Origin: Actinomycetes bacterium
GTDB taxonomy: Bacteria > Actinomycetota > Aquicultoria > SURF-47 > JAUUWJ01
DNA length: 5,884 nt
Reading direction: 5' to 3'
Assembly (NCBI GenBank): GCA_030589175.1
Contig: JAUUWJ010000051.1
Location: forward strand, 1 to 5,884
How positions within the stretch are numbered: position 1 is the first letter of the stretch; the number at the start of each line of letters is the position of its first letter. Shown one piece after another: positions 1 through 5,884 of this stretch. The notes beneath the pieces were generated by a model, which ran no database searches, had not been told where the DNA came from, and saw only the letters and a list, made by a program, of their open reading frames with translations. The translations under genes were made by a program, and so were the position numbers.

Positions 1-231
1 ATGGACAATAACGATGATAAAAAAAAGAAACGAGTAAAAAAGAGGCAGCACGGTGACCATGTTGATTATATCGTCTATCCGGAAAAAGAAGAGAAGCCTG
101 ATAAGAAAAAAATTAGTTTGACCGGATATGCTTTGGTAAAATACTCGGCTTTAATAATCATAACGATAGCCGTACTATATTTTCTCGCAGTATTTTTATT
201 GCCGGTCATTAAGGTTTTCCTTGGGGGATAA
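1..231 (+). CDS. Small lysine-rich single-span membrane protein, function unknown
   Basis: This is a 76-residue protein that I do not recognise as a named family. Residues 1-37 are very polar, with runs of Lys and Asp/Glu and a short tyrosine-containing stretch. Residues about 48-72 form one strongly hydrophobic helix, ending in a Gly-Gly C-terminus. The Lys-rich N-terminus suggests that end stays in the cytoplasm, by the positive-inside rule. The ATG is the first base of the window, so its ribosome binding site cannot be seen and a longer upstream start cannot be excluded. The Ku-LigD remnant starts 2 bp after its stop, with its own ribosome binding site inside the last codons here, so the two were probably one transcript. 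Whether the protein had anything to do with DNA repair is unknown. Confidence 0.6.
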   Translation: MDNNDDKKKKRVKKRQHGDHVDYIVYPEKEEKPDKKKISLTGYALVKYSALIIITIAVLYFLAVFLLPVIKVFLGG

Positions 232-233
232 AT

Positions 234-696
234 ATGATACGTCAAATTTGGTCCGGGAACCTAAGTTTTGGTCTAAAAAGTTTTTTAAAGACGAGCAGAG
301 CAACCGGCTTGCATCTCTTTGTTCCCGTAAAACCTGTCTATTCTTTCAAATTAGTGCGCAGTTTGGCACATTTTATAGAGAGAATTGCAAATAGAGAAAA
401 TTCCAAACTGGCTACTACAGAGAACATTGTAAAAAACGGAGAGGCTGAACATATAGATTATTTAAAGAATATAGAAGGAAAAACATTGGCCAGTGTATAT
501 TCTCGGTAAGGGCCAGAAAGGGAGCATTAGTATCGATACCAATTGAGTGGCGAGAGTTAGAAGCTGGCTTATCTCCAAAGAACTTTAATATGTTTAATAT
601 ATTTTCTCGCTCGGAACAAAAAGGAGAGCTTTTAAAGAAATTCTAGAAAATAGACAAGATTTAAAAAATGCCATAAGAATTTCGCTTAATAAATAA
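234..696 (+). pseudogene. ligD: Decayed Ku-LigD remnant: Ku N-terminus joined to the end of a LigD polymerase domain, with two frameshifts
   Basis: The intact ancestors would have been Ku, which binds DNA ends, and LigD, which fills and seals them in bacterial non-homologous end joining. The first 14 codons read MIRQIWSGNLSFGL, matching the conserved Ku start (R-x-IWSG-x-[IL]-SFGL). The frame then passes directly into the C-terminal half of a LigD polymerase domain: KTSRATGLH (usually KTSGxxGLH), then TTE, then IDYLKN-IEGKTLA. A stop falls at 507-509. Homology resumes in another frame at 503 with SVRARKGA and SIPIEW, because TC is duplicated at 501-504. A second shift at about 635-637 is needed to read EILENRQDL, and the last frame stops at 694-696. 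The Ku core, the polymerase DxD motif and the ligase and nuclease domains are absent. A good ribosome binding site (GGGGGA, about 223-228) still precedes the ATG. A 91-residue product could be made from 234-509, but it should be inactive. Family identification rests on recalled motifs. Confidence 0.8.
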
Positions 697-785
697 GATA
701 AAAGCATTTCATATTTTCGATATCTTTTCTTGCAAAAACTTTCAAAGTAATCAAGCAAAGGCTTATAGCAACTTATTTTTAACAA

Positions 786-811
786 GTTTTTAATGCTTTA
801 GTTATGGGCAA
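786..811 (+). promoter_or_regulatory. Possible SigB-type promoter for the YtxH-like gene
   Basis: GTTTTT (786-791) is followed by 14 nt and then GGGCAA (806-811). This resembles the SigB consensus (GTTTAA, 12-15 nt, GGGTAT), with a C in place of T in the -10 element. The 14-nt spacing equals that of the stronger site at 1110-1135. Transcription would start near 818, just before the ribosome binding site at 822, giving a very short leader. The link to the sigma factor downstream is inferred. Confidence 0.5.
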
Positions 812-821
812 AATACTTTTA

Positions 822-827
822 GGGAGG
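822..827 (+). promoter_or_regulatory. Ribosome binding site that sets the YtxH-like start
   Basis: GGGAGG lies 5 nt before the ATG at 833. It overlaps the in-frame GTG at 827, which therefore cannot be the start served by this site. This supports the 833 start. Confidence 0.75.
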
Positions 828-832
828 TGTAT

Positions 833-1087
833 ATGGACTCAAGAATAGCTCGTTTGCTGTACTTAATGGTAGGAGTTTTTATTGCCGGTGCAAGCATGGC
901 TGCCATAATTGTCTACTTTTTCGCACCACGAAGTGGAAAAGAAACAAGGCAAAACATAGTCAATTTTAGTAAGGATATGAAATCTCGCCAGCAAGAGATG
1001 TTAAGGCGTTTGCGTGAGAGAGAACCTCGGATAAGGGCAAAAGCTGAGCAGGAAAAGGAGAGTTGGATCAAGAAGTTGGTTGCCTAA
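833..1087 (+). CDS. YtxH-domain general-stress membrane protein
   Basis: This is an 84-residue protein. One transmembrane helix spans residues about 8-30. It is followed at once by FAPRSGKETRQ, the signature of YtxH-domain proteins (usually LFAPxSGKExR), and then by a highly charged, probably helical or coiled-coil tail on the cytoplasmic side. The biochemical role of the family is not established. In Bacillus subtilis, ytxH belongs to a stress-induced operon under SigB and SigH control, which fits its position here between two SigB-like promoters and beside a SigB-type locus. The ATG at 833 is chosen over the in-frame GTG at 827 because the GGGAGG ribosome binding site sits just before it. 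A gap of about 150 bp separates it from the anti-sigma gene. Confidence 0.75.
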   Translation: MDSRIARLLYLMVGVFIAGASMAAIIVYFFAPRSGKETRQNIVNFSKDMKSRQQEMLRRLREREPRIRAKAEQEKESWIKKLVA

Positions 1088-1109
1088 CAAGCGACAACTA
1101 ACTTTTCTT

Positions 1110-1135
1110 GTTTAAGTAATAAGTGGTTAGGGTAA
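1110..1135 (+). promoter_or_regulatory. SigB-type promoter of the sigma/anti-sigma operon
   Basis: GTTTAA (1110-1115), a 14-nt spacer and GGGTAA (1130-1135) match the SigB-family consensus (GTTTAA, 12-15 nt, GGGTAT) at all six -35 positions and five of six -10 positions. Transcription would start near 1142, leaving an untranslated leader of roughly 100 nt before the ATG at 1240. Its place just upstream of a SigB/SigF-type sigma operon suggests positive autoregulation, as known for B. subtilis sigB. Use by this particular sigma factor is inferred. Confidence 0.72.
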
Positions 1136-1239
1136 TAAAGCTTTGCTAAATAAGAAAGCGATTATTACAAAATTTAGTACCTTGCTCAAATAAATGATAG
1201 CATAGTAAGAACTTAATATTAATGCGTTAGGGTTGGTCT

Positions 1240-1623
1240 ATGAAAACGTCTACTTCAGCGAGTGTAGATTTGGCTTTGCCTTTAAGAAAAGAGTATGCAC
1301 AGGTTTTACGGCTGGCTGTTGCCGGAATAGCCAGCCGTCTCGACTTTAATTGGGAACAAATAGAAGATATAAAACTTGCTTCTGAAGAAGCATTTCTTTT
1401 GGTGATGCAAAAGAAAATGGATAAAAACATCCATTTTAATTTCTTGCTTAGGCCCGACAGAATTGCCGTTAATGTCGTTAATGCTCATCTTGGCTCATTC
1501 AACATGCAAAGTTATGAGCAAAAATACAGTTTCTTTATTTTGACCGGCTTGATGGACAAAGTTGACGTCGTTCCCCGAAACGAAAGTTACTTTGACCTGA
1601 AATTTGTTAAGAAGCTTTATTGA
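1240..1623 (+). CDS. Degenerate RsbW-like anti-sigma protein, ATP site lost
   Basis: This 127-residue protein has the length and layout of RsbW/SpoIIAB-type GHKL (HATPase) anti-sigma factors. The N-box helix reads DIKLASEEAFLLVM at 43-56, and the G2-region helix ends in the family-typical LMDKVDV. Aligned by eye with the canonical kinase at 3582, it keeps the N-box Glu (Glu50) but has Leu54 where the Mg-binding Asn should be. The G1 motif DxG is replaced by Asn81-Ala-His83, and the G2 glycines are absent. It is unlikely to bind ATP or phosphorylate a STAS protein. It could still bind the sigma factor encoded 1 bp downstream, or act as a decoy or scaffold. The start is the only well-placed ATG, with a weak AGGG-type ribosome binding site at about 1229-1235. 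The gene is the first in the operon behind the SigB-type promoter. Confidence 0.72.
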   Translation: MKTSTSASVDLALPLRKEYAQVLRLAVAGIASRLDFNWEQIEDIKLASEEAFLLVMQKKMDKNIHFNFLLRPDRIAVNVVNAHLGSFNMQSYEQKYSFFILTGLMDKVDVVPRNESYFDLKFVKKLY

Positions 1624-1624
1624 T

Positions 1625-2404
1625 ATGGCCAATATAAATGTTCCTGATAAAAAATTAGTATTTGAACTTTTTAAAAAGTACAAAGGAACAAATGACATAC
1701 AAATAAGAGATAGATTGGTCAAGCTTCACTTATATTTAGTTGAATTCCTGGCAAGAAGATTTAGAAACAGGGGCGAATCACTGGAGGACTTAGTGCAAGT
1801 CGGAACAATAGGCTTAATAAAGGCAATTGACCGTTTTGATTTAGGCCGCAAGGTTGAATTTACAACGTACGCAACTCCGACAATTGTGGGTACTTTGAAA
1901 AGACATTTTAGGGATCAAAAGTGGGCCATAAGAGTTCCGCGCCGCTTACAAGAGCTAAATTTACAGGTTAATGATGCTGTTTCAAGGCTTACGCAAAGCT
2001 TAAAGAGAGCGCCGTCCATAGCTGAAATAGCTGATGAAGTAAAAGCAAGCGAAGAAGAAATTCTTGAAGCAATGGATACGAGTAAAGCATATACGCTTAT
2101 TTCACTTGACAGTGAACGCTCTGATGAAAATGATGAGGATTTTACTTTACTAGATTTTATTGGGCAGGAAGATAAGCAACTTACCAACTTAAACGAATTA
2201 GCATCGCTTACCAATGCCGTAAAAGGTTTGGCCGGTCAAGAGAAAAAACTTCTTTATCTGCGTTTTATAAAGGGGCTTACCCAAACTGAAATAGCAGAAA
2301 TATTAGGTATTTCTCAGATGCATGTATCAAGGTTGTTAAGGAAAACATTAAATAGCATGAGAAAAAAAATGATAGAAGAAGAAAGGATAGATGAGCAAAA
2401 ATAA
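1625..2404 (+). CDS. SigB/SigF/SigG-family RNA polymerase sigma factor
   Basis: This 259-residue sigma-70 factor lacks region 1.1, as expected for the stress and sporulation group. Region 2 covers residues about 30-105, with EDLVQVGTIGLIKAIDRFD, then FTTYATPTIVGTLKRHFRD and the IRVPRR segment characteristic of SigB/SigF/SigG. Region 3 covers about 110-185. Region 4 covers about 205-250, with the -35-reading helix-turn-helix TQTEIAEILGISQMHVSRLL. It should direct core polymerase to promoters of the GTTT/GGGTA type found at 786-811 and 1110-1135. The ATG at 1625 lies 1 bp after the stop of the degenerate anti-sigma gene, so translation is probably coupled. An in-frame TTG at 1604 would add seven residues and is less likely. 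The following run of STAS and RsbW-like genes implies control by partner switching. In B. subtilis the sigma gene follows rsbV and rsbW, whereas here it precedes them. Confidence 0.93.
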   Translation: MANINVPDKKLVFELFKKYKGTNDIQIRDRLVKLHLYLVEFLARRFRNRGESLEDLVQVGTIGLIKAIDRFDLGRKVEFTTYATPTIVGTLKRHFRDQKWAIRVPRRLQELNLQVNDAVSRLTQSLKRAPSIAEIADEVKASEEEILEAMDTSKAYTLISLDSERSDENDEDFTLLDFIGQEDKQLTNLNELASLTNAVKGLAGQEKKLLYLRFIKGLTQTEIAEILGISQMHVSRLLRKTLNSMRKKMIEEERIDEQK

Positions 2405-2444
2405 AGTTTTGTTTTTGCATAAATGCTAAATAAATTTTGTAGAA

Positions 2445-2450
2445 GGGAGG
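2445..2450 (+). promoter_or_regulatory. Ribosome binding site that sets the first STAS gene start
   Basis: GGGAGG lies 5 nt before the ATG at 2456. It falls inside the longer reading frame that would start at an ATG at 2423, which has no ribosome binding site, so the shorter start is preferred. Confidence 0.8.
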
Positions 2451-2455
2451 TTTAT

Positions 2456-2791
2456 ATGGCAGATATTAATATTGGCAAGAAAGAAAAAAATAATACGCCG
2501 GTGCTCGAAGTCCAAGGGGAGGTGGATATCTACACAGCTCCAAAGCTGAAAAAGGAGATATTGTCTTTAATAGATGATGGGAAGTATACAATGATAATTG
2601 ACTTAGCTAATGTTGATTTTATGGATAGCTCTGGCCTAGGTGTTTTGGTTAGCGGTTTAAAAAGAGTATCACCCCATGATGGTAAAATTTATTTAATAGC
2701 TAATCGCCCGAACATAATAAAGATATTTAATATTACGGGTTTGGACAAGGTTTTTGAGATCTATGCAAACATTGAAGAAATCGCAAATTGA
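2456..2791 (+). CDS. STAS-domain anti-sigma factor antagonist (RsbV/SpoIIAA-like), copy 1
   Basis: This 111-residue protein is one STAS domain of normal length. It has GEVDIYTAPKL near residues 21-31, then IIDLANVDFMDSSGLGVLV at 47-65, then the C-terminal NITGLDKVFEI helix. Ser58 in the MDSSG motif aligns with the serine phosphorylated in SpoIIAA (Ser58) and RsbV (Ser56). When unphosphorylated, such proteins bind the anti-sigma kinase and free the sigma factor. Phosphorylation by the kinase cancels this. The strong GGGAGG ribosome binding site favours the ATG at 2456. The gene begins 51 bp after the sigma gene, and its end overlaps the next gene by 29 bp. That neighbour looks unable to phosphorylate it, so its kinase is more likely the one at 3582. 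This is an inference from motifs. Confidence 0.9.
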   Translation: MADINIGKKEKNNTPVLEVQGEVDIYTAPKLKKEILSLIDDGKYTMIIDLANVDFMDSSGLGVLVSGLKRVSPHDGKIYLIANRPNIIKIFNITGLDKVFEIYANIEEIAN

Positions 2792-3161
2792 GAAGCAAAT
2801 TATCAGCCTAAAGATACCGGCCGAAGTAAGTTTTTTAAGGGCAGTTAGGCTTTTGATAACTGCTCAATTAAGGCTGCGCTCTGCCGATGAAGTTGATCTC
2901 GATGACTTAAAGTTAGCTATCAGCGAGTTTTTAGCAAGAGCTTTTGAAGCAGAGATTGTTGGTGAATATATAAAGATCGATATCTCGATTGAGAAGAATC
3001 TGGTTGATATTGAAATTGGCGATTTTGAAGAGTTTGATCCAAAAAAATTGTTTGCTTCTCCTTACTTAAACTTTGAAGCGATAGATACGCTGGTGAATAA
3101 TTTTGAAATTGAAGCATTAGAAGGTAGCCTTGTTAAAGTTAAGATAAAAAAATCTTTTTAG
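2763..3161 (+). CDS. Second degenerate RsbW-like protein, ATP site lost
   Basis: This protein of about 132 residues has a GHKL/RsbW-like layout. The N-terminal strand is ISLKIPAEVSFLRAVR, the N-box helix is DDLKLAISEFLARAFEAE at about 47-64, and a C-terminal strand region follows. The N-box Glu (Glu55) is kept, but Arg59 sits where the Mg-binding Asn should be. The G1 DxG is replaced by the Gly-Asp-Phe of IEIGDF, and no G2 Gly-x-Gly is present. The fold is probably kept but kinase activity is unlikely. The start overlaps the first STAS gene by 29 bp, which suggests translational coupling. No good ribosome binding site is visible, and in-frame TTG codons at 2754 and 2772 are alternatives. Because it follows a STAS gene, it occupies the position of an RsbW. 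It may bind the STAS protein or the sigma factor without phosphorylating anything. Confidence 0.68.
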   Translation: MQTLKKSQIEKQIISLKIPAEVSFLRAVRLLITAQLRLRSADEVDLDDLKLAISEFLARAFEAEIVGEYIKIDISIEKNLVDIEIGDFEEFDPKKLFASPYLNFEAIDTLVNNFEIEALEGSLVKVKIKKSF

Positions 3162-3202
3162 CAGAGGGCATCATTATTATGTTATATCTTGAATTAAATA
3201 AC

Positions 3203-3210
3203 TGGAGGGG
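3203..3210 (+). promoter_or_regulatory. Ribosome binding site of the second STAS gene
   Basis: TGGAGGGG (GGAGG at 3204-3208) ends 2-4 nt before the ATG at 3213. It is a strong purine-rich site and supports this start and independent initiation of the second STAS gene. Confidence 0.7.
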
Positions 3211-3212
3211 TC

Positions 3213-3548
3213 ATGGAAGTTAACGATTATGAAGATTTATCTATTATTAGGGCGGAAGGTGAGATAGATCATTGGCGAGCTACAGAGCTAGAACAAAAAA
3301 TTGATGACGCAATAAGAGGAAGCGAAAACGATGTAATTGTAGACTTTTCCGATCTGACTTACATAGATAGCGGCGGTATATCGGTTTTATTTGTTCAATT
3401 AAAAAAACTCATTGAAAAAGAGAGAAGAATGATTGTGGTGACAGAGAATAAAAATATTATCAAGATCCTCAGACTAGTAAACATCATTAACCAAAAAAAC
3501 TTTGAACTAAAACCAAATTTAGAACAAGCAAAGCGCATAATTAACTAA
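3213..3548 (+). CDS. STAS-domain anti-sigma factor antagonist, copy 2
   Basis: This 111-residue single-STAS protein has the GEIDHWRATEL strand-loop near residues 16-26 and VIVDFSDLTYIDSGGISVL near 41-59. Ser53 is the residue after Asp in the DSGG motif and aligns with the phospho-acceptor serine of SpoIIAA and RsbV. The neighbouring residue is Gly rather than the usual Ser/Thr, and the G-L-G that usually follows is G-I-S, so it differs clearly from the first STAS copy. The C-terminal helix (NIIKILRLVNIIN) is less like the typical ITGL form. It should be the antagonist paired with the kinase gene 33 bp downstream. The two STAS copies are diverged, so this is not a recent duplication. Confidence 0.88.
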   Translation: MEVNDYEDLSIIRAEGEIDHWRATELEQKIDDAIRGSENDVIVDFSDLTYIDSGGISVLFVQLKKLIEKERRMIVVTENKNIIKILRLVNIINQKNFELKPNLEQAKRIIN

Positions 3549-3581
3549 TTAATTTGTAAGGCCTACTGCAATCTCAAATAA

Positions 3582-3980
3582 ATGGAAAAAGAAAAGAAAA
3601 GCATAACTATTAAAAGCGATCCAAAGAATATTTCAAAAGCGAGACGTTTTGTTGAAATTATTGCCAAACAATATGGTTTCAACGACAGCCAAATATTTGA
3701 TATTAAGGTAGCTTCGGGTGAAGCTATCAGTAATGCTATCGAGCATGGTTCTCCTTTAGGCGCGAAAAGCAATATTACGGTAGAGGCTGATTTCTCTAAA
3801 AATTGTTTGGAGCTAAAAGTAATCGATAGGGGAATTTTCAAAAAGCAAGTGAAAGTTGACAATCCGGACCCTCGTCATCGTGGTAGAGGCATTCCCTTTA
3901 TGCTAGCATTGATGGACACGGTTACCATCAAAGAAGGCAAAAAAGGAACTACGGTAAAATTGATTAAAAAGCTTAAATAG
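3582..3980 (+). CDS. RsbW/SpoIIAB-like anti-sigma factor serine kinase (intact ATP site)
   Basis: This 132-residue GHKL-family protein would bind its sigma factor in the cytoplasm and phosphorylate STAS antagonists using ATP. All key motifs are present: N-box DIKVASGEAISNAIEHG with Glu47 and Asn51, G1 box VIDRG with Asp82 and Gly84, and G2 box RGRGI (Gly101, Gly103) followed by LALMDTVTI. It is the only one of the three RsbW-like proteins here that keeps these residues, so it is the likely kinase for both STAS proteins. An in-frame stop directly precedes the ATG, which fixes 3582 as the earliest possible start. No Shine-Dalgarno sequence lies at normal spacing, so it may be weakly translated or depend on upstream translation. 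It is the last gene of the stress module. No clear terminator separates it from the Nif3-like gene. Confidence 0.9.
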   Translation: MEKEKKSITIKSDPKNISKARRFVEIIAKQYGFNDSQIFDIKVASGEAISNAIEHGSPLGAKSNITVEADFSKNCLELKVIDRGIFKKQVKVDNPDPRHRGRGIPFMLALMDTVTIKEGKKGTTVKLIKKLK

Positions 3981-4010
3981 ATTGAAGTATTTACTGTAAG
4001 TTAGCTGATA

Positions 4011-4016
4011 GAGGAG
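4011..4016 (+). promoter_or_regulatory. Ribosome binding site supporting the TTG start of the Nif3-like gene
   Basis: GAGGAG lies 5 nt before TTG at 4022. A GTG at 4018 is out of frame, and no in-frame ATG lies at a suitable distance, so this site decides for the TTG. Confidence 0.75.
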
Positions 4017-4021
4017 AGTGC

Positions 4022-5131
4022 TTGCCGACCCTAGAAGAATTACTTCCGATTTTTTCAGAGTTTGCCCCACAAAGCTTAGCGGAACCTTGGGATAACGTGG
4101 GTTTGCAGCTAGGGGATAAGCGATCAAAAATCAATCGTATGCTTCTAAGTTTAAATGCAACTCAGGAAACGATTGAAGAAGCTATTCAAAAAAAATGCGA
4201 GCTCTTATTTACACATCATCCGCTCTTTTTTGAAGATATAAACAGCATTGTTAATACGTCAGCATTATTTGATGTTATAAAAGATGCGCTTGCGAAGAAT
4301 ATTGGCATCTATTCTGCTCATACAAATCTGGATAAGTCAGAGCAAGGTATCAACAAGGTTCTAGCTGATTATCTTGAACTTAAGAAAATAGAACCATTAA
4401 TTGCCGATACGGATTTTAAGAAACTTGTTTTTTTTGTAGAGACAAAGTACTCAAAAAAGATAATTGAAGAATTAGCGCTTTTGGGTGCCGGCAAAATTGG
4501 CCAATATTCGAACGCTAGTTTTAGGTCAAAAGGAGTTGGAACATTTAAGCCTGAAGCCGGAGCGAAGCCGGCTGTTGGAGAAAAAGGTGTTGTTAATGAA
4601 GTAGGTGAAGAGCGAGTTGAGATGCTTGTTCATCAGAGCATACTTGTAAATGTTGTGAAGAAACTAATTGAAACTCATCCTTATGAAGAGGTAGCATACG
4701 ATATTTATCCGATTGAAGGCATCAAAAAAAGCAATGTTGGGCTAGGGAGAATTGGCGATTTTTCTTCGCAAAAGCGCATTTGTGACATCATTGCTGATTT
4801 AAGACAAAATGTAGATGGCCAAATTAGTGTTTTAGGAAATCCAGAAAAGAAGGTTAGAAGAGCAGCTATTTTAGCCGGTGCAGGAGCATCTTATATAGAG
4901 CAAACCGGGGCAAAAGGAGCCGAGCTTTTTATTACTTCTGATGTTAAATATCACGAAGCCCAAAAAGCGGCTGAAATTGGCTTAAATTTAATAATTCTTT
5001 CTCACTTTGCGATTGAGAAATTTGCTTTGAATCTGCTGGCTCCGTTGCTTGCTGATAAGTTAAACAAATCGGGTTATAGTGTTGATGTGATAATTTCAGA
5101 AAAGGAAAGTGATGTTTGGTTTGAAAACTGA
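4022..5131 (+). CDS. Nif3-like dinuclear metal-centre protein (DUF34, YqfO type)
   Basis: This 369-residue protein belongs to the widespread Nif3 family, often annotated as GTP cyclohydrolase 1 type 2 although its reaction is not firmly known. Family members form hexameric toroids with two metals per subunit. The metal ligands are visible: TH65H66P, then the HTNLD motif with His100 and Asp104, and near the C-terminus His328 and Glu332 in SHFAIEKF (usually GHxxTE). The N-terminal motif PWDNVGLQLGD and ITSDVKYHEAQ at about 306-316 are also typical. Residues about 131-230 form the extra central domain found in YqfO-type proteins, ending in THPYEEVAYDIYP. The length fits this longer subgroup. Translation starts at TTG with a good GAGGAG site. 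The 3' end overlaps the zinc-ribbon gene by 20 bp. Confidence 0.92.
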   Translation: MPTLEELLPIFSEFAPQSLAEPWDNVGLQLGDKRSKINRMLLSLNATQETIEEAIQKKCELLFTHHPLFFEDINSIVNTSALFDVIKDALAKNIGIYSAHTNLDKSEQGINKVLADYLELKKIEPLIADTDFKKLVFFVETKYSKKIIEELALLGAGKIGQYSNASFRSKGVGTFKPEAGAKPAVGEKGVVNEVGEERVEMLVHQSILVNVVKKLIETHPYEEVAYDIYPIEGIKKSNVGLGRIGDFSSQKRICDIIADLRQNVDGQISVLGNPEKKVRRAAILAGAGASYIEQTGAKGAELFITSDVKYHEAQKAAEIGLNLIILSHFAIEKFALNLLAPLLADKLNKSGYSVDVIISEKESDVWFEN

Positions 5132-5840
5132 CCTGATAAGTTTGTTGGAACTCCAAGACATAGATAGTGCGATTCAAACTGCTCAAAAAGAGTTAGAAGC
5201 AATGGTCGAGAAGAAAACTTATGAAAAACTTCAGACGGAGCTTAAAGATCTTGCTAGTAAAGAAAGGGCGATGAAAGAAAAGTTGAAAGCACAGAATCTT
5301 GTTCAAGATAAGAAAAACGGTGAACTGGAAATGCTTAGTCAGAAGATAGCCAAAGAAGAAAAGAAACTATTTGGAGGAACCGGTTCGAATCCGAAGGAAT
5401 TAGCAGCCCTACAGCAGGAAATAAAGCACTTAAATCAAAATCGTGATTTATTAGAAACTGAAGTTTTAGAAAATATGGAAATATTATCTTCTTTAGAAGA
5501 GAAAATGAGTAGTTTGAAAGAGCGGATTAGGGAAAGGGAAAATGAAGCGAGTGAAGCCGAAAGCAGCGTTTTAGAAAAAGAAACTCAGCTAAAAGGACAG
5601 CTGGGAAAATTGGCAAATGATCGTGAGCTAAAGACCAAAGATATAGATAATGAGCTGTTAGAAGAATATGACGAAATACGTGAAAGAAAAGGAGGTCTTG
5701 GCGTAGCCGCTTTGATAGATGGTATTTGCCAAGCTTGCCATGTTAAAGTACCGGCAACAGATTTAGACAAAATTATTAATAAAGATGAAGCCTATGATTA
5801 TTGTGCAACTTGTTCGAGAATTATAATTTTAAAAGAATAA
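5112..5840 (+). CDS. Coiled-coil C4 zinc-ribbon protein (DUF164/CT398-like)
   Basis: This 242-residue protein has two parts. Residues about 12-180 are heptad-rich and highly charged, forming a long helical hairpin coiled coil broken near residues 92-100 by a Gly/Asn-Pro turn (GGTGSNPKE). Residues 204-242 form a zinc ribbon with CQAC (Cys206, Cys209) and CATC (Cys231, Cys234). The family has no agreed molecular role; the fold suggests nucleic-acid or protein binding. The ATG at 5112 overlaps the Nif3-like gene by 20 bp, with AGGAA at 5103-5107. The GTG at 5109 and TTG at 5121 are alternatives. Its stop shares one base with the RNase HI start. The order Nif3, zinc ribbon, RNase H is familiar from actinobacteria such as Mycobacterium. 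Confidence 0.9.
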   Translation: MFGLKTDLISLLELQDIDSAIQTAQKELEAMVEKKTYEKLQTELKDLASKERAMKEKLKAQNLVQDKKNGELEMLSQKIAKEEKKLFGGTGSNPKELAALQQEIKHLNQNRDLLETEVLENMEILSSLEEKMSSLKERIRERENEASEAESSVLEKETQLKGQLGKLANDRELKTKDIDNELLEEYDEIRERKGGLGVAALIDGICQACHVKVPATDLDKIINKDEAYDYCATCSRIIILKE

Positions 5841-5884
5841 TGTTTTACTTATTTGTCGATGGAGCTGCAAGAGGGAATCCAGGT
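5840..5884 (+). CDS. rnhA: RNase HI, N-terminus only (cut by the window end)
   Basis: Fifteen codons are visible, reading MFYLFVDGAARGNPG. The DGAARGNPG stretch is the first catalytic-Asp strand and turn of RNase HI-type enzymes, with Asp7 as the first metal-binding acid. RNase HI cuts the RNA strand of RNA-DNA hybrids. The ATG shares its A with the TAA stop of the zinc-ribbon gene, indicating translational coupling. The remaining catalytic residues lie outside the window, so intactness and any fusion to a phosphatase domain, as in Mycobacterium Rv2228c, cannot be judged. Confidence 0.85.
   Translation, partial: MFYLFVDGAARGNPG

Follow-up and report, generated by a model that had tools for sequence, protein, structure and literature searches.

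Which of three RsbW-like proteins restrains a sigma factor when one gene cluster encodes all of them, and what would the other two do? The question is raised by the window, a stretch of DNA of 5884 bases that is itself an entire contig in a fragmented bin (276 contigs, genome 71% complete). Between positions 1240 and 3980 it carries six co-directional, adjacent genes (Table 1), and profile searches agreed with the order given in the first-pass annotation: RsbW-like protein, sigma factor, STAS, RsbW-like, STAS, RsbW-like. We consider it probable that the six genes make up a complete partner-switching circuit, with the two functions usually combined in RsbW assigned to separate proteins.

Table 1. 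Features of the six-gene cluster and its upstream region
Feature	Coordinates	Strand	Basis
Candidate SigB/SigF-type promoter, GTTTAA-N14-GGGTAA	1110..1135	+	Pattern match, 104 nt upstream of ND1
ND1, RsbW/UsfX-like; predicted dedicated kinase-less anti-sigma factor	1240..1623	+	Profiles, clade, motifs, predicted fold
SIG, SigB/SigF/SigG-family sigma factor, 259 aa	1625..2404	+	TIGR02980, Pfam regions, PDB matches
STAS1, anti-sigma factor antagonist, acceptor Ser in FMDSSGLG	2456..2791	+	PF01740, TIGR00377, PDB matches
ND2, strongly diverged RsbW-like; predicted STAS1-coupled modulator	2763..3161	+	Profiles, motifs, predicted fold
STAS2, second anti-sigma factor antagonist, acceptor Ser in YIDSGGIS	3213..3548	+	PF01740, tree grouping
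KIN, RsbW-like, predicted Ser kinase of STAS proteins	3582..3980	+	HATPase_c_2, motifs, clade

Sigma factor, antagonists and promoter

Two gene starts differ from the list of open reading frames: SIG begins at ATG 1625, one base past the ND1 stop (TTG 1604 in the list), and STAS1 was taken from ATG 2456 (2423 in the list), with a GGGAGG upstream that resembles a ribosome-binding site. SIG scored 285.9 bits against TIGR02980 (cut-off 234.35) and has Pfam sigma regions 2, 3 and 4; its PDB matches include 8x6g_H and the SpoIIAB-bound sigma factor 1l0o_C. STAS1 and STAS2 scored 83.2 and 57.0 bits respectively against PF01740 (cut-off 22.6), and STAS1 reached 100.6 bits against TIGR00377, with PDB matches to RsbV (4.1e-15) and RsfB (5.5e-10). 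Both proteins keep the acceptor serine, as previously annotated: the Asp-Ser of the RsbV/SpoIIAA type is present in 34/34 rows of the STAS alignment, theirs included. In the tree STAS1 lies nearest to B-type STAS proteins, and STAS2 groups with STAS proteins encoded beside KIN-type kinases (support 97).

No phosphatase or sensor gene was found among the 11 same-strand window ORFs scanned by profiles, again as annotated. The genome does hold two SpoIIE/PP2C-type matches outside the window, where the first-pass annotation had proposed to look for RsbU/PP2C genes. The PP2C candidate is a SpoIIE-type protein on contig C254 with a membrane-like segment, its start lost at the contig end.

The pattern GTTT-N14-18-GGGTA has a single match in the window; at least one match occurred in 32 of 200 shuffled sequences. 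Across the genome the strict form GTTTAA-N12-14-GGGWAW was found 8 times versus 2 for the reversed pattern, the loose pattern showed no excess (17 vs 17), and upstream of the relatives' ND1-type genes there was no match (0/28). Autoregulation of SIG from the GTTTAA-N14-GGGTAA site is thus only weakly predicted.

One predicted kinase and two predicted kinase-less proteins

Against the HATPase_c_2 profile (cut-off 27.4) KIN scored 81.4 bits, with ND1 and ND2 under the cut-off at 19.1 and 24.0 bits. ND1 and ND2 were RsbW-like by NCBIfam RsbW models (1.7e-15 and 1.5e-5, both under those models' cut-offs), and their AlphaFold2 models were confident (mean pLDDT 89.6 and 86.2), with RsbW, UsfX and SpoIIAB as best PDB matches and a predicted RsbW/SpoIIAB fold for ND2. 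KIN keeps the N-box, G1 Asp-x-Gly and G2 Gly-x-Gly of the RsbW/SpoIIAB Ser kinases (E47, N51, D82, G84, G101, G103) and falls inside the C (kinase) clade (SH-aLRT 90), where Asn occupies the N51 place in 20/20 rows. ND1 and ND2 lack this motif set. At the place of the N-box Asn, ND1 has Leu (common alignment) and ND2 Arg, and G1 and G2 are intact in neither, a single aligned G1 Asp being left in ND2. The earlier view that one RsbW-like protein of the three is kinase-competent was thereby supported at the level of motifs. The N-box Glu is common to ND1, ND2 and KIN, and so is an Arg (R24, R29 and R21, respectively, and 79/79 other rows) aligned with SpoIIAB Arg20, which presumably has a role in partner binding. 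Since this Arg is retained, the pseudokinases would keep part of the partner surface.

ND1 lies inside a clade of RsbW-like proteins encoded upstream of sigma genes (support 95), and all 36 members compared are without the N-box Asn. The residue is missing across this anti-sigma clade, in the class of the window, Coriobacteriia, Kribbella and Nocardioides. Among the 16 database proteins matching ND1 (14 at 45-72% identity and 2 near-identical) none has the Asn and every one has Arg24; a sigma gene lies directly downstream in 19/19 loci fetched around ND1 matches. ND1 combines the three traits of the UsfX/RsbW1 type, namely predicted RsbW fold, sigma-gene adjacency and no N-box Asn. As judged from these comparisons, it is most likely the anti-sigma factor itself, and the kinase-less type is evolutionarily ancient. 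ND1 may bind ATP, by analogy with UsfX, on which nucleotide-binding work has reportedly been done. Degenerate RsbW copies would then not be dead weight, the degenerate copy in the ND1 clade being most likely the anti-sigma factor, and this speaks against the earlier picture of two dead copies as equivalent titrators.

Co-occurrence was counted in 35 genomes of the class, 18 with a SIG ortholog and 17 without. The ND1 type was present in 18/18 of the former and 0/17 of the latter, adjoining the sigma gene; the kinase type was found in 17/18 and 1/17, and the STAS1 type in 15/18 and 1/17. Gene content, motif states, the ND1 and KIN clades and this class-wide co-occurrence of modules are established. 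The six-gene order is not conserved in these relatives: in the 15 of 18 that have a STAS1-type gene it lies on contigs other than the sigma contig, and among the KIN matches of every strength listed for the 18 class relatives none is on the sigma contig, the kinase type occurring elsewhere in 17/18. Our searches turned up no second case of all six genes in a single cluster. Class relatives carry several kinase-type and STAS genes. Of 20 kinase loci fetched, 8 showed no STAS gene next to the kinase, and the four nearest to KIN are among these 8.

A STAS1-type gene followed by an RsbW-like gene occurs in 16 loci of relatives and also in Streptomyces (L249), Nocardioidaceae (L252), Nocardioides (L253) and L157; the short loci from Kribbella (L250) and Anaerosomatales (L251) showed no RsbW-like gene. 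ND2 is nearest by path to the RsbW-like partners of such dyads, but on a long branch, and the AU test of its placement gave p values of 0.72-0.77 for groups B, A and C alike. A single-sequence search with ND2 returned no match beyond ND2 itself.

The proposed circuit and its alternatives

In the circuit that we favor, ND1, kinase-less by its motifs and UsfX/RsbW1-like, would hold SIG inactive. An unphosphorylated STAS protein, most likely the BldG/RsbV-like STAS1, would bind ND1 and release SIG. KIN, RsbW2-like and itself not expected to bind SIG, would modify the conserved Ser of STAS2, and probably that of STAS1, by phosphorylation and so prevent the STAS proteins from binding ND1. As the genome has only two STAS matches, both inside the cluster, and only two proteins above the HATPase_c_2 cut-off (KIN and one on contig C72), KIN is the strongest candidate for phosphorylating STAS1. 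Under stress a PP2C encoded elsewhere, for which the C254 protein is the candidate, would dephosphorylate the STAS proteins, and the freed SIG would read its own cluster from the upstream site. These interaction, phosphorylation and transcription steps are predictions. The least certain one concerns ND2, which might bind STAS1 (compare ApgA-BldG) or pair with ND1 (compare RsbW3-RsbW1), in either case shifting the threshold.

A narrower version, which we regard as rather unlikely, describes a self-contained switch of three merged units: ND1 a pure anti-sigma factor, KIN a pure kinase, and a fixed ND2:STAS1 ratio setting the stress threshold. If true, this would be a hard-wired titration switch with one kinase serving two antagonists and ND2 translated overlapping STAS1.

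According to classical RsbW logic, KIN would be bifunctional, holding SIG and phosphorylating STAS, and ND1 and ND2 would be decoys or decaying paralogues titrating SIG or STAS, titration being the role that the first-pass annotation had suggested for the dead copies. KIN indeed has all the motifs of a bifunctional RsbW/SpoIIAB, ND2 is so diverged that it retrieves itself alone, and the overlap of the ND2 and STAS1 genes by 29 nt suits a stoichiometric decoy. However, the conservation of ND1 and the invariable sigma gene downstream of its matches argue against a decoy, while the placing of the listed KIN matches off the sigma contig, and the M. smegmatis kinase RsbW2, which does not bind SigF (PMC7693655), argue against a bifunctional KIN; we find this explanation improbable.

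Several circuits might also share one locus, with ND1-SIG-STAS1 as the sigma switch and STAS2-KIN serving another target (sigma factor, cyclase or phosphatase). The three units are indeed apart in relatives, which have multiple kinase-type and STAS genes, and because a NIF3 gene is downstream of the KIN-type gene in relative L210 too, the place of KIN may predate the merger. Yet the modules occur together in genomes of the class, and the genome of the window (71% complete) has its only two STAS matches in the cluster and just two proteins that pass HATPase_c_2; we find separate circuits quite improbable.

An assembly artefact joining unrelated fragments is very improbable despite the fragmented bin, the contig-long window and the separate contigs of relatives, given the even GC (0.32-0.39) and six unbroken genes that overlap or are spaced by 1 to 51 nt. 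In addition, ND1 and ND2 each have an identical database entry; either entry comprises two contigs, with 6532 bases as the length of the longest, which suggests one longer contig carrying ND1 and ND2. The first-pass annotation had named a published description of the same arrangement and an unconserved gene order as outcomes that would count against it; a published system of the same composition and a lack of conserved order in relatives were found, yet the cluster itself looks real.

Comparison with known systems

Bacillus rsbV-rsbW-sigB and spoIIAA-spoIIAB-sigF comprise the same three protein families with the same switching logic. There, a single RsbW serves as anti-sigma factor and kinase; in the present cluster we predict a different protein for each role.

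Streptomyces sp. SCUT-3 has a STAS protein with 50% identity to STAS1. It belongs to a dyad, which we take to be bldG-apgA (SCO3549, SCO3548), where a BldG-like STAS gene is directly followed by an RsbW-like gene, as in STAS1-ND2, and the RsbW-like partner carries Arg in place of the N-box Asn (EACSR), like ND2. That dyad is apart from the sigma gene, whereas the pair here sits between SIG and the STAS2-KIN genes; ND2 has also diverged much further. A pairing of ApgA with BldG has been proposed. The apgA gene is co-transcribed with bldG, and its product is a proposed anti-sigma factor for sigma-E, an ECF factor (PMC10771440); because of this latter proposal, the target of ND2 could be a different sigma factor. 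What is new is the merging of dyads into one cluster, together with the extremely diverged ND2.

UsfX, presumably from M. tuberculosis, is present in PDB structures with SigF (8jzt) and RsfB (8ih8). It shares with ND1 the fold (predicted for ND1) and the lack of N-box Asn (UsfX chain VDEVCTRLI), although sequence similarity is weak (E 0.12). RsfB of 8ih8 is closer to STAS1 (42.7 bits) than to STAS2 (21.4 bits), so equating STAS2 with RsfB would follow from kinase adjacency only. Like ND1, UsfX is encoded upstream of a SigF-type gene (PMC10950880).

The first-pass annotation knew of no described system with this composition, but the M. smegmatis SigF network (PMC7693655, PMC10950880) has the same parts list: sigma factor, adjacent kinase-less anti-sigma factor whose gene shares an operon with it, one N/G1/G2 kinase, third kinase-less RsbW and two STAS proteins, RsfA and RsfB, the kinase state here being read from motifs. 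RsbW1 binds SigF and has no kinase activity, RsbW2 is the sole RsfB kinase, and RsbW3, without kinase activity, binds RsbW1 as an antagonist (PMC7693655). The likeness is one of gene content. The RsbW1, RsbW2 and RsbW3 genes lie beside sigF, rsfB and rsfA respectively, in three loci versus one cluster here; RsbW3 (194 aa) acts on RsbW1 and has a 30-residue N-terminal extension that ND2 (132 aa) lacks; RsfA is redox-controlled via two Cys, and the translations of STAS1 (from ATG 2456) and STAS2 contain no Cys; and the phosphatase RsfR is encoded near the rsfB-rsbW2 operon, with none found in the window. The compact set could allow the whole circuit, including its puzzling third RsbW-like protein, to be rebuilt and measured in E. 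coli. The absence of the N-box Asn across the anti-sigma clade suggests that the division of RsbW functions between a kinase-less anti-sigma factor and a separate kinase, worked out in mycobacteria, is old in Actinomycetota.

Composition of the cluster and its ATP-site motifs

Reading of the open frames bore out the co-directional run of six genes that the first-pass annotation had placed at 1240-3980, on a contig (G000:C271) whose entire 5884 bases make up the window and which belongs to a bin of 1.18 Mb in 276 contigs, 71% complete. By profile search SIG is a clear member of the SigB/SigF/SigG sigma family, and both STAS-domain proteins, STAS1 and STAS2, carry the Asp-Ser acceptor motif. Of the three RsbW-like proteins, KIN scores above the HATPase_c_2 cut-off. 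ND1 and ND2 fall short of it and match RsbW models with scores under the model cut-offs, and their predicted structures are confident RsbW/SpoIIAB folds. Exact matches of ND1 and of ND2 in the database lie on two contigs each, the longest being 6532 bases in both cases, and this common figure gives indirect backing to the merged layout beyond our own contig.

Motif columns were scored in a single alignment of 82 proteins. KIN has the N-box Asn (N51), at whose place ND1 has Leu and ND2 has Arg. The Asn is present in 20/20 rows of kinase type (C), in 5/5 reference rows (four RsbW proteins retrieved by protein search, plus another HATPase protein encoded in the own genome), in 11/16 rows of the STAS1-partner type (B; Ser in the other five) and in only 1/38 sigma-neighbour rows (A), the one being L051. 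In the tree, neither L051 nor L052 groups with the A clade; the 36 remaining A rows make up that clade with ND1, and none has the Asn. The N-box Glu is found in all rows. ND1, ND2 and KIN all keep the Arg aligned with SpoIIAB Arg20, a contact for both partners, and so does every other row of the four groups (A 38/38, B 16/16, C 20/20, reference 5/5). RsbW-like proteins without the Asn have likely lost catalysis and retained partner binding. The five Ser-bearing B types (L198, L199, L203, L194 and L197) are intermediate between kinase-like relatives and ND2; the ATP site seems to be undergoing repeated loss in the partner of the BldG-like STAS.

ND1 has 16 database matches, two near-identical and 14 at 45-72% identity. 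A decaying pseudogene is ruled out for ND1 by this conservation, since all 16 matches keep Arg24, with Leu (15) or Gln (1) at the N-box place. In the RsbW-like tree, which like the STAS tree is quick and contains long rows, ND1 falls within an A clade of 37 rows (support 95) that ranges over class relatives, Coriobacteriia, Kribbella and Nocardioides. Its relatives P0121-P0136 also have a strongly conserved block around YSFFIxTxLxDxV, approximately at the place of the G2 ATP-lid, perhaps a partner surface.

The single-sequence search with ND2, which reaches only relatives having exact 5-residue words in common, matched only ND2 itself. A profile built from ND2 and 13 B-type partners matched 1151 proteins, the best 120 of which are B-type and general RsbW proteins by name and length. 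B types are also nearest to ND2 in the tree, but its branch measures 3.8 changes per site, and in an AU test of its placement every grouping fits. ND2 may possibly be a decaying pseudogene, although its frame is open and the fold prediction intact. KIN lies within the C clade (support 90), and STAS2 clusters with STAS genes adjoining kinase types (97). STAS1 has B-type STAS proteins as nearest neighbours and shares 50% identity with a Streptomyces sp. SCUT-3 STAS protein, whose gene is followed by an RsbW-like gene with Arg at the N-box Asn place, like ND2. This dyad is presumably bldG-apgA.

Distribution of the component units in relatives

The search for relatives covered 59 other genomes, 35 from the same class, 24 from the same phylum and none closer. 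In the class genomes the limits were E-values of 1e-90 or better for SIG, 1e-3 for the ND1 type, 1e-30 for the STAS1 type and 1e-13 for the KIN type. A SIG ortholog was present in 18/35 same-class genomes, in 5 of 12 families; three others (G003, G015 and G020) had only a more distant sigma, at E about 1e-45, and these thresholds gave no match to ND1, STAS1 or KIN in them. The ND1 type was found in 18/18 genomes with SIG and 0/17 without, the STAS1 type in 15/18 and 1/17, and the KIN type in 17/18 and 1/17 (Fisher values 2e-10, 4e-6 and 7e-8, respectively, uncorrected for kinship). By comparison of hand-copied lists, sigma and STAS1 type had a contig in common in 0/15 genomes, and none of the listed KIN matches was on the sigma contig in any of the 18 genomes. 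Separate contigs alone prove little, because many of the relatives' genomes are fragmented, and fetched flanks are better evidence.

In all 19 stretches fetched around ND1 matches (L116-L134; 18 of the same class and one of the same phylum), the ND1-type gene immediately precedes sigma, and no STAS or second RsbW-like gene was detected around the pair; at least 2.5 kb was visible downstream of sigma in 18 of them, the contig of L134 stopping 48 nt after sigma. A second set of 20 stretches, around further ND1, ND2 or KIN matches, gave 16 cases of a STAS1-type gene with an RsbW-like gene immediately after it, three further ND1-sigma pairs and, in the last, two RsbW-like genes with no STAS. At 3521-4438 of L209 (G038:C125) stands an adjacent RsbW-like pair, one of kinase type, with no STAS or sigma neighbour detected. 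Among 20 kinase loci a STAS gene directly upstream was detected in 12 and not in 8, the four loci closest to KIN belonging to these 8. The window thus merges units that are kept apart in relatives. The component types recur across the phylum.

The six-gene order itself was found neither in the 19 ND1 loci nor in the best 80 of at least 561 sigma matches from a scan of an 84,980-species collection, read with own profiles on the plus strand, within 6 kb and with at most 5 kb of flank. With W for RsbW-like, V for STAS and S for sigma, these 80 read WS (56), S (18), VWS (3), SW (1), WSW (1) and SWV (1).

Flanking genes and candidate promoters

Features outside the six genes
Feature	Position	Basis and remarks
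LigD primase-polymerase match	234-509	91-aa ORF, 45.8 bits, after a Ku-like start (own reading)
YtxH-like protein	827-1087	43.8 bits; lies immediately before the cluster, with the 786-811 site ahead of it
Candidate SigB-type site GTTTAA-N14-GGGTAA	1110-1135	consensus match
NIF3/DUF34	downstream, within 4022-5884	242 bits
CT398-like coiled coil with zinc ribbon	downstream, within 4022-5884	profile match
Start of RNase HI	downstream, within 4022-5884	own reading

The LigD match appears to continue past 509 in a different frame, and the region looks like the remnant of a decayed NHEJ gene. NIF3 is likewise downstream of a KIN-type gene, one gene further on, at L210 (G028:C49).

The candidate site upstream of ND1 fits the SigB consensus GTTTAA-N12-14-GGG(A/T)A(A/T) (PMC8346170) and is the sole such site in the window; a looser kind appeared in 32/200 shuffles. 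Genome-wide, the loose pattern showed no excess (17 vs 17) and the strict one stood at 8 vs 2. Among the 17 loose sites, one lies ahead of a KGG stress-motif protein and another ahead of a DUF308 protein; of the eight strict sites, one each precedes the KGG protein, a BON-like protein (own reading) and ND1, while for two there is no 60-aa ORF within 160 nt. These sites are too few to claim a regulon. Upstream of the relatives' genes, GTTT-N14-18-GGGTA was found in 0/28 cases for the ND1 type and 0/20 for the kinase type, and in 2/16 for STAS1 types vs about 0.2 expected. Autoregulation of SIG from the candidate site is graded as possible, because shuffles yield sites, the loose pattern is not in excess and the relatives' ND1 and kinase types have no site.

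The strict site before the KGG protein is at C72:510-535 (L231) and the looser one before the DUF308 protein is on C74 (L232); both proteins are plausible stress genes. C72 further carries a HATPase_c_2 protein and a GGDEF-like protein, the latter by reading. Within the window, a one-mismatch SigB-type site with the same spacing occurs at 786-811; at least two such matches were seen in 26/200 shuffles.

A proposed split-role circuit and its comparison with known systems

The reading to which we commit, probable on sequence grounds, is a circuit of split roles. ND1 would act as the anti-sigma of SIG, STAS1 (and STAS2) as antagonists and KIN as sole kinase; a PP2C coded elsewhere would reset the system, and ND2 would modulate STAS1 or ND1. 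The search of the own genome for phosphatases found a SpoIIE-type protein on C254, with a membrane-like segment and its start lost at the contig end, and a PP2C on C65, in an apparent operon with a Ser/Thr kinase and an FHA protein (neighbours named by reading). Besides the window's two, no STAS matches turned up in the own genome, of which 29% is missing. Parts of the circuit face counter-evidence: RsfB is better matched by STAS1 than by STAS2, the KIN-nearest loci have no detected STAS gene, and ApgA is linked in the literature to a different sigma factor.

The first-pass annotation knew of no described system with this composition. Its interpretation is partly supported overall, and this point does not stand: the same composition is described for the M. 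smegmatis SigF network (PMC7693655). There, RsbW1 binds SigF and did not phosphorylate RsfB; RsbW2, with N, G1 and G2 motifs, is the sole RsfB kinase and does not bind SigF; RsbW3 binds RsbW1, did not phosphorylate RsfB and raises SigF output upon overexpression; and the part of STAS antagonist falls to RsfA and RsfB (PMC7693655). A second paper adds a phosphatase, RsfR, with RsfS as its histidine kinase (PMC10950880). No published six-gene cluster was found in the literature covered, to which subscription journals contribute little, and the M. smegmatis papers are the closest. The RsbW genes of M. smegmatis lie beside sigF, rsfB and rsfA in three separate units (PMC7693655), whereas the window holds one cluster. 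What is new here is the merging of the three units in one cluster, together with the extreme divergence of ND2.
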